Source: Methylophilus sp. 14
Lineage (GTDB): Bacteria > Pseudomonadota > Gammaproteobacteria > Burkholderiales > Methylophilaceae
Assembly: GCF_015354345.1 (NCBI RefSeq)
Contig: NZ_JADKYS010000003.1
Location: forward strand, 154,856 to 218,855
DNA length: 64,000 bases
Direction: 5' to 3'
Position numbers and translations under genes: made by a program. Positions within the stretch are counted from its first letter, which is position 1; each line of letters begins with the position of its first letter. Below the pieces are notes generated by a model. The model saw only the letters and a list, made by a program, of their open reading frames with translations, was not told the DNA's origin and did not search any database. Shown piece by piece: positions 1 to 64,000 of the stretch.

Positions 1-2163
1 GTGGGGGTGAGTGTCAATGAAACCCAGAACAACCCGTTTCAGCCAGATGTCTTGTTCCGTGGCTTTACTGCATCGCCATTGCTCGGGACTCCACAAGGCC
101 TGTCTGTGTTTGTGGATGGTGTTCGTGTGAATGAGCCTTTCGGCGATGTGGTCAACTGGGATTTAATTCCGGTGAATGCGATTGCTAACATGAACTTGAT
201 TCCTGGCTCTAACCCTGTTTTTGGCTTAAACACGCTGGGGGGCGCTTTGTCTGTCACGACAAAAAATGGCCGTACCCACAAAGGTGGCGCGATTGAAACG
301 AGCTTTGGTTCATGGGGTCGTAAAAACACTTCTGCTGAATTTGGCGGTGTATCAGAAGATAACTCAGTCGATTACTTTATTTCTGGCAACTACTTTGACG
401 AAGATGGCTGGCGTGATTATTCGCCAAGCACGGTCAAGCAACTGTTTGGCAAAGTGGGCTGGCAAAATGAAACGACACGCCTGGAGTTAAGCTATACCGG
501 TGCCGACAACAATATGATTGGTAACGGCTTGGTGCAAAAAGAGCTGATCCAGGATTTTGGCCGCAGCAGCATCAATACGCGCCCTGACCAAACCAAAAAC
601 AGCATGAACTTTCTGAATTTGAATGGTAGCCACTGGTTTAACGACGATGTGCAGTTAACCGGTAATGTGTATTTCCGCCAATCTAACCGCAAAACCTTGA
701 ACGGTGATGTGAATGATGATTTCAACGGCTCGGGTGCGCTGGATTTAGACGCGAATGGTGAAATTGATAGTACTGAGTTGGCCGCTGCGCTTGCAGCTTG
801 CCAGGCTGGCACTAACTCTGAGGAGACTTGTTCAGGGGCATTGAACCGCAGCAATACGCGTCAAAGAGGACATGGCTTTAATACCCAGTTGACCTTTAAC
901 CAGCCACTGTTTGAGAAGAAAAACCAGTTCATTGTGGGCGCTGGCTATGACTTTTCCAAAATCAAGTTTTCGCAATCTACTGAATTTGGCCTCATTAATG
1001 CCTCGCGTGGTGTGGATGCATTGGGGGAGCTGAGCGATGAAGCTGCTGTGAAACTGAATGGCAGAACCACTAGCTGGGGTGCATTTGTGACGGATACTTT
1101 GTCATTGACTGACCAATGGCATTTAACCATGTCTGGCCGCTACAACCATATCAAGGTTGAAAACCGTGACCGCCTGATTCCGGACGTTACTGATCCTGAG
1201 TCATTGTCTGGTAACCATAGCTTTAACCGCCTCAATCCTTCCGTTGGCCTGAACTTTACGCCTACACAAGCATTGACCATGTACGGTAGCTATAACGAAG
1301 GCATGCGTGCACCAACCTCTATGGAGTTAGGTTGTGCAAACCCGGCTGTGCCTTGCAAACTGCCAAATGCGATGGCAGGGGATCCGCCGTTGAAAAAAGT
1401 GGTGGCGAAAACCTTTGAAGTGGGTGCCCGAGGCCAGTTAACCGATAACATTCGTTGGTCTACAGCGGTATATCGCACTGAAAACCATGACGATATTCAG
1501 TTCATTGCCACCAACGCGACCAATGGCATGGGCTATTTTGACAATGTTGGTAAAACCCGTCGCGTAGGTCTGGATGCTGGTTTGAATGGGGTGACTGGCG
1601 ATTTGTCATGGAACGTGGGCTATAGCTTTGTGCGTGCGACTTACCAAACACCTTTTGAAATCACCAATCAGGTGAACTCGTCTTCTGACGGCACGGCTAT
1701 TCAGGTTAGCAAAGGCGATCGCTTGCCTAACCTGCCTGAGCATGCCCTGAAACTGCGTTTCCAATACCAAGTGACGTCGCAATGGTCTGTGGGTAGCAAT
1801 ATCAACACCTATTCAGACGTATATGTGCGTGGTAACGAGAACAACAGGCATCGTGCCAATGATGGTGATGATGAGCACGTACAGGATTCTGGCAAAGTGG
1901 GTGGTTTCACCATCGTTAATATCGATACCCGTTACCGTTTCGGCAGCAGTGGTTGGCAGTTCTTTGCTAAAGCTATCAATATTTTTGACAAAGAATATGC
2001 AACAGGTGGCTTGCTGGGCGAAAACTGGATTGAAGGCGGTCAGTTCTCTGGTAATGAAGAACCTTCCAAATTGCTGATGATAGGCGCGCCTCGCGCGGGC
2101 TGGTTGGGCTTCCGTTACGAGTTCGGTGCCAAACCATCATTAGCCAGTTACGACCGTGACTAA
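1..2163 (+). CDS. TonB-dependent outer-membrane receptor, 5' end cut by window
   Basis: These are the last 720 residues of an outer-membrane receptor that imports a bound ligand using TonB energy. The window edge cuts the gene, so base 1 is not its start and the signal peptide and TonB box lie outside. Residues 1-95 are the end of the plug domain (VFVDGVRVNEPFGD, then NTLGGALSVTTKNG). The rest is a beta-barrel with aromatic-rich strands and long polar loops. The last clear strand, WLGFRYEFG, is followed by about ten residues ending in Asp instead of the usual terminal aromatic. Residues 248-259 match a canonical EF-hand calcium loop in what looks like a surface loop, with two cysteines shortly after. 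The ligand is unknown. A sigma-54 regulator follows 23 bases downstream. Confidence 0.93.
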   Translation: MGVSVNETQNNPFQPDVLFRGFTASPLLGTPQGLSVFVDGVRVNEPFGDVVNWDLIPVNAIANMNLIPGSNPVFGLNTLGGALSVTTKNGRTHKGGAIETSFGSWGRKNTSAEFGGVSEDNSVDYFISGNYFDEDGWRDYSPSTVKQLFGKVGWQNETTRLELSYTGADNNMIGNGLVQKELIQDFGRSSINTRPDQTKNSMNFLNLNGSHWFNDDVQLTGNVYFRQSNRKTLNGDVNDDFNGSGALDLDANGEIDSTELAAALAACQAGTNSEETCSGALNRSNTRQRGHGFNTQLTFNQPLFEKKNQFIVGAGYDFSKIKFSQSTEFGLINASRGVDALGELSDEAAVKLNGRTTSWGAFVTDTLSLTDQWHLTMSGRYNHIKVENRDRLIPDVTDPESLSGNHSFNRLNPSVGLNFTPTQALTMYGSYNEGMRAPTSMELGCANPAVPCKLPNAMAGDPPLKKVVAKTFEVGARGQLTDNIRWSTAVYRTENHDDIQFIATNATNGMGYFDNVGKTRRVGLDAGLNGVTGDLSWNVGYSFVRATYQTPFEITNQVNSSSDGTAIQVSKGDRLPNLPEHALKLRFQYQVTSQWSVGSNINTYSDVYVRGNENNRHRANDGDDEHVQDSGKVGGFTIVNIDTRYRFGSSGWQFFAKAINIFDKEYATGGLLGENWIEGGQFSGNEEPSKLLMIGAPRAGWLGFRYEFGAKPSLASYDRD

Positions 2164-2186
2164 ATAGCAATCATTAAGGACGACGC

Positions 2187-3602
2187 GTGCTTTCACAAAT
2201 TTCATCATCCACGGATAAATCGGTTTTTTTACCCTTTAAGAAAAAAATCTTGTTGGTAGAAGACGAAGTGCTGTTTGCCAAGGCGGTGGTTAAACGCCTT
2301 CAGAAAGCCGGGTTTGAGTGTGAGCACGCAGAATCTTTGCATGACGCCAGGTTGCTGGTGAAACAGTTTGAACCGGATATGGCGCTGCTGGATATGCGCC
2401 TGCCGGATGGAAACGGCCTGGACTTATTGTCCGACTTTGTGGCCAAGAATATCAATACCATCGTTATGACCGCATTTGGCGATGTAACGGATGCCGTCAA
2501 TGCCATCAAACTGGGTGCCATTGATTATTTGAAAAAACCCATTGATCTTGAAGAATTACTGCTCATTATTCAAAAGAATGAGAAAACCACTGATCTGCAA
2601 ACCAGCCTGGACTACTCGAGGCAGCGCGATACTATTGCCAATGAATCTGTGCAGTTGATCGGTGAAAGTGCCGCTATGCAAAGCGTGCGGCAGCAAATTA
2701 CCCGTATTGCTCAGTTGAGCTCGCTCAGCGATGCTGTGCAACCTACGGTGCTGATCACTGGTGAAACAGGGACTGGTAAAGATGTCGTCGCGCGCTATTT
2801 GCACGCCAGTTGCGCGAATCATGACAAGCCTTTTGTGCATGTGGATTGTGCCTCGTTGCCGGCAGAGCTCATTGAAAGTGAGTTGTTTGGCCATGAAAAG
2901 GGCGCATTTACCAATGCAGTGGCTTCCCGTCCGGGCCTGATTGAGTCTGCCGAAGATGGCACATTGTTTTTAGATGAAATCGGCGAGTTACCGTTGGGGT
3001 TGCAGGCGAAATTGCTGAATGTGCTGGAGCGCAGAATGGTGCGCCGCCTTGGCTCCACCAAAGAGCGCCCGGTGCAGGCACGTATTATTGCGGCGACTAA
3101 CCGTGATTTGTACCAGATGTCTAGTGAAGGGCGCTTCCGCTCAGACCTGTATTACCGTTTAAACGTCATCACTATGCAGATGCCGCCGCTGCGTGACCGT
3201 GGCCAGGATGTGCTGTTATTGGCCAATTACTTCAGGCAGATGACGGAAAAGCGTTATGCGTTGCCAAACCATGAATTTAGCGTGGCGGCACTGATGGCCA
3301 TACAAGGCTACCACTGGCCTGGCAATGTGCGTGAAATGCGTCACCAAATCAGCCGGGCAGTGTTGATGTGCACGCAGGCCATGATTTCAGAACACGATCT
3401 GGGCTTGCCACAGCTGGCTGCAGTCAACGCCAATACATCTATGCAAGGTGAAGCGCAGGTCACATTAGATGGCGCTGAAAAAGCGATGTTGCTGAATGCT
3501 TTGGAGCAGTCCCGCAATAATGTTTCCAAAGCGGCACGCCTGCTGGGGATTACCCGCATGACCATGCGCTACCGCATGGACAAACACGGTATTTCCGTCT
3601 GA
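2187..3602 (+). CDS. Sigma-54-dependent response regulator (NtrC family)
   Basis: This is a 471-residue transcription activator with the three classic parts. A receiver domain (about 20-140) has acidic residues in LLVEDE, a likely phosphoacceptor Asp69 in LLDMRLPDG and a conserved Lys in YLKKP. A central AAA+ domain (about 160-400) has Walker A GETGTGKD at 192-199, Walker B-like GTLFLDEIGEL, and RFRSDLYYRLNV. A C-terminal Fis-type helix-turn-helix (about 430-470) reads VSKAARLLGITRMTMRYRM. The sigma-54 contact loop reads GAFTNA (239-244) instead of GAFTGA. No partner histidine kinase is adjacent. The start lies 23 bases after the TonB receptor stop, so the two may be cotranscribed. Target genes are unknown; it does not look like the PrsR regulator of PEP-CTERM genes. 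Confidence 0.92.
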   Translation: MLSQISSSTDKSVFLPFKKKILLVEDEVLFAKAVVKRLQKAGFECEHAESLHDARLLVKQFEPDMALLDMRLPDGNGLDLLSDFVAKNINTIVMTAFGDVTDAVNAIKLGAIDYLKKPIDLEELLLIIQKNEKTTDLQTSLDYSRQRDTIANESVQLIGESAAMQSVRQQITRIAQLSSLSDAVQPTVLITGETGTGKDVVARYLHASCANHDKPFVHVDCASLPAELIESELFGHEKGAFTNAVASRPGLIESAEDGTLFLDEIGELPLGLQAKLLNVLERRMVRRLGSTKERPVQARIIAATNRDLYQMSSEGRFRSDLYYRLNVITMQMPPLRDRGQDVLLLANYFRQMTEKRYALPNHEFSVAALMAIQGYHWPGNVREMRHQISRAVLMCTQAMISEHDLGLPQLAAVNANTSMQGEAQVTLDGAEKAMLLNALEQSRNNVSKAARLLGITRMTMRYRMDKHGISV

Positions 3603-3746
3603 TGGCTGGTGAACAAAGAAGGCACAAAACCATTTTCAGTTCAATCACTTAGCTGGTCTATGTGGTCTGCATGAGGACTATTGACAAGCATGCGTATTAG
3701 GCATAAGGTCATCAGACATTCTTATAACGATGATGAGGAGCGGAGT

Positions 3747-4316
3747 ATGTCAGTCAGTCGATTGTGTAGTGCCATGTTACTCGCATTAACAGTCAGCCAT
3801 CAGGCCTTTGCGGCAAGCTATAACGTCAGTGCTTACGACAATAGTATTGCGCAGGGAGTGGGGGCAGGTCTGGATACCATTACGCTGAACGCAGGCGATG
3901 TGTTCAATATTTCTGTCAGTGTTGATGATTTATGGAGTGCTGGGGCATTGCCTCGGTTCTCTACTGCAAATGGCTTGAATGGCGATTTGTATGCCACGGC
4001 GACGGATGACTCTGGTCAATCTGTAGGTACTTTGATCGGGATTAACTACGGACCGGTGACCATGGATGGTTTTACAGCCAACTTCGGCCAGTTGGTAGGC
4101 CGCATCGGTAATACGTATATCGCATTAGGTACCAGTTATAGTGGTGTTGCGGCTGAAAGTGGCGTGTTGAAGCTGTATTACTGGGATTCGAATTTTGGCG
4201 ATAACGCTGGCCAGATTGCAGTCAATGTGACGACTGTACCCGAGCCTGAAAATGCCGCCATGATGTTTGCCGGTTTGGCGGCCATCGGCCTGTTAGCAAG
4301 ACGCAAGTCACGTTAA
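3747..4316 (+). CDS. PEP-CTERM sorting-domain exported protein
   Basis: A 189-residue secreted protein of unknown function. I place the start at 3747 because GAGGAGCGGAG lies just upstream and a clean signal peptide follows (MSVSRLCSAMLLALTVSHQA, cleaved near AFA-AS); an in-frame ATG at 3681 would add an unlikely N-terminal extension. The C-terminus has the full PEP-CTERM signal: the motif VPEPEN, a hydrophobic helix (MMFAGLAAIGLLA), then the basic tail RRKSR. In this family exosortase anchors or releases the protein at the outer surface, often as part of an exopolysaccharide matrix. No exosortase or EPS gene is in the window, so that machinery must lie elsewhere. The middle is Gly/Asn/Asp-rich and beta-strand-like with no recognised domain. 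Confidence 0.85.
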   Translation: MSVSRLCSAMLLALTVSHQAFAASYNVSAYDNSIAQGVGAGLDTITLNAGDVFNISVSVDDLWSAGALPRFSTANGLNGDLYATATDDSGQSVGTLIGINYGPVTMDGFTANFGQLVGRIGNTYIALGTSYSGVAAESGVLKLYYWDSNFGDNAGQIAVNVTTVPEPENAAMMFAGLAAIGLLARRKSR

Positions 4317-4332
4317 CAGCGCTTGATCATTC

Positions 4333-4358
4333 AAAACCTCGCTCTGGCGAGGTTTTTT
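4333..4358 (+). terminator. Rho-independent terminator after PEP-CTERM gene
   Basis: Perfect 8-bp GC-rich stem AACCTCGC/GCGAGGTT with a TCTG loop, followed by a T run, 16 bases after the stop codon. Confidence 0.9.
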
Positions 4359-4392
4359 GTTATTGGCCGGGCTTTTGCAAGTGAGGTGTTTG

Positions 4393-4406
4393 CTGACATA
4401 AATCAA
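4393..4406. promoter_or_regulatory. Candidate FNR/DNR-family binding site upstream of purT
   Basis: The sequence CTGACATAAATCAA matches the FNR/DNR-type dyad TTGAC-N4-ATCAA at nine of ten defined positions. It lies 63 bases before the purT ATG and about 40 bases upstream of an extended -10 element (TGG-TATCAT, 4436-4444). The downstream operon includes a truncated haemoglobin, a gene often controlled by oxygen or nitric oxide, which makes the site plausible. One match in an intergenic region can occur by chance. Confidence 0.4.
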
Positions 4407-4435
4407 CGACGATCAGGTGTCAGTCTAAGGCTGCA

Positions 4436-4444
4436 TGGTATCAT
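4436..4444 (+). promoter_or_regulatory. Putative extended -10 promoter of purT operon
   Basis: TGGTATCAT has the TGn extension and a -10 hexamer with 5 of 6 consensus bases, 24 bases before the purT start codon. No good -35 hexamer is visible, as expected for an extended -10 promoter or an activator-dependent one. Confidence 0.45.
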
Positions 4445-4468
4445 TGCATTTTTACAGTGGAGCTGAAA

Positions 4469-5665
4469 ATGATTGGTACCCCGTTGAGCGCAAATGCGAC
4501 CAAAGTCATGCTATTAGGCAGTGGTGAGCTTGGTAAAGAGGTGATTATTGCCTTGCAGCGTTTGGGGGTAGAAGTCATTGCGGTCGATCGCTACGAACAT
4601 GCGCCTGGCCATCAGGTGGCGCATCATGCTTACGCGATTGATATGACAGATGCCACGGCGTTGAAAGCCCTGGTTAATCAGGTCAAGCCACATTACATCG
4701 TGCCAGAAATCGAGGCCTTGAATACCGAGGCGCTGGCTGAGATTGAGGCCACTGGTGTGACTGTCGTGCCTACCGTGCGCGCAGTGCAGCTGACGATGAA
4801 CCGTGAAGGTATCCGTCGCCTGGCTGCCGAAGAATTAAGTTTGCCAACATCCCCTTATGCGTTTGCCCGCTCTGAGGCAGAGCTGCAAGCAGCGATTGAT
4901 GGTGGCATTGGCTATCCTTGCTTTATCAAACCTACCATGTCTTCGTCAGGCAAAGGCCAATCACGTATTACGCAAGCATCTGAAGTCAAAACGGCCTGGG
5001 AGTACGCTGCCAGCGGCGGCCGCGTTAATCAGGGCGTGGTGATTGTCGAAGGCCAAATTGATTTTGATTATGAAATTACCCTGCTGACCGTGCGTGCCAA
5101 GAATGTATCCGGCCAGATTGAAACACACTTCTGTGCGCCGATTGGCCATGTGCAGAAGCAGGGCGATTATGTAGAAAGCTGGCAACCACAGGCCATGCTT
5201 CCGCAAGCGTTGAAAAATGCACAAGACATTGCCAAAAAGGTGACAGATGCTTTGGGCGGCCAGGGCCTGTTTGGGGTTGAGTTGTTTGTGAAAGGCGAGC
5301 AAGTCTGGTTCTCCGAAGTCAGCCCACGTCCACACGACACCGGCATGGTCACCATGTGTACACAGCGCCTAAACGAATTTGAATTGCATGCACGCGCCAT
5401 TCTGGGGTTGCCGGTGGATGTGGCGCAGCGTGAAGCTGGCGCCAGTGCCGTGATTTATGGTGGAGCAGACGCGCCTGTGCTTGAGTATCACGGACTGGAA
5501 GCCGCCATGTCTGTGCCTAATAGCGAGATCCGCTTGTTTGGCAAGCCAGAGTCGTTTGTGCGCCGCCGGATGGGTGTTGCATTGGCGACGGCAGAGAATA
5601 CCGAAGCCGCGCGTGAACTTGCCAAGCAGGCGGCAGCGCTGGTGACGCCAAAAGCGGCAGGTTAA
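4469..5665 (+). CDS. purT: Formate-dependent phosphoribosylglycinamide formyltransferase 2
   Basis: PurT makes formyl-GAR in purine synthesis directly from formate and ATP, bypassing formyl-tetrahydrofolate. The 398-residue protein has the usual family length and an ATP-grasp fold: N-terminal [27 protein letters not shown] in the ATP-binding lid, and [13 protein letters not shown] near the catalytic site. I chose ATG 4469, preceded by GGAG at good spacing and matching the family N-terminus, over an in-frame GTG at 4457. A methylotroph that oxidises formaldehyde to formate has a ready supply of this substrate. The next gene, a truncated haemoglobin, starts five bases after the stop, so the two are almost certainly one operon. 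Confidence 0.97.
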
Positions 5666-5670
5666 GCAGT

Positions 5671-6096
5671 ATGGCAGTGGAGATTCAAGAGCCTAACGCG
5701 GCCAAGCAGTCGCTATTTGAATGGCTGGGTGGTGCAGAAAAGGGCGCAGAGACCATACGCAACCTGGTCGAAACCTTTTACGACACCATGGATAGCGATC
5801 CAAAAGCGGCGGCTTTGCGTGCCATTCATCAGCCGGATTTAACCGAAGCCCGGGAAAAACTGTTTATGTTTTTAATGGGCTGGACCGGTGGGCCACAGTT
5901 GTATATTGAGCGCTACGGCCATCCGCGTTTGCGGGCACGGCATATGCCATTCCCGATTGACGAGTCGGCGCGTGACCAATGGATGTATTGCATGATTAAA
6001 GCCATGCATACGTTACAGTTTGAAGAGTCGCTGATGAAGCATATTGCCAACCAGCTTTATGGTGTGGCGGACTTTATGCGTAACCGCGAAGGCTAA
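5671..6096 (+). CDS. Group II truncated haemoglobin
   Basis: A 141-residue 2-on-2 globin. The family signature is clear: FYDTM in the B helix, FMFLMGWTGGP, YGHPRLRARHMPFPI with the likely proximal haem ligand His91, and Trp in DQWMYCM (the G8 Trp typical of group II). These proteins bind oxygen, and several detoxify nitric oxide or peroxide; which applies here cannot be read from sequence. It starts five bases after purT and shares its upstream region, where a possible FNR-family site is seen. The pairing of a formate-using enzyme with an oxygen- or NO-binding globin may reflect shared control by oxygen supply (inference). Confidence 0.93.
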   Translation: MAVEIQEPNAAKQSLFEWLGGAEKGAETIRNLVETFYDTMDSDPKAAALRAIHQPDLTEAREKLFMFLMGWTGGPQLYIERYGHPRLRARHMPFPIDESARDQWMYCMIKAMHTLQFEESLMKHIANQLYGVADFMRNREG

Positions 6097-6113
6097 TAGC
6101 CTCAGGTTATGAT

Positions 6114-6144
6114 AAAAAAAGCCCCGTAAAAACGGGGCTTTTTT
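6114..6144. terminator. Bidirectional terminator between globin and rhlE
   Basis: Perfect stem AGCCCCGT/ACGGGGCT with an AAAA loop, flanked by an A run on the left and a T run on the right. It can end both the plus-strand purT operon and the minus-strand helicase genes. Confidence 0.93.
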
Positions 6145-6161
6145 ATGGCTGCTGCCTTGTC

Positions 6162-7598
6162 TTAAAGCGTGTTGATGGTTTCTACGACCTCAGCTTGGGC
6201 AAGTTCATTGCCCTGGGCTTTCTGGCGTGGCTTACCTGCGCTACGCTTGGCCTGGTTGCGCGTTTGCGGCGTGGCTTTAAAACCAAAGCCACCTAACAAG
6301 GCTGCAACCACTTTACGCTTGGCGCTAGATGGCTTGGCTGGCACTTGTTTGGGGGCTGCGGCGGCTGCCGAAGGCTGGTAAGGTTGCTGGAACCAGCCAT
6401 CTTCTGCGCTTGCGGCTTTTGACGGGCGAGGTCTGCTACTACTTGTGTTGATCGTGGCTTTTTCTTTTGGAATCTGCTTTTTAATCAACTTCTCGATGTC
6501 GTCGAAGTATTTGGTTTCATCTTCGTCGATGAGTGAGATCGCAATGCCTTTGGCGCCTGCGCGGCCGGTACGGCCAATTCGGTGCACATAGTCTTCCGGT
6601 GCCGTTGAGATTTCATAGTTAATCACCAGGGGCAAGTCGCTGATATCCAGCCCGCGTGCCGCTACATCTGTGGCAACCAGGGCGTGAATGGAGCCTGCTT
6701 TAAACGCATCCAGTGCTTCAATACGTTCTTTCTGTGATTTGTCACCATGAATGGCGCTACATGGAATCTGGTCACGTTCCAGCGCACGCGCCAGTTTGCT
6801 GGCAGAGAGCTTGGTTTTGGTGAACACAATGACTTGCTGGTTGGCGTATTGCTTGAGTAACTGCACCAGGAAGCGCTGTTTCTGGTCGCTATTCACCAGG
6901 TAGGCTTTTTGCTCGACATTGTCATTGGTGGCATTGCTGCGCGCCACTTCGATCAAGGTCGGGTTGTTCAAAAAGGCATCGGCCAGTTTTTTGATTTCAT
7001 CCGAAAACGTCGCTGAAAACATCAGGTTCTGACGCTGTTTAGGCAACAGAGCCAGAATGCGTTTCAGGTCTGGCATAAAGCCCATGTCCAGCATACGATC
7101 GGCCTCGTCCAGCACCAGAAACTGCACCTGGCTCAGAGACAGGGTTTTCTGCTCGACATGATCCAGCAAACGGCCGGGCGTAGCGACCAAAATTTCCACG
7201 CCCGCTTTTAGGTGCGGCGTTTGGGTTTTGATGTCCACACCACCATACACTACCAGGCTACGTAAAGCGGTGTGCTTGGCGTAGGTTTTGATGTTGTCAT
7301 AGACCTGTATCGCCAGTTCACGCGTAGGCGCCAATACCAAGGCCCGGATAGGGTGCTTGGCGGGTGAGGTGCTGGTGCTTGAGAGTGGCAACAAGGTGTG
7401 CAAAATAGGCAAGGAAAACGCTGCCGTTTTGCCCGTGCCAGTTTGCGCACCTGCCATCAGGTCCATGCGCTGCAGCGCAAGCGGGATGGCTTGTGCTTGA
7501 ATGGGCGTTGGCGTGGTGTAGCCAGACTCGTCAATCGCCTTTAACAGCGGCTCGGCCAAGCCGAGCGCACGAAAATCTACTGTGGTTTGCTCAGACAT
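6162..7598 (-). CDS. rhlE: DEAD-box ATP-dependent RNA helicase, RhlE type
   Basis: A 478-residue cytoplasmic helicase that unwinds short RNA duplexes during ribosome assembly or RNA decay. All helicase motifs are present in order: Q motif (TPTPIQAQAIPLAL), AQTGTGKT, PTRELA, GGVD, TPGRLLDH, DEADRMLDMGF, SAT, ARGLDI and HRIGRTGRAG. After residue about 375 comes a low-complexity, Lys/Ala/Pro-rich tail typical of RhlE proteins that probably contacts RNA. It lies nine bases downstream of a second helicase of the same type, so the two form an operon and probably arose by duplication. No strong Shine-Dalgarno sequence precedes the ATG, so it may be translated by coupling. Confidence 0.93.
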   Translation of the reverse strand: MSEQTTVDFRALGLAEPLLKAIDESGYTTPTPIQAQAIPLALQRMDLMAGAQTGTGKTAAFSLPILHTLLPLSSTSTSPAKHPIRALVLAPTRELAIQVYDNIKTYAKHTALRSLVVYGGVDIKTQTPHLKAGVEILVATPGRLLDHVEQKTLSLSQVQFLVLDEADRMLDMGFMPDLKRILALLPKQRQNLMFSATFSDEIKKLADAFLNNPTLIEVARSNATNDNVEQKAYLVNSDQKQRFLVQLLKQYANQQVIVFTKTKLSASKLARALERDQIPCSAIHGDKSQKERIEALDAFKAGSIHALVATDVAARGLDISDLPLVINYEISTAPEDYVHRIGRTGRAGAKGIAISLIDEDETKYFDDIEKLIKKQIPKEKATINTSSSRPRPSKAASAEDGWFQQPYQPSAAAAAPKQVPAKPSSAKRKVVAALLGGFGFKATPQTRNQAKRSAGKPRQKAQGNELAQAEVVETINTL

Positions 7599-7607
7599 AG
7601 GCGAGTC

Positions 7608-9176
7608 TTAGGCAAATGAACGTGGGCGTTTGGCACCACCATTGTCGCCAAATGACTTGCCTGCCGGACGTGGTTTGTTGTTGCCACGGTTGCCGTTAGG
7701 GTTGCCAAAGCGCTCCTGGTTGTTGCCTGCAGGACGTGGGCGGCGTTGACCAAACTCGTCAGCCAATGCACGTGCAAACTGGAAGTCGGTATCTTTGTTG
7801 TAGTGCTTGCTGTTACCGTTAACTTCTTTGTCCTGTTTTTGCTCAGTCTGGCGTGGCGCACGTGGTTTGTTCCCAAATGCTTCACGTTGACCGGCATCAC
7901 GGCTGCCTTCACGGGCAGCGCGCTCACCAAATGACTTGTTCTGGCCTGGGCGATCGTCACGACGGAAACCGCCTTTGCCTTGTGGCTTGCCATTGCGTCG
8001 GCCGCCACGTTTGCCATCAGCGCCATCATCCATGCGGGCAGCTCGTTTCGGTTCAAAGCCTGCAATCACTTCCGCTTGCAGTTTTTGGCCTGTGTATTGC
8101 TCAATTTTGCGCAACAAATGACGGTCCGCGTTTGAGGCGAAAGAAATCGCGACGCCGGTGTTGTTGGCGCGACCAGTACGGCCAATACGGTGTACGTAAT
8201 CTTCGGCAAACTTTGGCAGGTCGTAGTTAATCACGTGTGAAATGCCTTGCACGTCGATACCGCGTGCAGCCACATCGGTGGCAACCAACACTTTAACGTC
8301 GCCATGGCGCAGTTTGGTCAAGGTGCGGTTACGTGCGCCTTGTGTCATGTCGCCGTGCAGCGCTGCGGTGCTATGGCCAGCGGCGTACAAGTCTTCTGCC
8401 AGCAAGTCAGCATGACGCTTGGTGCTGGTGAAAATAATGGTTTGGTTGACGTCTGGGGCAATCAGCAAGTGCTCCAGCAATTTGTTTTTGTGGTTCATGT
8501 CGTCCACAAAGTGCAGGCGCTGCTCAATGTTGGCGTGACGCTCTTTCTGGCCAGCAACTTGAATCGTCACTGGATTGCGCAAGAAACGTTTGCCAATATC
8601 CATAATGCCGTCCAGCGTTGCTGAGAACAGCAGCGTTTGGCGCTCGGCAGGCAGGGCTTCACAAATACGCTCAACATCTGGCATAAAGCCCATGTCCAGC
8701 ATACGGTCGGCTTCGTCCAGTACCAGCATTTGCAAACGGCTCAAATCAATACGACCACGCTCAAGGTGATCTATAAAGCGGCCTGGGGTTGCCACCAGGA
8801 TATCCAGTGGCTGTGACAGCAATTTGTTTTGCAATGGGTAAGGCATGCCACCGACGATGCTGATGCAGCGGGCGCGCAAGAATTTACCGTATTTACGCGC
8901 AGCGTCATTTACTTGGGCTGCCAGTTCGCGCGTTGGTGTCAGCACCAGGATACGTGGGCCGCGGCTGCGAACCGGATGTTGTGTCGCCAGCAGGTTTAAG
9001 GCTGGCAGGGTAAAGGCAGCGGTTTTACCAGTGCCGGTTTGGGCAGAGGCCATGATGTCACGGCCTTGCAAAGCTTCAGGAATAGATTGTGCCTGAATAG
9101 GTGTTGGGTTTTCATAGCCTGCGTCGGTCAATGCGCGCAAAATGGAGGGGTCGAGATTTAAATCTGCAAAAGACAA
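7608..9176 (-). CDS. rhlE: DEAD-box ATP-dependent RNA helicase, RhlE type (upstream copy)
   Basis: A 522-residue paralogue of the following helicase, with the motifs AQTGTGKT, PTRELA, TPGRFIDH, DEADRMLDMGF, SAT and HRIGRTGRA. Its tail (from about 380) is very basic, with repeated Arg, Gly and Asn (RRDDRPGQNK, RPAGNNQERFGN), an RGG-like RNA-binding region distinct from the Lys/Ala-rich tail of its neighbour. The start is TTG at 9176, supported by AAAGGG seven bases upstream and by the family N-terminus MSFADLNL. About 370 bases of non-coding sequence precede it, part of which is probably a long leader, as is common for cold-inducible helicases. Confidence 0.92.
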   Translation of the reverse strand: MSFADLNLDPSILRALTDAGYENPTPIQAQSIPEALQGRDIMASAQTGTGKTAAFTLPALNLLATQHPVRSRGPRILVLTPTRELAAQVNDAARKYGKFLRARCISIVGGMPYPLQNKLLSQPLDILVATPGRFIDHLERGRIDLSRLQMLVLDEADRMLDMGFMPDVERICEALPAERQTLLFSATLDGIMDIGKRFLRNPVTIQVAGQKERHANIEQRLHFVDDMNHKNKLLEHLLIAPDVNQTIIFTSTKRHADLLAEDLYAAGHSTAALHGDMTQGARNRTLTKLRHGDVKVLVATDVAARGIDVQGISHVINYDLPKFAEDYVHRIGRTGRANNTGVAISFASNADRHLLRKIEQYTGQKLQAEVIAGFEPKRAARMDDGADGKRGGRRNGKPQGKGGFRRDDRPGQNKSFGERAAREGSRDAGQREAFGNKPRAPRQTEQKQDKEVNGNSKHYNKDTDFQFARALADEFGQRRPRPAGNNQERFGNPNGNRGNNKPRPAGKSFGDNGGAKRPRSFA

Positions 9177-9548
9177 GGAATGTCCCTTTCATCAACAATT
9201 AAAAAGGGCGCTAGTAAAGCAATAAAGCAAAGCCAATTAAGCAGCACGACACTAAGAGTAATGTGGTGCAATATTAACTAAGCCAAAGCAACATTTGGGA
9301 ATGGATGCTTTTACCGGCGCTTGGGCATGGCCACTAACCGATAAAAGAAGATGTGTCATCAAGACTTCATCTAAAGATGATAACCTCAAAATTTCGCGAG
9401 TTATCGACAGGTCAGGGCAATGAATTTAAAACAAATGTGGCGGGTCTAGTACCAGCCGTGTTTTAAAGTTGCTCGCAGTATAGCTACTTTATTTTAAAAG
9501 TCAAATATTTAAGTTGATTTGTGATAAAATCGCGCCCTTTCCAAACAG
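9177..9548. other. Intergenic region between divergent rhlE and typA
   Basis: 372 bases without a credible gene. It must hold both promoters and the helicase leader. I see a short perfect hairpin TCATCT-AA-AGATGA at 9367-9380 and a -10-like GATAAAAT at 9523-9530 near typA. No known riboswitch or sRNA is recognised. Confidence 0.6.
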
Positions 9549-11366
9549 ATGGCAGTTCACATGGCACGCAACCTTAGAAATATCGCAATTATCGCGCACG
9601 TTGACCACGGTAAAACAACCATGGTCGATAAACTACTTCAACAATCAGGTACCTTTGCCTCACACCAAGCGGTCACTGAGCGCGTGATGGATAGCAACGA
9701 TCTGGAAAAAGAGCGTGGCATTACTATTCTGGCTAAAAATACGGCTTTAACCTATGAAGGCACGCACATTAATATTGTCGACACACCGGGCCATGCGGAC
9801 TTTGGTGGTGAGGTTGAGCGTGTATTAGGCATGGTGGATGGCGTATTGTTATTGGTTGATGCCGTAGATGGCCCGATGCCACAAACACGCTTCGTGACTA
9901 AAAAAGCATTGGCCCTCGGTTTGAAGCCTATCGTGGTGATTAACAAAGTGGACCGCCCAAGTGCACGTCCTGATTGGGTAATTAATCATACGTTTGATTT
10001 GTTTGCCAACCTGGGCGCGACTGATGAGCAATTAGACTTCCCCGTGGTCTACGCCTCAGCGTTGAATGGCTTTGCTACCTTGGATATGAGCAAACCTTCA
10101 GACAATATGCGTGCCTTGTTTGACACGATTCTAAGCCATGTTGAGCCACCTAAAGGCGACAGCGAAGCGCCTTTGCAATTGCAAATTTCTGCTCTGGATT
10201 ACTCTACCTACACAGGCCGCCTGGGCGTTGGCCGTGTGACCAATGGTCGTATCAAGCCAGGCCAGGTTGTGGCAGTGATGCGTGAAGACGAACAAGTCGC
10301 GCAAGGCCGTATCAACCAGGTATTAGGTTTTAAAGGTTTGGAGCGCGTACCGGTTGAAGAAGCTGAAGCCGGTGACATTGTGATTATTTCCGGTATTGAA
10401 GAAATTGGTATCGGTTTCACCATCTGTGACCGCGACAAGCCAGTGGGTTTGCCGCATTTGGGCGTGGATGAGCCAACACTGACCATGGACTTTATGGTCA
10501 ACACCTCACCATTAGCCGGTACAGAAGGTAAGTTTATTACTTCACGTCAAATCCGTGACCGTTTAACCAAAGAGTTGCTGGTGAACGTGGCCTTGCGTGT
10601 TGAAGATACCGAAGACACCGATGTATTCCGCGTGTCTGGCCGTGGCGAGTTGCACTTGACGATTCTGCTGGAAAACATGCGTCGTGAAGGCTTTGAAATT
10701 GCTGTGGGTAAACCACGCGTCGTATTCAGAGAAATCAATGGTGAAAAATGTGAACCATACGAAATCCTGACCGTGGATCTGGAAGACGAGAACCAGGGTG
10801 CGGTGATGGAGGAGTTGGGACGCCGCCGTGGTGAGATGTCCAATATGGAATCTGATGGTAATGGCCGCACGCGCCTGGAGTATCGTATTCCAGCCCGTGG
10901 ACTGATTGGCTTCCAGGGGGAGTTCTTAACATTGACCCGCGGTACTGGCTTGATGGCGCATATTTTTGATGAATACGCGCCTGTTAAAGCCGATATGCCT
11001 GGTCGTCGTAATGGCGTGCTGATCTCAGCCGAGCAGGGCGAAGCCGTGGCTTATGCCTTGTGGAAGCTGCAGGATCGCGGCAAGATGTTCTCCAGCCCAG
11101 GTGACAGATTGTACGAAGGCATGATTATCGGTATTCACAGCCGCGACAACGATCTGGTTGTGAACCCGATTAAAGGTAAGCAATTAACTAACGTGCGTGC
11201 TTCAGGCACCGATGAAGCGGTTCGTTTGATTCCGCCAGTCTCACTAAGCCTGGAAAGTGCCGTTGAGTTTATTGACGACGACGAGTTGGTCGAAATCACA
11301 CCAAAAACAATTCGTCTGCGTAAACGCTACTTGTTGGAGCACGAGCGTAAACGTGCTGGTAAATAG
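9549..11366 (+). CDS. typA: Translational GTPase TypA/BipA
   Basis: A 605-residue ribosome-binding GTPase of the elongation-factor family that assists ribosome assembly and stress adaptation, particularly in the cold. The G motifs are complete: AHVDHGKTT (G1), RGITI (G2), DTPGH (G3), NKVD (G4) and SALNG (G5). EF-G-like domains and the TypA-specific C-terminal domain follow ([31 protein letters not shown]). The length fits the family. Two start codons are possible, 9549 and 9561; neither has a clear Shine-Dalgarno sequence, and the second gives the more typical N-terminus [20 protein letters not shown]. Confidence 0.97.
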
Positions 11367-11384
11367 TCTTTAAGTTGTTGTATT

Positions 11385-11412
11385 AAAAAGCCAGCTGAAT
11401 GCTGGCTTTTTT
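11385..11412 (+). terminator. Rho-independent terminator after typA
   Basis: Perfect stem AGCCAGC/GCTGGCT with a five-base loop and a six-base T run, 19 bases after the typA stop. Confidence 0.92.
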
Positions 11413-11471
11413 GTTGCCCGTCTCTTGCTTGTGATGGGTTAATTTTTATTATCGCAACAGTCCTAAATAAT

Positions 11472-11548
11472 GTTAACTTTTGATATAATTGAAAACATAA
11501 AATAACTAAAGTTAATTTTAAGTGGCCAATGGACGCATCTAAGTTAAC
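11472..11548 (+). promoter_or_regulatory. Repeat-flanked extended -10 promoter of the double-glycine peptide gene
   Basis: TGATATAAT (11481-11489) is a full consensus extended -10 element. It is bracketed by an inverted repeat, GTTAACTTT at 11472-11480 and AAAGTTAA at 11508-11515, and a third copy, AAGTTAAC, lies at 11541-11548. Three copies of one word in 77 bases around a promoter suggest a regulator-binding region, although AT-rich DNA raises the chance rate. The transcript would carry a leader of about 95 bases. Confidence 0.55.
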
Positions 11549-11591
11549 GCCGTGAAAGATGTATGTTTAATTTCAATTGAGGAGAAAAGTA

Positions 11592-11849
11592 ATGGCAATG
11601 CATGAATTGAATGCTGTAGAAGTTGACGTGGTATCTGGTGGTTTGGGCGCTGGTATTGGCTACTATGGCACGCCAGAAGAAACGATTGCTGCGGGCAATG
11701 TGTTAATTGCTGCGGTTGGTGGCATTGTGGGTGTGACAGCCGTTTTGGGTTCAGTGTTAAATGGCCCATCAGGCCCGGCAGTGGTCTCTGCTTTATCTGG
11801 CGTACTGTCTGGCGGCGTTTTGGGCTTGTTGTTCGGCCGCAGCCAATAA
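11592..11849 (+). CDS. Double-glycine leader peptide, class II bacteriocin-like
   Basis: An 85-residue precursor. ATG 11592 follows AGGAG by seven bases. Residues 1-17 form a double-glycine leader, MAMHELNAVEVDVVSGG, with the spaced EL, V, V and GG pattern cut by C39-peptidase ABC exporters. The 68-residue remainder is Gly/Ala/Val-rich with GxxxG-like spacing (GAGIG, AAVGGIVG, SGGVLGLLFG), two hydrophobic stretches and no cysteine. This matches two-peptide (class IIb) bacteriocins and related small secreted peptides of Gram-negative bacteria. The gene has its own promoter and terminator and stands alone: no exporter, immunity protein or second peptide gene lies nearby. Antimicrobial, signalling or other roles are all possible. 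Confidence 0.75.
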   Translation: MAMHELNAVEVDVVSGGLGAGIGYYGTPEETIAAGNVLIAAVGGIVGVTAVLGSVLNGPSGPAVVSALSGVLSGGVLGLLFGRSQ

Positions 11850-11872
11850 TTAAAGCGGAAATCTCCCCTAAT

Positions 11873-11899
11873 AACAGCCTCGTCAGGGGCTGTTTTTTT
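11873..11899 (+). terminator. Rho-independent terminator after the leader-peptide gene
   Basis: Perfect stem AACAGCC/GGCTGTT with an eight-base loop, followed by seven T, 23 bases after the stop codon. Confidence 0.92.
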
Positions 11900-12021
11900 A
11901 TGTCTGTCACCTGCGTGGTCTGTTTCTGATTCCGGGCCATGACTCATTTGCTTGCGGCCTTGGTGTTTGCAAAATAACTGCGATACACTTGGCAATAAAA
12001 TAATCAGTAGGCCTGTGCATC

Positions 12022-12834
12022 ATGGAATCGCTAGAACAGTATCGCGTCAACCCGAAGAAGTTTGCTTTAAAGCAATTTAAGCCTGAGGATAAGTCTGCCC
12101 GCACTGGCGATAAAGAAAGTGATGCCAGCTTGCTTGCTGAGCTGGCGCATCAAATCAATGTCCGGCAAGATATCCTGCATGCGGAGGGCAAGCATAAGGT
12201 ATTGCTGATTTTGCAAGGCATGGATACCAGTGGTAAGGACGGTACCATCAAGCATGTGTTCAGCGCCTGCGACCCTTTAGGCATTCGCCTGGCCAGTTTT
12301 AAGGCGCCGAGTGCTGACGAACTGGCGCATGATTATTTGTGGCGTGTGCACGCCCAGGTGCCATCCAAAGGCGAGTTGGCGATTTTTAATCGCAGTCACT
12401 ATGAGGATGTATTGATTGTGAAGGTGCATGACTGGATAGACGACGCAGAGTGCAAGCGTCGTTACCAGCAAATCAATGACTTCGAGCGCATGCTCAGTGA
12501 AACTGGCACCACCATCATTAAATGCTTTTTGCATATCTCTAGGGCGGAGCAAAAGGAGCGTTTACAAGAACGCCTGGATGATCCGACCAAACATTGGAAA
12601 TTTAATCCCAAGGATCTGGATGAGCGCGCCTTATGGGATCGCTACATGGATGCCTATGAAGTGGCACTGAAAGAGACATCCACGCAACACGCCCCGTGGT
12701 ATGTGATTCCGGCCGATTCCAAAACCAATCGAAATCTACTGGTTTCCCAACTATTGTTGGAAGCCTTGAACCAGTTGCCGTTGGCGTATCCCGCCAAGCC
12801 CAAAGCATGGGATAAGCTCACTATTGAGGATTAA
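12022..12834 (+). CDS. ppk2: Polyphosphate kinase 2 (PPK2 family)
   Basis: A 270-residue kinase that transfers phosphate between polyphosphate and nucleotides. The family motifs are visible: Walker A GMDTSGKDG (about residues 70-78), NRSHYEDVL, the lid region with R and K residues (SRAEQKERLQERLDDPTKHW), and WYVIPADSKTNRN near the end. Length and a single PPK2 domain suggest the class that phosphorylates nucleoside mono- or diphosphates; the direction and substrate cannot be fixed from sequence. It stands 82 bases before a histidine kinase gene on the same strand, which may or may not be cotranscribed. Confidence 0.92.
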   Translation: MESLEQYRVNPKKFALKQFKPEDKSARTGDKESDASLLAELAHQINVRQDILHAEGKHKVLLILQGMDTSGKDGTIKHVFSACDPLGIRLASFKAPSADELAHDYLWRVHAQVPSKGELAIFNRSHYEDVLIVKVHDWIDDAECKRRYQQINDFERMLSETGTTIIKCFLHISRAEQKERLQERLDDPTKHWKFNPKDLDERALWDRYMDAYEVALKETSTQHAPWYVIPADSKTNRNLLVSQLLLEALNQLPLAYPAKPKAWDKLTIED

Positions 12835-12915
12835 AGTTGTAATTTAATGATTTTACGCTGTGTCAATACGGACGGATTACAGTTTAATAACGCTGAATTC
12901 AATCATGGTTAAAAA

Positions 12916-14253
12916 ATGAGCCTACGCTTTCGACTCAACTTGTTGGTCACCATGCTGTCGCTGATCTTTTTGATCGCAGCCGGTATTGTGTTGGTGAGAG
13001 ATACCAAAGACAGCATTCGTGAGCGTGTGGAGGCGGCGACACGCGTCACGGTGCAATTGCTGGATACAGTGATTGTCAGCTCGGCCATGAACCCCAGTCT
13101 GGGCCCTACACATTATGTGCTGCAAGATTTTTTGCGCTCGCTGGGCTATGTGCGCAGCAGCCGCATCGAGTTGTACGACTACTCCAATGATCCCTTGTAC
13201 CTGTCACCGACGTCCACATTCAAGTCCGAGATCAATCCGCCACAATGGTTTGTCAAACTGGTGGCGCCGCAAGTGGAAACAGTGACGCGGCGGGTGCGTT
13301 ATGGCACGCTGATTATCAGCTCCAGCGCAGAAGGTTCTATCCGCGAGGCGTGGTCAGGGTTTCTGCAATTGATGACCATGGGCATCGGCTTTTTTGTGCT
13401 GCTTAATTTGTTGGTCTATGGTTTGCTGAGCCACGCTTTGCGTCCGGTCAGGCATATCCTGCATGCGATCAACCGCATTGAGCAAGGGGATTTAACCACG
13501 CGCCTGGAACGCTTTTCGCTGCCTGAGTTTGATAAGATTGGCAAGAGCTTGAACCAGATGGCCCTGTCGCTGGATGCCGAACGGCAACTGGAGCAAAACC
13601 GCCAGCTGACACAACTGATCCAGCAGCATATCGAAGATGAACGTCGCAGTCTGGCGCGCGAACTGCATGATGAGTTAGGGCAATACGTCACAGCAATCAA
13701 GACGTTTGCCGTGGCGATTGTCAATAAAACCAAAGAAAGTACGCCGGATATCGCGGCCAATGCGCAAACCATTGTCGCTGCCGCCAATCATATTTACGAC
13801 GGCATGCATAACATCATCCGCCAGTTGCGTCCGGCCGCCATGGATAATATGGGTCTGGTGGAAACGCTGAGCGACATGGTTTCTGGCTACCAGGCGCAGC
13901 ATCCTGAGTTGCAAATCCAGCTGCATCTGGCGGGGCAGTTCCAGCCGATGGGCGAAAATGTGAACATCAATATTTACCGTATTGTGCAGGAAGCGGTGAA
14001 TAACGCGATTAAACACGCGCATGCGCAATGCATCAATGTCCATCTGCTTACGGATGCAGAAGGATTGCGCCTGATGATTTGTGATGATGGCGTCGGCATG
14101 CGGCTGGACACCGTAGATCAGAGCCGTCACTTCGGCCTGCTGGGCATGCGCGAGCGTGTGCAGGCCTTGCATGGGCAATTTAAAGTGGTGTCGCAGCCTG
14201 AAGCAGGCCGTGGAACCACCTTGGATATTCGGTTGCCTATACAGGCAGCCTAA
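12916..14253 (+). CDS. Sensor histidine kinase, NarX/UhpB type
   Basis: A 445-residue inner-membrane sensor. A first membrane helix (about 8-28) is followed by a periplasmic region of some 125 residues without a recognised domain, a second helix (about 155-178), a HAMP linker (LRPVRHILHAINRIEQGDLT), a HisKA_3 dimerisation domain with phospho-accepting His251 in RELHDELGQ, and an ATPase domain (EAVNNAIKHAHA, ICDDGVGM, FGLLGMRERV). The kinase core pairs with LuxR-type response regulators, and one follows 18 bases downstream. The signal is unknown. Confidence 0.92.
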   Translation: MSLRFRLNLLVTMLSLIFLIAAGIVLVRDTKDSIRERVEAATRVTVQLLDTVIVSSAMNPSLGPTHYVLQDFLRSLGYVRSSRIELYDYSNDPLYLSPTSTFKSEINPPQWFVKLVAPQVETVTRRVRYGTLIISSSAEGSIREAWSGFLQLMTMGIGFFVLLNLLVYGLLSHALRPVRHILHAINRIEQGDLTTRLERFSLPEFDKIGKSLNQMALSLDAERQLEQNRQLTQLIQQHIEDERRSLARELHDELGQYVTAIKTFAVAIVNKTKESTPDIAANAQTIVAAANHIYDGMHNIIRQLRPAAMDNMGLVETLSDMVSGYQAQHPELQIQLHLAGQFQPMGENVNINIYRIVQEAVNNAIKHAHAQCINVHLLTDAEGLRLMICDDGVGMRLDTVDQSRHFGLLGMRERVQALHGQFKVVSQPEAGRGTTLDIRLPIQAA

Positions 14254-14271
14254 AAAGAGGGAGAAACAAGC

Positions 14272-14904
14272 GTGATAAGTGTGATGCTGGTAGATGACCA
14301 TGCAGTGGTCAGGATGGGCTTTAAAATGCTGCTCGAGTCAGACCAGGAAATCAAGGTGATTGCTGAAGCTGAGAGTGGTGAGGCGGCCATCAAGGCCTAT
14401 GTCGAGCATCACCCGCAAGTGGTGGTGATGGACATTACCATGCCGGGCATCGGTGGCATGGAAGCCATAGAGCGGATTCTGGCCAAAGACAACCATGCGC
14501 GTATCCTGGTGCTGTCCGCGCATGAAGATTCCGTGCATCCCAAACGCGTGCTCAATGCAGGCGCCATGGGTTATGTGACCAAGCGTAGCGCGGCAGAAGA
14601 GCTGATTAAAGCGATTCGCAGTGTGGCGCAGGGTAAAAAATACATAGAAGCCAGCGTGGCGCAACAAATGGCGATTCAGCAGTTGTCCGGCGAACAAAAC
14701 CCGGTGGATGTGCTCAGTGAACGCGAGTTTGAAGTGTTTATGTCGCTGGCACGCGGTAAATCGACCAACGAGATTGCGGAAACCTTGTTTTTGAGCCCGC
14801 GCACGGTGGGCACGCATTTATACAATATCAAGCAAAAGCTTAATGCACAAAACTCGGCAGAAATTGCCCTGATTGCCATGCGCTGTGGTTTGCTTGAACC
14901 CTAA
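14272..14904 (+). CDS. LuxR/NarL-family response regulator
   Basis: A 210-residue DNA-binding regulator and partner of the preceding kinase. The receiver domain (1-120) has acidic Asp8/Asp9 in LVDDH, phosphoacceptor Asp54 in VVMDITMPG and a conserved Lys in GYVTKRSAAEEL. The C-terminal LuxR helix-turn-helix reads LSEREFEVFMSLARGKSTNE followed by IAETLFLSPRTVGTHLYNIK. The start is GTG at 14272, preceded by AGAGGGAG. Targets are unknown; related pairs control respiration, transport or carbon use. Confidence 0.93.
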   Translation: MISVMLVDDHAVVRMGFKMLLESDQEIKVIAEAESGEAAIKAYVEHHPQVVVMDITMPGIGGMEAIERILAKDNHARILVLSAHEDSVHPKRVLNAGAMGYVTKRSAAEELIKAIRSVAQGKKYIEASVAQQMAIQQLSGEQNPVDVLSEREFEVFMSLARGKSTNEIAETLFLSPRTVGTHLYNIKQKLNAQNSAEIALIAMRCGLLEP

Positions 14905-14919
14905 GTAGCTGCGATTCAG

Positions 14920-14952
14920 AAAAAAGCCATTCTTGCAAAGAATGGCTTTTTT
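14920..14952. terminator. Bidirectional terminator after the two-component pair
   Basis: Nine-base stem GCCATTCTT/AAGAATGGC with A and T runs on either side, between convergent genes. Confidence 0.92.
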
Positions 14953-14967
14953 ATTGCAATCAGGCAT

Positions 14968-15867
14968 TTATCTAGAACTTCTGGAGCTGAGAATGCCAAA
15001 GGCCACGATGAGTAGCATGCCGATGATTTCATGCGTACTTAAGGTTTCGCCCCACACCAGCACGCCAATGAGCGTGGCGAAGACGACAGTGCTGTAAGCC
15101 AGGCTGGCGACCGTCAGAGTGTTGCCTGTGCGGTAGGCGCGCGTTAACGCTAGCTGGCTTAAGGTGGCTGATACGCCTAGTCCGCATAGTAGTGGTAGGT
15201 CTTGCCATTGCAATGTTGTTACATGGTCGATCAACATCCAGCCACCACTGGCGATGGTGCATACCAGGGTGAAATAAAACACAGTACGCCAGTCTGGCTC
15301 ACCTGCGATGCCTAACTGTTTGACGTGTACATAGGCAAAGGCCGCGCCTATGCCCGACAACAAGCCAATGCCGCCAGCCAGTAGTTGGTTACTATGGAAG
15401 GCGGGTTGCAATAGCAGGCAGACGCCGACAAAGCCGCCAACCACACATAGGTTGAGTGTTTGCCGTTGCTGGCGGCTGAGCGGGTGTTCTCCACGCAACA
15501 GCCAGGGCGAAAGCAGGGCTAAAAACATGGGTGAGGTGTAATTGAGGGTAATGGCGGTGGCCAGCGGCAAATGGGCAATGGCATAGAAAAAGAGCAGCAG
15601 GGCGGTGAAACCGACGCCAGCGCGGCGCATTTGCATGGCGAATAATGGGGTTTTTAAGGGTTTGCCTTGCCAGCAGACCAGGGCGGCAATCATCAGAAAG
15701 CCAAAGGCTGAGCGGTAAAATACCAGTTCGCTGGTCGTGAAACGCGCTGCACCTGCTTTCACAAATGCGCCCATAATGGCAAAGCCCAGACCAGCCAGCA
15801 GCATCCAGTAGCTACCCAGCTGCCAGTGTTTGGGATGCCGTAAAACGGCGTGGCGGTATTTACGCAA
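14968..15867 (-). CDS. EamA/DMT-family membrane transporter
   Basis: A 299-residue inner-membrane protein with about ten hydrophobic helices and the internal duplication of the drug/metabolite transporter superfamily. Typical features are FTTSELVFYRSAFGF in the first half and ALTRAYRTGNTLTVASLAYS in the second. Family members export amino acids, nucleosides or other metabolites; the substrate is not predictable. The start at 15867 is a TTG without a visible Shine-Dalgarno sequence, 11 bases after the Rieske oxygenase stop, so translation may be coupled; an internal ATG (residue 22, before LLAGLGFAIMG) is an alternative. Confidence 0.85.
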   Translation of the reverse strand: MRKYRHAVLRHPKHWQLGSYWMLLAGLGFAIMGAFVKAGAARFTTSELVFYRSAFGFLMIAALVCWQGKPLKTPLFAMQMRRAGVGFTALLLFFYAIAHLPLATAITLNYTSPMFLALLSPWLLRGEHPLSRQQRQTLNLCVVGGFVGVCLLLQPAFHSNQLLAGGIGLLSGIGAAFAYVHVKQLGIAGEPDWRTVFYFTLVCTIASGGWMLIDHVTTLQWQDLPLLCGLGVSATLSQLALTRAYRTGNTLTVASLAYSTVVFATLIGVLVWGETLSTHEIIGMLLIVAFGILSSRSSR

Positions 15868-15878
15868 AAGGAGTCGGC

Positions 15879-17030
15879 CTAGCGCTGCAGGTGGTCAGGC
15901 AGATGTGGCTCCATCTGTTGACGGTACCAGCGGTGAAAATGCTCCAGGCCGGTTTCCATCGGATGCTGGTAGGGGCCGCGCTCATCTTTACCCAGCATAA
16001 ACAAGCCTTTGCGGCCATCGTGCATGCGCTGGCAAATCTCTTTGTCTTCAACGGCAGTTTCAAAGTAGGCTGCCTGTTGCGCTTGAATGTAGGCCTGCTC
16101 AAACAAGGCGATATCTTCCGGGTAGTAAAACTCGACCACATTTTGGCAAGACTCAACGCCGGTTGGAATAATGTGTGAAACCACCAGCACGTTGGGATAC
16201 CATTCGATCATCAAAAACGGATACAGCACAAACCAGATGGCGCCATACTTGGGTGCCGTGCCTTGCTGGTAATCGGTGACGGCCTGCTGCCATTGCTTGT
16301 AGACGGGGGACAGGCTGTAATCAGGCAGCGGTTTGTAGCCGACGGTTTGCACACTGTAATGCTCGCCAAACTCCCAATTTAATTCGCCGCAGTCGACAAA
16401 CTGGTTGAGACCAGGGTGGAACGGGCCCACGTGGTAGTCTTCCAGATAGACTTCGATAAATGTTTTCCAGTTGAAATCGTAATGATCAACAATCGCTGAC
16501 TCAAAGTGGTAACCGGTAAAGTCGAAGTCCTGCTTGCAGCCCAGCTGTTTGAGCACCTGGGCGATCTCCAGACCTTTTTGTTTGGCTGTGCTGTCATTTG
16601 CTTTAAACAGCAAGCCTTGCCAGGTGTTTAAGGGTTGTTTTTCGAGGTGCAGGCACGGGTTTTGTTCAAAATGCGGCGCGCCGAGTAGCTGGCCATTGAG
16701 GTCGTAGGTCCAGCGGTGTAGCGGGCAGACGATATGCTGCGTATTGCCCTGGCCATTGAGCATCACCGCTTGGCGGTGACGGCAGATATTGCTGATCAGT
16801 TGCGGCTGGCCATGCTGGTTCACTAACGCTGTGGCGTTGTGCATCCAGTCCAGGGCGCGGTAATCCCCCGCATCAGGAATCATGCGTTCATGTCCCAAGT
16901 ACTGGGGCAGCAGGGAGAACAAATGCGCCTGCTCCAGCGCATACATGTCCGGATGCATATACCAGTCAACAGGGAGTTGTGCGAAGCGAGTCTGGTTTTG
17001 TTCTTTATTTAAAGAGGTGACAGAACCCAT
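15879..17030 (-). CDS. Rieske non-haem iron oxygenase, alpha subunit type
   Basis: A 383-residue oxygenase. The N-terminal Rieske domain has the 2Fe-2S ligands Cys83-x-His85 and Cys102-x-x-His105 (ICRHR, VCPLHRW). The C-terminal catalytic domain carries the mononuclear iron motif in EDYHVGPFHPG (His-x4-His). The family hydroxylates or demethylates aromatic rings, choline, carnitine and other small molecules; the substrate is unknown. The gene sits directly before an EamA transporter. No ferredoxin or flavin reductase partner is adjacent, so electrons must come from proteins encoded elsewhere. ATG 17030 has AGG four bases upstream. Confidence 0.85.
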   Translation of the reverse strand: MGSVTSLNKEQNQTRFAQLPVDWYMHPDMYALEQAHLFSLLPQYLGHERMIPDAGDYRALDWMHNATALVNQHGQPQLISNICRHRQAVMLNGQGNTQHIVCPLHRWTYDLNGQLLGAPHFEQNPCLHLEKQPLNTWQGLLFKANDSTAKQKGLEIAQVLKQLGCKQDFDFTGYHFESAIVDHYDFNWKTFIEVYLEDYHVGPFHPGLNQFVDCGELNWEFGEHYSVQTVGYKPLPDYSLSPVYKQWQQAVTDYQQGTAPKYGAIWFVLYPFLMIEWYPNVLVVSHIIPTGVESCQNVVEFYYPEDIALFEQAYIQAQQAAYFETAVEDKEICQRMHDGRKGLFMLGKDERGPYQHPMETGLEHFHRWYRQQMEPHLPDHLQR

Positions 17031-17213
17031 ATGCCTAACTGATCAATCACTTGCAAAAAAGGTGAATTGTGCCCGAAAAGGGGGGTATTGGAAAGCCGAA
17101 ACAGGCAAAAGTGGCTGGCTTTGTAGCAGCAATTGTTTGATTTTAATCAATAAAACAGCATCCTCACCGGCCTGGATGCAAGCAGCACGCACGCTTGAAT
17201 GTGCAAAGGACGC

Positions 17214-17243
17214 TTAACTAACTCGAATAAATTCAGTTATAAT
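17214..17243 (+). promoter_or_regulatory. Putative sigma-70 promoter of tal
   Basis: TTAACT (17214-17219), an 18-base spacer and a perfect TATAAT (17238-17243), 61 bases before the tal start. A small inverted repeat, GTATA-AC-TATAC, follows in the leader near 17260. Confidence 0.6.
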
Positions 17244-17304
17244 GTTGAAGGTTTCTATGTATAACTATACGTAAACGATTATTGCAATTTATAGGAGCAA
17301 TCGC

Positions 17305-18258
17305 ATGGCAAATTTATTAGATCAGTTGAAAGCAATCACAACCATCGTGGCTGACACTGGTGACGTTGAAGCAATCAAAAGTGTTAAACCTGTGGATGCA
17401 ACCACAAACCCATCTCTGGTATTGAAGGCTAGCCAAATCCCAGAATACGCACCTTTGATTGAAACTGCCATTGCTTATGCAAAAGCACAAGGTGGTTCTA
17501 AAGAGCAACAAATTGAAAACGCAGCTGACAAACTGGCTGTGTTGATTGGCGCTGAAATCACTAAAGAGGTTCCAGGCCGTATTTCTACAGAAGTAGATGC
17601 ACGTCTGTCTTTCAACATCGACGCAATGGTGGCTAAAGGCCGTAAACTGATCGCCTTGTACCAAGAGTCTGGTATCAGCAAAGACCGCGTTCTGATCAAA
17701 CTGGCTTCTACCTGGGAAGGTATCAAGGCAGGCGAGATTCTGGAAAAAGAAGGCATCCAGTGTAACCTGACATTGTTATTCGGTTTTGGCCAAGCCCGTG
17801 CTTGTGCTGAAGCAGGCGTATTCCTGATTTCTCCATTCGTTGGCCGTATTCTGGACTGGTACAAAGCGAAAAACCCAGGGACTGAGTACACACAAGAAAC
17901 AGACCCAGGTGTGGTTTCTGTACGTGCTATCTATCAATACTACAAAGAACACGGTTACAAAACTGTTGTGATGGGTGCTTCTTTCCGTAACACTGGCGAG
18001 CTGATCGCTCTGGCTGGTTGCGACCGTTTGACCGTATCTCCAAACCTGTTGCAAGAGTTGGCAGCGACTGAAGGTACATTGGTTCAAGTACTGAAAGATG
18101 GCGGCAAAACTAAAGAAGTACCAGCTAAATTGACAGAAGAGCAGTTCCGTTTTGAGCTGAACCAAGACCCAATGGCGACTGAGAAGTTGGCTGAAGGTAT
18201 CCGTGGTTTCGTGGCTGACCAAAACAAGCTGGAAGCTGCTTTAGCCGCAAAACTGTAA
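17305..18258 (+). CDS. tal: Transaldolase
   Basis: A 317-residue cytoplasmic enzyme that moves a dihydroxyacetone unit between sugar phosphates. In RuMP methylotrophs it regenerates ribulose 5-phosphate, the formaldehyde acceptor. TalB-type features are clear: [13 protein letters not shown], the catalytic Lys in [42 protein letters not shown] and [12 protein letters not shown]. The start has an ideal AGGAG eight bases upstream. It precedes hps and phi on the same strand but has its own terminator, so the three are neighbours under separate control. Codon use is strongly biased, as expected for a highly expressed gene. Confidence 0.97.
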
Positions 18259-18278
18259 TATCTCTGTGAGATGATAGA

Positions 18279-18312
18279 AAGAACTGGCAGGACCTGCCAG
18301 TTCTTCACTTTT
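18279..18312 (+). terminator. Terminator after tal
   Basis: Twelve-base perfect stem AAGAACTGGCAG/CTGCCAGTTCTT with a three-base loop. The T tract (CACTTTT) is weak. Confidence 0.85.
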
Positions 18313-18338
18313 AGTCAGGCACAATTTGGCCTGCAACA

Positions 18339-18367
18339 TTGACTTATTTTGGCTGCCAGCTTACTAT
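18339..18367 (+). promoter_or_regulatory. Putative sigma-70 promoter of hps
   Basis: TTGACT (18339-18344), an ideal 17-base spacer and TACTAT (18362-18367), leaving a leader of about 60 bases before hps. Confidence 0.65.
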
Positions 18368-18433
18368 GAGCGACCAGCTTGAATTGGTAGTACGCTAGCA
18401 ATAGCATTTAAATTTTAATTTTTGGAGAAAAAC

Positions 18434-19066
18434 ATGGCATTAACACAAATGGCATTAGACTCATTGGATTTCGACGCAACGATCGCTTTGGCAGAAAAAG
18501 TTGCTCCACACGTTGACATTCTGGAAATCGGTACACCATGCATCAAGCACAACGGTATCAAATTGCTGGAAACTTTGCGCGCTAAGTTCCCAAACAACAA
18601 GATCCTGGTTGACCTGAAAACGATGGATGCAGGCGAGTACGAGTCTGAGCCATTCTACAAAGCCGGTGCTGACATCTGCGTAGTTTTGGGCGTATCCGAC
18701 ATCGGTACAATCAAAGGCGTAATCAAAGCTGCTAACAAATACGGCAAAAAAGCGCAAGTTGACCTGATCAGCGTTGAAGACAAAGTTGCTAAAACTAAAG
18801 AAGTTGCTGCTGCTGGTGCTCACATCATCGGTATCCACACTGGTTTGGACCAACAAGCTGCTGGTCAAACTCCTTTTGCTGACTTGGCTGCTGTTGCTGG
18901 TTTGAACTTGGGCGTTGAAATCTCTGTTGCTGGTGGTGTTAAAGCCGCTACTGCAGGTCAAGTACGTGACGCTGGCGCGACTATCATCGTTGCTGGTGCT
19001 GCTATCTACGGCGCTGCTGACCCAGCTGCTGCTGCTGCAGAAATCACTGCTATCGCTCACGCTTAA
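18434..19066 (+). CDS. hps: 3-hexulose-6-phosphate synthase
   Basis: The key formaldehyde-fixing enzyme of the RuMP cycle: it joins formaldehyde to ribulose 5-phosphate, giving hexulose 6-phosphate. The 210-residue TIM-barrel protein shows EIGTPCIKHNG, the Mg-binding and catalytic stretch ILVDLKTMDAGEYE, DLISVEDK, IIGIHTGLDQQAAG and SVAGGVKAATA. ATG 18434 has GGAG five to six bases upstream. Alanine is encoded almost only by GCT late in the gene, a sign of selection for very high expression. It is followed by phi after an intervening terminator. Only one copy is seen here; relatives often carry more. Confidence 0.97.
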   Translation: MALTQMALDSLDFDATIALAEKVAPHVDILEIGTPCIKHNGIKLLETLRAKFPNNKILVDLKTMDAGEYESEPFYKAGADICVVLGVSDIGTIKGVIKAANKYGKKAQVDLISVEDKVAKTKEVAAAGAHIIGIHTGLDQQAAGQTPFADLAAVAGLNLGVEISVAGGVKAATAGQVRDAGATIIVAGAAIYGAADPAAAAAEITAIAHA

Positions 19067-19106
19067 TTCATTTAAGCATCAATAAGTAATTATTGATCAG
19101 CGAGAC

Positions 19107-19141
19107 AAAAAACCCGACCCAGCAATGTGTCGGGTTTTTTA
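19107..19141 (+). terminator. Terminator between hps and phi
   Basis: Stem AACCCGAC/GTCGGGTT with an eleven-base loop and a six-base T run. It lies 28 bases before phi, so phi transcription must come from read-through or from a promoter I cannot identify. Confidence 0.9.
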
Positions 19142-19168
19142 TTAAACATTTTGAATACAGGACAAAAC

Positions 19169-19705
19169 ATGGATCATCAACAATTTATTCTGGACAACTT
19201 AAAGCGTATTCTGGACGTGACTGACAAGTCAAAAGCGGCTGAATTGCTGAAACTGGTTGAAGAGGCTGGTTCAACATTTATCGGTGGCGCAGGTCGTTCA
19301 CTGTTGGTGTCACGCTTCTTTGCAATGCGCTTGGTACACTCTGGCTACAGCGTTTACATGATCGGTGAAGTAGTGACTCCAGCGATCAAAAAAGGTGATT
19401 TGCTGATTCTGGTTTCAGGTTCCGGCGGTACAGCCACCTTGTTGCCATTTGTGAAAAAAGCCAAAGAAGTGGGCGCCAAACTGGTGGTCATTTCCATGAA
19501 AAAATCTTCAGCCATGGCTGATGTGGCTGACCTGGTGGTTCAAGTTGGTCAAGACGACAGCTTCCCATTGGTGAAAGGCATGCCTATGGGCGGTCAATTT
19601 GAATTGTCTACCCTGGTATTCCTGGAAGGCGCAATTTCTGAATTGATCCACGCCAAAGGCCTGACAGAAGAAGGCATGCGCGCATTGCACGCAAACCTGG
19701 AGTAA
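19169..19705 (+). CDS. phi: 6-phospho-3-hexuloisomerase
   Basis: The second RuMP enzyme: it converts hexulose 6-phosphate to fructose 6-phosphate. The 178-residue protein is a single SIS (sugar isomerase) domain with FIGGAGRSLLVSRFFAMRL, GDLLILVSGSGGTATLLPF and the C-terminal PMGGQFELSTLVFLEGA typical of bacterial Phi. ATG 19169 follows CAGGAC; a longer in-frame start at 19127 falls inside the hps terminator and is unlikely. Its partner hps lies upstream with a terminator between, which may set phi output below that of hps. Confidence 0.96.
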   Translation: MDHQQFILDNLKRILDVTDKSKAAELLKLVEEAGSTFIGGAGRSLLVSRFFAMRLVHSGYSVYMIGEVVTPAIKKGDLLILVSGSGGTATLLPFVKKAKEVGAKLVVISMKKSSAMADVADLVVQVGQDDSFPLVKGMPMGGQFELSTLVFLEGAISELIHAKGLTEEGMRALHANLE

Positions 19706-19743
19706 GTCTAGACAGAATAAGTTTCTCACGAAGCTTTGCTGTT

Positions 19744-19772
19744 AAAAAAACCGGCCTGGTGGCCGGTTTTTT
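19744..19772. terminator. Bidirectional terminator between phi and the HisA-like gene
   Basis: Perfect stem ACCGGCC/GGCCGGT with a four-base loop and A and T runs on the two sides. It touches the stop codon of the minus-strand gene. Confidence 0.92.
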
Positions 19773-20478
19773 ATTGCGCGAACGCTGCCAGGTCACTGGC
19801 GGTGAGCTGTTTCTGGTGTAGTGCACTGGCAATCAATACGCCATCTGCGCCCGCGTGTGCCAATGCCTGTATGTCTGCGCCATGCCTGACCCCGCCAGCG
19901 GCATAGATGGCCTGTTGTGGGTGCTGTTTTTTGAGTAAGCTGATTTTCTCAACGTCAGGGCCTTGGTTGGCGCCGACCTTGGGTAGGCTCATCAATATGG
20001 TTGGTTGGCTCCATAGGTTTGTTGCTGTTAACAAGCGATCCGGGCCATGAAAGCCATCCTGAAAGAAATCCAGCGACAAAATGCTATGTGCTGCCATTTC
20101 ACGCATGGCTTGATAGGTCTCCATATCCACCAAGGTTTCACTGGCGATGATTGGCCGGATGCCTGCGTCCAGCCAGGGCTGGAGGCCTTCTGTGCTATTC
20201 AGTCCTGCATCTACCCACCATTGCAGTGCCGGAAAATGAGGCATGACCTGTTTGATCAAGGGCAGGTGGTGAGGCATCTCTTGCTGGCCTGTGATTGCAT
20301 TTAAATCGGCAATATACAGGCAGTCAAAGGCATAAACTTGTAAAATAGCAGTGATGACATCGAGCAGGGCGTGACTATCTGTTAACTGCGATTGAATCGC
20401 ACGGTAGTGCTGGCGTTGCCCTTGTATGGCTTGCACTACCTGGCCATACATCAAATCGATGACGGGAATAATATGCAC
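19771..20478 (-). CDS. HisA/HisF-like TIM-barrel protein of the C1-cofactor cluster
   Basis: A 235-residue protein related to the histidine isomerase HisA: IIPVIDLMYGQVVQAIQGQR at the start, LYIADLNAITG, WWVDAGLN, a phosphate-binding-like loop YAAGGVRHGADI and GADGVLIASALH. It is not the histidine-pathway enzyme, because the genes beside it belong to methylofuran and tetrahydromethanopterin synthesis, and HisA-like genes of this type occur in such clusters in methylotrophs and methanogens. I choose a GTG start at 20478, matching the family's first residues; an ATG at 20565 would overlap the divergent gene by 93 bases. Even so, the start codons of the two divergent genes overlap. The reaction is unknown to me. 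Confidence 0.75.
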   Translation of the reverse strand: MHIIPVIDLMYGQVVQAIQGQRQHYRAIQSQLTDSHALLDVITAILQVYAFDCLYIADLNAITGQQEMPHHLPLIKQVMPHFPALQWWVDAGLNSTEGLQPWLDAGIRPIIASETLVDMETYQAMREMAAHSILSLDFFQDGFHGPDRLLTATNLWSQPTILMSLPKVGANQGPDVEKISLLKKQHPQQAIYAAGGVRHGADIQALAHAGADGVLIASALHQKQLTASDLAAFAQ

Positions 20479-21549
20479 AATAAATCTCGCTTGAAAATCT
20501 GGGTCTGTGAATATGTCAGCGCTGGTGGCCTGGCCTCCGAACCATTGCCTGCCAGCTTGCTGCAAGAAGGCTTGCTGATGCGTGATGCCTTGCTGGCGGA
20601 CTTGTCAGCGCTGGGCGTTGATTGTATCACTAGCCACGATAGCCGCGTTGCCGCTCCTATCCATGCCAGTAGCCAGCCATTACACCCCGGTGATGATGCT
20701 GACGCGCTCTGGCGCCAGCAATTAGCGTCTGACGACGTGGATGCTTGCTGGGTGATTGCCCCTGAAACAGACGGTGTTTTACATCACATGCAGCAACTGG
20801 TGCAAGCGGCAGGTAAAGTGTGGATAGGCTGTGGTGCCGAGGCTATTGCACAAACCAGTGCTAAATCAATCATGGCTGAAGTTTGCCAGCAGGCGGGCAT
20901 CGCTGTGTTGCCGCATGTGTTTTTAGCGCAAGTCGACACGCTGGAAAAGCTGAGCTGGTACCATGCAGCTGTTACGGATGGCTGGGTGGTTAAGCCCGAT
21001 GATGGCGCTGGCTGTGAGTTTACTTTTTACTTTAAAAAAATATCTGAAGTTTTTGATTTTAAACTAAAAGTTTCAAATGAAGATCCCCGATTGTTAGGCA
21101 AGCTTCTATTGCAGCCTTATGTACCAGGATTGGCATTGAGCATGTCGGTGTTATCTACCCAGGCGCAGGTACACGTGATTGCCGGGCATCAGCAGAAGGT
21201 CAATATTCAGCAGGGGTGTTTCCATTTTGATGGCGCAGGGGTCAATGAGGCTGCCGCCTATCTGCCTGCGATGCAAACCCTGGCTGAGCAGATTCATCGT
21301 GCCATTCCCGGCCTGCTAGGCTACTGGGGCGCTGATATGATTTTGACTCCTGACAAACAGTTGGTCCTGGTTGAAATTAATCCTCGCCTGACCACGCCTT
21401 ATATTGCCTTATCGCAATTACTCACAGAAAATCCTGCTGCCATGATTCTGGATGCTATGTTGGAAAATAAATTGAGTGCCGCTCAAGCGCAGGCATCGTG
21501 TGTGCTGTCCTTAGCCGCAAAGCGCCATACGGAGTTATTGCCGGTATGA
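20473..21549 (+). CDS. ATP-grasp protein, probable tyramine-glutamate ligase-like (MfnD family)
   Basis: A 358-residue ATP-grasp ligase. WVCEYVSAGGL opens the protein, and the ATP-grasp core includes WVVKPDDGAGCEFTF, LLLQPYVPG and VLVEINPRLTTPY. In methanogens MfnD, an ATP-grasp enzyme, joins tyramine and glutamate on the way to methanofuran; position in this cluster suggests a similar role for methylofuran (inference). ATG 20473 has GGGAATA upstream. The stop overlaps the next start (ATGA), so this is an operon. Bases 21017-21100 are far richer in A and T than the surrounding gene and encode the Lys/Phe-rich stretch FYFKKISEVFDFKLKVS. Confidence 0.78.
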   Translation: MHNKSRLKIWVCEYVSAGGLASEPLPASLLQEGLLMRDALLADLSALGVDCITSHDSRVAAPIHASSQPLHPGDDADALWRQQLASDDVDACWVIAPETDGVLHHMQQLVQAAGKVWIGCGAEAIAQTSAKSIMAEVCQQAGIAVLPHVFLAQVDTLEKLSWYHAAVTDGWVVKPDDGAGCEFTFYFKKISEVFDFKLKVSNEDPRLLGKLLLQPYVPGLALSMSVLSTQAQVHVIAGHQQKVNIQQGCFHFDGAGVNEAAAYLPAMQTLAEQIHRAIPGLLGYWGADMILTPDKQLVLVEINPRLTTPYIALSQLLTENPAAMILDAMLENKLSAAQAQASCVLSLAAKRHTELLPV

Positions 21550-22616
21550 AACGCGCGGTCATCGGTTGGGATATCGGCGGCGCGCATGTGAAAGCGGTGA
21601 TGCTGGATGCGCAAGGTGAGATTGTGCGTGTATTGCAGCTGGCATGTGCCTTGTGGAAAGGCTTGCCGCTGCTTGAGGATGCGATCAAGCATGTATTGCA
21701 TGACTGGCACATTGAAGCCGCTGCTTGCGACCATGCAGTCACCATGACTGGTGAGCTGGTTGATTTGTTTGATAACCGTTTGCAGGGCGTGCGCGCGATT
21801 GCTGAAACGGTGCAAGGTTATTTGCCACACGCCGAGTTTTACCTGGCCTCAGCGACGCAAGGCGCCAGGTTTACGGAACGTGTGACGGGCCAGGAGGCGT
21901 ACATCGCCTCGATGAATTGGCATGCCTCGGCGCAGTGCCTGGCGACTAGCATGGCCTGGGACGCCATGTTAGTGGTCGATATTGGCAGCACCACCAGCGA
22001 TATCACGCTGTGTGACCAGCAGCAGGTGTTGCCCGCGGGCTGGTCTGACGCGGAACGTATGGCGAAACAAGGCTTGTTTTATACAGGTGTGGTGCGTACG
22101 CCGCTGATGGCATTGGGGCCATGCATCACTTGGTCAGAAGCAGGGCAGACACAGCCTGAGCCGCGCCATATTGCGGCAGAATATTTTGCCACGACGGCGG
22201 ATGTCTATCGTGTGCTTGGTGAGTTATCTCCCAGTTATGATTTGGCTGATACTGCCGATGGACAAGGTCGCGCGATGGTGGACAGTATGCGACGCCTGGC
22301 ACGTATGATCGGGCATGATGTGGAAGATAAAGCGGACGATGTCTGGCAGTCGCTGGCGCTTGCGTTTAAAGCCACGCAACTGGATTATTTACAACAGGCC
22401 ATACAATCGGCCATCACAAATACAGCGAGTCCAGTCAAGACCCTGGTGGGGCTGGGGGCGGGCAGCTTTCTGGTCGCAGAACTGGCGCAGCGCCTGGGCC
22501 TGGCTTATCGACCTGCAACGGCCTGGATGCCAGCAGGCAATGTACAATTGAAACAAGATGCAGAGGTCTGTTTTCCAGCCTATGCGGTGGCGAGGTTATG
22601 GCAAGCATGGCATTAA
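21546..22616 (+). CDS. MfnF-like protein of H4MPT-linked C1 transfer (hydantoinase/oxoprolinase-like fold)
   Basis: A 356-residue protein with the actin-like ATPase-type motifs of this family: VIGWDIGGAHVKAVMLD at the N-terminus, MLVVDIGSTTSDITLC in the middle and VGLGAGSFLVAELAQRLGL near the end. Members occur in organisms with tetrahydromethanopterin-linked C1 transfer; in methanogens MfnF couples the furan unit to glutamyl-tyramine in methanofuran synthesis. The start overlaps the ATP-grasp stop by four bases and the stop overlaps the pabB-like gene, indicating tight co-translation. The specific reaction in bacteria is inference. Confidence 0.82.
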   Translation: MKRAVIGWDIGGAHVKAVMLDAQGEIVRVLQLACALWKGLPLLEDAIKHVLHDWHIEAAACDHAVTMTGELVDLFDNRLQGVRAIAETVQGYLPHAEFYLASATQGARFTERVTGQEAYIASMNWHASAQCLATSMAWDAMLVVDIGSTTSDITLCDQQQVLPAGWSDAERMAKQGLFYTGVVRTPLMALGPCITWSEAGQTQPEPRHIAAEYFATTADVYRVLGELSPSYDLADTADGQGRAMVDSMRRLARMIGHDVEDKADDVWQSLALAFKATQLDYLQQAIQSAITNTASPVKTLVGLGAGSFLVAELAQRLGLAYRPATAWMPAGNVQLKQDAEVCFPAYAVARLWQAWH

Positions 22617-24037
22617 TTCAATTTGATTTACCTTATGCAGAAGGCATGCACTGGCTGCGGCAAGTGAGGCATCTGTCATGGCCGATGTTGCTGGAAAGTG
22701 GCCGCGTCGAAGCCAGCCAGTCACAGGCGCAAACGACGGTAGATGAAGAAGTCAGCCTTGGCGCACGCTTTGATATTGTGGTGGCTGCGCCGGTGGCCAA
22801 AATCATCCATCGCCAGGCCGAGACTGAAGTACATACGAACCAGGGGATAGAAAAGTCGCAGCAAGATCCTTTCCAGGTCATCCAGCAATGGTTAACACCG
22901 CATACGGTTGAACGCATCGCTGATATTCCCTTTGCAGGCGGCGCCCTGGGGTATTTTGCCTATGACCTGGGGCGCAGTATCGAAACCATGCCCACACTGG
23001 CTGCGGAAGATATGCCACTGCCTGAATTATTGGTGGGTATCTATGATTGGGCGATTATTGTCGATCATCATTTGGGCATCAGCAAGTTGGTCTCGCACGC
23101 CCATTTTACCAGCCAGCAGGCCCTGGAAGCCTTGCATCAACAATTATTACAACCGCGCAGTGAGCATCAGGCTGCGTTTGCGGTCACTGGCGAGATTCAG
23201 CCGAATATGGATCAAGCCGCCTATGCCAGCGCTTTCCAAAAAGTGAAGGACTATATACGCGCCGGTGATTGTTATCAGATCAATCTCGCACAGCGTTTTG
23301 TGGTGGATGTGACAGGCGATGCCTGTACTGCCTACGACCATTTCCGGCAATTGAGTCGCGCGCCATTTATGGCTTACCTGCAAGTTGAGGATGGCGCTGG
23401 GGTACCGCTGGCGGTATTGTCGATGTCACCGGAGCGTTTTTTGCAGGTGATTGATCGCAAAGTGGAAACACGGCCGATTAAAGGCACGCGCCCGCGGCAT
23501 CAGGATGCCGCTGTCGATGCGGAAGCCGCGCAGGAATTAGCGCACAGCATCAAAGACCGTGCCGAAAACCTGATGATTGTGGATTTATTGCGCAATGATA
23601 TTGGCAAGGTCTGCGAAGTCGGGTCGGTCAAGGTCGATGCCTTGTTTAAATTGCAGCGCTTTACCAATGTACATCATTTGGTGAGTATTGTGCGTGGCTT
23701 GCTTGCCCCGGCATACCAAGCGCTGGATTTATTGCGAGGATGCTTTCCCGGCGGCTCGATTACGGGCGCCCCCAAATTGCGTGCGATGGAGATTATTGAA
23801 GAACTCGAACCGCACCGGCGCGGCATTTACTGTGGCAGTATTGGCTATATTGGTTTTGATGGTAGTATGGATACCAATATCGCGATAAGAACCGCCGTGA
23901 TATGTAATGAAAGAATGACCTTTTTTGCCGGCGGCGGCGTGGTAGCTGACTCGGATTGTGCCAGGGAGTATCAGGAAACATTTGATAAAGCCTCGCAGTT
24001 TTTCAAGTTGGCAGCACATTTTAAAATGACAAAATAA
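22598..24037 (+). CDS. pabB: Aminodeoxychorismate synthase component I (PabB family)
   Basis: A 479-residue chorismate-binding enzyme that supplies 4-aminobenzoate precursors. Family motifs are intact: AGDCYQINLAQRF, SPERFL, RPIKGTRPR, DRAENLMIVDLLRND, FPGGSITGAPKLRAMEII and GIYCGSIGYI. Para-aminobenzoate is needed for folate and also for the arylamine part of methanopterin, which explains its place in this operon. It overlaps the MfnF-like gene by 19 bases. An alternative ATG at 22607 has a better-spaced GAGG, giving a protein three residues shorter. No amidotransferase (pabA) is adjacent. Confidence 0.92.
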   Translation: MASMALIQFDLPYAEGMHWLRQVRHLSWPMLLESGRVEASQSQAQTTVDEEVSLGARFDIVVAAPVAKIIHRQAETEVHTNQGIEKSQQDPFQVIQQWLTPHTVERIADIPFAGGALGYFAYDLGRSIETMPTLAAEDMPLPELLVGIYDWAIIVDHHLGISKLVSHAHFTSQQALEALHQQLLQPRSEHQAAFAVTGEIQPNMDQAAYASAFQKVKDYIRAGDCYQINLAQRFVVDVTGDACTAYDHFRQLSRAPFMAYLQVEDGAGVPLAVLSMSPERFLQVIDRKVETRPIKGTRPRHQDAAVDAEAAQELAHSIKDRAENLMIVDLLRNDIGKVCEVGSVKVDALFKLQRFTNVHHLVSIVRGLLAPAYQALDLLRGCFPGGSITGAPKLRAMEIIEELEPHRRGIYCGSIGYIGFDGSMDTNIAIRTAVICNERMTFFAGGGVVADSDCAREYQETFDKASQFFKLAAHFKMTK

Positions 24038-24048
24038 TACTCGGGAAC

Positions 24049-24729
24049 ATGCATATGTGGGTGATCAAGCTAGGGGGTAGCGTGACACACTACGACAGCC
24101 TGGTGCAATGGTTGCGCCTGGTTGTCCGTTGGGGCGATGGTAAGGTGATTATTGTGCCTGGCGGCGGCTTGTATGCCGATGCCGTTCGCGATTTTCAGCA
24201 GATGCGGGCAGCACACCCGGACGGCCATATTAATGACTCGCAGGCCCACGCACTGGCCATCTACGCCATGGATCAAATGGCGCGCAGCCTGGTAGCCATG
24301 GTGCCTGAACTTGCACTGGTGCGAAATCCACTCGAAATTGCAGAAAGCGGCTGGCAGCATCGCGGCCTGGTATGGCTGCCCAGCGAAATGGCTTTAAACA
24401 CCACGTTTGCCAATGAGCATGTGCTGGCCGAAAGTTGGGATGTGACCTCAGATAGTCTGTCTGCATGGCTGGCCTGGCAGCTGGAAGCGCAACATTTACT
24501 ACTGGTTAAATCAGACGACAGATTGTTAGAGACGCAGGGCAGTCTTGGTTTGCCAGCGTTGCAGGCCATGGGCATTGTGGACCAGGGATTATCAGGCTTG
24601 CTAGCCGGGGCTAAATTTCAGACCTATGTGGTGCACCAAAGCGAATATGCGCTGTTTGAGCAGGGCTTTGCGGGCAATGCATTAACGATGAACCTGTTAG
24701 CTGACTATTTGTTGCAACATCAGCCATAA
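24049..24729 (+). CDS. Amino acid kinase-family protein, probable MfnE-like kinase
   Basis: A 226-residue kinase of the aspartate/uridylate kinase fold: MWVIKLGGSV (Gly-rich phosphate loop), VIIVPGGGLYADAVRDFQ, HALAIYAMDQMA and LLLVKSDDRLL. In methanogens MfnE, of this family, phosphorylates the furan phosphate intermediate of methanofuran synthesis. Being last in this operon supports the same role here (inference). ATG 24055 has better Shine-Dalgarno spacing (GGGA, eight bases) than ATG 24049, so the first two residues may be absent. A weak imperfect hairpin without a T run (24738-24763) lies between its end and the convergent efflux operon. Confidence 0.8.
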   Translation: MHMWVIKLGGSVTHYDSLVQWLRLVVRWGDGKVIIVPGGGLYADAVRDFQQMRAAHPDGHINDSQAHALAIYAMDQMARSLVAMVPELALVRNPLEIAESGWQHRGLVWLPSEMALNTTFANEHVLAESWDVTSDSLSAWLAWQLEAQHLLLVKSDDRLLETQGSLGLPALQAMGIVDQGLSGLLAGAKFQTYVVHQSEYALFEQGFAGNALTMNLLADYLLQHQP

Positions 24730-24760
24730 ACTTGGTTTGACTGGCGGTTGATTCAGCCGG

Positions 24761-27700
24761 TCAGGACACAGGTGTATCGCTTTTCTCAAAACGGCCAAAG
24801 TGCAGCATGATGGTCGGCAAAATCAGCAGGTTAAGGATGGTAGAAGAGATCAGGCCGCCGACAATAATGGTCGCCATTGGCCCTTCAATTTCTCGCCCCG
24901 GCTCGCCGCTGCCAATCGCTAGCGGCAACAGCCCCAGCGCGGTCACCAGTGCCGTCATCAGTACGGACGGCAAGCGCTCAGAGGCGCCACGGATGCAGGT
25001 ATCCAGGTTCCATTCATAGCCTTCTACATCTACCAGGTGCTGAAAATGCGACACCATCATGATGGAGTTGCGCAGTGTGATACCGAACAGGGTCACAAAG
25101 CCTACCAGGGTGCCGACCGAAATCCAGCCGCCGGTAAAGAAAGTGGCGACGACACCGCCAATCAGTGCAAAGGGCAGGTTGGCGAAGGTGAGCATCAGGT
25201 TACGCAGGCGACCAAAAGCGATATACAGCATCAGGAAAATCGCCACGCCAGCCACCAGCGAGTGAATAATCAGGTCTTGCCGGGATTGTGCATTGGCCTC
25301 CGCTTCACCAGAGAATTCCAGGTAGTTGCCGCTGTTTAATTGCAGTTTTTTATGCAAGGTGCTACGGATGTCTTCAAGCAACAAGGCCTGGTCACGACCA
25401 GTAATATTCGCTGTGATGGTTTGAATGCGTTTGGCACCCGAGTGCAGAATCTTGGAGCGGCCGCCTTCTTGCGCGACATAGGCCACGTCGGACAGCTTTA
25501 GCATTTGGCCTTCGGGGTTAAAAATCGGGATATTACGCATGTCTGCAATGTCATCGCGTGAGGCATCATTGAGCAGCACGCTGACGCCGACAGAGCGGTT
25601 GCCCATAAACACGTGATTGACCGGTACGCCTTCATAACAGGCCTTGACCGTGTCTAACACGTCTACCGGTTGCAAGCCCCATAATGCCAGTTTTTCCTGC
25701 TTGAGGCGGATCACAATTTCTGGCGTTTCTGGTGGAGATTGCACCATGATATCGCGCACGCCGCGTATGCTCCCAAGCAGGTTGGCGACTTTCTGCGCAT
25801 CGCGGTCCAGCGCATCCAGATCCTGGCCAAAAATATTAATCACCAAGCCGGACGCATAACCGGAGATGGTTTCCTCAATACGCTCGGTTAAAAAGGTATT
25901 GATGGCAAAATTAGCACCAACAAAGCCTAACTCGGCTTTACCATCATCATCGTCATCTTCGGCTTCACCGGCGAGCTCTTCGCGAATGTCATGGTAAATA
26001 CGTGCCTGTTCTTTGCCGGACACTGTGCCGATTTCGACTTCAAATTCACTGTAATGTGTACCAAAGGTATCTGCTGCATTGGGTGCGCGGCCTATCCATT
26101 GCGCCACGCTTTTAACCCCCGGAATCTCCAGCAGCACTTTGGTGACCTGATTGCCCAGCTTGAGTGACTGTACTTCAGAGGTACCTGGCACCGTGGTCAT
26201 ATGCAGGATGTAATGGCCTTCGCGCAGGGCAGGGATAAACTGGCTTCTGAAGAGCGGCAGAATGGCCAGGCCGAGGGTAATGCAAATAAAGCTGGTCATG
26301 AGAATCATCTGGTAGCGATGCTCAATGTGATACAACAGTTTGACGTAGCGCTGTTTCAGCCAGCGCAAAACCGGCGAGTCTTCATTTTGTAACGGCGCGT
26401 TTGCCAGCAGGGCATAGCCAAGCGCCGGGGTCAGCGTGAGCGCAACCACTAGCGAGGCCAGGATGGCGGAAATATACGCGTATCCCAAGGGGGCAAATAG
26501 TTTACCGGCGACGCCCGACAAAGTGAGTAGCGGCAAGAATACCAGAGCCACAATAATAGTGGCATAGACCACCGAGCTACGCACTTCCATCGAGGCGCGG
26601 AATACAACCTGCGCTGCGGGCAGCGGTTGCGCCAGTAAGCGGTTTTCGCGCAGGCGGCGGAAAATGTTTTCCGTATCAATAATGGCATCGTCGACCACTT
26701 CGCCCAGGGCAATCGCCAGGCCGCCCAACACCATAATGTTGAGTCCAACGCCGTATTGGTAGAGCACGACAATAGCGGTGAGCAATGACAAGGGAATCGC
26801 CGTTGCCGAAATCACCGCCGTGCGCACGTTAAACAGGAATGCGAACAGCACCAGCACCACCAGAAACGAGCCGATTAAAATATCCGTGCGCAAACTGTGG
26901 ATGGCGGTTTCAATAAAGTTGGCCGGACGGAACAAGCCTTCGTGCAGGGTGACTTTTTGCGCAGTCAGGCTGGGTTTGATGTCCGCCAGTTTGCGCTCCA
27001 GCAACTTGGTCAGCGCATATACGTTGGCGCCCAACTGGCCTTGCACGGATAAATACACCGCAGGATGGCCATTGATGGCGGCTGCGCTGATAGAAGGCGC
27101 AGCACCCTCGGCCACTTCTGCCACATCGCTGATGCGGATAGTGCGGCCTAATTTACGCAAAAGCGTGATATTGGCTAATTGTTGCGGCGTTGTGGTCTGC
27201 CCCTGGCTATTGACGATAATGCGCTGGTTGTCGTTTTGAATATAGCCTGCACCACGCACGCCGGTGGCACGGCTGGCCGCATTGACCACATCCTGCACAT
27301 TCAATTGATATAGCATCAGTTTGCGCGGATCAATCTTGATCTGGAACTGGCGCACTTCGCCGCCATAGACATTAATATCTGCTACACCAGGAATCGCCAT
27401 CAAATGCGGCGTTAAATGCCAGTCGACCAAGGTACGCAGTTGCATCAGCGATAGTTTGTCCGAGGTGACGCCTATGCCCATGACCGTGCTGGCCGAGGAG
27501 GTGAGCGGAGTGATATTGGGCACAATGCCAGGCGGCAATTGGCTGCCCAGCATATTCAGGTGTTCGGCGACGATTTGCCGGTTACGGTAAATGTCTGACT
27601 TATCCTGAAAAATCACCGTGATAATCGACAGGCCGGGAATCGACTGCGAGCGCAGGCTTTTAATGCCGATGGCGCCTGAAATCACATTCTCAATCGGCTG

Positions 27701-27898
27701 CGTGACCAGTTTTTCAACCAGGCTGGCCGAGAGGCCGGGCGATTCGGTTTGGATGACGACCTGGGTTGGGGAAAACTCAGGAAAGACGTTTAAATCGCTT
27801 TGGGTGAGGCTGTAAGCACCATAAACAATGACCAGCAGGGCGAGCCCTATCATCACCCCATAAAAACGGATGGCAAACCTCACCAGTGCAGACATCAT
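24761..27898 (-). CDS. RND efflux permease, CzcA/CusA-like
   Basis: A 1045-residue inner-membrane pump powered by proton flow. The RND layout is plain: an N-terminal helix, a large periplasmic loop, helices 2-6 (from about 340), a second periplasmic loop and helices 8-12. Motif IALGEVVDDAIIDTENIFRR lies in transmembrane helix 4, where acidic residues carry protons. The protein is closest to the heavy-metal efflux group, but the exact CzcA (zinc/cobalt/cadmium) and CusA (copper/silver) signatures are not present, so the substrate is open. It is last in an operon with an adaptor and an outer-membrane channel. An acidic insert, EAEDDDDDGKAE, lies in the second periplasmic part. Confidence 0.9.
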   Translation of the reverse strand: MMSALVRFAIRFYGVMIGLALLVIVYGAYSLTQSDLNVFPEFSPTQVVIQTESPGLSASLVEKLVTQPIENVISGAIGIKSLRSQSIPGLSIITVIFQDKSDIYRNRQIVAEHLNMLGSQLPPGIVPNITPLTSSASTVMGIGVTSDKLSLMQLRTLVDWHLTPHLMAIPGVADINVYGGEVRQFQIKIDPRKLMLYQLNVQDVVNAASRATGVRGAGYIQNDNQRIIVNSQGQTTTPQQLANITLLRKLGRTIRISDVAEVAEGAAPSISAAAINGHPAVYLSVQGQLGANVYALTKLLERKLADIKPSLTAQKVTLHEGLFRPANFIETAIHSLRTDILIGSFLVVLVLFAFLFNVRTAVISATAIPLSLLTAIVVLYQYGVGLNIMVLGGLAIALGEVVDDAIIDTENIFRRLRENRLLAQPLPAAQVVFRASMEVRSSVVYATIIVALVFLPLLTLSGVAGKLFAPLGYAYISAILASLVVALTLTPALGYALLANAPLQNEDSPVLRWLKQRYVKLLYHIEHRYQMILMTSFICITLGLAILPLFRSQFIPALREGHYILHMTTVPGTSEVQSLKLGNQVTKVLLEIPGVKSVAQWIGRAPNAADTFGTHYSEFEVEIGTVSGKEQARIYHDIREELAGEAEDDDDDGKAELGFVGANFAINTFLTERIEETISGYASGLVINIFGQDLDALDRDAQKVANLLGSIRGVRDIMVQSPPETPEIVIRLKQEKLALWGLQPVDVLDTVKACYEGVPVNHVFMGNRSVGVSVLLNDASRDDIADMRNIPIFNPEGQMLKLSDVAYVAQEGGRSKILHSGAKRIQTITANITGRDQALLLEDIRSTLHKKLQLNSGNYLEFSGEAEANAQSRQDLIIHSLVAGVAIFLMLYIAFGRLRNLMLTFANLPFALIGGVVATFFTGGWISVGTLVGFVTLFGITLRNSIMMVSHFQHLVDVEGYEWNLDTCIRGASERLPSVLMTALVTALGLLPLAIGSGEPGREIEGPMATIIVGGLISSTILNLLILPTIMLHFGRFEKSDTPVS

Positions 27899-27934
27899 AT
27901 TGGCTGCCCTCTGTGATGATTCAGCGTTTGCAGA

Positions 27935-28999
27935 TTAATCCTCATTTTCGTTTTTAATCTGGAACTTGAATTCTTCTGACAGCAATAATTGCGCGCCGCG
28001 GGTCACGACTTCGGTGCCTGGCGCGATGCTGTTATCAAACCAACCGTTATCCAGCTCAATATCAGAAGCCACAGGTTTGCGCAAAAAGGTATCTGGTTTG
28101 GTTTTAACGTAAATCCAGGCCATGCCGCCGTGCCAGGCAATCGCCTGGTTAGGCACGATGACGCCTTTCATGGTGGCTGACGAGGATTGCGCGGGGACGA
28201 CGTTGACACGCATGCCCACGCGCAAAAAGTCTGCCGGTGCGCTATAGAAGTAAGTTTTACCAATATTGCTGATATCTGTCTGTATCGACTGCGACACGTA
28301 GTCAGCCTTAATCGGCGAGATTTCATCCTGGATGGGCGAAATATACAGACTGGAGTTACCTTCAGGCGCCTTGAAGTTGAGCGGGAAGCTGACCTGGACT
28401 AATACCTGCTTTTGCATCAGCAAATCATGCAACGGACCGGGGGCCGGGTGCTGAGTGACCAGCATGGCCAGTGGTTGTCCCCATTGCGCAATAATGGTGT
28501 CCGTGAGGGCTTTGAGTTGTGATTGCGTGGTTTTAATCTGGGTCTGGTCGTTAATGACTAATGCCTGTGCTTCCTGCACAGCCTTATCCGAGACGTTTTT
28601 ATCGTCCTCATTCAGGTGCTTATAGCGTTGGTATTGCAATTGATGGTTAGGCAACACACTTTCAGCCAGTGCCAGTTGTGATTTGAGCAATTGATATTGG
28701 CTGTTGTAGTCGACCAGGGTTTGAATCGAAATGACCGAGCCCAACACCTTGATATTGCCGTGATAATCGTATGGCTGTAACGGTTGTACGCTGATACCGC
28801 TGTTTTGTTGTGTGGCCAGGTTGAGTTGCACGACTTGCAGGCCGTTTTGTTCCGTTACGCGTACCGGGCCTTCAATTTCTTCTTCGCTATCATCTTGGAT
28901 GGATTCATATTCATCACGGCCAACAAACACAATGGCCCAAATCAGGATCACAATTAAAATAATCTGGGCCCCGATAATCCAGAGTGCTTTTTTATTCAT
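27935..28999 (-). CDS. Efflux RND periplasmic adaptor subunit
   Basis: A 354-residue membrane-fusion protein linking the RND pump to the outer-membrane channel. One N-terminal membrane helix (IILIVILIWAIVFV) is followed by an acidic linker, a lipoyl/hairpin region (about 80-180, with SQYQLLKSQLALAESVLPNH) and beta-barrel domains. The beta-barrel ends in a motif like RVGMRVNVVPAQ and a C-terminal PGTEVVTRGAQLLLSEEFK. Its ATG overlaps the stop of the channel gene (ATGA), and the pump gene starts 36 bases after its end. No His- or Met-rich metal site is obvious. Confidence 0.88.
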   Translation of the reverse strand: MNKKALWIIGAQIILIVILIWAIVFVGRDEYESIQDDSEEEIEGPVRVTEQNGLQVVQLNLATQQNSGISVQPLQPYDYHGNIKVLGSVISIQTLVDYNSQYQLLKSQLALAESVLPNHQLQYQRYKHLNEDDKNVSDKAVQEAQALVINDQTQIKTTQSQLKALTDTIIAQWGQPLAMLVTQHPAPGPLHDLLMQKQVLVQVSFPLNFKAPEGNSSLYISPIQDEISPIKADYVSQSIQTDISNIGKTYFYSAPADFLRVGMRVNVVPAQSSSATMKGVIVPNQAIAWHGGMAWIYVKTKPDTFLRKPVASDIELDNGWFDNSIAPGTEVVTRGAQLLLSEEFKFQIKNENED

Positions 29000-30414
29000 T
29001 TTGCTGGCGCCTCTTGCTGCTGGTTGGCAAAAGTCGTTGCACGCTGCGAGAGTGCAATCGGCTTTTGCATCACATTTTCAATCTCTTGCAATGCGCGCAT
29101 GACATTGGCCTGTTGCGTAATCAGGCGCTGCTGCGCGCTATAAAACTGGATTTCGGTTTGCAGGTATTCGGTTTTGTCGATCAGGCCTTGATGCCACTGG
29201 TTTTCCAACTGCGCTTTGCGGCGAGATTGCTGTTCATATTCGTGCGTCAACGTCACCAGCAGGTTGGCAGAATCACGATACTTGATAAAAGACTGCTCAG
29301 ACAGCTGGATGACCTGATGTTGCAGGGCGTAAAAACGCACCGCTTCATTTTGTCGTACTTGCTCGGCATGCGCCCATAAGTCAGAAGATTTATTGAGCAG
29401 GTTAAGCATGGAGCCTATGCCCAAAGACCAGATTTTGTCGCCATACTCATAAATCATGCCCGGGTTAAGCGATAAGTCGGGGTAACGCTTGGCCATTTCC
29501 AGCCTGAGTTGCGATTCGGCCTTGGCATATTGTGCGAGGCCACGCTGGATATCCATACGGTTGGTTAATGCCGTGTTCTGGATGGTGGGCGCATCTGCAT
29601 ACGCTTGTGATTGTGCAAATCTCGCCTTCAATATCTGTGATAACGGAATCGGGGCGATATTCAGAGGCAAGTTGTGCTGTTCGGTCAGGCCAGCATCATG
29701 CAGGATTTTTTGCTCGGTTTGCCTGATCTGCAAGGTCAGTTGCTGTAATTGCCATGCGGATTGGTCATGCTGCAGTCGGATAGGTAGCACATCTGATTTG
29801 CCTGCCACCCCATAATCAAGCCGCTTCTGGTAGGCAGCGAGTAAGGTCTGTTGGGCTTTTTGCAACCTGCTCAGGCTGCCTTGCATTGCCTGTTGTTCGG
29901 CCAGCAGAATCAGGTCTAGGCTAAGTTGCTGGCGCAGGGTCCAGGCAGTTTCCGAGACTAGTATCTTTGCAATATCAGCCTGATATTGAGCAATATCGAT
30001 ATTAATCTGCCGCTTGTTGGCGGTAATCACCGGAATATCGACCTGTAAACCGTAAGACCAGGGATTAATGTCGCCATTGGCGCGGTTGCTGTGTGATAGC
30101 TGGCCATTCAGGCCGACTTGGGGGCGCAACCCGGCGCTGGTAATGCCTGCCAGTGCCACGGCATAGTCAGACTTGGCCACTTTAAGGGCAGGGTGGAAAT
30201 AGAGTGCCGACAGTGTCAGACTATCCAGGTCCCAGGCATCAATGGGCCAAGGTGTTTGCGGTGACTGTATGGCAACAAAGGTTTTAAAGCCATCTGCAGC
30301 AGGCGTTGCTTGCTGGATGGTGTCAATATTCTGTTGCTGCGGAATAGGTTTGGCCTGAAAGGCGATGCCGCAGGCTGTTAATAACAGCGGTGAGAGGTAA
30401 GCGAGCAGACGCAT
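28996..30414 (-). CDS. Outer-membrane efflux channel, TolC/CzcC family lipoprotein
   Basis: A 472-residue channel protein of the tripartite pump. I start at ATG 30414 because it gives a proper lipoprotein signal (MRLLAYLSPLLLTAC, lipobox LTAC); an upstream GTG at 30441 is less likely. Two outer-membrane efflux repeats follow, each with long helices, for example QQLSLDLILLAEQQAMQGS and residues 380-440, rich in Gln and Ala. It is the second gene in the minus-strand operon, after a small protein gene and before the adaptor. Confidence 0.88.
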   Translation of the reverse strand: MRLLAYLSPLLLTACGIAFQAKPIPQQQNIDTIQQATPAADGFKTFVAIQSPQTPWPIDAWDLDSLTLSALYFHPALKVAKSDYAVALAGITSAGLRPQVGLNGQLSHSNRANGDINPWSYGLQVDIPVITANKRQINIDIAQYQADIAKILVSETAWTLRQQLSLDLILLAEQQAMQGSLSRLQKAQQTLLAAYQKRLDYGVAGKSDVLPIRLQHDQSAWQLQQLTLQIRQTEQKILHDAGLTEQHNLPLNIAPIPLSQILKARFAQSQAYADAPTIQNTALTNRMDIQRGLAQYAKAESQLRLEMAKRYPDLSLNPGMIYEYGDKIWSLGIGSMLNLLNKSSDLWAHAEQVRQNEAVRFYALQHQVIQLSEQSFIKYRDSANLLVTLTHEYEQQSRRKAQLENQWHQGLIDKTEYLQTEIQFYSAQQRLITQQANVMRALQEIENVMQKPIALSQRATTFANQQQEAPAK

Positions 30415-30458
30415 GGCGCTTGCAGGGCTGGCGTCAAACACCAGCGCCCGGTGTACAT

Positions 30459-30695
30459 TTACTCGACAATGGTCGCGTGGGCGGCATCCAGCGCGTCTTG
30501 CAAGAGTTCTTCTGGTAGCTGGTTGATTGTCGTTGCCAGCAAATCGGCTGCCTCGACGGTGCGGATAGGCAGGTCGGCAGTATTAAGTTCTGCGATTAAA
30601 CCGGCAGCCACGCCAGTAATCTTGAGCAAAATTTCACGCTCGCGCATTAAAAGCTCAAGCTCGGCTCTAAGCATGTTTTCTTCGGCTGAATGCAT
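30459..30695 (-). CDS. Small protein heading the efflux operon, function unknown
   Basis: A 78-residue cytosolic protein with no family I recognise. I choose ATG 30695, preceded by GGGACAGG; a longer form from 30713 has no ribosome-binding site. The sequence is mostly helical: an acidic N-terminal helix (MHSAEENMLRAELELLMRER), then a Leu/Ala-rich part with TADLPIRTVEAADLLATTIN and an acidic tail. There are no membrane helices, cysteines or histidine clusters. It ends 44 bases before the TolC-like channel gene on the same strand, so it is probably cotranscribed and may be a regulator or accessory of the pump (inference). Confidence 0.65.
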   Translation of the reverse strand: MHSAEENMLRAELELLMREREILLKITGVAAGLIAELNTADLPIRTVEAADLLATTINQLPEELLQDALDAAHATIVE

Positions 30696-30807
30696 ATCCT
30701 GTCCCATCAACAACTTATTCTATGATATTTAATCCAGCATCTTGCAGTTGAACGCCTGGCTTGTCAATGTGAACGCCATAAGTTTGTGGGATAGGCCAGA
30801 AATGGGC

Positions 30808-30813
30808 TATAAT
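30808..30813 (+). promoter_or_regulatory. -10 element of tRNA-Leu promoter
   Basis: Perfect TATAAT 29 bases before the tRNA; the -35 region (TTGTGG, 30784-30789, 18-base spacer) is weak. Confidence 0.6.
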
Positions 30814-30842
30814 AGCGAATTGTCGGTGTTGGCTGGCAAGAT

Positions 30843-30927
30843 GCGAAAGTGGCGGAATTGGTAGACGCACTGGATTTAGGTTCCAGCGCCGCGAGGCGTG
30901 AGAGTTCGAGTCTCTCCTTTCGCACCA
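30843..30927 (+). tRNA. tRNA-Leu (anticodon TAG)
   Basis: 85 bases including an encoded CCA. The acceptor stem GCGAAAG/CTTTCGC is perfect; anticodon stem CTGGA/TCCAG holds loop TTTAGGT, so the anticodon is TAG. A long variable arm is present, as in class II tRNAs. Confidence 0.96.
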
Positions 30928-30962
30928 CCTGATATAACCAGGTGGAGTATGAACGAAATAAC

Positions 30963-30995
30963 AGGCTTCCGTTGCAGGAGGCCTTTATTGTTTTT
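30963..30995 (+). terminator. Terminator after tRNA-Leu
   Basis: Stem AGGCTTCC/GGAGGCCT (one G-T pair), six-base loop, then a T-rich tract. A second hairpin (30925-30945) covers the CCA end and may help 3' processing. Confidence 0.8.
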
Positions 30996-31052
30996 AGCGA
31001 TGGATAACAAGGGATAGCGAGCCGCTGGATGGCTGGCAGAAAGAGATTACAT

Positions 31053-31427
31053 ATGAATATCGTACAAACACCGAATGCACCCGCTGCAATTGGCCCTTAT
31101 GCACAAGGGGTTGTGGTTGGTAATATCCTGTATACCTCAGGCCAGATTGCATTGCGCCCGGACGGTAGCCTGAACGATGGTGACATTGTGGTGCAAACCC
31201 GCCAGGTGCTGGCTAACCTGCAAGCGATTATTGAAGCCGCAGGCGGCAGTTTGCAGCAAGTGGTCAAAACCACTGTGTTTCTTAAAAACCTGGATGACTT
31301 TGCGGCGATGAACCAGATTTACGCTGAAGCATTTGTGGCGCACACGCCTGCACGCTCTACTGTGCAAGTGGCCAAGTTGCCACGTGATGTACTGGTAGAA
31401 ATTGAAGCGATTGTTGCTTTAAATTAA
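31053..31427 (+). CDS. ridA: RidA/YjgF family enamine/imine deaminase
   Basis: A 124-residue cytoplasmic protein that hydrolyses reactive enamines and imines left by pyridoxal-phosphate enzymes such as threonine dehydratase. The family pattern is complete: AIGPYAQGV, LYTSGQI, VVKTTVFLKNLDDF, and the substrate-binding Arg in TPARSTVQVAKLPRDVLVEIEAIV. ATG 31053 gives the family start; ribosome-binding sequence is weak (AGAGA). It stands alone between tRNA-Leu and tig. Confidence 0.95.
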   Translation: MNIVQTPNAPAAIGPYAQGVVVGNILYTSGQIALRPDGSLNDGDIVVQTRQVLANLQAIIEAAGGSLQQVVKTTVFLKNLDDFAAMNQIYAEAFVAHTPARSTVQVAKLPRDVLVEIEAIVALN

Positions 31428-31729
31428 TGTGCACAGCTGGCGCTTGAAGTCTGTCTTTCTGGCGTCATATTGATTTTAAACACGGGCTTTTTTGTCAGCT
31501 TCTATTGATTCATAGAAGGTAAGTGATACGCTAGCTGCGTAGGCATGGTCTTGAAGTTTATTTCAATTGAGAGTTGTGTTATATTTTTAGGCTCTTTTTT
31601 CATGATTTGATCACTATTTAAACGCTTTAGAGTGTGATCAGGTTGTGTTTAAGCAATTATTAAGGCGCACAAGCGTGCGTCTACTTACATAACCCATCGT
31701 TTTAAAACGATTTTTACAGGAAGTTCAGC
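31428..31729. other. Intergenic region before tig
   Basis: 302 AT-rich bases with no gene. It probably holds the tig promoter (candidate -10 TATATT near 31580) and the ridA terminator, but I see no strong consensus element or recognised RNA motif. Confidence 0.5.
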
Positions 31730-33040
31730 ATGGCAGCAGTATCTGTTGAAACAGTCAGCAACTTGGAACGTCGCATGACTATCAAAGTCCCTTTGGCTCC
31801 GCTGGAAGGGCAAATCAGACAACGTTTACAGCAAATTTCTCGTACGGCCAAATTTTCTGGTTTCCGTCCGGGCAAAGCGCCTATCGGCCTGGTGAATCAG
31901 CACTATGGTGACCAGGTGCGTGACGAAGTGTACTCCAAGGCGGTTGAGACCAGCTTCGGTGATGCTGTTGAGCAAAACAAGCTGCGCGTGGCTGGCTTCC
32001 CGAATATTGAACATCTGCCATTTAAAGATGCGGCGGAAGAATTTGAATACATTGCGACTTTCGAAATTTTCCCGGAAGTGGCCGTTGGTGACCTGAGCAA
32101 GGTGAAGATCGAGCGTCCGGCACTGGAATTGTCCGATGCTGACGTAGAGAAAACCCTGGACGTGTTGGTCAAACAGCGCGTGAGCTATGAGCCTGTGAAG
32201 CGCGCTTCTAAAAAAGCGGATCGCATTAACATCACATTGACCGCATCTATCGATGGTCAACAGGTTGAAAGCACGGGCGACCGTGGTATCGATCTGGTTA
32301 TTGGTGAGCCTGGCCGTGTCAAAGAGTTTGATGATGCCTTGGTTGGCGGTAAGGCCGGTGCCGAGAAATCCTTCGACATTACTTATCCAGCAGATCACAA
32401 TCCTGCGCAATTGGCAGGTAAAACAGTGACTTATGACGTGAAGTTCGTGTCTGTTTCACAACCGGTTTACCCTGAAATCGACGCTGAGTTTGCTAAAAAC
32501 CTGGGCGTGGAAGATGGTAACCTCGACACCATGAAGTCTGAGATCAAACAAAGCCTGGAGCAAGAAGTCGACAAGCGCATCAAAGCACGTGTCAAAGAGT
32601 CTGTATTCCAGGCCCTGGTGGATGAAACCAGCTTCGAATTGCCAAAAGCGATTGTTTCTGCTGAAACCAACCGCCTGATGCAAGTGGCAGCACAAAACCT
32701 GCGCCAGCGTGGGGTTGACCCAGCGCAAGTGCCGATGGAGCCCTCTGTGTTTGAAACACAGGCGCAACGTAACGCCAAATTGCGTTTGATATTGACTGAG
32801 TTGGTGAATAGCAATAACTTGCAAGCAACGGCGGATCAAGTGCGTGCCATGGTAGACAGTTTTGCGCAAAGCTTCGAGAAGCCTGACGAGCTGGTGAGCT
32901 GGTACTATGCAGATGTCAAACGTCTGGACGAGCCTGCAGCCTTGGCAACAGAAGAGAACGTAGTGGCTTGGGTGCTGGATAAAGCCAAAGTCACTAACAA
33001 GAAAATTAAATTTGATGAATTGATGATGGCAGGTGCTTAA
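31730..33040 (+). CDS. tig: Trigger factor, ribosome-associated chaperone
   Basis: A 436-residue chaperone that binds nascent chains at the ribosome exit tunnel and has prolyl isomerase activity. The ribosome-binding tail signature is FSGFRPGKAPIGLV (about 44-57), followed by a FKBP-type domain (about 155-245) and a helical chaperone domain. AGGAAGT lies upstream of the ATG. It is the first of the tig-clpP-clpX-lon run, a conserved proteobacterial order; clpP starts three bases after its stop. Confidence 0.97.
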   Translation: MAAVSVETVSNLERRMTIKVPLAPLEGQIRQRLQQISRTAKFSGFRPGKAPIGLVNQHYGDQVRDEVYSKAVETSFGDAVEQNKLRVAGFPNIEHLPFKDAAEEFEYIATFEIFPEVAVGDLSKVKIERPALELSDADVEKTLDVLVKQRVSYEPVKRASKKADRINITLTASIDGQQVESTGDRGIDLVIGEPGRVKEFDDALVGGKAGAEKSFDITYPADHNPAQLAGKTVTYDVKFVSVSQPVYPEIDAEFAKNLGVEDGNLDTMKSEIKQSLEQEVDKRIKARVKESVFQALVDETSFELPKAIVSAETNRLMQVAAQNLRQRGVDPAQVPMEPSVFETQAQRNAKLRLILTELVNSNNLQATADQVRAMVDSFAQSFEKPDELVSWYYADVKRLDEPAALATEENVVAWVLDKAKVTNKKIKFDELMMAGA

Positions 33041-33043
33041 ACC

Positions 33044-33691
33044 ATGAATTATATGAACGCGAACGAGGGCATGATGCAACAAAGAATGGAGCCGCAAGGG
33101 CTTGGCTATATCCCAATGGTCATCGAGCAAAGTGGCCGCGGTGAGCGTTCGTATGACATCTATTCACGACTACTCAAAGAGCGCGTCATTTTCCTGGTCG
33201 GCCCTGTCAACGACATGACGGCCAACCTGGTGGTGGCGCAGCTGTTGTTCCTTGAGGCAGAAAATCCGGACAAGGATATTTCCTTGTACATCAACTCTCC
33301 AGGTGGTTCTGTGACTGCCGGGATGTCGATTTACGACACCATGCAGTTTATCAAGCCAGATGTCAGTACCTTGTGTATTGGTCAGGCTGCCAGCATGGGC
33401 GCATTTCTGCTGACTGCAGGCGCCAAAGGCAAGCGTTTCTGCCTGCCTAACTCGCGAGTCATGATTCACCAGCCACTGGGCGGTTTCCAGGGCCAGGCTT
33501 CAGACATCGAGATTCATGCCAAGGAAATCTTATACTTGAAAGACAAGTTGAATGGCATTATGGCGCATCATACTGGCCAAAAAATTGAAACTATTGCCAA
33601 CGATACCGATCGTGACAATTTTATGAGTGCTGACGCTGCCAAGGCTTATGGCCTGGTAGACCAGGTGATTGCCGCACGTAGCGCTGTTTAA
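33044..33691 (+). CDS. clpP: ATP-dependent Clp protease proteolytic subunit
   Basis: A 215-residue serine protease that forms a 14-subunit chamber and degrades proteins fed to it by ClpX or ClpA. Catalytic Ser117 (GQAASMGAF) and His142 (MIHQPLGG) are in place, and the expected Asp lies later. The N-terminal extension before [20 protein letters not shown] includes a propeptide that is normally removed; several ATGs there leave the exact start uncertain. It follows tig by three bases and precedes clpX by 27. Confidence 0.97.
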
Positions 33692-33718
33692 TCAGCGAGC
33701 AAACCGCAGGGGAATAGC

Positions 33719-35008
33719 ATGGCAAACAAATCTGATAGCGAAAAGCTTTTATATTGCTCGTTTTGTGGCAAGAGCCAGCACGAAGTTAAAAAACTGATTG
33801 CTGGCCCGTCTGTGTTCATTTGTGATGAATGCGTTGATTTGTGCAACGACATTATTCGCGAAGAAATCCAGAGCCTGAATGAAATTAAGTCTGCAGACAA
33901 AAAACTGCCGACGCCGCAAGAAATTTGCCAGATTCTGGATCAATACGTCATTGGTCAGGTACAGGCGAAAAAGAACCTGGCTGTAGCGGTTTATAACCAC
34001 TACAAACGCCTTGGTTATAATCCGCTGTCTGATAGCAATCAGACTGGTAAAGATGATATTGAAGTGCAAAAAAGCAATATTTTGCTGATTGGGCCAACCG
34101 GTTCAGGTAAAACATTGCTGGCACAAACACTGGCACGTTTGCTGGATGTGCCATTTGTGATGGCTGATGCCACGACATTGACCGAAGCTGGCTATGTCGG
34201 TGAAGACGTTGAGAACATCATGCAGAAATTGCTGCAAAAGTGTGACTACGACGTTGAAAAAGCACAACGCGGTATTGTCTACATCGATGAAGTAGACAAG
34301 ATTTCACGTAAATCTGACAATCCTTCTATCACGCGTGATGTGTCAGGCGAGGGCGTACAACAAGCCTTGCTGAAACTGATCGAAGGCACCATTGCCTCCG
34401 TGCCACCACAAGGTGGCCGCAAACATCCTAACCAGGAATTTGTGCAACTGGACACGACTAACATCCTGTTCATTTGCGGCGGCGCATTTGATGGCCTGGA
34501 AAAAGTCATCCGTCATCGCTCGGAAAAAGGCGGCATTGGTTTTGGCGCTGAAGTGAAGAGCAAAGAAGACGTGCGTGCTGTAGGTGAGGTGCTGCGTGAA
34601 GTTGAACCAGAAGATTTGATCAAGTTTGGCTTGATTCCAGAGTTTATCGGCCGTTTGCCTGTGGTTGCCACCTTGGAATCATTGGACGAAGCTGCTTTGA
34701 TGACGATTTTGGTTGAGCCGAAAAACGCGTTGACCAAGCAGTACATGAAGCTGTTCAAGATGGAAGGCGTGGAACTCGAGTTTGAAGATTCAGCCCTGCG
34801 TTTGATCGCTAAAAAAGCCCTGGAGCGTAAAACTGGCGCCCGTGGCCTGCGTTCTATCATGGAACATGCTTTGCTCGACCTTATGTACGAGTTGCCATCG
34901 CTCAAGAGCCTGGCTAAAGTCATTGTCGATGCTGGCGTGATTGAACACACTTCCGAGCCTATTCTGATTTATCAGGATGCACAAAAACGCGTCGAAAACG
35001 CAAGCTAA
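33719..35008 (+). CDS. clpX: ATP-dependent Clp protease ATP-binding subunit ClpX
   Basis: A 429-residue AAA+ unfoldase that recognises tagged proteins and passes them to ClpP. The N-terminal zinc domain has four cysteines (CSFC near residue 12 and CDEC near 36). Walker A is GPTGSGKT and Walker [11 protein letters not shown]; the pore loop GYVGED and the IGF-type ClpP-contact loop (GGIGFGAE) are visible. CAGGGGA precedes the start. It is followed by two inverted repeats in the intergenic region before lon. Confidence 0.97.
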
Positions 35009-35014
35009 ATCCCC

Positions 35015-35042
35015 CTTGCAATAGCCGCCCGGCTATTGCAAG
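35015..35042 (+). terminator. Hairpin after clpX (no T tract)
   Basis: Twelve-base perfect stem CTTGCAATAGCC/GGCTATTGCAAG with a four-base loop directly after clpX. There is no T run, so it may be a stabilising or partial stop signal rather than a full terminator. A second small inverted repeat, GCATCT/AGATGC, follows at 35046-35065. Confidence 0.6.
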
Positions 35043-35072
35043 ATAGCATCTACAACATTAGATGCCTGCTCT

Positions 35073-35101
35073 CTTGAATTCTCAAAGAATGTTCCCATCT
35101 A
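35073..35101 (+). promoter_or_regulatory. Heat-shock (sigma-32) type promoter of lon
   Basis: CTTGAA (35073-35078), 14 bases, then TCCCATCTA (35093-35101). This matches the sigma-32 consensus CTTGAA-N13-15-CCCCATNTA at all but one position and lies 43 bases before the lon ATG, as in other proteobacteria where lon is heat-inducible. Confidence 0.8.
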
Positions 35102-35143
35102 AATGCAAAGGACTAGTTCCTTTGACACTTTTTGAAAGACGCT

Positions 35144-37579
35144 ATGACAGAACACACTTTGCTTGACTCCGAGATACCCGAAGAAAACGCCTTGATCCCG
35201 TTATTGCCATTGCGCGATGTCGTTGTCTACCCGCATTTAGTGATCCCACTGTTTGTTGGCCGCACCAAGTCGGTCAAAGCACTGGAGCGCGCCTCAGAAG
35301 GCGATAAAAAGATTTTGCTGGTCGCTCAAAAGTCTGCCAATAAAGACGACCCTGCAGCAGAAGACCTGTACGAGATTGGTACACTGGCAACTGTGCTGCA
35401 AATGCTCAAGTTGCCTGATGGCACCGTCAAGGTGTTGGTTGAAGGCCTGCATCGTGTGCGTGTTTCCGATTTTGTGGAAACAGATGATTGCTTTATGGCA
35501 TTGGGTGTAGAAGTCGAGCAAACCGACCAGGACGACAAAGAGGCTGAGGCCTTGATGCGTACCGTCATGACCCAGTTTGACCAGTACGTCAAACTGAACA
35601 AGAAAATTCCGCCAGAAATCCTGACCTCACTGGCAACGATTAACGAGCCTGGCCGCCTGGCGGACACCATTTCTGCACATCTGACGCTCAAGCTGGAAGA
35701 AAAACAAAAAGTGCTGGAAATGCTCAGTGTGATTGAGCGTTTGGAGCATCTGCTGTTCCTGATGGAGTCTGAAATCGACATCTTGCAGGTAGAAAAGCGC
35801 ATCCGTGGCCGCGTGAAACGCCAAATGGAGAAAAGCCAGCGTGAGTACTACCTGAATGAGCAAGTCAAAGCCATTCAGAAAGAACTGGGCGAGCAGGACG
35901 AAAATGCCGAGATGGAAGAGCTGGAGCAGCGCATCAAAAATGCGGCGATGCCTAAAGAGGCTCTGGCCAAAGTCACTGCCGAGTTCAAAAAACTCAAATT
36001 GATGTCACCGATGTCTGCGGAAGCTTCAGTGGTGCGCAATTACATTGATACTTTGCTCAATCTGCCTTGGAAAAAGAAAACCAAAATCAGCAAAGACCTG
36101 CAAGCCGCAGAAGCGATTCTGGATGCCGATCATTATGGCCTGGATAAAGTTAAAGAGCGTATTGTCGAGTATCTGGCTGTGCAGCAACGCGTGGGTAAAC
36201 TTAAGGCCCCAATCTTGTGCCTGGTAGGCCCGCCAGGGGTAGGTAAAACCTCGCTGGGGCAAAGCATTGCTAAAGCGGTGAACCGCAAGTTTGTTCGTAT
36301 GGCTTTGGGTGGTGTGCGTGATGAAGCCGAAATTCGCGGTCATCGCCGTACCTATATTGGTTCTATGCCAGGTAAAGTGCTGCAAAGCATGACTAAGGTT
36401 GGCGTTAAAAACCCGTTATTCCTGCTGGATGAAGTCGACAAGATGGGGCAAGACATGCGTGGAGATCCATCCTCAGCATTGCTTGAGGTATTGGATCCAG
36501 AACAAAACCATACTTTTGCCGATCACTATGTTGAAGTCGACTATGACTTGAGCGACGTCATGTTTGTGGCCACGGCCAACAGTATGAATATTCCTGAGCC
36601 ATTGCTGGATCGAATGGAAATCATTCGCTTGTCTGGTTATACCGAAGATGAAAAGATCAATATTGCTCAACGCTATCTGTTGCCTAAGCAATTAAAAGCA
36701 CACGCGCTGAAGTCGACAGACATTGCCGTAGCTGAAAGCGTGTTGCGCGATATCGTGCGTTATTACACGCGTGAAGCAGGTGTGCGTCGTCTGGAGCAAG
36801 AAATTGCCAAGATTTGCCGCAAGGCCGTTAAAGAGCAGTTGCTGGCCAAAGGCAAAAGCAAAACCGTTAAAAAGATCAATATCACCAGCAAGAACATTGA
36901 GCAATACCTGGGCGTGAAACGCTACGACTTCGGTGTTGCTGCCAAAGAGAACCAGGTAGGGCAGGTGACTGGCCTGGCGTGGACCTCTGTGGGCGGTGAA
37001 TTGCTGACGATTGAAGCGGTCACCTTACCAGGTAAAGGTAAAACCATTACTACCGGTAAGCTGGGTGATGTGATGCAAGAGTCTGTCACAGCCGCGATGA
37101 GTGTCGTACGTAGCCGTTCTGAAGGCTTGGGCATCCCGACTGACTTCTATGAGAAGAAAGATATCCATATTCACTTGCCAGAAGGGGCGACGCCTAAAGA
37201 TGGCCCAAGTGCAGGTATCGGTCTGACGACAGCGATTGTGTCTGTGTTAACAGGCATTCCAGCGCGTGCGGATGTCGCCATGACAGGTGAAATTACCCTG
37301 CGTGGTGAGGTTTTGCCGATTGGTGGCTTGAAAGAAAAACTGTTGGCAGCGCATAGAGGCGGCATTAAAACTGTGCTAATTCCTTCTGCCAATGAAAAAG
37401 ATTTGGTCGAAATTCCGGCCAATATCAAAAAGGACTTGGACATTCATTGCGTCAAATGGATAGACCAGGTGCTGGATTTGGCGCTTGAAAGCGCACCGCA
37501 ACCGTTGGCCGTCAATGCGCCGGCGGTTGAGATTGTGGCTTCTGGCGACGCGAATCCGGAGCAAGCTGTCACGCATTAG
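35144..37579 (+). CDS. lon: ATP-dependent protease La (Lon)
   Basis: An 811-residue soluble protease that degrades damaged and regulatory proteins. It has the N-terminal LON domain ([20 protein letters not shown]), a coiled-coil stretch, AAA+ motifs GPPGVGKT and [10 protein letters not shown], and the C-terminal protease domain with catalytic Ser689 (DGPSAG) and Lys732 ([12 protein letters not shown]). I start at ATG 35144; an in-frame TTG at 35132 has no support. A sigma-32-type promoter lies just upstream, so it can be expressed apart from clpX. A 40-residue tail after the conserved end is Ala/Pro-rich and variable. Confidence 0.97.
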
Positions 37580-37620
37580 TAAAATTGATGCGAATTATTG
37601 TCAAAAGGCCGGATTAGCGC

Positions 37621-37650
37621 TTGACAGCTCGTTTTGCGGCTTGATATAAA
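37621..37650 (+). promoter_or_regulatory. Sigma-70 promoter of hupB
   Basis: Perfect TTGACA (37621-37626), an 18-base spacer and TATAAA (37645-37650), 50 bases before the GTG start. Confidence 0.8.
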
Positions 37651-37699
37651 GACGGTACAGGATGTACCTGTCTTTTTAACTAGTTATTAGGGGAAACAC

Positions 37700-37972
37700 G
37701 TGAATAAATCAGAATTGATAGATCATATTGCAAGTGCTGCTGGTATTTCTAAAGCCGCTGCGGCTCGTGCTCTGGATGCAACAACTGAGGCTATTTCCGG
37801 CGCATTGAAAAAAGGTGATCTGGTAACCTTGATTGGTTTTGGTACATTCTATGTAGGTGAGCGTTCTGCCCGTTCTGGCCGTAATCCTCGTACCGGCGCA
37901 ACAATTAATATCAAAGCTGCTAAATCTCCTAAATTTAGGGCTGGTAAAGGTCTTAAAGATGCTGTAAACTAG
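37700..37972 (+). CDS. hupB: DNA-binding protein HU-beta
   Basis: A 90-residue histone-like protein that bends DNA and compacts the nucleoid as a dimer. The family motif [20 protein letters not shown], which forms the DNA-gripping arm, is intact, followed by [19 protein letters not shown]. The GTG start is preceded by TAGGGGA. It has a strong promoter of its own, and tRNA-Val follows 62 bases downstream with no clear terminator between, so the two may share a transcript. Confidence 0.96.
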
Positions 37973-38034
37973 CATTCTTTGGTTGAGCAGCGTTTAGTTG
38001 CTCTGCCAGCAGTAGCAACACAAGTGGTTGTTAC

Positions 38035-38110
38035 GGGTGCTTAGCTCAGTTGGTAGAGCGTCGCCCTTACAAGGCGAATGTCAGCGGTTCGACCCCGTTA
38101 GCACCCACCA
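38035..38110 (+). tRNA. tRNA-Val (anticodon TAC)
   Basis: 76 bases with encoded CCA. Acceptor stem GGGTGCT/AGCACCC is perfect; anticodon loop CTTACAA gives TAC. The T arm GCGG-TTCGACC-CCGT is normal. I see no separate promoter. Confidence 0.97.
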
Positions 38111-38117
38111 AACAATT

Positions 38118-38154
38118 AAAATTAAGAGTGCGAGGTCTGCGCTCTTAATTTTTT
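38118..38154 (+). terminator. Terminator after tRNA-Val
   Basis: Long stem AAATTAAGAG/CTCTTAATTT extended by a GC pair region, followed by a T run. Confidence 0.88.
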
Positions 38155-38226
38155 GAGTGACGTTGTACTTAAGAAGTTACTTTAATAAGTGAAGCTAAGT
38201 GCAAGCAAATAATTAAAAAATAGTTG

Positions 38227-38254
38227 TTGATTTTATAAGAAACAGTGTTATAAT
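38227..38254 (+). promoter_or_regulatory. Promoter of tRNA-Asp
   Basis: TTGATT (38227-38232), a 16-base spacer and perfect TATAAT (38249-38254), 20 bases before the tRNA. Confidence 0.78.
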
Positions 38255-38273
38255 TTCAGCTTAACGATTACCG

Positions 38274-38350
38274 GGAGCGGTAGTTCAGTTGGTTAGAATA
38301 CCGGCCTGTCACGCCGGGGGTCGCGGGTTCGAGTCCCGTCCGCTCCGCCA
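38274..38350 (+). tRNA. tRNA-Asp (anticodon GTC)
   Basis: 77 bases with encoded CCA. Acceptor stem GGAGCGG/CCGCTCC is perfect; the anticodon arm CCGGC-CTGTCAC-GCCGG gives GTC; the T arm is CGGG-TTCGAGT-CCCG. Confidence 0.97.
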
Positions 38351-38353
38351 AAT

Positions 38354-38383
38354 AAAAAGCCCTGATTTATTCAGGGCTTTTTT
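38354..38383 (+). terminator. Terminator after tRNA-Asp
   Basis: Perfect stem AGCCCTGA/TCAGGGCT with a five-base loop and a T run, directly after the tRNA. Confidence 0.92.
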
Positions 38384-38668
38384 CTTTTCTGCATTCCTTA
38401 CCTGTCTTTTGATTCCAATAACATCTTGCAGGTTTAAACCCTGATTTAAATGAATTCTTTTTTGAGTGGCAGCATGCTCTTGCGAGATGGGTATCTGTGT
38501 CTTAAATGCTGCGTTTAAATGTACAAAGATGCTTGATTGACACTCTGTCATTTCTGAACCGTTAGAACGCCACTGCTAAAGTGCGAACGGCGGGCCTGAA
38601 TCCGGCGATAACGGCGGGTTTATGGTATAGTTTGCTGTTGCAAAAAATCAGGTAATGGAAACTATAAA
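38384..38668. other. Intergenic region before ppiD with an extended -10 promoter
   Basis: 285 bases without a gene. The only element I can support is TGG-TATAGT (38623-38631), an extended -10 promoter 37 bases before ppiD. Confidence 0.55.
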
Positions 38669-40567
38669 ATGTTGGAAGCATTAAGAAAACACACACAAGG
38701 ATGGATGGCAAAAATCATTCTGGCGCTGATTGTGGTGCCGTTTGCGTTGTTTGGTATCGACTCCTATTTAAATCAGGCTGGTGGCCAAGTTGCCGTGGCT
38801 AAAGTAGATGGTCAAAAGATTTCACTGCAGGAGTTTTCCAACGCAGTCGAAAATGCCCGTAATTACATGCAGTCACAAGGGCAAAAAGTCGATCCAGCCA
38901 TGCTGGAAAGCCCGGCATTCAAGCAGTCAGTACTGGAGGGCATTATTACCCGCCGTTTGGTAGACAGCGCGGTGCAGGATTACCGCTTTAGAATCAGTGA
39001 TGAGCAATTGAGTCAGCACATTCTGGGCATGCCAGAGTTCCAAAGCAATGGTAAGTTTTCTGAAGAGACTTATAACCAGTTGCTGACCCAGAACAAGCTG
39101 ACGCCAGCCAAGTTTGAGCAGAGTGTGCGCAAAGACCTGGCTGTACAACAGGTGCGTGATGGCTTGACTAACCTGGTGTTTATGCCGAAAAAAGTGGCTG
39201 AGCAATCACTGATGTCAGAGTTTGAGCAACGTGAAGTGACCGTGGCAGACGTGAAAGTGTCTGACTTCGTGAGTCAGGTAAACGTGACGCCAGAGCAAGT
39301 ACAGGCTTATTACAACCAGCATAAAACCAAGTTCATTGCACCAGCTAAAGTGAAGTTGCAATTTGCCTTGCTGACTGCCGCTGGTTTGATGGGGCAGGTG
39401 AGTGCGTCAGATGAAGAAGTGAAGCAGTTCTATGACGAAAACGCAGCTAAATTACAAGGCGATGAGCAGCGTCAGGCCAGTCATATCCTGATTGGTTTCA
39501 GCAGCACGGCAACGCCAGCAGAAAAAGCGGCCGCGAAAGAAAAAGCAGAAGCGATTCTTAAACTGGCAAAAGCCAACCCTAAGAACTTTGAAAAACTGGC
39601 GATTGAAAACTCTCAAGACACGGGTTCTGCCGGTAAAGGTGGCGATTTGGGCAGCTTTGGCCGTGGCGCGATGGTGAAGCCATTTGAAGATGCCGCGTTT
39701 TCAATGAAGGTTGGTGATATCAGTGATCTGGTTGAATCTGAATTTGGTTACCACATCATCAAGCTGACAGGCATTACCGGCGAGTCTTCAGACTTTGACT
39801 CTGTGAAACTCAAATTGAAAGCAGAGTTGCTGTTCCAGAAGGCACAAGCCAAATATGCGGAACTGGCCGATGACTTTGGTAACACCGTGTACGAACAGTC
39901 TGGTAGCCTGGATCCGGTGGCCAAGAAGTTCAATGTACAAGTACAAATCTCTCCAGCCATGAGCAAAGAAGAAGTGTCCAAGTTCTTTAAGAGTGATCGT
40001 TTTGCCACCTTGGTATTTTCTGACGAAGTCGTGAAAGAAAAACGTAATACTGAAGCCGTTGAAGTGTCACCAAATAACCTGGTGGCTGGACGTGTGGTAG
40101 AGTACACGCCAGAGGCGCCACGTAGCTTTGATGAAGTCAAAGGCGGCATTGAGGCCTTGTTAAAAGCAGAAGCTGCAGGCAAACTGGCACAACAAAAAGG
40201 TGAAGCATTGCTGGCTGATCTTAAAGCAGGTAAAGCGACCGACACTGACTGGATTACGCCAGTGACCATTGATCGCAGAAATGCGCAAGGCTTGAGTGAT
40301 GGTGTGATGAGAAATGTGTTTAAGGTGAATACACATGCCTTGCCAGCTTATTATGGCTTTAATGAAGCGAATAAGGGCTACACCGTGATTAAAGTGATTG
40401 CGGTAACCCAGAAGCTCAAAGACCAGCCAGATGTCGCTGACAGAGCATTTAAAGCCTATCAGGCAGCATTGGGTGATGAGATGTCCCATGCTTATGTCGG
40501 TTCACTCAAAGCCAAAAAAGATATTCAGTTCAACGCAAAAGTATTGTTATCCAAAAATAACGAATAA
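38669..40567 (+). CDS. ppiD: Periplasmic peptidyl-prolyl isomerase/chaperone PpiD (SurA N-terminal type)
   Basis: A 632-residue chaperone anchored in the inner membrane and facing the periplasm, where it helps newly exported proteins fold. A single N-terminal helix (AKIILALIVVPFALFGID) is followed by a SurA-like chaperone domain and a parvulin domain (about 265-365) with ASHILIGFS, GGDLGSFGRGAMVKPFEDAA and EFGYHIIKL. The rest is a helical C-terminal part. Its position after lon-hupB and the tRNAs matches the lon-hupB-ppiD order of other proteobacteria. Confidence 0.95.
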   Translation: MLEALRKHTQGWMAKIILALIVVPFALFGIDSYLNQAGGQVAVAKVDGQKISLQEFSNAVENARNYMQSQGQKVDPAMLESPAFKQSVLEGIITRRLVDSAVQDYRFRISDEQLSQHILGMPEFQSNGKFSEETYNQLLTQNKLTPAKFEQSVRKDLAVQQVRDGLTNLVFMPKKVAEQSLMSEFEQREVTVADVKVSDFVSQVNVTPEQVQAYYNQHKTKFIAPAKVKLQFALLTAAGLMGQVSASDEEVKQFYDENAAKLQGDEQRQASHILIGFSSTATPAEKAAAKEKAEAILKLAKANPKNFEKLAIENSQDTGSAGKGGDLGSFGRGAMVKPFEDAAFSMKVGDISDLVESEFGYHIIKLTGITGESSDFDSVKLKLKAELLFQKAQAKYAELADDFGNTVYEQSGSLDPVAKKFNVQVQISPAMSKEEVSKFFKSDRFATLVFSDEVVKEKRNTEAVEVSPNNLVAGRVVEYTPEAPRSFDEVKGGIEALLKAEAAGKLAQQKGEALLADLKAGKATDTDWITPVTIDRRNAQGLSDGVMRNVFKVNTHALPAYYGFNEANKGYTVIKVIAVTQKLKDQPDVADRAFKAYQAALGDEMSHAYVGSLKAKKDIQFNAKVLLSKNNE

Positions 40568-40587
40568 TTAAGCGAGCTGAAATAAAG

Positions 40588-40613
40588 AAAGGAGGGCATT
40601 GCCCTCCTTTTTT
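40588..40613 (+). terminator. Terminator after ppiD
   Basis: Perfect stem AGGAGGGC/GCCCTCCT with an ATT loop and a T run. Confidence 0.93.
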
Positions 40614-40629
40614 ATTGGAGATACTCTTA

Positions 40630-40680
40630 AAATGTAGAGTCTTGATTTTAGTTATTAAATGTAGTAATGTTTCTACATTT
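40630..40680 (+). promoter_or_regulatory. Promoter-operator of the toxin-antitoxin pair
   Basis: TTGATT (40642-40647) and TAATGT (40665-40670) with a 17-base spacer form a promoter. The -10 lies in the loop of a perfect inverted repeat, AAATGTAG (40657-40664) and CTACATTT (40673-40680), and a third copy of AAATGTAG sits upstream at 40630-40637. This is the layout expected for autorepression by the antitoxin-toxin complex. Confidence 0.75.
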
Positions 40681-40698
40681 GGCATGTGGGAGCAAATG

Positions 40699-40953
40699 AT
40701 GGCAATAACCACTTTATCCAGCAGAGAGTTTAATCAACGCGCGAGCGAGGCGAAAAAAGCGGCCAGCCAAGGTCCGGTGTTTATCACGGATAGGGGGCAG
40801 CCTGCGCATGTGCTTTTGACGATTAACGACTATAACAAGCTGATGGACCATCACGTTAAGATTGCCGATTTATTGGCAATGCCAGGTGCCGATGAGATTG
40901 AGCTTGATTTGCCCGTCTTTAAAGAGCTCACCAATGCTGCGGACTTGTTTTGA
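40699..40953 (+). CDS. Type II antitoxin, Phd/YefM family
   Basis: An 84-residue antitoxin. The N-terminal Phd/YefM DNA-binding fold is visible (TTLSSREFNQRASEAKKAAS, GPVFITDRGQPAHVLLTIND), and the C-terminal part (ELDLPVFKELTNAADLF) is the acidic, Leu/Phe-rich segment that would wrap the toxin. I choose ATG 40699, six bases after GGGAG; an overlapping ATG at 40696 is possible. The TGA stop overlaps the toxin ATG by one base (TGATG), which couples translation. It should bind the palindrome just upstream. Confidence 0.9.
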   Translation: MAITTLSSREFNQRASEAKKAASQGPVFITDRGQPAHVLLTINDYNKLMDHHVKIADLLAMPGADEIELDLPVFKELTNAADLF

Positions 40954-41369
40954 TGTATTTGCTCGATACCAATGTTGTTTCTGAGTTACGTAAAATTCGA
41001 GCAGGTAAGGCTGATGCAAATGTTGTTCAGTGGGCAGAGCAGGCCAGCGTTGGCAGCCTGTTTATTTCGGTGATCACCATACAAGAGCTTGAAATTGGTG
41101 TGCTACAGTTAGCACGACGCGATACTGCACAAGGCCTCATTCTTCGCACATGGTTAAATGACCACGTCATTCCCGCCTTTACTGGCAGAATTCTGCCAGT
41201 GAGTTTAGAGGTGGCGCAAAAAAGTGCTTTATTGCACGTGCCTAATCTAGGGCCTTTTAGAGATGGTTTGATTGCTGCGACGGCTCTAGTTCATGGCATG
41301 ACTATCGTCACTCGCAATATCAAATACTTTCAAAATACCGGCGCAAACTTACTTAACCCATGGGATTAA
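40953..41369 (+). CDS. Type II toxin, PIN-domain ribonuclease (VapC/FitB type)
   Basis: A 138-residue PIN-domain nuclease. The acidic Mg-binding residues are present: Asp in YLLDTNVVSEL, Glu in VITIQELEIGV and Asp in FRDGLIAATALVHG, followed by TIVTRNIKYFQ. The domain seems complete, so the toxin is probably active. VapC toxins cut tRNA or rRNA; the target is unknown. The last 17 bases overlap, tail to tail, the end of the cold-shock/DUF1294 gene on the other strand. Confidence 0.92.
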   Translation: MYLLDTNVVSELRKIRAGKADANVVQWAEQASVGSLFISVITIQELEIGVLQLARRDTAQGLILRTWLNDHVIPAFTGRILPVSLEVAQKSALLHVPNLGPFRDGLIAATALVHGMTIVTRNIKYFQNTGANLLNPWD

Positions 41370-41925
41370 GTAAGAACCAGCCAAGTGCCATGCAATTAAG
41401 AATAATCGTCGCCCAAAAGCTAATTTGAAAAGAAAGCTTTTTTGACTTGTGACGAAACACGCTTTGCGCCACTGTTGCGCCCGGCCAGCCGCCGATGAGT
41501 GCCAGTAAATGCAACGTTTTCTCCGGCGTACGATATTTCTTGCGCCTGGCAGCCGATTTATCAAGTCCATAAGCCATGAATGTGAACGAGCTTGCTGCAA
41601 CATACAGCCAAAAGACAAGTGGCGGCAGTTTACCGACAAATACCGAAACGCTCATGCAGGCAAAAAAAGCAACTGCAAAGACGAGCAGAAGCGTGCCGTC
41701 ATTTGATCGTACCGCCTCATCAATGTATTTAACGTGTTCCGCTCTTAACTTACCATTCGCCTCTGTGTTTACTTCGTAAGTCACAACTTCATTATTAACC
41801 GGTCTACGGTGACGATTTGAGAATGCGGAAATATGAACAAAGACCTGTTTGCCACCGCCGTTAGGGGTGATAAAGCCAAAGCCTTGTTCGTCTTTCCAGG
41901 AGGTGATTTTGCCTTGATAGCGCAT
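41353..41925 (-). CDS. Cold-shock domain fused to DUF1294 membrane protein
   Basis: A 190-residue two-part protein. The N-terminal cold-shock domain (1-70) carries an RNP1-like motif (EQGFGFITP) and an RNP2-like motif (KQVFVHISAF). The C-terminal part has about four hydrophobic helices and the DUF1294 signature FMAYGLDKSAARRKKYRTPE, HLLALIGGWPGA and FRHKSKKLSF. Fusions of these two domains are known in proteobacteria, but the function is not; a membrane-anchored nucleic-acid-binding role is a guess. ATG 41925 has no clear Shine-Dalgarno sequence. Its end overlaps the toxin gene by 17 bases. Confidence 0.85.
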   Translation of the reverse strand: MRYQGKITSWKDEQGFGFITPNGGGKQVFVHISAFSNRHRRPVNNEVVTYEVNTEANGKLRAEHVKYIDEAVRSNDGTLLLVFAVAFFACMSVSVFVGKLPPLVFWLYVAASSFTFMAYGLDKSAARRKKYRTPEKTLHLLALIGGWPGATVAQSVFRHKSKKLSFQISFWATIILNCMALGWFLLNPMG

Positions 41926-42128
41926 GTTCAATCAATGGTTTGTTTAATTGGGTAATATTGCATTTGGTATTTTATTTAATATGTTTTATAAAAAATAAAA
42001 TTACTATTTTTATATTAATAATTAATTAGATGCTATTTTTTATTACACCTATTTTTTATTGCATTTGATGTCGACCTAATCTTGAAAATAATGTTTTTTT
42101 TATTGTGACTGCCACTTCTTGATGATAT
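41926..42128. other. Very AT-rich intergenic stretch
   Basis: About 200 bases dominated by A and T runs, unlike the rest of the window. No gene, tRNA or clear repeat is seen. It separates the toxin/cold-shock block from fabI. Confidence 0.6.
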
Positions 42129-42163
42129 AAAAAAACGCCTGTCTTTACAGAACAGGCGTTTTT
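42129..42163 (-). terminator. Terminator after fabI
   Basis: Stem AACGCCTGT/ACAGGCGTT with A and T runs on either side, 22 bases beyond the fabI stop on the minus strand. Confidence 0.9.
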
Positions 42164-42184
42164 ATTTTTCTACTCGCTAGCGTC

Positions 42185-42970
42185 TTAGTCGATTTGACCT
42201 GCGGCGGTGATGTTCATACCGCCGTCGACATAGGTGATTTCACCAGTCACGCCAGAAGCTAAATCGCTGGATAGGAAGGCAGCGACGTTACCGACTTCTT
42301 CAATGGTCACGTTGCGGCGCAGTGCGGCGTGTTTTTCGTTAAAGCCAATCATTTTGTCGAAGTCAGCAATGCCTGAAGCGGCCAGCGTTTTGATCGGGCC
42401 GGCAGAGACTGCGTTGACGCGGATGCCGCGTGGTCCCAGGCTTTGAGCCAGGTAGCGCACGTTGGCCTCCAGGCTGGCTTTAGCGACGCCCATGACGTTG
42501 TAGTTAGGCATGGTGCGCTCTGCACCCAGGTAGCTTAATGTGAGCAAGCTGCCGTTGCGGCCTTGCATCATCGGGTAGGCGGCTTTGGCCATGGCGGAGA
42601 AGCTGTAGGAGCTGATATCGTGCGCGATGTGGAAGTATTCGCGGCTGATATTGTCCAGGTAGTCGCCATCCAGGGCGACTTTAGGCACGAAGGCGATAGA
42701 GTGTATCAAGCCATCAAGGCCGTCCCAGACTTTGGCTAGCTCTACGAACAGGTTGTCGATTTGGGCATCTTCAGCCACGTCACAGGGTAAGACGATATCG
42801 GACTCGAAATCAGCTGCGAGGTCACGCACACGTTTTTCGTGTTTGTCTACCTGATAGGTAAAGGCTAGCTCAGCGCCTTCACGCTTCATTGCGGCTGCAA
42901 TGCCATAAGCGATTGAACGGTTGCTCAGCAAACCGGCAATCAGAATTTTTTTTCCAGCAAGAAATGCCAT
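42185..42970 (-). CDS. fabI: Enoyl-[acyl-carrier-protein] reductase (NADH)
   Basis: A 261-residue short-chain dehydrogenase-like enzyme that makes the last reduction in each round of fatty acid elongation. The N-terminal cofactor site is FabI-like ([20 protein letters not shown]), and the catalytic Tyr and Lys are in [14 protein letters not shown] with Tyr-x6-Lys spacing. The substrate loop reads [11 protein letters not shown], and the end [13 protein letters not shown] is typical. It lies 38 bases after the peptide permease operon on the same strand, so part of its transcript may come from there. Confidence 0.96.
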
Positions 42971-43008
42971 GCTTGTTCCTGTTTGGTAATGTAGTTCAGT
43001 TAATTGGG

Positions 43009-43830
43009 TTAGCGGGTGTGAGAACGCGGGTCAAACACATCACGCAAACCTTCGCCGAGCAGATTATACCCTAACACGGTAATTAATATGGCAAGTCCGG
43101 GGTAGAGCGAGAGCCACCAGGCAAACTGGATATACTCTTTGCCGTCGGTGAGAATGTTGCCCCAGGAGGCTTGTGGTGGCTGCACGCCGAGTCCTAGAAA
43201 ACTGAGACCTGATTCGAGCAGTACGGCACTGGCGATGCCTAATACCACGCTGACTAATACCGGTGTCAGGCTATTCGGCAGGCAGTGTTTAAAAATCACG
43301 CGCCAGTCTTGTGCGCCTAGCGCGGTGGAGGCTGCCACAAATTCGCGCTGGGTCAGGCTTAAGAATTCGGCCCTGACTAAGCGCGTCACGCCCATCCAGG
43401 AGGTGAGGCCAATGACAATCATAACGTTGGTGATAGAAGGGCTTAAAAAGGCAATCACGGCCAAAATCAGGAAAAAGCTGGGGATAGACAGCATGATGTC
43501 GACCAGGCGCATAATGACGGTATCTACCCAGCCGCGGTAGTAACCAGCCAGCGCCCCTAAAATGACGCCAATCACGGTAGAAATGCCGACAGCCACCAGG
43601 CCAACTAATAAAGAGACACGGCCGCCAAACAGCATGCGGCTCCAGACATCCCGGCCCAGTCCATCGGTGCCCATCCAGTGCTCCGCAGAGGGCGCAATCA
43701 GGATTTGTTTGACTTGCACGGCATCTGGATCATAGGGCGCAATCCACGGTGCGAGCAGCGCCAGCAGTAAAATGATGCCAATTAAGCAGAGCCCGGTGAC
43801 GGCCATAGGATTTTGCAGGATTCTTTGCAT
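43009..43830 (-). CDS. Peptide ABC transporter permease, DppC/OppC type
   Basis: A 273-residue inner-membrane permease. It has about six membrane helices and the ABC coupling motif ([20 protein letters not shown]). The early region [21 protein letters not shown] is the usual DppC/OppC signature (21 residues; its core is [12 protein letters not shown]). It follows the partner permease by 14 bases. No ATPase gene of the system follows; fabI comes next. Confidence 0.92.
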
Positions 43831-43844
43831 AGTATTTGTGAGCC

Positions 43845-44870
43845 TTAACCTTGTGGCATCACGCCTCTGCGCAGGCGCGGGTCTGCCCAGGCGTAGGCTA
43901 AGTCTGCCAGCAAGTTGCCCATGAGTGTCAGCGCTGAGCCGATGGTGAGTATGCCCATGATCACCGGAAAATCGCGCATCATGACGGCGTCGTAAAACAG
44001 TTTGCCCATGCCTGGGATGGCAAAAATGGTTTCGGCGATTACCGAGCCGCCAATCAGGCCGGGGAGAGATAGGCCGACCAGGGTAATAAGTGGCAGTAGG
44101 GCGTTGCGCAAGGCGTGGCGATAAGTGACGGTACGGTCACTGAGGCCTTTGGCACGTGCTGTGATCACGAAGTCCTGGCTGAGGACGTCCAGCATGCCGT
44201 TTTTGACAAACATGGTGACACCGGCCAGGCCTGTGATTGCTGGAATCACCACTGGCAAGAACAAATGCATGAAAAGATCCTGGCATTTTTGCCACGCATC
44301 GAGTTGGGCATAATTAAGGCTATGCAGGCCAGAAATCGGAAACCAGGGGTGAATGACGCCCAGCCAGTACATCAGCAATAACGATAACCAGAAGCCCGGG
44401 ATAGAAAAGCCGATAAAGTTAAACAGGGTAATGCTACGGTCTGGCCAGCGACCATATTTTTTGGCCGCGATGACGCCTAAGGGCACTGCCAGCGTCAGGG
44501 TCAAAAACAAGCCGACTAAATTCATCAGCAGCGTGACAGGTAGCGCCTCCTGGATCATGCCGGGCGTGGTGTTGCCGTCTTTATCGGTTTCTGCCCAAAA
44601 CACCGGTTTTTGGTGGCTGGCAAATGAGTGGCCAAAGTCCAGATGCACCATGCGCTCCAGCCACAGGCCATATTGCACAATCACGGGTTTGTCTAAATGA
44701 TAGAGTTCGCGCAGCTTTTGACGCGATTCTTCAGAGGATTTGGGATCAAACGCGGCCTCGGTGCTGGTGATATCCCCCGGTGCCAGGTGCATGATGAAGA
44801 AAGAAATCAGACTGATGCCGATCAACATCGGAATCATCCACACTATGCGTCTGATCAGGTAATTGAGCAT
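43845..44870 (-). CDS. Peptide ABC transporter permease, DppB/OppB type
   Basis: A 341-residue inner-membrane permease paired with the DppC-like protein. It starts with the typical MLNYLIRRIVWMIPMLIG, has the coupling motif DFVITARAKGLSDRTVTYRH, and includes an extra periplasmic region of about 50 residues near 70-120 (FWAETDKDGNTTPG) usual in this subgroup. It begins two bases after the stop of the binding-protein gene, so the three genes are one operon. Confidence 0.92.
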   Translation of the reverse strand: MLNYLIRRIVWMIPMLIGISLISFFIMHLAPGDITSTEAAFDPKSSEESRQKLRELYHLDKPVIVQYGLWLERMVHLDFGHSFASHQKPVFWAETDKDGNTTPGMIQEALPVTLLMNLVGLFLTLTLAVPLGVIAAKKYGRWPDRSITLFNFIGFSIPGFWLSLLLMYWLGVIHPWFPISGLHSLNYAQLDAWQKCQDLFMHLFLPVVIPAITGLAGVTMFVKNGMLDVLSQDFVITARAKGLSDRTVTYRHALRNALLPLITLVGLSLPGLIGGSVIAETIFAIPGMGKLFYDAVMMRDFPVIMGILTIGSALTLMGNLLADLAYAWADPRLRRGVMPQG

Positions 44871-44872
44871 GC

Positions 44873-46588
44873 TTATTCTGCCTGTATTTGCGTGCGTCTG
44901 AGGGGCTCAGGAAGATACCATTTATGTGAATCATACCCCACACCGGCAGGAGGCACCGGATTCATAATGCCTTGTACACGCTTATGAATCGCCGTCAGGC
45001 CATAGCCGGCAGACAGATACACCAGTGGACTATCCTCATATAACACCTTGGCAAAGTCGTGATAGATCTGCATGCGCTTTTCCGGGTCAAACTCTATGCG
45101 GCCTTGCTCCAGCAATTTATCGACGGCCGGATTATTGTAGCCAATAAAGTTAAACTGGCCCGGGCCTTGTTGGCTGGAGTGCCAGATCGAGTATTGGTCA
45201 GGGTCCAGGCTCAAGCCCCAGCCCATGACGACGGCGTCAAAGTCGCCTGGTTTAATAAAGTTGGTGAGCAGGCTGGCCCATTCCAGGGTGCGGATACGCG
45301 TTTCAATGCCCACTTCTTTCAAGCGGCGCTGGATAATCACCGCTGTTTTTTCACGTTGTTTATTGCCCAGGTTGGTCAGTACTTCAAATGACAGTTCTTT
45401 GCCATCGCGTTCCACAATACCATCGCCATTGCTGTCCACATAGCCTGCCTCAGCCAGCAATTGTTTGGCTTTGGCCGGGTCAAACGGGTAGGGCGTTAAG
45501 TCTGGGTTGCTCCAGCGCGTCCCAGGTTTGTAGGGCGAGGCAATGGCGATGCCCAGGCCGAGATACACGCCGTCGATAATCTCTTGTTTGTCTATGGCGT
45601 AATTGATTGCTTTGCGGACACGCACATCGTCAAACGGTTTGCGCTTGAGGTTAAAGCCAAGGTAGGTGTAACTATTGCCGAGCTCTTTGTACTGGTTAAG
45701 CTTGGCTTGCAGTGCCGGACGCGACGGAATAATACGCGCATAGGTAATCGGGTCCAGCGTCATGCTATCAATGTTGTCGGCCATCAGCTCCAGAAACTGC
45801 GCGGCCGGGTCTGGGATAATCCGTTCAACCACGCTATCAATGTTGGCTGGACCCAAGACTGATTTTGGATTTCTTTCCAGTTTTAAGTACTCACCATGCC
45901 GCCATTCTTTTAACTGGTAGTAGTGGCTGCCTAGCGGTTTTTGCGCAAAACTGGTGGTATGAATATCTTGCCCGGCCAGCTTGTGTTTTGGCAGCACTTG
46001 CAAGTGTGCCCAGCTTTCGAGCGCAGGCGCAAAGGGCTGGGCATAGTGCACGATAAATGTGTGGGCATCGGGCGCCTCGGCCTTGGTCACCAGTTGGTAG
46101 TCTGATGCATAGGGGCTATGCGTTTTTTCGTCAATGATCAGTTGCCAGGTAAATAACACGTCGGCGCTGGTGAGTGGCTTGCCGTCTGCCCATTGCAAGC
46201 CTGGCTTGAGTTTAAACGTAATGGTATTTTTATCATCTGCAACCTGCCATGATTCCGCCAGTTCACCGGCAAGATCGAGGTCCTGATTAAATGTCAGCAA
46301 AGAGTTAAACAGGTAAGCACCGATTGCCAATGAGGCCGATTCACCCGCCACCATGCCTATCATGCCACTGGGGTCTGAGGGCATGGCACTGATCAGCGTG
46401 CCGCCTGTTTGTGCGGGATATGGCTGGTTTAACGCTGCCGTATTCTGGTCCGGGCTGTCTGCACTGCAAGCCAGTAATGCGCTGCATAGCATGCCGATTA
46501 TGAGCTGTTGACCAATGGACGCATATTGCTTGGTGCAAATGGGATGCATCCTGGTCAATCGTCGATTCGTCATGCATCGATTCGTCAT
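44873..46588 (-). CDS. Peptide ABC transporter substrate-binding lipoprotein (family 5)
   Basis: A 571-residue periplasmic binding protein. A lipoprotein signal (IIGMLCSALLACSADS, lipobox LLAC) is followed by the extracellular solute-binding family 5 domain: GELAESWQVADDKNTITFKL, KPLTSADVLFTWQL, VRKAINYAIDKQEI and AVVMGWGLSLDPDQYSIWHS. Peptides are the usual ligands. The first 14 residues include a repeated word (ATGACGAATCG twice within 26 bases), and ATG 46549 is an alternative start. The mltD gene ends 14 bases upstream, which suggests import of murein fragments (inference). Confidence 0.92.
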   Translation of the reverse strand: MTNRCMTNRRLTRMHPICTKQYASIGQQLIIGMLCSALLACSADSPDQNTAALNQPYPAQTGGTLISAMPSDPSGMIGMVAGESASLAIGAYLFNSLLTFNQDLDLAGELAESWQVADDKNTITFKLKPGLQWADGKPLTSADVLFTWQLIIDEKTHSPYASDYQLVTKAEAPDAHTFIVHYAQPFAPALESWAHLQVLPKHKLAGQDIHTTSFAQKPLGSHYYQLKEWRHGEYLKLERNPKSVLGPANIDSVVERIIPDPAAQFLELMADNIDSMTLDPITYARIIPSRPALQAKLNQYKELGNSYTYLGFNLKRKPFDDVRVRKAINYAIDKQEIIDGVYLGLGIAIASPYKPGTRWSNPDLTPYPFDPAKAKQLLAEAGYVDSNGDGIVERDGKELSFEVLTNLGNKQREKTAVIIQRRLKEVGIETRIRTLEWASLLTNFIKPGDFDAVVMGWGLSLDPDQYSIWHSSQQGPGQFNFIGYNNPAVDKLLEQGRIEFDPEKRMQIYHDFAKVLYEDSPLVYLSAGYGLTAIHKRVQGIMNPVPPAGVGYDSHKWYLPEPLRRTQIQAE

Positions 46589-46602
46589 GGTGTCTCGCCG
46601 TG

Positions 46603-48141
46603 TCAGTGTTTGGTTTTTTTACTATGTGTTGTCGTGGTTTTTTTGTGCGTAGAGGATTGCCCGCTGCTACGCGTTTTGCTGGTAGCCGTTGTTTTCTTAT
46701 GACCCGCTCTCGCGCTGGTTTTTGAGCCATGTGACTGGCTGGCACTGCTTGTGCTGCTTTCCTGTTTTTCCAGCTGCAACACCTGACCAACGGCCAGGTT
46801 TTTGGACTTCAGGTGATTTTGCTGCATGATTTGTTTGCTGCTGATGCCATAACGCTTAGCCAGCTTTGCCAATGTATCACCTTGTTTCACCTTATGCGAG
46901 ATAGATACAGATTTGGATTCTCTTTCTACAGGGATCTCAATCGGCAATTGTGCCATGGCGGCGACATCAATCGGCCTGGTCAGGCCAGATTGCACACTGG
47001 CCGGTACCAACAAAGGCCTGCGCACAATCAGGTTACGGTTAGGCTTGAGGTTGTTGGTGGCGCTCAGCTCATAAATGCTGATGCCAAACTGGCTGGCAAT
47101 GGCGCCCAGGCGCTCGCCACGTTTTGGTTGGTAGCTATGCCAGTTAGATAATGGCCGGTTATAACCACTGAGGTTATTGGTGAAGTTGCTGGCAGCCCAG
47201 GTGGGCAGCAATAGCTTTTGATAGCTGTTTTCGGTAATCAGCACCGGGCGCGTAAAGCTGGGGTTCAGCGCATTAAACTCTTCCAGTGAAATCCCTGCCA
47301 GCTCAGCCGCCAGCTTGGCGTCAATTTTGTTGGGCGCTTGCACCGTGGTGAAATACGGTTTGTTAGGAATCTCGTTGAGCGTTAGCCCATAGTTTTCCGG
47401 GCGGAAAATAATGTTTTTAATCGCCTGCAATTTCGGCACGTAGTTACGTGTTTCATCAGGCAAAGACAAATGCTGGTAGTCGGTGGGCAGCCCTAACTGG
47501 CGGTTGCGCTCAATCGCGCGCGCTACGGTGCCTTCACCTGCGTTATAGGCTGCCAGCGCCAAGTCCCAGGCACCAAACATGGTGTAGAGTTTTTGCAGGT
47601 AGTTAAGCGCCGCCTGGGTGGCCGCAGTGACGTCTTTACGCGAATCTTTCCAGTAGTTTTGCTTAAGGCCAAAGTCTTTGCCGGTAGACGGAATAAATTG
47701 CCAGATGCCTGAGGCTTTACTGGTAGACAGCGCTTTGGGGTTAAAACCACTTTCAATCATGGGCAGCAGCGCAATTTCGGTCGGCATGCCTCTTTTTTCG
47801 ACTTCAACCACAATATGGTAGAGGTACTTTTTGCTGCGCTCCAGCATGCGTGACACGTAGTCCGGGCGCGAGGCATACCATTGCTCGTGCTTGTTGGTAT
47901 AGGTGGAGTCTATGTCTGGCATGTTGAAGCCGTCACGCACGCGGTCCCACAGACTGTCTTGCAGGGTTAACGAGTCTTCAAACTGGTAGCTGGAGTTGTA
48001 GTTTTCTGATTCCGGGCCGCCATAACTTTCATCATAACTGCCGTTGTCATCCGACATGCTGGCTGGCTCTACGTATTCAGCCAATGCCAATAATGGAAGG
48101 GCTGAAAGGGCGGCACATAGCAGTAATTTTTTAAAACGCAT
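46603..48141 (-). CDS. mltD: Membrane-bound lytic murein transglycosylase D
   Basis: A 512-residue exported enzyme that cuts peptidoglycan glycan strands, leaving 1,6-anhydromuramic ends. ATG 48141 gives a good signal peptide (MRFKKLLLCAALSALPLLAL); longer frames are not credible. The SLT domain (about 110-260) shows the catalytic Glu in LLPMIESGFNPKALS and ASGIWQFIPSTGKDFGL. Two LysM wall-binding domains follow (about 345-395 and 415-460, the second with VKQGDTLAKLAKRYGIS). The last 45 residues are a Ser/Thr/Lys/His-rich low-complexity tail. The gene sits between gloB and a peptide importer, as in E. coli where mltD and gloB are neighbours. Confidence 0.94.
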   Translation of the reverse strand: MRFKKLLLCAALSALPLLALAEYVEPASMSDDNGSYDESYGGPESENYNSSYQFEDSLTLQDSLWDRVRDGFNMPDIDSTYTNKHEQWYASRPDYVSRMLERSKKYLYHIVVEVEKRGMPTEIALLPMIESGFNPKALSTSKASGIWQFIPSTGKDFGLKQNYWKDSRKDVTAATQAALNYLQKLYTMFGAWDLALAAYNAGEGTVARAIERNRQLGLPTDYQHLSLPDETRNYVPKLQAIKNIIFRPENYGLTLNEIPNKPYFTTVQAPNKIDAKLAAELAGISLEEFNALNPSFTRPVLITENSYQKLLLPTWAASNFTNNLSGYNRPLSNWHSYQPKRGERLGAIASQFGISIYELSATNNLKPNRNLIVRRPLLVPASVQSGLTRPIDVAAMAQLPIEIPVERESKSVSISHKVKQGDTLAKLAKRYGISSKQIMQQNHLKSKNLAVGQVLQLEKQESSTSSASQSHGSKTSARAGHKKTTATSKTRSSGQSSTHKKTTTTHSKKTKH

Positions 48142-48343
48142 GACGGTAATACTTAATCCTGAGACTGTTGCACAAGGTAATACTGAGAAAAACTTGCACA
48201 TGCATTGATAAACCCGGGTGGCCGTTAGGGCCATGCCAACCAGCACGTGATTGGCGTAACGCATACAAGCGCTTTAAGGAGGACATCATTCTACGTTAAT
48301 TTTTCAGTGAGACAAGTTTTTATGTCTACAGAAAGGTTATACA

Positions 48344-49123
48344 TTAAAAGTGGTTGCGCCGTGCGCGCAGCTCGGTAAACACATCAATCGCTGACCAGTG
48401 CTGAAAAGCCGCTTGTTGTGACAAGGCCTCGCAACGCAGAAACGGGTTGGTGGCTAACTCCAGCGCCAGTGTTGTGGGCAAGGTAGGCAGATTCTGCGCG
48501 CGCAAGTGTGCGGTATGGCGCGCGCGTTGCTGCAAGTCTGCATTGTCGGGGTCTACCGTTTGCGCAAAAGCAATATTGTGCGCGGTGTATTCATGTGCAG
48601 GGTAGATCAGCGTGTTTGCCGACAGCGCTGCGATCTGTTGCAATGAGGCGTACATTTGCGGCGGCGTGCCTTCAAACAAGCGGCCACAACCTGCGCCAAA
48701 CAATACATCGCCGCTAAACAAGTGCTGATGATTGAGGTAATAGGCAATATGGTCCAGCGTGTGTCCGGGCAGGGCCAGTACGTCGCAATTGAGAGCGCCA
48801 AAGTGTTTAAATGCCAGGCGATTGCCTTGTTTGACGCGTGTGGCCTGCAGAGACTGATAAGCTGGGTGATCGCTCTCAGGGGCGTAGACGGTGCATTGCC
48901 AGTGCTTCTGTAGCGCTGCGGCTCCGCCGACATGGTCAGCATGGTGATGGGTAAGCAAGATGCCATCCAACTGTAACTGGCGCGCCTGCAAGGCCTGCTC
49001 AACAACCTCGGCATCGCCAGGGTCAACCACCAGTGCATATTGACCGCGGTGAATCAGCCATAAATAATTATCGCTAAAAGCGGGCAGTGCGGTGATCTCT
49101 ATGCTTGCAGAAGTGTCGTGCAT
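48344..49123 (-). CDS. gloB: Hydroxyacylglutathione hydrolase (glyoxalase II)
   Basis: A 259-residue metallo-beta-lactamase-fold enzyme that splits S-lactoylglutathione to lactate and glutathione, completing methylglyoxal removal. The binuclear metal motif is THHHADHVGG, with further ligands in LPGHTLDHIAYY, FSGDVLFGAGCGR and YPAHEYT. The C-terminal glyoxalase II domain ends in FTELRARRNHF. It diverges from the methyltransferase gene. The 202 bases to mltD hold no gene, so the two may be transcribed separately. Confidence 0.96.
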   Translation of the reverse strand: MHDTSASIEITALPAFSDNYLWLIHRGQYALVVDPGDAEVVEQALQARQLQLDGILLTHHHADHVGGAAALQKHWQCTVYAPESDHPAYQSLQATRVKQGNRLAFKHFGALNCDVLALPGHTLDHIAYYLNHQHLFSGDVLFGAGCGRLFEGTPPQMYASLQQIAALSANTLIYPAHEYTAHNIAFAQTVDPDNADLQQRARHTAHLRAQNLPTLPTTLALELATNPFLRCEALSQQAAFQHWSAIDVFTELRARRNHF

Positions 49124-49224
49124 CCCGCATCATTGAAAAAATGATCATGATTGTCAAGGCACAATCGTGTTTAGCCGCCTGTTTTACACTTTGTGTTATT
49201 TCTGGCATTTTTGGGAGCTTCATC

Positions 49225-50019
49225 TTGCAATCCAGCCAGCCAGCCAGCTTAAATGAAACTGCTTTTGATGCCATGGCGTTGGGCCGCTATATTGCCCAGC
49301 GCGAGATTCCGCTGTATGCACAAACGGTGGCAGATGTGTTTGGATTCCATGCCTTGCAGATAGGCTGGCCGACGCACGATTTACTTGAACATTGCCGCAT
49401 CCCTTATAAACACTCCTTACAGCTCTCGGCGACGCCGAATGCTTCACTATTGTGTGAAAGCGAGTTCTTGCCGTTTGCCGAACAGTCAGTTGACCTGGTG
49501 TGCATGCCGCACGTGCTAGAGCAGTGTGCTGATCCGCAACAAACTTTGCGTGAGGTGTTTCGCGTGCTGGTGCCTGAGGGCACGGTGGTGCTGACTGGCA
49601 TCACACCAGTCAGCTGCCTGGGGTTGCGCGCTCGGGTGGGCCAATTTAAGCAGGCCGGGCACTTTGAGCGCCTGTTTACCGCCTGGCGCATCCGTGATTG
49701 GCTAAGTGTGCTTGGCTTTGAAGTCGTGCATAGTGGTAGTTTGATTCATGCCTTGCCAATCAATGACCCGGTGTGGCTGGCGCGGCAATCTTGCCTTGAG
49801 CGCTGGGGGCGGCACACCTGTGGCATGACCGGAGGCGTGTATTTTCTGATTGCCAAAAAAAGGGTCTTGAATGTGCGTCTGCTCAAGCCTGACTGGAAAA
49901 AATCACCGCTCAACCATGCTTTACAGGTGCGAAAAGGCCAGTCCAGCATACAAAAACAAGTGCAAAAACAGTTAGAATGCGCGGATGTCGACTCAACAAT
50001 GGATAGAAATGTACGCTGA
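49225..50019 (+). CDS. SAM-dependent methyltransferase (type 11, YafS-like)
   Basis: A 264-residue predicted methyltransferase. I choose the TTG at 49225 because a strong GGGAG lies seven bases upstream and relatives begin shortly before [20 protein letters not shown]. The longer reading from 49105 adds a hydrophobic segment that overlaps the divergent gloB start. The domain has [11 protein letters not shown], the acidic [20 protein letters not shown] and [18 protein letters not shown], but the first SAM-binding glycine loop is weak. In E. coli the equivalent gene between gloB and rnhA is yafS. It overlaps rnhA by 35 bases. Substrate unknown. Confidence 0.85.
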
Positions 50020-50434
50020 TGGTGCCTGCAAGGGTAACCCAGGCGTTGGGGGCTGGGGCGTTTGGCTCAAAGCGGGTGAACACGAAAAGTCACTGTTTGG
50101 CGGTGAAGCACTGACCACCAATAACCGTATGGAGATGATGGCGGTGATTCAAGGCCTGCAGGCATTGAAAAAGCCTTCACAGGTCAAGGTGTATACAGAC
50201 TCCAGTTATGTACAAAAAGGCATGACAGAGTGGCTGGCAGGCTGGAAAAAGAAACAGTGGCGTACGGCGGATAAAAAACCAGTTAAAAATGCCGACTTAT
50301 GGCAAATACTGGATGCACTGGCAGTCGCGCACCAGATCGAATGGATCTGGGTAAAAGGCCATGCCGGTAATGAAGGCAATGAGCGTGCGGATGCACTGGC
50401 TAACCAGGGCGTGCTGACGGTTGCGGCGAGTTAA
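49985..50434 (+). CDS. rnhA: Ribonuclease HI
   Basis: A 149-residue nuclease that removes RNA from RNA-DNA hybrids during replication and R-loop repair. The acidic active site is complete: Asp12 in [12 protein letters not shown], Glu50 in NNRMEMM, Asp72 in VYTDSSYV and the late Asp in [12 protein letters not shown]. The basic handle region ([19 protein letters not shown]) is present. It starts inside the methyltransferase gene and is followed 12 bases later by dnaQ, the same pairing as in E. coli. Confidence 0.97.
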
Positions 50435-50446
50435 GAGGGGTTATTG

Positions 50447-51127
50447 ATGAGACAGATTTTTCTCGATACGGAAACCACCGGTTTATATCCTGACCAGGGG
50501 CATCGTATTATTGAAATTGCCGCGGTAGAAATCTTTAACCGCCGGCCCACCCAGCGTCATTTCCACATTTATATTAATCCCGAGCGCGAGATCGACCCCG
50601 GCGCGCAAGAGGTGCACGGTATTTCGCTGGAGTTTTTGCAAGACAAACCTTTATTTGCCAGTATTGCCGAAGAGTTTGTGGCGTTTATCCGTGGCGCCGA
50701 GTTAATTATCCATAATGCGCCGTTTGATATTGGCTTTTTAAATATGGAGCTCGCCAAGCTGGGCCAGGACAAGCTGGAAACCTATGTCAGCGGCATTATC
50801 GACACCTTGAAAATGGCCAAGGAAATGCGGCCAGGCCAACGTAACAACCTGGACGCCTTGTGCCGACACTTTGGCATTGATAACTCGCAGCGTACCTTGC
50901 ACGGCGCCTTGCTGGATGCGGAGTTGCTGGCGGAAGTATATATCGCCATGACGCGCGGCCAGGAGAGCCTGCTGATGGAGTTGTCCAGCCCGGTAGAGCA
51001 AGCGACACATGCCAATCTGGCCGTAGACTTTTCTGCATTAAAGCTGGTCACTGCAGATGAAGAGGAGTTGGGTGCGCATCAACAATATATTGCAGGCTTA
51101 GCCAAGGCGGGTGCAAGCCCCTGGTAG
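50447..51127 (+). CDS. dnaQ: DNA polymerase III epsilon subunit (proofreading exonuclease)
   Basis: A 226-residue 3'-5' exonuclease that corrects polymerase errors. The DEDDh residues are visible: Asp7 and Glu9 in FLDTETTGL, Asp in IHNAPFDIGFLN, and His/Asp in RTLHGALLDAELLAEVY. The C-terminal segment after about 180 would bind the polymerase alpha subunit. GAGGGG lies upstream of ATG 50447. It is the last gene of the yafS-rnhA-dnaQ group; 118 non-coding bases follow. Confidence 0.97.
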   Translation: MRQIFLDTETTGLYPDQGHRIIEIAAVEIFNRRPTQRHFHIYINPEREIDPGAQEVHGISLEFLQDKPLFASIAEEFVAFIRGAELIIHNAPFDIGFLNMELAKLGQDKLETYVSGIIDTLKMAKEMRPGQRNNLDALCRHFGIDNSQRTLHGALLDAELLAEVYIAMTRGQESLLMELSSPVEQATHANLAVDFSALKLVTADEEELGAHQQYIAGLAKAGASPW

Positions 51128-51245
51128 CCGCTTTAGTGGCTGATTAACGCGGTGTCATATGTGTTAATCATGTCTTTGAATGGCCTGTTCATGCGCTAGT
51201 ATGAAATGTATCAATCAGTAAAATCACTTTGAATGTAGGTCTTTT

Positions 51246-52331
51246 ATGCTCACAGAAACCATTGTAGTCACCGGCGGTGCCGGTTTTATTGGCAGCAACT
51301 TTGTGAATGCCTGGGTGCGGCATAAGCTGGGCAAAGTGATTAACCTGGATAAATTGACGTATGCTGGCAATATGGAAAACCTGGCTGGCATTAGCCAAAA
51401 CCCTGCCCATATTTTTGTGCACGCGGATATCGGTGATAGGGCAGCTGTGAAATCCTTGCTGGAAACCCACAGGCCACGTGCAGTACTCAACTTCGCCGCC
51501 GAGAGCCACGTTGACCGTTCTATTCATGGGCCTGATGCCTTTATTCAAACCAATGTCGTGGGTACCTTTAATTTGCTGGAAGAGGTGCGCGCATATTGGC
51601 AAGCCTTACCGGTAGACGAGCAAGCGCAGTTCCGCTTTCTGCATGTCTCTACCGACGAAGTGTACGGCTCACTGGGGCCGAATGATCCGGCGTTTAAAGA
51701 GAGCAATACTTATCAGCCGAATAGTCCGTATTCGGCCTCCAAGGCGGCGTCTGACCATCTGGTGCGTGCCTATCACCACACCTATGGCTTGCCCACCCTG
51801 ACCACCAACTGTTCCAATAATTACGGTCCATATCACTTTCCGGAAAAACTGATTCCGCTGGTTATTCACAATGCCTTGTCTGGCAAGCCGCTGCCTATTT
51901 ACGGCAATGGCAGCAATATCCGCGACTGGCTGTATGTAGAAGACCATTGCAGTGCCATTCGCGAAGTGCTGGCTAAAGGCACGCCAGGCGAAACATACAA
52001 TATCGGCGGCTGGAATGAAAAAACCAACCTGGACGTGGTGCATACCTTGTGTGACATCCTCGACCAGGAACGTCCTAAAGCGCAAGGCAGTTACCGCGAC
52101 CAGATGACGTTTGTTAAGGACCGTCCAGGCCATGATGCACGCTATGCCATTGATGCTAGCAAAATTGAGCAGGAACTTGGCTGGAAGCCGCAAGAAACCT
52201 TTGAAACTGGCATCCGTAAAACCGTGCGCTGGTATCTGGAGCATCATGAGTGGGTGACACGTGTCACCAGCGGGGAATATCAGCATTGGCTCAACAAGAA
52301 TTACCACGAACGTGGAGAGGAGCTCGCATAA
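51246..52331 (+). CDS. rfbB: dTDP-glucose 4,6-dehydratase
   Basis: A 361-residue NAD-dependent extended short-chain dehydrogenase, the second step of dTDP-L-rhamnose synthesis for O-antigen or exopolysaccharide. The cofactor loop is [13 protein letters not shown]; the catalytic region has STDEVYG and [15 protein letters not shown] (Tyr-x3-Lys), with [14 protein letters not shown]. It opens the four-gene rhamnose operon rfbBACD; its stop overlaps the rfbA start by one base (TAATG). Confidence 0.97.
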
Positions 52332-53212
52332 TGGCAAGAAAAGGCATTGTATTGGCCGGTGGTTCTGGCACCCGCTTGTATCCGGTAACCCAAGTGGTTT
52401 CCAAGCAATTGTTGCCGGTCTACGACAAACCCATGATTTACTATCCCTTGTCAGCATTGATGCTGGCAGGCATACGCGAAGTGCTGATTATTTCTACCCC
52501 CATGGATACGCCGCGTTTTAAAGAGTTATTGGGCGATGGCAGCCAATGGGGCATGCGCATTGAATATCAGGTACAACCCTCGCCAGATGGTTTGGCGCAG
52601 GCGTTTATCCTGGGCGAGTCTTTTATTGGTAACGATACCAGTGCACTGGTGCTGGGTGACAATATTTTCTACGGCCATGAGCTTGGTGAAATGGCCATGG
52701 CAGCAGGGCAACGTGAGCAGGGGGCGACAGTGTTTGCCTATCCGGTGAATGATCCTGAGCGCTATGGCGTGGTCGAGTTTGATGCGCAAGGCACCGCGAT
52801 CAGTCTGGAAGAAAAACCGACACAGCCTAAATCGCGTTATGCCGTGACCGGCCTGTATTTTTACGACCAGCGTGTGGTCGAAATCGCCAAAAACCTCAAG
52901 CCTTCACCGCGTGGCGAGCTGGAAATTACCGATGTGAATAAACAGTATCTGGCCTGGGGTGACCTCAATGTTGAAGTGATGGGGCGTGGTATGGCCTGGC
53001 TGGATACCGGCACGCATGAGTCTTTGCTGGAAGCTAGTGGTTTTATCCAGACCATAGAAAAACGCCAGGGTTTGAAAATCTCCTGTCTGGAAGAGATTGC
53101 TTACCGCCAGGGATTTATCACGGCTGAGCAACTGGATAAATTGGCCGATAAATACGCCAAAAACGGCTATGGGCAATATCTGAAACAAATTCTCAAAGAG
53201 CAGGTGTTTTAA
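52331..53212 (+). CDS. rfbA: Glucose-1-phosphate thymidylyltransferase
   Basis: A 293-residue nucleotidyltransferase that activates glucose 1-phosphate with dTTP, the first step of dTDP-rhamnose synthesis. The signature [20 protein letters not shown] starts the protein, followed by [26 protein letters not shown] and [17 protein letters not shown] 52331 overlaps the rfbB stop; an earlier in-frame start lies inside rfbB and is not needed. Its own stop overlaps the rfbC start in the same TAATG way. Confidence 0.97.
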
Positions 53213-53763
53213 TGCAAGTGATTGCAACCAAGATTCCAGAGGTGTTGATTCTGGAGCCTAAAGTGTTTGGCGATGCGCGTGGTTTTTTCCTCGAAAGCTT
53301 TAATGCCAACACCTTTAAAGACTGCACCGGGCTAGATGTGCAATTTGTACAAGATAACCACTCACGCTCTGGCAAAGGCGTGTTGCGCGGTCTGCATTAC
53401 CAGCTACAGCAACCACAGGGCAAGCTGGTGCGTGTGGTGCAAGGGGAGGTGTTTGACGTGGCGGTAGATATGCGTAGCAACTCACCGACCTTTGGCCAGT
53501 GGACAGGCGCGCATTTGAGCGCGGAAAATCACCGCCAGTTGTGGATTCCACCTGGATTTGCCCATGGCTTTGTCGTCTTGTCAGAGACGGCGGACTTCTT
53601 GTATAAAACTACCGATTATTATGCGCCACAGCATGAAGCCTGCCTGAAATGGGATGATGCCACGGTCGGCGTGGACTGGCCATTGACGCAGGCGCCTAGC
53701 CTGTCAGCCAAGGATCAACAAGGCTTGTTCTGGGCAGATGCACCTAAGTTTGATGCCCTCTGA
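53212..53763 (+). CDS. rfbC: dTDP-4-dehydrorhamnose 3,5-epimerase
   Basis: A 183-residue cupin-fold epimerase, third step of the rhamnose pathway. Family motifs are intact: DARGFFLESFN, FVQDNHSRSGKGVLRGLHYQ with the catalytic His, FDVAVDMRSNSPTFGQW and WIPPGFAHGFVVLSE. It sits between rfbA and rfbD with a one-base overlap at its start and an 18-base gap at its end. Confidence 0.97.
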   Translation: MQVIATKIPEVLILEPKVFGDARGFFLESFNANTFKDCTGLDVQFVQDNHSRSGKGVLRGLHYQLQQPQGKLVRVVQGEVFDVAVDMRSNSPTFGQWTGAHLSAENHRQLWIPPGFAHGFVVLSETADFLYKTTDYYAPQHEACLKWDDATVGVDWPLTQAPSLSAKDQQGLFWADAPKFDAL

Positions 53764-53781
53764 TCTATTCTCAAGATAACC

Positions 53782-54693
53782 ATGAAAAAAATTTTTTTAA
53801 CCGGTGTCAGCGGTCAAGTGGGTCACGCATTGCAGCAGCAATTGGCTTTAGAGCTAGCCAATGAATGGCAAGTACTGGCCTGTGACCGCCAGCAACTGGA
53901 TTTAACGCAGCCTGAGCATATCAGGCGAACAGTGCGTGAAATCGTCCCAGATTTAATCATTCACCCGGCGGCCTACACGGCGGTAGATAAAGCGGAGTCT
54001 GAGCGTGAACTGGCCTATGCCATTAATGCGACAGCGCCTGGCATATTGGCCGAGGAAGCCGCAACACTCAATGCCGGCTTGATTCATTTTTCTACTGATT
54101 ATGTCTATGACGGTGCAAAGGATGCGCTTTATACTGAAACCGATGCCGTGAATCCCCTCAGCGTCTATGGTGCCAGCAAGTTGGCTGGTGAAGAGGCGAT
54201 TCGGCGTGTAGGGGTGCCGCACCTGATTCTACGCACTAGCTGGGTGTATGGCAGCTATGGTAAAAACTTCCTCAAAACAATTATCCGCCTGGCTCAGGAG
54301 CGCGAACACTTGCGTATTGTGGCAGACCAGTACGGCGCACCGACTGCGGATACGGCGATCGCCAAGGCCGTGACAGAACTAGTCACGCGCTGGAACCAGG
54401 AGGATGTGACACAAAGTGGTGTGTATCATCTGGTGAATAGTGGCGAAACCTCATGGTTCGGTTTTGCCAGTGAAATCGTGGCGCAGTATCGCGCGTTAGA
54501 AAGTGTGCGTGGTTGGCCGCCATTGGCGGTGAACGAGGTACAGCCTATTGCGGCAGCTGAATATCCAACGCCAGCCAAGCGTCCGCAAAACTCAAGGCTT
54601 TCTACAGCCAAACTTGAGCAAACGTTTGGCGTGACTTTGCCTGAGTGGTCAATCGCGTTAAATCAGGTGATGGCCGAGTTGGCGGTTAGCTAA
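53782..54693 (+). CDS. rfbD: dTDP-4-dehydrorhamnose reductase
   Basis: A 303-residue NADPH-dependent reductase giving dTDP-L-rhamnose. The cofactor loop is FLTGVSGQVGHALQQ; HFSTDYVYDG and NPLSVYGASKLAGEEAI hold the catalytic Thr/Tyr/Lys, and LRTSWVYGSYGKNF is typical. It ends the rhamnose operon. Its stop codon overlaps the stop of the convergent queD gene by three bases. No rhamnosyltransferase or other polysaccharide gene is next to it. Confidence 0.96.
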   Translation: MKKIFLTGVSGQVGHALQQQLALELANEWQVLACDRQQLDLTQPEHIRRTVREIVPDLIIHPAAYTAVDKAESERELAYAINATAPGILAEEAATLNAGLIHFSTDYVYDGAKDALYTETDAVNPLSVYGASKLAGEEAIRRVGVPHLILRTSWVYGSYGKNFLKTIIRLAQEREHLRIVADQYGAPTADTAIAKAVTELVTRWNQEDVTQSGVYHLVNSGETSWFGFASEIVAQYRALESVRGWPPLAVNEVQPIAAAEYPTPAKRPQNSRLSTAKLEQTFGVTLPEWSIALNQVMAELAVS

Positions 54694-55136
54694 GCCTGGT
54701 CAAAGGCATCTGTCCAGCTATTGGGCGTCTCGTAGAGCCTGACTTTCATCAGCTTGAGGTGGTTGCCAAAGGTGTCAGTGTATTGCGCCTTGAGTAACCT
54801 GAAAGCTTCCGCAGCCATGTTTTCGGCTGTAGGAATGGTCGGGAAGATAATGGTTTTATGATTGGGCAGGCTGTTGAGGAAGTCCAGAACAGCAGCATCT
54901 CCCTGATAGACCAGGAAAGCATGATCCCAGCGGTCAACAATCGTTTCACGGGCAATGCGCTTCACGTCGGCAAAATCCATCACCATGCCATTCTCTGAGG
55001 CATGCTCAGCATTGATGATGTCACCCGAGAGCGTAATCTCTATGGCGTAACGGTGGCCGTGCAGATTGCGGCATTGACTTTTATGATCAGGAATACGATG
55101 TCCGGCATCGAATTCCAAGCGTGTAGTAATTTCCAT
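54690..55136 (-). CDS. queD: 6-carboxy-5,6,7,8-tetrahydropterin synthase
   Basis: A 148-residue enzyme of the PTPS family that starts the 7-deazaguanine (queuosine) pathway from dihydroneopterin triphosphate. The zinc ligands and catalytic Cys fit QueD: FDAGHRI, then CRNLHGHRY (Cys-x3-His-x-His), and the catalytic Asp/His pair in VDRWDHAFL. SWTDAFDQ ends the protein. A folate- or methanopterin-type PTPS is less likely given the CxxxHGH spacing and a queF gene 1.8 kb away. Confidence 0.93.
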   Translation of the reverse strand: MEITTRLEFDAGHRIPDHKSQCRNLHGHRYAIEITLSGDIINAEHASENGMVMDFADVKRIARETIVDRWDHAFLVYQGDAAVLDFLNSLPNHKTIIFPTIPTAENMAAEAFRLLKAQYTDTFGNHLKLMKVRLYETPNSWTDAFDQA

Positions 55137-55252
55137 CCCTGCATTATATCAGGCAACGATATATCAGTAACCTTGCAGCACAGCCAATTGGTTCATGCTG
55201 TGCGTGATGACGTTGTCAGGCGCTATGGCCTGCATGCAAAGGGTCGGGCAGA

Positions 55253-55426
55253 TTAATACAGGTCGTCAATATTCATTAAAGCATCTTCGTCAGCAGAGTA
55301 GTGCTTGTGGCTCTTCTCATAGCTCCCGTAGCTGGATTCGAAATCATCGACTTCATCGCCAGCAAAATCTTCCAGCATTTGATCAATTTTTTTAAATTTG
55401 TCGGTAGGCGTTGCTTTTTGTAACAT
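55253..55426 (-). CDS. Small acidic protein, function unknown
   Basis: A 57-residue protein I do not recognise. ATG 55426 has GGGAG six bases upstream, a strong sign of a real gene. After a short Lys-rich helix (ATPTDKFKKIDQMLEDF) the sequence is acidic and polar, with DEVDDFESSYGSYEKSHKHY and the end MNIDDLY; it has no membrane helix. It stands alone between queD and the peroxidase gene, 116 bases upstream of queD on the same strand, so cotranscription with queD is possible. Confidence 0.65.
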   Translation of the reverse strand: MLQKATPTDKFKKIDQMLEDFAGDEVDDFESSYGSYEKSHKHYSADEDALMNIDDLY

Positions 55427-55647
55427 GGTGGTCTCCCAGTACATCGTTAATTTACTCAAACATGTCAGTCCTTACTGTTCTTAATAATGCATTAGCATAG
55501 ACTATGCCAATCATCAGTTTTGTTCCTTACAATTTTATTAACGGCAACTATTAAAAAAAGTAAAATATGCGCCATTCATACAGAACAATCAAGCTAACTG
55601 GCTGTCTGTAAAGGCATAACATACACAAAAATTTCAGGAGAGATGCA

Positions 55648-56178
55648 ATGCGAGGTGTGATATTCATGTTGTTGGGCTTGGGAGGCTATTCATTGGCACA
55701 GGCTGAATGCCTGCCAATATACCAACACCAATTTAAAACCCTGCAGGGGCAAACTGTCGATTTTTGTCAATTTCAGGACAAACCCATCCTGATTGTGAAT
55801 ACCGCCAGCAAGTGTGGGTTCACGCCACAGTTTGAAGCGCTGGAGTCTTTATATGACCAATACAAGGACAAAGGCCTGGTAGTGATTGGTTTTCCGTCTA
55901 ATGACTTCAGGCAAGAGCCGGGCAATAACAAGCAAATTGGTGACTTTTGCAAGCTGACATATTCCGTCAAATTCCCCATGGTAGAGAAGTCCAGCGTCAC
56001 CGGCAGTAGCGCCAACTCTTTGTATCAACAATTGATCAAGCAAACAGGGCAGGCGCCACAATGGAATTTCTATAAATATGTGATTCTGCCTGGCGGGCAA
56101 AAAGTATATTCGTTTAATAGCATGACACGGCCTGAGAGCGAAGACATCATGGGCAAGATCAAGCCCTACCTCAAATAA
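55648..56178 (+). CDS. Glutathione peroxidase with export signal
   Basis: A 176-residue thiol peroxidase of the glutathione peroxidase family that reduces hydrogen or lipid peroxides. The peroxidatic Cys is in NTASKCGFTPQF, with FPSNDFRQEPG (resolving region) and WNFYKYVI holding the active-site Asn. Unlike the usual cytoplasmic form it begins with a signal peptide (MRGVIFMLLGLGGYSLAQAE), so it should act in the periplasm. AGGAGAG precedes the start. It likely uses thioredoxin-like donors rather than glutathione, as for most bacterial members. Confidence 0.92.
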   Translation: MRGVIFMLLGLGGYSLAQAECLPIYQHQFKTLQGQTVDFCQFQDKPILIVNTASKCGFTPQFEALESLYDQYKDKGLVVIGFPSNDFRQEPGNNKQIGDFCKLTYSVKFPMVEKSSVTGSSANSLYQQLIKQTGQAPQWNFYKYVILPGGQKVYSFNSMTRPESEDIMGKIKPYLK

Positions 56179-56357
56179 TGCTCGTCACCACCGGCTGATT
56201 TGCTGATTTTTTCAGCAGGTCAGCACGGCAAACAAAGCGATATACAGTTTTTTTAAAGATTTATGTTGAAAGCCGTTGACAAGACTTCTAGCCATCATTA
56301 ATATGGCGCCTTCTTTGAATTGCACTGCAAAACAAAGAGCTGCATTACCAGGGATTC

Positions 56358-56433
<76 letters not shown>

Positions 56434-56489
56434 AGTGATTGAAAATATTGAATTTTTTTAAAAATAAATATTTTAATTATTTGAAAAAC

Positions 56490-56498
56490 TGGTATAAT
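56490..56498 (+). promoter_or_regulatory. Extended -10 promoter of tRNA-Glu
   Basis: TGGTATAAT, a full extended -10 element, 23 bases before the tRNA. An AT-rich upstream region replaces a clear -35 hexamer. Confidence 0.75.
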
Positions 56499-56521
56499 GC
56501 ACGGGTTGTTAAATTTCTTAG

Positions 56522-56597
56522 GTCCCCATCGTCTAGAGGCCTAGGACACCTCCCTTTCACGGAGGCGACCGGGGTTCGAATCCCCGTGGGGACGCCA
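56522..56597 (+). tRNA. tRNA-Glu (anticodon TTC)
   Basis: 76 bases with encoded CCA. Acceptor GTCCCCA/TGGGGAC is perfect; anticodon arm CCTCC-CTTTCAC-GGAGG gives TTC. Confidence 0.97.
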
Positions 56598-56644
56598 AAT
56601 CCACTCAAGTGGTTAAATCGCAGAAGTGTGATTTATATATATGA

Positions 56645-56686
56645 AACCTCATATGTAACAGTTAACTGTCACATATGAGGTTTTTT
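56645..56686 (+). terminator. Large palindromic terminator after tRNA-Glu
   Basis: A 38-base near-perfect palindrome (arms AACCTCATATGT-A-ACAGTT and AACTGT-C-ACATATGAGGTT, one mismatched pair) followed by six T, 47 bases after the tRNA. The dyad has no loop and is longer than any other hairpin in the window. Confidence 0.85.
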
Positions 56687-56876
56687 CGTTTATACAATAA
56701 ATTCACACATCCAAATGATTGCACGGATAGCATTCGCTATTATCTGTGCAGAGTTTCTATGCGTTTTTAGGGATGGGCTAAATCAAGCCACCTCCCCAAT
56801 GTCTTTTTAAACACAATCGAAAAATAGGGTTGATATTGCGCATGTATTGATTGGACAGCTGATTGGTTGGCGCAAT
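56687..56876. other. Intergenic region between tRNA-Glu terminator and queF terminator
   Basis: 190 bases; the whole gene-free stretch from tRNA-Glu to queF is 320 bases. Apart from the terminators at each end I see no gene, RNA or repeat in it. Confidence 0.55.
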
Positions 56877-56902
56877 AAAAAACCGGCCATGCCGGTTTTT
56901 TT
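56877..56902 (-). terminator. Terminator after queF
   Basis: Perfect stem ACCGGC/GCCGGT with a CAT loop and A and T runs on both sides, 15 bases beyond the queF stop on the minus strand. Confidence 0.9.
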
Positions 56903-56917
56903 ATTTTATGCATTCGC

Positions 56918-57364
56918 TTATCCGCGGATATTACTTTGTGCGGAAAATTGCGATAACTCCACATAAGGCTGTGGCTGCCAACCAGCGGCGCGATGTTCTG
57001 CCACGACATTGGTAAAAATGCCGCCACGCACATAAAACTTGGCGGTGACACGCATAAACTTCGGATCAATGGCGCTGACCAGGTCATCGAGAATTTGGTT
57101 GGTGACGGCTTCATGAAAGCAGCCTTCGTCACGGAACGACCACATATAGAGTTTCAGGCTTTTTAATTCCACGCACAATTTGTTTGGGATGTAGTCCAGG
57201 TAAATCACCGCAAAGTCGGGCTGGCCGGTTTTTGGGCAAAGGCAGGTGAATTCCGGTACTTCCATATGGATATGGAAATCGCGGTTAGGATTCGGGTTGT
57301 CGAATGTTTCCAGTGTTTTCACTGGTTGGGCAGTTGGCTTGCCACCGAGTAAATGTTCGTTCAT
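56918..57364 (-). CDS. queF: NADPH-dependent 7-cyano-7-deazaguanine reductase
   Basis: A 148-residue enzyme that reduces preQ0 to preQ1 in queuosine synthesis. It is the short single-domain type: catalytic Cys in [14 protein letters not shown], the NADPH motif [25 protein letters not shown] and the late [15 protein letters not shown] 57364 gives the family length; the longer open frame to 57469 would run over the smc start and is rejected. With queD close by, two queuosine steps are here; queC and queE are not in the window. Confidence 0.95.
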
Positions 57365-57454
57365 TGCACTCACGTTTCTTGGTTGTTTCTTGATAAAAAT
57401 GGGTATTATAACGCCTAAGCTACCATTCAAATTCTTATAAGCGTTTTTCTTACT

Positions 57455-60400
57455 TTGCGTCTGACACATTTAAAACTTGCGGGGTTCAAGTCTTTTGTCG
57501 ATCCGACCACCATACATTTGCATGGGCAACGTGTGGGCGTGGTGGGGCCGAACGGCTGTGGCAAATCAAATGTCATGGAGTCTGTACGCTGGGTGCTGGG
57601 GGAGTCTTCGGCCAAAGAAATGCGTGCCGACGCCATGGATGCCGTGATTTTTAACGGATCCGCTAACCGTAAACCGATCTCCCGTGCCAGTGTTGAGCTG
57701 ATTTTTGATAACAGTCTGGGTGGCGCCAATGGTGAATGGAGCCAATATGCCGAAATCGCCGTCAAGCGCGTGATTGAGCGCGACAAGGGCTCTACCTATT
57801 ACATCAATAATATTGCTGTGCGCCGACGCGATGTCGCCGATTTATTCTTGGGCACCGGCCTGGGTGGCCGTGCCTATGCCATCATCGGCCAAAATACGAT
57901 TTCACGCATCGTCGAAGCCAGACCGGAAGAGTTGCGCGTGTTTCTGGAAGAGGCCGCTGGCATCAGCAAATATAAAGAACGCAGGCGAGAGACCGAGCTG
58001 CGCTTGCGCGATACGCGTGAAAACCTGGAACGGGTAGAAGATATTTCACGTGAAATGAACAAGCAGATTATCAAGCTGGAAGCCCAGGCTTTGGTCACGC
58101 AAAAGTTTCAGGCATTGCAGCAGGCGCATCAATTGGCCGAGGCACAATGGTGGTGGTTACGTAAACGCGATGCCGTGCTGGCGCATGAAACCGCTTCACA
58201 GGCGGTTGAGCAGGCCGTGAATGCGTTGGAGGCGCAAATGGCCAGCTTGCGTAACCATGAGCTGCAACTTGAGCAGTTACGCCAGCAGCATCAGGAAACG
58301 GCTAACCAGTTACATGCGGCGCAGGCCGCCTTCTACGAGGCGAATTCACAGGTGTCCAATCTTGGCTTGCAGGTGAAGCAATCTGAAGAGGCGCGCGACC
58401 GCTTGTTGCAAGAGCAGCAGCAATTATTACGGCAAATGGAGCATAGGGCGCAGCAACAGAAACAGCTTCAATTACAGTTGGCGGAAAAAACCACGGCATT
58501 GGCCACCGCGCAAGGGGCCGTTGAGCAGCAGGCGCAAGATTTGCAAGGCATGCAGCAAGGTTTGCCTGAGCAGGCCAGCCAGTTGCAGGCGTTTCAGCAG
58601 GCTGCGAACCAGGCGCAGCAAGCGGTGCAGCAAACCCGCCAGCAGATGCAACTGGAACAAAATAATGTGAATTTTATCCAGCGTAACCTGGCTGACGTCG
58701 CACAACGTTTACAGCAGTTGCAGAATGAGCTGGGGCAGTGGGCGTTGCCAGATATGCAGGCGCTGGGCGCGCATCAGCAACAATTGGCTGAGCAGCAAGC
58801 CGCCTTGCAACACGAAGAGCAGCAATTGACCCAGTTGCGCACAGAAGAAAATACACAGCAGCAGGCATTGCAGCAAGCGCGTAGCTATTGGCAACAGGCG
58901 CAGCGGACGCTGCACCAATTGGAAGCTGAGATTCAGTCGCTACAAAAGTTACAGCAAAGTATCAAGCAGGATCAGCAATTAGGCCCGTGGCTGCAGAAAA
59001 CCGGCATGCAATCAGCGCCACGCCTGTGGCAGGCGATACAGGTGGATAGCCAGTGGCAGCCTGCCCTGGAAGTGTTTCTTGGCCATAAGTTGAATGCACT
59101 GTTGCCGGAAACGCTCACCGACTGGTCGCAATTGCCGCATCCGCAAGCGGCGTTGGCGGTTGCTCAGGCGGCAACGGCGACAGAGGCATTACCTGAACAA
59201 TGGCATGGCTTGCCCAGTCTCTATAGTTTATTGACCATCAAGCAACCCGCCGTTTCTGCGGCCCTGCAGCAATGGCTGGCCGGGGTGTATGTGCTGGATG
59301 ATGTGCAGCAACTCGCGCATTACCAATCCAAATTGCCCGTCGGCATCAGCTTGTTGACCAAGCGTGGCGATGTTTACCAGCGATATAGCGCCGTATTTTA
59401 TGGTCGCCAAAATCAAATGCAAGGCGTGCTGGAGCGCCAGCAGCAGTTGGATACGTTGCAAGCTGGGTTGAGTCAGTCGCAAGTGGATGTCACGGCGGCG
59501 CAGCAGCAAGTGCAATCGCTGGAGGCCAGTTTGCAGGCCACTCGTCAGCAACAACAGCAAAGTCACCAGCGCATTAAACAACTCACTACCAGCATCCACG
59601 AAGCACAACTGCAAGTCTCCCGCCAGCAGCAGGCGCACGATAATGCCTTGCGTCGCCAGACTGCTTTGCAGCAAGACATTGCGCAGGCTGAAGCTCGTCA
59701 GCGCGACTTGAGTCAAGAGCTTGCGCAGGCGCAAGCCGCTATTACCCGGCATCAATCGCAAATGGCCGACCTGGAACATGCCGCGCGTGAAACACAGGCA
59801 CAAAAACAGCAGGCTGAGCAAAGCTATTTTAATTTGCGCGATACCGTCCAGCAGGCCGAAAAAGCGCATCAGTCACAAGTCTTTGAGCAAACCTTACTTA
59901 AAAATGCCGTCGGTGACTTGCAGCAACGCTTGACGCAAAACGAGCAGGAAAGCCACAACTTACAGCACCGCCTGGTTGAGACTGAGCAGGCGCTGGCAAT
60001 CAGCAATATGGAGGCGCTCAAGGCGAATCTGGCGCACGCGCTGACACAGCAAAACGCATCTGAACAAGCGCTTGCGCTCGTGCGCAACCAGTTTGCCGAG
60101 CAGGAAAGCGCCTTGCAGGCACAAGATCGACACCGGCTGCAGGTTGAGCAGCAGTTACACCCTCTGCGCGATGCCGTCGAACAGCGCCGCCTTAAACAGC
60201 AGGAGTGCCGCCTGCAAGTGGAGCAATGCCAGTCTGCGCTGGTAGAGACCGGCCTGGAAGAGGCGCTTATTCAGCAAGGTCTGGACCTGGATAGCCAGGC
60301 GCAAGCACTGGCGCAAAATACCCAAAAATTACAGCAACAGATACAGCAATTGGGGGCAGTCAATATGGCGGCCATTGAAGAGTTGGCGGTGGAAAAAGAG

Positions 60401-60964
60401 CGCAAGGGTTATCTGGATAGCCAGTTAAAGGATTTGCTGACCGCCAGTGAAACGCTGGAAGAGGCGATCCAGAAAATCGACCGCGAAACGCGCGGCAAAT
60501 TACGTGCGACCTATGATGAAGCTAACCGCAATTTTGGCGAATTGTTCCAGACTTTATTCAATGGCGGCAATGCCAAGCTGGAATTGCTTGGTGACGAGAT
60601 CCTGGATACCGGCGTACAGGTATTTGCGCAGCCGCCAGGCAAAAAGAACACCACCATACAATTATTATCTGGCGGTGAAAAAGCACTGACGGCAATGGCG
60701 CTGGTGTTTGCCTTGTTTAGATTAAATCCGGCACCATTCTGCCTGATGGATGAAGTGGATGCGCCTTTGGATGACAGTAACACTGAGCGTTTTTGCCAAC
60801 TGGTGCGCGTGATGTCGGAAAAAACCCAATTCCTGTTTGTGTCACACAACAAAATTACTATGGAGATGTCACAACAGTTGATTGGGGTCACCATGCAGGA
60901 GTCTGGCGTATCGCGGATTGTCGATGTGGATATCGACGAGGCAATACGCATGCATGCGGCTTAA
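57455..60964 (+). CDS. smc: Chromosome segregation ATPase SMC
   Basis: A 1169-residue SMC protein that forms a ring with kleisin partners and organises the chromosome. The N-terminal head has Walker [10 protein letters not shown], the C-terminal head has the ABC signature [18 protein letters not shown] and Walker [15 protein letters not shown]. In between, two very Gln/Ala-rich coiled coils flank a hinge (about 515-650, with [15 protein letters not shown]). The start is a TTG without a Shine-Dalgarno sequence, but the product begins exactly like other SMC proteins ([18 protein letters not shown]). No scpA or scpB gene is adjacent; zipA and ligA follow. Confidence 0.96.
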
Positions 60965-61016
60965 TGCCAGTTTTGTTGTATTATTATGCAAGCGTTATTA
61001 AGGATTGTAAGGTCAC

Positions 61017-64000
<2,984 letters not shown>

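Follow-up and report, generated by a model that had tools for sequence, protein, structure and literature searches.

How does a peptide precursor with a double-glycine (GG) leader fit into a genome when nothing beside its gene could export it? The question is raised by a small gene of Methylophilus sp. 14, encoding 85 amino acids and located in the stretch of DNA analyzed here (64,000 nucleotides; hereafter, the window). As the original prediction held, no exporter, immunity, or partner gene is adjacent; the peptide gene is the only one between typA and ppk2, the product of which is a PPK2 protein according to Pfam (Table 1). Also in agreement with that prediction, the translation divides into 17 leader residues, ending in VSGG, and 68 residues of predicted mature peptide, the start codon is preceded by a ribosome-binding site, and the frame is followed by a terminator that was listed by the terminator scan.

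Table 1. Features of the peptide locus and its surroundings (positions in the window)
Feature	Position	Strand	Evidence
typA	9549..11366		
Hairpin with T-tract after typA	~11389..11412		by eye
Candidate operator: TGTTAAC and imperfect inverted partner, overlapping the -10 element	11471..11494	+	motif picked post hoc
Extended -10 element TGATATAAT, without -35 consensus	11481..11489	+	by eye; at most one change across 5 orthologues
GTTAACGCCGTGAA block in 5' leader	11543..11556	+	identical in 5/5 orthologues
Shine-Dalgarno sequence AGGAG, 7 nt before ATG	11580..11584	+	sequence; conserved in orthologues
Precursor peptide gene, 85 aa, double-glycine leader	11592..11849	+	ORF read, orthologues, dN/dS
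Leader (17 codons), MAMHELNAVEVDVVSGG; C39 predicted to cleave after GG	11592..11642	+	translation; independent leader profile, E = 0.012
Predicted mature core, 68 residues, hydrophobic and Gly rich	11643..11846	+	composition, weak structure model, G(xxxG)3 run
Intrinsic terminator: hairpin (11873-11894) and T-tract	11873..11901	+	terminator scan; kept in 5/5 orthologues
ppk2	12022..12834		Pfam (PPK2)
Sensor kinase, HAMP/HisKA_3	12916..14253		
LuxR-type response regulator	14272..14904		

The frame is a real gene. Among 187 Methylophilaceae genomes, six contain a match to the window peptide, five of them at full length (the genome under study, G000, and G065, G066, G073, and G074), all within the genus Methylophilus, where the carriers make up 5 of 22 genomes. 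The sixth match (G106; E = 0.02) sits inside a frame of 332 amino acids and was set aside as unrelated. With 81 to 89% identity to the window peptide, the four other orthologous proteins provide the homologues with a conserved leader for which the original prediction had advised a search, and the gene occupies the same place between typA and ppk2 in all five carriers. For each of the 10 orthologue pairs, dN/dS was between 0.014 and 0.169 (dS, 0.79 to 2.25), which means that the core is under strong purifying selection; the ribosome-binding site, the extended -10 element, the GTTAACGCCGTGAA block, and the terminator are conserved across the orthologues as well. That we are dealing with a chance frame, or with a decayed gene whose product is not exported, might be suggested by the small size of the ORF and its lack of a family match, but given five orthologues, these dN/dS values, and the conserved control elements, we consider this negligible, as the original prediction had anticipated. 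In the G073 orthologue (L009:5021-5275, minus strand), CTG replaces the first ATG, so that translation may start at codon 3, and the leader ends in VAGG instead of VSGG.

Database searches placed the window peptide in no curated family: NCBIfam returned nothing up to E = 10, no Pfam match exceeded its cutoff (the best, with E = 6.2, was to a family other than Bacteriocin_IIc), and the plasmid collection contained nothing resembling the peptide at E ≤ 1. Matches to profile A1 elsewhere in the order (15 of 398 other genomes; E ≤ 0.01) all fell within frames of 293 to 410 amino acids, 12 of them with internal stops, and were set aside as low-complexity sequence; three matches of this profile in the PDB (E = 0.85 to 1.1) were taken as chance.

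Regarding transcription, the consensus promoter that had been proposed amounts to an extended -10 element only, TGATATAAT; a promoter scan found no -35/-10 match on the plus strand between typA and the gene. The hairpin following typA was recognized by eye and is missing from the list of the terminator scan. An RNA family within the typA-ppk2 spacer, which includes the GTTAACGCCGTGAA block, was also considered and was rejected, as Rfam gave no match up to E = 1.

At the typA-ppk2 site, the 22 Methylophilus genomes differ considerably. Besides the five spacers with the peptide gene, there are five short ones without it (119 to 278 bp; G064, G069, G075, G076, and G079) and four longer ones, while eight genomes were left unscored, no ppk2 being present within the 1.5 kb read. 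The longer spacers carry other frames, of 124 (G059), 237 (G060), 251 (G061), and 247 (G062) amino acids, and in G068 about 2 kb separates typA from ppk2.

Where, then, is the exporter? The original prediction required a distant one, and the genome indeed contains a C39 peptidase, the only match to this domain at E ≤ 1, with 126.7 bits. The domain forms the start of a protein of 707 amino acids that continues with an ABC membrane domain and an ATPase domain and is encoded in an operon in the order HlyD-family protein (426 amino acids from the first start), C39 ABC protein, and TolC-family protein (488 amino acids). This operon is located on contig C10, whereas the window gene is found at about 166 kb of the 542-kb contig C9. 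Residues 20 to 699 of the exporter could be aligned to chain 4ry2 (PCAT1), and the alignment brings the peptidase motifs (Q/Cys, His, and Asp) of both into register. All seven intact exporters read have these motifs, and the two exporters that deviate from the plain ATPase pattern carry near-standard variants of the ATPase motifs.

When a strong exporter is defined by a cutoff of 50 bits, the operon is found in 8 of the 22 Methylophilus genomes, including G079, where the gene is split over two contigs, and in all eight a small VSGG peptide is encoded directly downstream. C39 matches as such are more widespread (18 of 22 genomes at E ≤ 0.001 and 15 of 22 above the Pfam cutoff); the weaker ones, in the genus and in the family, were not counted as this exporter. 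Across the family, C39 matches at E ≤ 1e-15 were found in 20 of 187 genomes, 12 of them outside the genus (60 to 93 bits). Eight of these 12 (G033, G109, G110, G114, G136, G141, G144, and G146), belonging to two other genera of the family, have C39 frames of 242 to 280 amino acids, too short for an ABC part and representing a different C39 system, perhaps one akin to the C39 systems of functional amyloid export.

Because the exporter lies on another contig, it is solely the likeness of the leaders that ties it to the window peptide. Directly downstream of the TolC gene, a peptide is encoded that consists of MAIQSLKKVEVEAVSGG followed by 60 residues, and the window leader and this leader type were combined into a 12-row alignment (A3). 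In the genome under study, A3 found three peptides at E ≤ 0.1, i.e., the window peptide, the exporter neighbor, and a 66-amino-acid peptide on contig C1 (E = 0.0018), and a fourth match (E = 1.96) was located 410 bp upstream of the latter. Other GG leaders, which the original prediction had proposed to look for, are thus present, and the epithet "orphan" that it had given to the peptide applies to its position only, since the exporter neighbor has this leader as well. The two C1 genes (C1:986.5-987.2 kb; L058:6543-6761 and L058:6953-7153) form a tandem pair encoding paralogous peptides of 72 and 66 amino acids. These begin with MRELTLSEVDAISGG and MRELTMTEVEVVSGG, respectively, and have paralogous cores and leaders of the MREL type ending in ISGG or VSGG; the second peptide ends in TPRPF. 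Situated just after smpB (Pfam SmpB), each gene of the pair has its own ribosome-binding site and upstream region. In addition, two proteins with PEP-CTERM-like ends were seen by eye at L008:8050-8616 (plus strand; VPEPESYGLLMAGLGLVGFAARRK) and L058:12556-13191 (minus strand; VPEPDTFSLLALGMLGLTG).

Matches to A3 occurred in 8 of 22 Methylophilus genomes at E ≤ 0.1 and in 8 of 187 family genomes at E ≤ 0.01, and the eight positive genomes are the eight with the strong exporter, a correspondence that exists partly by construction, since all eight contributed rows to A3. No A3 match was found among the 12 family genomes outside the genus with weaker C39 matches. To test the link independently, the eight exporter-neighbor leaders alone were turned into a profile, which was searched against the six frames of the 64-kb window and of two further stretches of the same genome, with E values scaled to the genome. 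It retrieved the window peptide with 17.7 bits (E = 0.012) as the sole match in the window; beyond this peptide and its own row, it found only the second C1 peptide (peptide B; E = 0.015) and did not reach the first (peptide A). The reversed control gave a best E value of 150.

Further peptides of this kind exist elsewhere. G063 and G079 encode another one at a further locus (MAIQELNR...), and when 399 sampled genomes of the order were searched, three had A3 matches at E ≤ 1e-4 (G000, G247, and G283). In the last two, which belong to other families, peptides starting with MAI.ELNKQEI..VSGG or MREL..VSG flank genes that were judged by eye, from their translations, to be HlyD and C39-ABC-like (G247, L102:7113-7358 and 12738-12962; G283, L103:7985-8680 and 12452-12763), so that the MAI and MREL leader types recur together with the HlyD/C39-ABC build.

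In summary, a leader of the kind expected of PCAT substrates (ending in GG or GA, with conserved hydrophobic or acidic positions) and a C39 exporter with intact Cys-His-Asp occur in the same genome. On the basis of this leader and of PCAT biology, we consider it very likely that the window peptide is exported and cleaved by this exporter, which is probably used by four or more cargoes from three loci. On the typA tree, the peptide requires two changes and the exporter three; the peptide may have had a single origin. Tested against shared ancestry, its co-occurrence with the exporter is reduced to three independent pairs (sign test, P = 1), and the five orthologues may represent one lineage in which the two are found together by shared descent.

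The 68 residues of the predicted core are hydrophobic (GRAVY, 1.01), with 24% Gly, a net charge of -1, and no Cys. The GxxxG-like motifs that had been pointed out include one uninterrupted run, GVLSGGVLGLLFG, in which four Gly residues are spaced by four [G(xxxG)3] and which is kept, free of Pro and charge, in all five orthologues; as a pair count, in contrast, they do not exceed what composition predicts (5 versus 3.4 expected; P = 0.215), and the count was therefore dropped as evidence. The run itself is mildly unusual, its statistical support being weak (shuffle P, 0.034 to 0.056). AlphaFold2, supplied with the five sequences, produced a best model with a mean pLDDT of 63 (50 to 53 for the other four) and a pTM of 0.31. 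Helices were predicted at precursor residues 28 to 57 and 61 to 82, with block-mean pLDDT values of 68 to 79 over residues 31 to 80, and the G(xxxG)3 run falls in the second one; the model thus weakly suggests a hairpin of two hydrophobic helices. In the other cargoes, zipper runs of five were found in the exporter neighbor of G000 (P = 0.03) and in the extra peptide of G063 (P = 0.006), a run of four in the exporter neighbor of G069 (P = 0.08), and runs of two in the C1 pair (P about 0.5). With such differing zipper runs, the cargo cores do not form one family, and the leader is what they have in common.

Among known systems, several come close. For class II microcins, PMC10233263 gives a GG leader of 15 to 18 amino acids, a core of 60 to 90, and an exporter composed of a C39 ABC protein with Cys-His-Asp, a membrane fusion protein (MFP), and TolC; their immunity gene is typically adjacent. 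With 17 plus 68 amino acids and a C39 ABC/HlyD/TolC exporter, the window peptide resembles microcin V with its CvaA/CvaB/TolC. It differs in that its gene lies away from the exporter, that no adjacent immunity gene was found in the spacers of the five genomes, that the organism is a methylotroph not belonging to the Enterobacteriaceae, and that the plasmid collection holds nothing like its core. Class II microcins (PMC10233263 and PMC9746304) fit the leader and the exporter but not the missing immunity gene. Compared over 15 positions with the microcin V leader given in PMC10231218, the C1 pair has 10 and 9 identical residues, the window peptide 8, and the exporter neighbor 6.

The Cdz bacteriocin of Caulobacter (CdzC/CdzD) is made of glycine-zipper peptides of 84 to 86 amino acids that leave the cell by type I export, and PMC5380434 characterizes such peptides by a length of 60 to 151 amino acids, a leader ending in G[G/A/S], an uninterrupted glycine zipper, and a short polar or charged C terminus. 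Judged by these listed features rather than by the Cdz HMM, the window peptide has all four, with 85 amino acids, VSGG, and GVLSGGVLGLLFG followed by RSQ. The cdz genes, however, are clustered with the exporter and the CdzI immunity gene, neither of which adjoins the window gene; of the cargoes, the exporter neighbor lies within about 10 kb of type I secretion genes, as specified for Cdz, and the window gene does not. Class IIb two-peptide bacteriocins, to which the original prediction had likened the peptide, share the GG leader and GxxxG motifs, but the window gene has no adjoining partner or immunity gene, the spacer contains no other small gene, NCBIfam gave no match, and the exporter has HlyD and TolC as partners, as in Gram-negative bacteria, so that membership in this class was rejected. 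In another betaproteobacterium, Neisseria, the Nap peptides resemble bacteriocins, have a GG motif, and come with a C39 protease, but are reported to have shown no antimicrobial activity; they are cationic, have 16 to 36 residues, and are encoded in an island that also carries a LagC-like gene for immunity, unlike the window core with its 68 residues and net charge of -1.

In the typA-ppk2 spacers of the five carriers, every small frame that they have in common overlaps either the peptide gene or the terminator behind it, and no separate small frame is common to all genomes at the tandem locus (five genomes) or beside the exporter (eight genomes); frames of at least 25 amino acids that are shared by all genomes at these two loci lie inside smpB or coincide with the peptide genes or the next gene. 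A lipoprotein gene beside the exporter peptide was considered as an immunity gene and rejected, being a general gene present in 21 of 22 genomes. Thus, no separate conserved small gene, as a candidate for immunity or partner, was found at the three cargo loci, although an unlinked immunity gene may exist.

These observations bear directly on the idea that the peptide is a bacteriocin of the Cdz or microcin type, the core of which would insert into or aggregate on neighboring cells and kill them, the producer being protected by an unlinked immunity gene or by lacking the receptor. Beyond the four Cdz features and the microcin V-like leaders at the tandem locus, two other peptides of the set match Bacteriocin_IIc below its cutoff of 27.1 bits, namely, the exporter neighbor in G069 (11.8 bits) and the extra peptide in G063 (12.7 bits), and Bacteroides bacteriocins with a GG motif but without an immunity protein are reported in PMC10233263. 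The three loci without a separate shared small frame, the general nature of the lipoprotein, and the net charge of -1 speak against it, as does the strong purifying selection on the core; for a bacteriocin, a core so conserved without an adjacent immunity gene is unusual. We regard this explanation as possible and hold it only tentatively.

A lack of immunity genes would follow naturally if the cargoes were nontoxic. In Synechococcus elongatus, biofilm formation needs EbfG1 to EbfG4, each GG motif contributing, with PteB as the exporter (PMC4997328), and peptides of this kind in Methylophilus would be redundant cargoes that build or signal attachment. The plan is the same, one C39 exporter with four small GG-motif proteins (a likeness of layout), and the hydrophobic, zipper-bearing, conserved core would suit such a role. 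The ebfG genes, however, stand side by side in one transcript, in contrast to the three separate loci of the Methylophilus cargoes, and we consider this explanation somewhat unlikely.

Could the dispersed loci nevertheless be under joint control? In G000, each of the four cargo genes, and hlyD as well, has the sequence TGTTAAY within the 260 nucleotides before it (window, 11471-11494; otherwise upstream of L008:10121 and 15186 and of L053:1091 and 1501). At the window locus, where it overlaps the -10 element, it forms a palindrome, TGTTAAT-N10-ATTAACA, in G065 and G074 and with N12 in G073, as judged by eye. Dinucleotide shuffles of the individual upstream regions contain TGTTAAY in 8 to 16% of cases (product, 1.9e-5), and among 73 regions preceding frames of at least 120 amino acids, 5 have the element, that of hlyD included. 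Across genomes, 23 regions upstream of cargo genes were inspected, and it is present in 18 of them (window type, 5 of 5; tandem type, 8 of 8; exporter neighbors, 5 of 8; extra peptides, 0 of 2) and in all five hlyD regions looked at, counts that include many orthologous and hence nonindependent regions for an AT-rich motif chosen after looking. We therefore treat TGTTAAY as a lead only, i.e., as a candidate operator that the loci may share.

A secreted signal for cell-density sensing was considered as well: GG leaders also serve the pheromones of Gram-positive bacteria, the TGTTAAY element precedes the four cargo genes as well as the exporter operon, and a histidine kinase and a LuxR-type regulator are encoded just past ppk2. 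However, the kinase follows ppk2 in all six peptide-less genomes read (80 to 94% identical), as it does in all four other carriers, and the regulator was seen in five of these six (in G079, the contig ends first) and in the four other carriers. Since the pair is found with and without the peptide, it is not a special partner and was rejected as its sensor; the sensor part of the kinase resembles LapD_MoxY_N, below the cutoff. With 68 hydrophobic residues being long for a pheromone in addition, we judge a signaling role to be very unlikely.

Taken together, we favor the explanation that the window gene encodes a cargo of the genome's single C39 type I system and that its zipper core acts at cell surfaces, which we consider likely. 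While the gene, its leader, the exporter, the sharing of the leader, and the conservation are evident from the sequences, we infer the following course of secretion, cleavage, assembly, and function: the C39 domain of the exporter would bind the leader and cut after VSGG, the 68-residue core would leave through the ABC/HlyD/TolC channel, and outside, the predicted two-helix hairpin with its glycine zipper would self-associate and act at cell surfaces. If the peptide is exported, a surface-acting antibacterial of the Cdz or microcin kind comes close to being an even prospect, an EbfG-like peptide acting in biofilms or at surfaces is a minority possibility of some weight, and a signal or other function is unlikely.

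As dispersed cargoes of one microcin-type exporter, without adjacent immunity genes, these peptides represent a variant on a known exporter theme. The published Cdz screen (PMC5380434) covered about 10 kb around the exporter; a screen of that type would miss two of the three cargo loci, as both lie elsewhere than the exporter. Judged by titles and abstract openings, none of the papers found on Methylophilus and bacteriocins deals with such peptides. We speculate, while considering it unlikely as a whole, that one C39 exporter and at least four immunity-free hydrophobic peptides from three loci, under joint TGTTAAY-type control that includes the exporter operon, make up a dispersed secretome that coats Methylophilus cells with a self-assembling glycine-zipper layer instead of acting as diffusible antibiotics; should this improbable scenario be true, it would have no described counterpart in methylotrophs. 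More generally, strongly conserved cargoes without an adjacent immunity gene make it possible to test whether Gram-negative bacteria use GG-leader peptides chiefly as weapons or as building or community factors too.
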